Assembly: GCA_030615845.1 (NCBI GenBank)
Contig: JAUWYM010000074.1
Coordinates: 1-5,423, forward strand
Source of the DNA: Thermoplasmatota archaeon
Lineage (GTDB): Archaea > Thermoplasmatota > E2 > DHVEG-1
Reading direction: 5' to 3'
DNA: 5,423 nucleotides
Shown here piece after piece: positions 1 through 5,423 of this stretch (within the stretch, counting starts at the first letter, position 1; each line of letters starts with the position of its first letter). The notes under the pieces are model-generated. The model ran no database searches. It was not told where the DNA came from and worked only from the letters and a program-made list of their open reading frames with translations. The translations under genes were made by a program, and so were the position numbers.

Positions 1-2
1 CA

Positions 3-833
3 TTGATAAAAGAGTTTTTGAAAGATACAGAGAAATGGAAGGAATCTATCGATGATAAGGAAGAGACAGGCGGAGAAGAGATAAACGACAGATATAATGA
101 ATTAGAAGAGGAGAAGGAACAAGAAAAACACGATAGGGTGCCGGAGTTATTTGACAAAAAAGACGGCTTTGAAAAAACAATCAACACATTAGAGGAAGAG
201 AGAGACAGCAAAATCAGTGAAATAGAAGAGGAATATAGTGATTTACTTGAGGAACCACAGGATGAACTTGCAACGGTTGAAGGCGAGATAGATGAGAAAT
301 GTAAGGATATCGATGATGATATCGTCAGGTTGCAGGAAAAAAGAGAAGAAGAACAGGAGACATTGGCTAAAGAATATCAGTTTAGATTAGCTAGTTACAA
401 CAGGTTCAAAGAAGAACATGTAACTGTTTTTAATCCACTTGAACAAAGTTTGAAGGCAGATATCGATGCAAAACTTGCAGGGATGGATTATAGTTTTAGT
501 GATTTGGAAGCCAGAGATGAAACAAAGAAAGGGATCGGTGGTTTATGTATAAACACAAAGCTGTTAACAGAAGAAAATGTTAGCTGTTTCAATCATCCAG
601 TGCCAACGTTCAAAGGGGATCGGCTTTTAGAGAAGGCATCTGACAATAAGGATTTGAATATCGGCAAGGTGAGAGATAGTTTCACACCTACTTTTATGGG
701 TGCTATGAGAAAGATTTGGCGAGATGACACCCGCGATATTGATTTTGAGTTTGGTGAAACTATTGAAACGCCGGATCTTTCACAAGAAATTAAAGATGCT
801 ATTGATGAGACTGAACAGGAGTTGAAAAAATGA
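3..833 (+). CDS. Charged coiled-coil protein of unknown function (5' end at window edge)
   Basis: I do not recognise this protein. Read from a TTG at position 3 it gives 276 residues, but no in-frame stop is visible upstream, so the true start probably lies outside the window. Residues about 10-140 are extremely rich in Glu, Lys and Asp with heptad-like Leu/Ile spacing and almost no Gly or Pro, which indicates a long coiled coil. Residues about 141-276 look globular, with stretches such as GGLCINTKLL and FTPTFMGAMRKIW; a short acidic helix closes the protein. No signal peptide or membrane segment is visible, so it is probably cytoplasmic. Its stop codon overlaps the next start in an ATGA, so it is very likely co-transcribed with the two following genes. 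A structural, partition or DNA-organising role on a mobile element is possible, but nothing in the sequence shows it. Confidence 0.75.
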   Translation: MIKEFLKDTEKWKESIDDKEETGGEEINDRYNELEEEKEQEKHDRVPELFDKKDGFEKTINTLEEERDSKISEIEEEYSDLLEEPQDELATVEGEIDEKCKDIDDDIVRLQEKREEEQETLAKEYQFRLASYNRFKEEHVTVFNPLEQSLKADIDAKLAGMDYSFSDLEARDETKKGIGGLCINTKLLTEENVSCFNHPVPTFKGDRLLEKASDNKDLNIGKVRDSFTPTFMGAMRKIWRDDTRDIDFEFGETIETPDLSQEIKDAIDETEQELKK

Positions 834-1117
834 ATGAAAACGAATTAAGAAAATTAAGGTCAGTTGAATGTAGTATACGGTGGTTAATTATGCAATGTGA
901 TGCTGAAATTAAACCTTTAGAAAAATGTAAAGCATCATACAAACAACGGGTAGCTGGTGAACTGGATAGAGATAGAGGTTGTTATTTGCAATGTCTTGGT
1001 ATCCTGCAAGGGACTTTTACAGAGTTGACTGATAAATCTGAACCAATGTTTAAACCATTGGTTCAAAACAAAACAAAGAATGGCTGCCAACAAATGTTTT
1101 TGGAGTTTTCTAAATGA
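830..1117 (+). CDS. Small hypothetical protein, 95 residues
   Basis: The gene starts with an ATG that overlaps the upstream stop codon (ATGA at 830-833), and it ends in another ATGA overlap with the next gene. Both overlaps strongly support the start, the stop and an operon. The product is mostly helical by composition, with a Lys/Arg/Glu-rich N-terminus and five cysteines (residues about 14, 23, 33, 51 and 55, plus one near 85) that do not form a recognisable CxxC metal site. No signal peptide or transmembrane segment is visible. The family is unknown to me. Near the 3' end, the stretch coding for SEPMFKPLVQ contains a perfect 10-bp inverted repeat (separate entry). The tight coupling suggests it works with the coiled-coil protein before it and the cysteine-cluster protein after it; that is inference from position only. 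Confidence 0.7.
   Translation: MNENELRKLRSVECSIRWLIMQCDAEIKPLEKCKASYKQRVAGELDRDRGCYLQCLGILQGTFTELTDKSEPMFKPLVQNKTKNGCQQMFLEFSK
1039..1065 (+). repeat. Perfect 10-bp inverted repeat inside the 95-residue ORF
   Basis: TGAACCAATG (1039-1048) is followed by a 7-nt spacer (TTTAAAC) and its exact reverse complement CATTGGTTCA (1056-1065). In mRNA this would form a stable hairpin about 50 nt before the start of the next gene. It lies wholly in coding sequence, so it may be chance, a translation or RNA-stability element, or a binding site for a dimeric protein. Confidence 0.5.
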
Positions 1118-1440
1118 CTTACATCTATAAATGTCAAATTTGCCGGTTTCGTTTCGATTGTATAAATGAAAAACCTGTATGTCCACGTTGTGGCGGTCAG
1201 TTTGTTGAGAGGCTGATTCGAAGAGGTAAAAAAATAAAGAGGGAAAAGAAGTATGCAGGAGAGCATATAAAAATCGGAAAAAAATGCCGAGACTGTATCT
1301 ATTCGAACGGATCGGAAATTTTTATTGCGACGTGTACTTGTAACAAACCAGAAGTAATATACCGTCAAAATCTGGGATGGGTTTGCTTTAGTTTTTCTGA
1401 AAAAAATTTGAGACTAAATGAAATGAGGGCGGATTTATGA
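1114..1440 (+). CDS. Two-module cysteine-cluster (zinc-ribbon-like) protein
   Basis: The 108-residue product begins in an ATGA overlap with the preceding gene. The N-terminal module is CX2C-X12-CX2C (Cys7, Cys10, Cys23, Cys26; CPRCGG at the second knuckle), a classic zinc-ribbon layout, with an extra Cys16. A strongly basic linker follows (residues about 34-57, rich in Lys/Arg). The C-terminal module has Cys58, Cys61, Cys74, Cys76 and Cys91 in the order CxxC-X12-CxC-X14-C, ending GWVCFSF. This resembles small four-cysteine metal-binding domains common in phage and mobile-element proteins of anaerobes. Zinc is the likeliest ligand, but an Fe-S cluster cannot be excluded for the second module. 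The basic linker suggests nucleic-acid binding. The exact family is not recognised. It is the third gene of the tightly packed cluster and lies 42 bp before the ribbon-helix-helix gene. Confidence 0.75.
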   Translation: MTYIYKCQICRFRFDCINEKPVCPRCGGQFVERLIRRGKKIKREKKYAGEHIKIGKKCRDCIYSNGSEIFIATCTCNKPEVIYRQNLGWVCFSFSEKNLRLNEMRADL

Positions 1441-1467
1441 GCTGACAACTAACAAGTATAGATTAAC

Positions 1468-1472
1468 GGAGG
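1468..1472 (+). promoter_or_regulatory. Shine-Dalgarno site that decides the RHH gene start
   Basis: GGAGG at 1468-1472 is a full-strength ribosome-binding site. It sits only 1 nt before the in-frame GTG at 1474, but 10 nt before the ATG at 1483. The spacing favours ATG 1483 as the real start of the downstream gene. Confidence 0.6.
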
Positions 1473-1482
1473 CGTGAAAACA

Positions 1483-1725
1483 ATGGGAAAACATAAATCG
1501 GGTCAAGTAGCAATCGGTGCTTTCGTGGAAGTTGAGTTAAGGAATTATCTCGACAAGCTGGCTGCTGAACGTGGTTTTCCAAGCAGGTCAGATGCCCTAA
1601 GAACAATAGTTTCGGAGCACAGGGCTGTATTTTCCAAGAGAATTGACGGAAATCAGGCGTTAACGCCCTTGGATGTTGTAGTGAATGGTGACCCCATCGT
1701 GATAAAAAAGATTGTGAAGGCATGA
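1483..1725 (+). CDS. Ribbon-helix-helix (CopG/Arc-like) DNA-binding protein
   Basis: From ATG 1483 the product has 80 residues; an in-frame GTG at 1474 would add three but is too close to the GGAGG. The pattern is that of an RHH repressor. A short beta strand (about residues 8-15, QVAIGAFV) is followed by helix 1 (about 16-30, VELRNYLDKLAAERG), then the turn FPSRSD and helix 2 (about 36-47, DALRTIVSEHRA). The Ser-Arg-Ser-Asp before helix 2 is typical of CopG-like proteins. Known RHH proteins dimerise through the strand and bind DNA operators, commonly repressing their own operon or a plasmid function. The last 25 residues form a separate tail (LDVVVNGDPIVIKKIVKA) that might bind a partner. 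It lies between the small-gene cluster and the integrase, so control of either is plausible. The inverted repeat at 1771-1798 is a candidate operator. Confidence 0.8.
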   Translation: MGKHKSGQVAIGAFVEVELRNYLDKLAAERGFPSRSDALRTIVSEHRAVFSKRIDGNQALTPLDVVVNGDPIVIKKIVKA

Positions 1726-1770
1726 AAGCCATCTGTTATGAAACAAAGGAAGTTAAAACTCCGATATTCG

Positions 1771-1798
1771 CTTAACACTTCATAGTAGAACTGTTAAG
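1771..1798 (+). repeat. Imperfect inverted repeat between RHH and integrase genes (candidate operator or hairpin)
   Basis: CTTAACA (1771-1777) pairs with TGTTAAG (1792-1798); after one C/C mismatch, TTC (1779-1781) pairs with GAA (1788-1790), leaving a 6-nt centre (ATAGTA). It lies about 30 bp upstream of the integrase ATG and just after the ribbon-helix-helix gene. It could be an operator, a hairpin in a read-through transcript, or an integrase arm-type site; the sequence alone does not decide. Confidence 0.4.
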
Positions 1799-1828
1799 TA
1801 AATTGGTGAACTCCTTGAGGGTTATAAG

Positions 1829-2515
1829 ATGAATGAAATATTAAAACCAGAGCAAAATCGAAGTATCAACCAAGTCAAGTTTGACAGAGGCATGACAATC
1901 GAGGAAGTCAAGACTCTTTTACAAGCACCTATGCCAAATCGTGAACGTGCATTCTTTCGTGCTATCTATGAAACATTCTACCGTGCTAATGAATTATTGA
2001 TGTGTAACATAGAGGATTACAACAAACAAACAGGGGAACTCGTTGCACGACACACTAAGAATAAATACAACCCCAAAACAAAACGGTATATCAAATCCCC
2101 ACCAAAGCATATGGTATTGTCAAAACCCACTCAGATGTTGTTTAGAAAGATTATAGGAAATAGAAAGCGAGGTCCTATATTTGTTAACAGGAACGGAAAA
2201 AGATTGTCCAAAACGTATTTACAATTGGCTGTCAACAAAATAGCAACGATGATAGGTGTCCAAAAGATAACCCATACCACAAAGACGGGTAAGAACTATC
2301 ATCTTGTTACGATAAAAGCATTGAGAGAATCAGGAGAACGCCATAGTGACTTAGCAGGGGCAGATTCAGAGGTAACTGCTAGGGCTGCTCAACACTCAGC
2401 AATAATAAAAGAAAAACACTATAAAAAGACAGGTTGGGAGGAAATTCAAAAACAGATTAAAAAATACCATCCTGCATTCAAAGATGACGCAAAAAATAAT
2501 AAGGACGAGATTTGA
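1829..2515 (+). CDS. Tyrosine recombinase / integrase, catalytic domain only
   Basis: The 228-residue protein carries the tyrosine recombinase catalytic set in order: Arg52 (FYRANELL, box I), a beta-hairpin lysine (Lys77 or Lys79 in HTKNKYN), Lys163-Ala-Leu-Arg166 in place of the usual HxxR, His189 (AAQHSAIIKEKHY) and the nucleophile Tyr198. Replacement of the first His by Lys (KxxR) is known in archaeal SSV-type integrases. These enzymes cut and rejoin DNA at short att sites through a 3'-phosphotyrosine intermediate. Only about 20 residues precede the catalytic fold, so the usual N-terminal core-binding domain of roughly 100 residues is missing; the 103-bp gap upstream is too short to hold it in another frame. 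A GAGG lies 8 nt before ATG 1829. The last codons and the TGA stop fall inside the 34-bp repeat at 2505-2538, as expected when att overlaps int. Likely substrates are that repeat and its copy at 4826. Confidence 0.88.
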   Translation: MNEILKPEQNRSINQVKFDRGMTIEEVKTLLQAPMPNRERAFFRAIYETFYRANELLMCNIEDYNKQTGELVARHTKNKYNPKTKRYIKSPPKHMVLSKPTQMLFRKIIGNRKRGPIFVNRNGKRLSKTYLQLAVNKIATMIGVQKITHTTKTGKNYHLVTIKALRESGERHSDLAGADSEVTARAAQHSAIIKEKHYKKTGWEEIQKQIKKYHPAFKDDAKNNKDEI

Positions 2516-2538
2516 ACACCAGTTTAATGGCAAAAAAT
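2505..2538 (+). repeat. 34-bp direct repeat, left copy (att-like site overlapping int 3' end)
   Basis: It is identical over 34 bp to 4826-4859, at an offset of 2321 bp. Similarity continues weakly for another 14 bp (10 of 14 matches, to 2552). The copy begins ACGAGATTTGAACACC and ends GGCAAAAAAT. Its first 11 bp encode the final residues and stop of the integrase. On the minus strand GTTCAAATCTCGT resembles a tRNA T-loop plus the 3' half of the T-stem. A site of this type next to a tyrosine recombinase is probably an attachment site. Confidence 0.7.
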
Positions 2539-2558
2539 CGTGGTTTTCTTCTATAGAA

Positions 2559-2578
2559 GCCCGCATCGGGATTCGAAC
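2559..2578 (-). other. tRNA 3'-end remnant (probable integration scar)
   Basis: Read on the minus strand, GTTCGAATCCCGATGCGGGC fits the 3' end of a tRNA gene: G53, T-loop TTCGAAT, the 3' T-stem strand CCCGA and the acceptor strand TGCGGGC. The matching 5' T-stem (expected TCGGG) is absent and no cloverleaf can be built upstream, so it is a fragment and not a tRNA gene. tRNA 3' ends are the usual targets of archaeal integrases. The isotype cannot be told. Confidence 0.5.
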
Positions 2579-2774
2579 GTGTAAATGACGTCACATTTTA
2601 TGATTTTATATCTGTTGAGTAGTTATTGTAATTTTTAATCTTCGAATCACTGAAAATACAAAAAATATTTTAGTTGCTTTTAGATACATTTTCTTTAGTA
2701 AGGTGGGTATAACATTCTATATCATTAAGACGTGACTTAACTCCAAATCAAATCGTTTGCCATAGTAAAGAAGA

Positions 2775-2786
2775 ATATATTATTTA
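2775..2786 (+). promoter_or_regulatory. Candidate archaeal TATA box for the radical SAM gene
   Basis: The AT tract ATATATTATTTA is preceded by purine-rich AAAGAAG, which resembles an archaeal BRE-TATA arrangement. Transcription starting about 25 nt downstream would give a leader of roughly 110 nt before ATG 2921. Other AT tracts at 2604-2612 and around 2715 are equally possible. Confidence 0.3.
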
Positions 2787-2849
2787 TCAAATCTACCGAA
2801 AACACGGGAAAAAAACTAGACATCTTTTTCTAAGATGATTTGACGAGAA

Positions 2850-2918
2850 ATGGAAAATATGAATAAGAAAAAAGTGAAAAGCGAAGAAATCAAAAATATG
2901 AAAAATACAGTGGAATAA
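2850..2918 (+). CDS. Possible 22-residue leader peptide
   Basis: An ATG-to-TAA frame encodes MENMNKKKVKSEEIKNMKNT followed by VE, a lysine-rich peptide whose stop codon is 2 nt before the ATG of the radical SAM gene. No good Shine-Dalgarno site precedes either start, so translation of the short frame could deliver ribosomes to the next gene by coupling. It may equally be chance in A-rich DNA; its composition is what such DNA would encode at random. Confidence 0.25.
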   Translation: MENMNKKKVKSEEIKNMKNTVE

Positions 2919-2920
2919 AA

Positions 2921-4789
2921 ATGTCATTCAAAAGGATTCTGCTAATTAAACCATCTGGGCGGCATGGCCTCTCTTTTGTATTTGATATAATCCCTACAGG
3001 ACTTGAGTACATTGCTGCATATATTGAAGACGTTGTAGATGAGGTTAACATTATAGATTTAGAGATGGAACCTAAACCAATTCAAAAAACTGTTGAAAAA
3101 TATTTGGATGAACTTAAACCTGATCTAGTTGGAATTTCAATGTCTGCAACAGAACACAGCAAAGGATTAGAAATTGCAAAACTGGCAAAAAAACGAGGCA
3201 TTGCAACAGTTCTTGGCGGATATCATCCTACATCAATTCCAGATGAATTACTTTCACATTCGCAAGTAGATATAGTTGTCAGGGGTGAAGGTGAACAGAC
3301 AATGCATGAGTTGGTCACCATAGGTGATGCAAAGGGTATCAATGGTATTTCGTATAAAGATGGTAATAAAATAATTCATAATCCCAATCGAGGATTTATC
3401 GAAGATTTAGACACTCTTCCTTTTCCAGCACGGCATCTCAGACGATACGTGTATCATACGACGTTAATGCAGGATTGGGAACATGATGTACTTACTACCT
3501 CCAGAGGTTGTTGGGGTAGATGCAGTTTTTGTTGCGAGCCTAGTATGAGTGAGAGTCATCAGCGATATCGTTCTCCGAGGAACGTGATGGACGAGATACT
3601 GGAAATAGTTAAATTTCATAACGGTAAACCTATGAGTATAGAAGTTACGGATCCGCATTTTATGGGTAGACCCAAGCTTGTTGATCAACTTTGTGACCTA
3701 CTCTTTCAGCATAAGTTAGATATAAGATTTGGCGTAAAAGTTCGACCTGATTCCATAGCGAAACATCCTGATATTGTTCGAAAAATGATTGCAATAGGTG
3801 TCGAAGGCTTTGAAATGGGTATTGAAAGCCCTAACATGAAGGATATTAAATCTACGTCTAAAGGTTTAAAAACCGATGTTCACGTCAAGGCACTTAAGAA
3901 TATTAAAAAATGGGGTGGATGTGCAGGTGGTACTTTTGTTATTGGTTTACCTGATCAGACTGAAGATGAAATATTACAATTTCCTAAGTATGCTAAAAAA
4001 ATCGGGCTTACAAGTTCAGCATTTGGTATTGCCACGCCATATCCTGGGACAAAATTTTATGAGGAATTAGACGCCCAGGGTTTAATCTTTGAAACAGACT
4101 GGAATAGATTTGATGAAATGCATTCTGTATTCAAAACCAAGCATCTTTCAAGTGAACGAACTGAAGAACTAGCATCGATTTGCATGGCAAAATTCTGGAC
4201 ATTAGATACATTTATCGAAAAGGATCGAGTACGTATGATAAAATATGGGACTAAACAACCTTTAATGAAGTTTATAGCTGATCGGATACATGACATTGAA
4301 TTCTCAGTGAATGCTGGATTACAGCTTCAAGAAGGTAATTTTAGTCAGCATGTTAAAGAGTTTATAGATGCATCACCTGATCCAGCAATCAAGGAATATA
4401 CAGAGAATGTTGGTATGCATAATGTTATAGAAATGTCCAGGTTTTTAAAGTTGCTCGGCTCTCAATCGATACAACTCACCATGAAGAATGATGGAACAAC
4501 CCCTACAAGTTGGATTTTTAAAACTACAAAAGATACAGTGGAATATATTCAAGTTATCCGCGGGAAATTGGATGAAAGTACTATAAATTTTGACATAGAT
4601 CTAAGGGATTTTCGATTAGACAGGCAACAACATTCGTCAAAAATTGATAACATCCGAATTATTGCTAAATTACTTGCATCAAACAATGGTATAAAACGAC
4701 GGTTCAATATGATGCGATTATTCACTGCAGGTGGCATTGAGTTTATCAAATATTTAGGGGAAAAAAATGTCTCAAATGTTACTAACTGA
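2921..4789 (+). CDS. B12-binding radical SAM enzyme with C-terminal extension
   Basis: The 622-residue protein has three parts. Residues about 4-165 form a cobalamin-binding Rossmann domain of the BchE-like kind: RILLIKP at the start, the GLEYIAAY helix, DLVGISMSATEH, GGYHPTSIPDELL (99-111) and VVRGEGEQT (119-127). Residues about 187-400 form the radical SAM barrel, with CX3CX2C at Cys197, Cys201 and Cys204 (RGCWGRCSFC) for the 4Fe-4S cluster, then GIES (300-303) and the PYPGTKFYEEL stretch (373-383). Relatives use SAM, and often cobalamin, for methylation, cyclisation or C-C bond formation at unactivated carbons. Archaeal examples of the wider superfamily act on membrane lipids (Tes, GrsA/B). 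Residues about 505-612 are an extra domain with weak SCP2-like character. I cannot assign a substrate. The ATG has no clear Shine-Dalgarno. The gene stands alone between two 34-bp repeats beside an integrase and reads as cargo. Confidence 0.88.
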   Translation: MSFKRILLIKPSGRHGLSFVFDIIPTGLEYIAAYIEDVVDEVNIIDLEMEPKPIQKTVEKYLDELKPDLVGISMSATEHSKGLEIAKLAKKRGIATVLGGYHPTSIPDELLSHSQVDIVVRGEGEQTMHELVTIGDAKGINGISYKDGNKIIHNPNRGFIEDLDTLPFPARHLRRYVYHTTLMQDWEHDVLTTSRGCWGRCSFCCEPSMSESHQRYRSPRNVMDEILEIVKFHNGKPMSIEVTDPHFMGRPKLVDQLCDLLFQHKLDIRFGVKVRPDSIAKHPDIVRKMIAIGVEGFEMGIESPNMKDIKSTSKGLKTDVHVKALKNIKKWGGCAGGTFVIGLPDQTEDEILQFPKYAKKIGLTSSAFGIATPYPGTKFYEELDAQGLIFETDWNRFDEMHSVFKTKHLSSERTEELASICMAKFWTLDTFIEKDRVRMIKYGTKQPLMKFIADRIHDIEFSVNAGLQLQEGNFSQHVKEFIDASPDPAIKEYTENVGMHNVIEMSRFLKLLGSQSIQLTMKNDGTTPTSWIFKTTKDTVEYIQVIRGKLDESTINFDIDLRDFRLDRQQHSSKIDNIRIIAKLLASNNGIKRRFNMMRLFTAGGIEFIKYLGEKNVSNVTN

Positions 4790-4825
4790 AGTTTTACTTC
4801 GATTATCATCACATGTATCAGACAA

Positions 4826-4859
4826 ACGAGATTTGAACACCAGTTTAATGGCAAAAAAT
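4826..4859 (+). repeat. 34-bp direct repeat, right copy (att-like site)
   Basis: It matches 2505-2538 at all 34 positions and lies 37 bp after the radical SAM stop codon. With the left copy it brackets the enzyme gene and its promoter region. Flanking sequence to the left differs completely (integrase codons in one, ACAA in the other), so the identity is not part of a longer recent duplication. Confidence 0.7.
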
Positions 4860-4891
4860 GCTGTTTTTCTCCTGTTAAAATGACAAAAAAA

Positions 4892-4912
4892 TGCAGGGGA
4901 CGTGATTCCGAC
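4892..4912 (-). other. Degenerate tRNA-3'-end-like segment
   Basis: On the minus strand, GGAATCACGTCCCCTGCA reads like the end of a T-loop, a 3' T-stem strand (CACGT), a 3' acceptor strand (CCCCTGC) and discriminator A. The T-loop deviates from TTCGAAT at two positions (TCGGAAT) and no 5' half is present. It lies in an extra stretch of about 59 bp that separates the right 34-bp repeat from the shared 12-mer, compared with the left side. Confidence 0.3.
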
Positions 4913-4940
4913 TGGGAGTTTAAATCACATATGATTATAT

Positions 4941-4956
4941 CCGCATCGGGATGCGG
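4941..4956. terminator. Perfect GC-rich hairpin between convergent genes, possible terminator
   Basis: CCGCATC-GG-GATGCGG is a perfect 7-bp inverted repeat (practically a 6-bp stem with a 4-nt loop). T-runs follow at 4973-4977 and 4981-4984. It could end the radical SAM transcript. Its first 12 bases are the same as 2561-2572 in the tRNA remnant, so it may instead be a rearranged att or tRNA scar. Confidence 0.4.
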
Positions 4957-5096
4957 AGGTTGTTTGGGACCATTTTTCAATTTTCTTATCTTATGAATAT
5001 ACATACTCAATTAATTGTTCGAACCCTTAATTTATCCATAATAATGAAATTCAGTCTGTTATACAGGTAAATATTTTAAGTTTTCGAAATGATTTT

Positions 5097-5423
5097 TTAT
5101 TTGTGTCCTACCCACTTAGTTTCTGTATCATAATTGAAAGATTTAGCATAACCACAGGAATTCCATATAGCATTAAAACAGGTTTGCAATATTTTTTCTG
5201 GCTCACTGTCATATTTTTCGATTTTAACCTCGTTTAATATCAATTGTTTTCTATCAATTGGATGACAATTCATCAATTTTAAACTATTTCCAACCGCCAT
5301 TTTTAATCCTTTTACATTTAATAATGATAACAATAAAAAGATAGGTAATTCAATATTTAGTTCCTTTACTACATTAAGATATTCTGATAATGATTTCATT
5401 AATTCTTGTTCATAAAGTATACT
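5097..5423 (-). CDS. C-terminal part of an AlbA_2 (Schlafen-type) ATP/DNA-binding-like protein, cut by window edge
   Basis: On the minus strand an ATG at 5399 gives 100 residues, but the same frame stays open to the window edge and adds SILYEQEL before it. The reading ILYEQELMKSLSEYLNVV looks continuous, so the gene probably extends beyond the window. The visible part has a helix, a hydrophobic stretch (IELPIFLLLSLLNVKGLKMAV), HPIDRKQLILNEVKIEKYD, and the ending PEKILQTCFNAIWNSCGYAKSFNYDTETKW. As far as I can recall, this pattern (HPIDR, then a WNxxG...S.NYD ending) is the usual C-terminus of proteins that carry an N-terminal AlbA_2/Schlafen domain, which are putative transcriptional or defence-related proteins. 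The AlbA_2 domain itself is not in view. The hydrophobic stretch is probably protein core and not a membrane segment. The gene converges on the radical SAM gene and may be resident DNA flanking the element. Confidence 0.6.
   Translation of the reverse strand, partial: SILYEQELMKSLSEYLNVVKELNIELPIFLLLSLLNVKGLKMAVGNSLKLMNCHPIDRKQLILNEVKIEKYDSEPEKILQTCFNAIWNSCGYAKSFNYDTETKWVGHK

Follow-up and report, generated by a model that had tools for sequence, protein, structure and literature searches.

The window (the whole 5,423-bp contig analysed here) carries on its forward strand a gene for a tyrosine recombinase (integrase) at positions 1829–2515 and a gene for a B12-binding radical SAM protein at 2921–4789. 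A preliminary description of this DNA had reported that exact 34-bp direct repeats bracket this one gene, and both copies of ACGAGATTTGAACACCAGTTTAATGGCAAAAAAT were indeed located, at 2505–2538 and 4826–4859, with a start-to-start offset of 2321 bp and with 36 bp between the radical SAM stop and the right copy. Given the window's base composition, chance would produce about 1e-12 repeats of this kind. The two copies are 92% identical across 48 nt, and no third copy was found in the window's genome at up to three mismatches. The exactness of the repeat was confirmed, but not its status as a whole site. Profile search matches extend over 2503–2556 (+ strand, E=1.6e-13), where the site includes the integrase stop codon, and over 4826–4878 (+ strand, E=5e-13), oriented as the left site. 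The 34-bp repeats are the best-conserved stretch of this predicted attachment site of about 54 bp.

Other tRNA-like sequences are found in the window. A degenerate third tRNA-Leu-like core, TGCAGGGGACGTGATT, gives a weak profile match at 4887–4907 (+ strand, E=0.015). On the minus strand, a 20-nt fragment at 2559–2578 adjoins the left site and is identical to the 3' end of another genome's tRNA-Arg(gcg) gene; it is the sole copy in the window's genome at up to three mismatches. The tRNA-Arg(gcg) gene at L167:3253–3326 has GTTCGAATCCCGATGCGGGC plus G as its 3' end. A 38-nt copy of window positions 4892–4929 is also present in G000:C128. On the other hand, a tRNA search found no intact tRNA on the contig, and both window cores lack the TGCAGGGG half, the T-loop half alone remaining; both observations count against the cassette reading discussed below. 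An Rfam search of the window led nowhere and PADLOC returned weak or generic matches only.

The integrase (228 aa; PF00589, 29 bits for a cut-off of 27.1) consists of the catalytic part only. Its predicted catalytic residues R52, K163, R166, H189 and Y198 make up the tyrosine recombinase set R, H/K-x-x-R, H, Y. All but K163 are invariant in an alignment of 27 sequences and line up with XerA (4a8e), although the second half of the latter alignment scores weakly; K163 was assigned from this XerA alignment. In NCBIfam, the four matches are all of the XerA/XerC/XerD/PRK00283 type and all below cut-off, with no integron-integrase model among them. An AlphaFold2 model of the integrase was dismissed as support (mean pLDDT 56.6), and no fold search was therefore made with it. 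Relatives amount to 139 proteins at E≤1e-3, own record counted. Searching phage and plasmid records for the integrase, and viral contigs for relatives of either this protein or the radical SAM protein, led nowhere; the closest integrases, as well as radical SAM proteins with 93–95% identity, sit on metagenome contigs. Because the integrase ORF spans 1829–2515, its TGA lies inside the left repeat copy (2505–2538), as described earlier. It had also been proposed that excision would keep the integrase whole. Consistent with this, joining the flanks in silico gave 228 aa with the same C-terminus.

The radical SAM protein (622 aa) has a B12-binding domain (PF02310) and a Radical_SAM domain (PF04055) with a CxxxCxxC motif, read from the translation. 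It is thus predicted to be of the cobalamin-binding radical SAM enzyme type; no named equivalog was found at its cut-off in NCBIfam.

A tRNA-derived site in arrays

The repeat had been regarded as a feature of this locus. It is one, yet it is not private to it, since it belongs to a family-wide, tRNA-derived site. The fuller sites combine TGCAGGGGAAGGGATTTGAAC, which is a tRNA gene's 3' end in reverse (tRNA-Leu in most cases), with a conserved lead containing the palindrome TTTACCGGTAAA. With up to three mismatches, a 23-nt pattern made of core and lead is found in 38 of 80 same-class genomes, 36 of these being among the 45 of the window's family, and its reversed control in none of the same-class genomes. 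With up to two mismatches, it is found in 30 of 45 family genomes, 2 of the 35 others of the class and 1 of 309 outside the class (reversed control, 1 of 389 genomes). A looser 69-nt model matches in 44 of the 45 family genomes, with 608 matches at E≤1e-3, some of which are intact tRNA genes; nine matches are in the window's own genome, two of them among the 150 listed places. Profile A2 was built on 49 of 51 sites, a set from which some weaker matches, and others lying close to the ends of contigs, had been omitted. A search for the site pattern in viral contigs led nowhere. Pairing of CAGGGGA with TCTCCTG, seen by eye, had suggested an attC-like fold; this was rejected, as RNAalifold found 0 pairs and hence no shared secondary structure in the 49 sites. 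CTCCTG itself is in the aligned part of only 11 of the 49.

In other family genomes, the site core is identical to the 3' end of tRNA-Leu genes that are intact, namely tRNA-Leu(caa), (taa) and (cag). Several arrays terminate at an intact tRNA-Leu or tRNA-Ser gene (L129, L130, L121, L177, L070, L073 and L085, the core following a tRNA-Ser anchor in L085); in L119, the tRNA gene lies 11 kb beyond the last site. In a sample of one genome per species, content differs at the tRNA-Leu(caa) next to a PFK-like gene (G003, G054, G055, G058, G059) and at the tRNA-Leu(taa) next to tRNA-Gly (G018, G054, G055). The gene names PFK-like and cysC/cysN-like were given by eye from translations.

Among the 150 listed places of 608, all 31 adjacent site pairs within 6 kb share one direction, the window's pair counted, as do five of the six wider pairs, and the median gap between close sites is 1.47 kb. 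Gene content was counted at 28 loci, chosen for carrying sites or compared genes. Most inter-site intervals there contain one or two ORFs; exactly one ORF of at least 80 aa is found in 23 of 43 and none in six. ORFs run in the tRNA direction in 43 of 60 cases. The window's radical SAM gene has the minority orientation (17 of 60), which counts against the cassette reading. Overall, an integron-type feature is present, namely arrays of predicted single-gene cassettes with one site each, in the same direction.

Radical SAM loci and homology between genomes

Close orthologues of the radical SAM protein are found in 5 of the 39 other relatives searched, and a site of this kind or a tRNA-Leu lies beside the gene in five of six genomes. 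Two sites flank it in G000 and G005, where the G005 interval has a second, opposite ORF. A tRNA-Leu(cag) directly follows its stop in G019. At locus L027, where a tRNA-Leu adjoins the gene, the other side has no site. In G018, a site is present upstream, but none in the 196 bp remaining after the gene; in G004, an Arg-type core lies about 90 bp past the stop, but the upstream site is inverted; in G021, no site is found near the gene. The missing or inverted sites in these last three genomes count against the cassette reading. Homologous loci that lack the repeats while the gene keeps its neighbours had been envisaged as the contrary case. They were not seen: with blastn, five of the six loci (G021, itself without a site, was left out) had no block of at least 250 bp in common beyond the gene's own. 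The block shared by G005 and G019 (89.0% over 1933 bp) reaches as far as the tRNA-Leu core in G019; in G005, it ends at a core that is degenerate (E=0.09). However, homology 5' of the radical SAM gene stops before reaching a site, also against the cassette reading.

A one-gene methyltransferase cassette is present at different places in G020 and G058, which belong to two genera (83% over 1194 bp). Its homology has both ends inside cores in both genomes, with no integrase within. At the tRNA-Leu(caa)/PFK-like locus, G055 and G059 share 94% identity as far as the 3' end of the tRNA and then diverge, and similarity to G054, G058 and G003 is lost at this position too, to within about 11 nt. Similarly, G004 and G049 are 97.6% identical across 250 bp up to the core, past which no match was found. 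On the other hand, in 41 of 55 inter-genome alignments, made on 42 loci chosen for carrying sites or compared genes, neither end falls at a core in both genomes, which counts against the cassette reading.

Interpretation and alternatives

In our reading, the 34-bp repeats are the best-kept stretch of a pair of predicted attachment sites, relatives of which start with a tRNA gene's 3' end. The radical SAM gene that they enclose is probably one single-gene cassette among many in this archaeal family. Such cassettes would be mobilized by a tyrosine recombinase, which may be the adjacent integrase. The earlier proposal of a one-gene cassette between recombination-type sites is strengthened by the recurrence of the sites (36 of 45 genomes), the 31 of 31 same-direction listed pairs and the cassette common to two genera. 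Because of these findings, together with the tRNA-ended arrays and the sites beside the radical SAM gene in five of six genomes, the window can be viewed as one cassette of a family-wide, integron-like system. The adjacent integrase, earlier described as the recombinase of the module, is a candidate for that part. Sites are in most family genomes, while just 4 of the 80 same-class genomes, the window's counted, contain a relative of the window integrase at E≤1e-20; this counts against the cassette reading.

Integrases directly before a site, in the same relative orientation as in the window, are found in G044, G045 and G046. They belong to another group than the window's, again against the cassette reading; the G046 one has no significant similarity to the window integrase and the G045 copy carries an in-frame stop. 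Such integrases would fit tandem accretion, a rather unlikely alternative in which integrative elements of larger size, all encoding an integrase of their own, repeatedly inserted at tRNA genes and decayed, leaving the radical SAM gene as cargo rather than as a solo mover. The same direction is indicated by fragmented or frameshifted relatives of the window integrase in G005, G058 and G045, by about 40 PF00589 matches in G045 and about 40 in G046, and by the degenerate cores of the window; for archaea, a passage of PMC6563490 mentions arrays in which tyrosine-recombinase elements use one target repeatedly. Nevertheless, the 23 one-ORF and six ORF-free intervals, and the core-to-core methyltransferase cassette, integrase-free in two genera, are at odds with accretion. 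So is the site-model match at only 10 of 72 scanned integrase loci, several of these being tRNA 3' ends or window copies. Against the cassette reading, the integrases on the site-bearing contigs of G005 (C263) and G020 (C66) are about 2 kb off the site, a layout unlike the window's.

The sites look like part of a tRNA, often follow A-runs (T-runs when read in the tRNA direction) and accompany ORFs that mostly run in that direction. They could for these reasons be a dispersed tRNA-derived repeat or an intergenic transcript-processing element with no role in recombination. This is improbable, given that inter-genome homology breaks off at the core, with one flank differing, that close pairs share one direction, that arrays terminate at intact tRNA genes and that the 49 sites have no shared secondary structure. 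Finally, chance or local duplication around a resident radical SAM gene, with an unrelated integrase, would agree with just two repeat copies in the window's genome but can hardly be entertained, since the left site matches sites of other genera at 48/54 nt (G046) and 46/54 nt (G020) and sites or tRNA-Leu lie beside the orthologous gene in G004, G005, G018 and G019.

Returning to the cassette reading, we infer movement of the cassettes, and a part of the adjacent integrase in it, from sequence comparison. Each cassette would be a small circle with one site. It would insert by crossover in the ATTTGAAC core, the target being either a tRNA gene's 3' end or a further site. Upon insertion, the core would restore the tRNA and a copy would be left at the far end, so that repeated insertion at the tRNA would make the array grow. 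A gene would be excised when the sites on either side of it recombine with each other; in the window, the product would be a 2321-bp circle carrying the radical SAM gene, and the integrase would stay intact. This layout would likely let a recombinase gain, lose and hand on genes singly. More tentatively, and with somewhat less than even confidence, the system may be an independently arisen archaeal counterpart of integrons. Cassettes would dock at tRNA genes and be tagged by the hybrid site, in which a tRNA 3' end is joined to a palindromic lead. Tyrosine recombinases working in trans would pass single-gene cassettes, including those for metabolic enzymes, between genera within one family of Thermoplasmatota. 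If cassettes do move, this archaeal family owns, in most sampled genomes, a platform for gene-by-gene exchange that uses tRNA genes instead of integron parts. This would account for inter-genus swaps of single genes such as methyltransferases, radical SAM enzymes, toxin-antitoxin pairs and surface proteins. The site profile is a ready search tool for such cassettes, and what moves DNA in these archaea becomes testable.

Relation to known systems

tRNA-targeted cassettes are already published for bacteria; the present form, archaeal, mostly limited to one gene per unit and based on a hybrid site, looks like a variant not described before. Titles and abstract openings, a scope leaving aside most subscription journals and all bioRxiv preprints, held no description of one-gene cassettes anchored at tRNA genes in Thermoplasmatota. 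In bacteria, tRNA genes carry additive flexible genomic islands, as reported for 'Ca. Actinomarinales' (PMC7771536, where cassette transfer between genera is also reported), 'Ca. Methylopumilus' (fGI-2, PMC10872708) and Alteromonas (PMC5217437). Like them, the other family genomes have a tRNA 3'-end direct repeat at the far side of the insert, and what lies at a given tRNA varies between related genomes. Unlike them, the present units are archaeal, most often hold one gene and occur at sites found in most genomes of a family, on several tRNA types. In addition, the tRNA core is joined here to a conserved non-tRNA lead, of which the cited portions of these island reports give no description.

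As outlined for integrons, archaeal ones included (PMC9668308), arrays are made of one-gene cassettes with a site between neighbours and genes mostly in one direction, and many have no integrase nearby. By contrast, the window integrase has the catalytic part only and no IntI model match in NCBIfam, the sites have no shared attC-type hairpin (RNAalifold, 49 sites) and the anchors are tRNA genes, a word absent from the main text of PMC9668308.

Archaeal tRNA-targeting integrative elements (Badel 2021, PMC8371274; Thaumarchaeota iMGE, PMC6563490), in the sections drawn on here, likewise involve a tyrosine recombinase on tRNA genes and tandem integration, but they encode an integrase. The word 'cassette' has 0 occurrences in the main text of Badel 2021 and, a reference title aside, the cassette passage of PMC6563490 concerns bacterial integrons. 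Tycheposons, as PMC10872708 summarizes them, are also tRNA-bordered cargo elements with a tyrosine recombinase. They are, however, cargo transposons of 4–200 kbp, in contrast with a median gap of 1.47 kb between close sites and mostly one or two ORFs per interval here.

Predicted attachment sites of the window and its family

The window is the entire 5,423-bp contig C65 of a genome that is 73% complete. Its left part holds three ORFs without a family match above the cut-off, one of them with a sub-threshold zinc-ribbon match; they are followed by an 83-aa ORF, also without a family match, and by the integrase (1829–2515), after which comes the left repeat. The B12-binding radical SAM gene (2921–4789) lies between the left and right repeats, and a last ORF, on the minus strand right of the right repeat, is truncated at the contig end. 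The 34-bp direct repeat reported in the preliminary description, which had seen here the layout of a one-gene cassette, is indeed exact (2505–2538 and 4826–4859), and no third copy was found in the window's genome at up to three mismatches.

In other genomes, the regions examined around orthologues of the radical SAM gene contain stretches resembling GGATTTGAACACC. From them a 23-nt search pattern was built, covering parts of both components of the predicted site (about 54 bp): the core, a reversed tRNA 3' end, and the lead, a conserved non-tRNA part. With at most three mismatches, this pattern matched 38 of the 80 genomes of the class, 36 of these in the window's family of 45, and its reversed version matched none of the 80. 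At up to two mismatches across 389 genomes of the phylum, matches occurred in 30/45 genomes of the family, 2/35 of the rest of the class and 1/309 outside it; the reversed control matched one genome. A sequence-only model (R1), made from 49 sites, gave 608 matches at E ≤ 1e-3 in 44/45 family genomes, intact tRNA genes among them, so that genomes with few matches may lack a true site. For this reason, the family-wide figure is taken from the lead-containing pattern (36/45), and the confidence placed in the cassette reading is slightly reduced. The window's genome has nine model matches, two of which were looked at.

The site consensus is AAAAAnTGCAGGGGAAGGGATTTGAACACCAGTTTACCGGTAAAA. TGCAGGGG is exact in 31 of the 49 aligned sites, and CTCCTG is found further along in 11. 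Immediately past the A-run come ~20 nt that correspond, in reverse complement, to the 3' ends of intact tRNA-Leu(caa), (taa) and (cag) genes in the family. Nine of the 92 distinct sites found at E ≤ 1e-6 in the regions compared are 3' ends of intact tRNA genes, and three more are intron-containing tRNA-Leu(taa) genes. In addition, one array (L085) terminates at tRNA-Ser(cga), and in its sites a lead of the same kind is joined to the tRNA-Ser end. The lead is conserved across genera and has no match to the tRNA body. An attC-like site was ruled out, since no shared secondary structure was found in the 49 sites.

The window's left site shares 48/54 nt with a site of G046 and 46/54 nt with one of G020, both genomes of other genera. 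Window sites have lost the TGCAGGGG half of the core but retain its T-loop half, together with the lead. Crossover may take place within the T-loop part of the core, consistent with these half-sites and in agreement with the behaviour of tRNA-targeting integrases. A 20-nt copy of a tRNA-Arg(gcg) gene end adjoins the left site. A 38-nt stretch beginning TGCAGGGGACGTGATTCCGACTGGGAG is identical at window 4892–4929 (+) and at 1273–1310 (−) of L084, on contig C128 of the same genome, and looks like a further, diverged site type. An inverted repeat at 4941–4956 (CCGCATC GG GATGCGG), similar to the tRNA-Arg-type core at 2559–2578, is possibly a decayed second Arg-type site.

Arrays, cargo and probable exchange at cores

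Among the 150 of 608 matches listed, neighbouring sites no more than 6 kb apart form 31 pairs, the window's included, with a median gap of 1.47 kb, and in every one of these pairs both sites point in the same direction, as they do in 5/6 pairs more than 6 kb apart. The same holds for 43/43 pairs in the regions compared, which were partly selected for clusters. Of 43 inter-site intervals in 28 loci, 23 contain one ORF of at least 80 aa, nine contain two, six none and five more than two. Most ORFs (43 of 60) follow the tRNA direction; the window's radical SAM gene is opposite to it. Several arrays terminate at an intact tRNA gene; for example, tRNA-Leu(caa) follows three sites in G020 (L130) and two in G055 (L129). 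Pfam matches (E ≤ 1e-3) were obtained for 18 of 20 chosen ORFs of site-bearing regions, including a PemK/MazF toxin, a Fic-family protein, methyltransferases, an M14 peptidase, a ZIP transporter, a NosD-type beta-helix, a second B12 radical SAM protein and DUFs. In a G055 array, two sites enclose a PemK/MazF-like toxin gene and, upstream of it, a small partner (L070:2201–2735); such a pair is a familiar type of integron cargo. Two sites also surround a different B12 radical SAM gene in G054 (L119:3361–4764), ~31% identical to the window's.

The strongest case for exchange at cores is a methyltransferase cassette shared by G020 (L079:2255–3440) and G058 (L121:2824–1647), at 83% over 1,194 bp (protein, 89%). 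Both ends of the homology fall within cores in either genome, and the right end is a tRNA-Leu(caa) gene in G058 and another site in G020. At a second locus, marked by a PFK-like gene, G055 and G059 align at 94.2% over 1,320 bp; the alignment runs as far as the 3' end of tRNA-Leu(caa), where the two sequences diverge. Beyond this point lie cassettes in G055, and a short ORF with cysC/cysN-like genes in G059, where no additional site match was found within 9.7 kb. When this locus is aligned with G054, G058 and G003, the breaks fall within about 11 nt of that point. Between G004 and G049, 250 bp reaching the core are 97.6% identical, and no match was found past it. Among 55 inter-genome alignments of at least 250 bp in 42 loci, 14 have a boundary at a core in both genomes, against 41 without one, although DNA within 45 nt of a core makes up only 2.4% of the DNA in the 42 loci. 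The 14 are not independent, because seven belong to the single PFK-like/tRNA-Leu(caa) locus.

Additive tRNA-gene islands are described with cassettes in the bacterial 'Ca. Actinomarinales' (PMC7771536), in the bacterial 'Ca. Methylopumilus' (PMC10872708) and, as one island only, in Alteromonas (PMC5217437). From archaea, the literature mentions integrated elements in arrays re-using a single target (PMC6563490) and integrons with attC sites and IntI (PMC9668308); the main text of a review of archaeal tyrosine recombinases lacks the word 'cassette' (PMC8371274). Compared with the bacterial islands, the window's system is archaeal and family-wide, with mostly one gene per unit and a hybrid site; archaeal integrons have attC, whereas the sites of the window's family are not attC-like.

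The predicted radical SAM cassette and the adjacent integrase

Close orthologues of the window's radical SAM protein (80–84%) are present in 5 of 39 other relatives. In the stretches compared from the window's genome, G004, G005, G018 and G019, no common block of at least 250 bp was found apart from the radical SAM block. In G005 the gene is flanked by sites; an opposite-strand ORF separates it from the right one, and a degenerate core (E = 0.09) lies 55 bp past the radical SAM stop. G018 has a site upstream, and none was found in the 196 bp of contig past the gene. In G019, tRNA-Leu(cag) directly follows the stop, and the upstream side is the contig end. G004 shows an Arg-type core with a TTTTCTCCTGT lead ~90 bp past the stop, and an inverted Leu-type site upstream; no site was found for the G021 gene. 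In G019, the block shared with G005 (89.0%, 1,933 bp) halts at the tRNA core; in G005, it halts at the degenerate one. Because upstream homology stops short of the site, support for the cassette is weaker at its left edge than at its right. Radical SAM proteins are 91% identical between G005 and G018 and 80% between G004 and G018, against 66% and 73% for the PFK-like proteins. This single-gene control, no proof alone, hints that the gene may have been transferred between genera.

The window's integrase is a tyrosine recombinase comprising the catalytic part only, with 139 matching proteins at E ≤ 1e-3 among 257 candidates, its own record included. R52, K163, R166, H189 and Y198 align with XerA; all but R52 lie in a part of the alignment that scores weakly. 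At E ≤ 1e-20, the window type occurs in 4/80 genomes of the class, the window's own included; the other three have fragments or a frameshifted copy, and a contig end truncates one of the fragments. Fragments of this type lie on G005 contigs C60 (L032/L023) and C409 (L030/L022) and on G058 contig C83 (L031), as an N-terminal piece to about residue 80 and C-terminal pieces from about 130–135, one at a contig end; these may represent integrases that have been split or have decayed.

Larger integrases lie just 5' of a site in G044, G045 and G046, oriented relative to it as the window's integrase is to its site. An in-frame stop interrupts the G045 copy, and similarity between the G046 and window integrases is not significant. 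Contigs C263 of G005 and C66 of G020, which also bear sites, each have an integrase ~2 kb off the site, in a layout unlike the window's. Adjacency of recombinase and site is thus repeated, not general, and our guess is that the window's integrase is paired with the radical SAM cassette. PF00589 matches at E ≤ 1e-6 number 41 in G045, 38 in G046 and 1–16 in the 14 other genomes searched.
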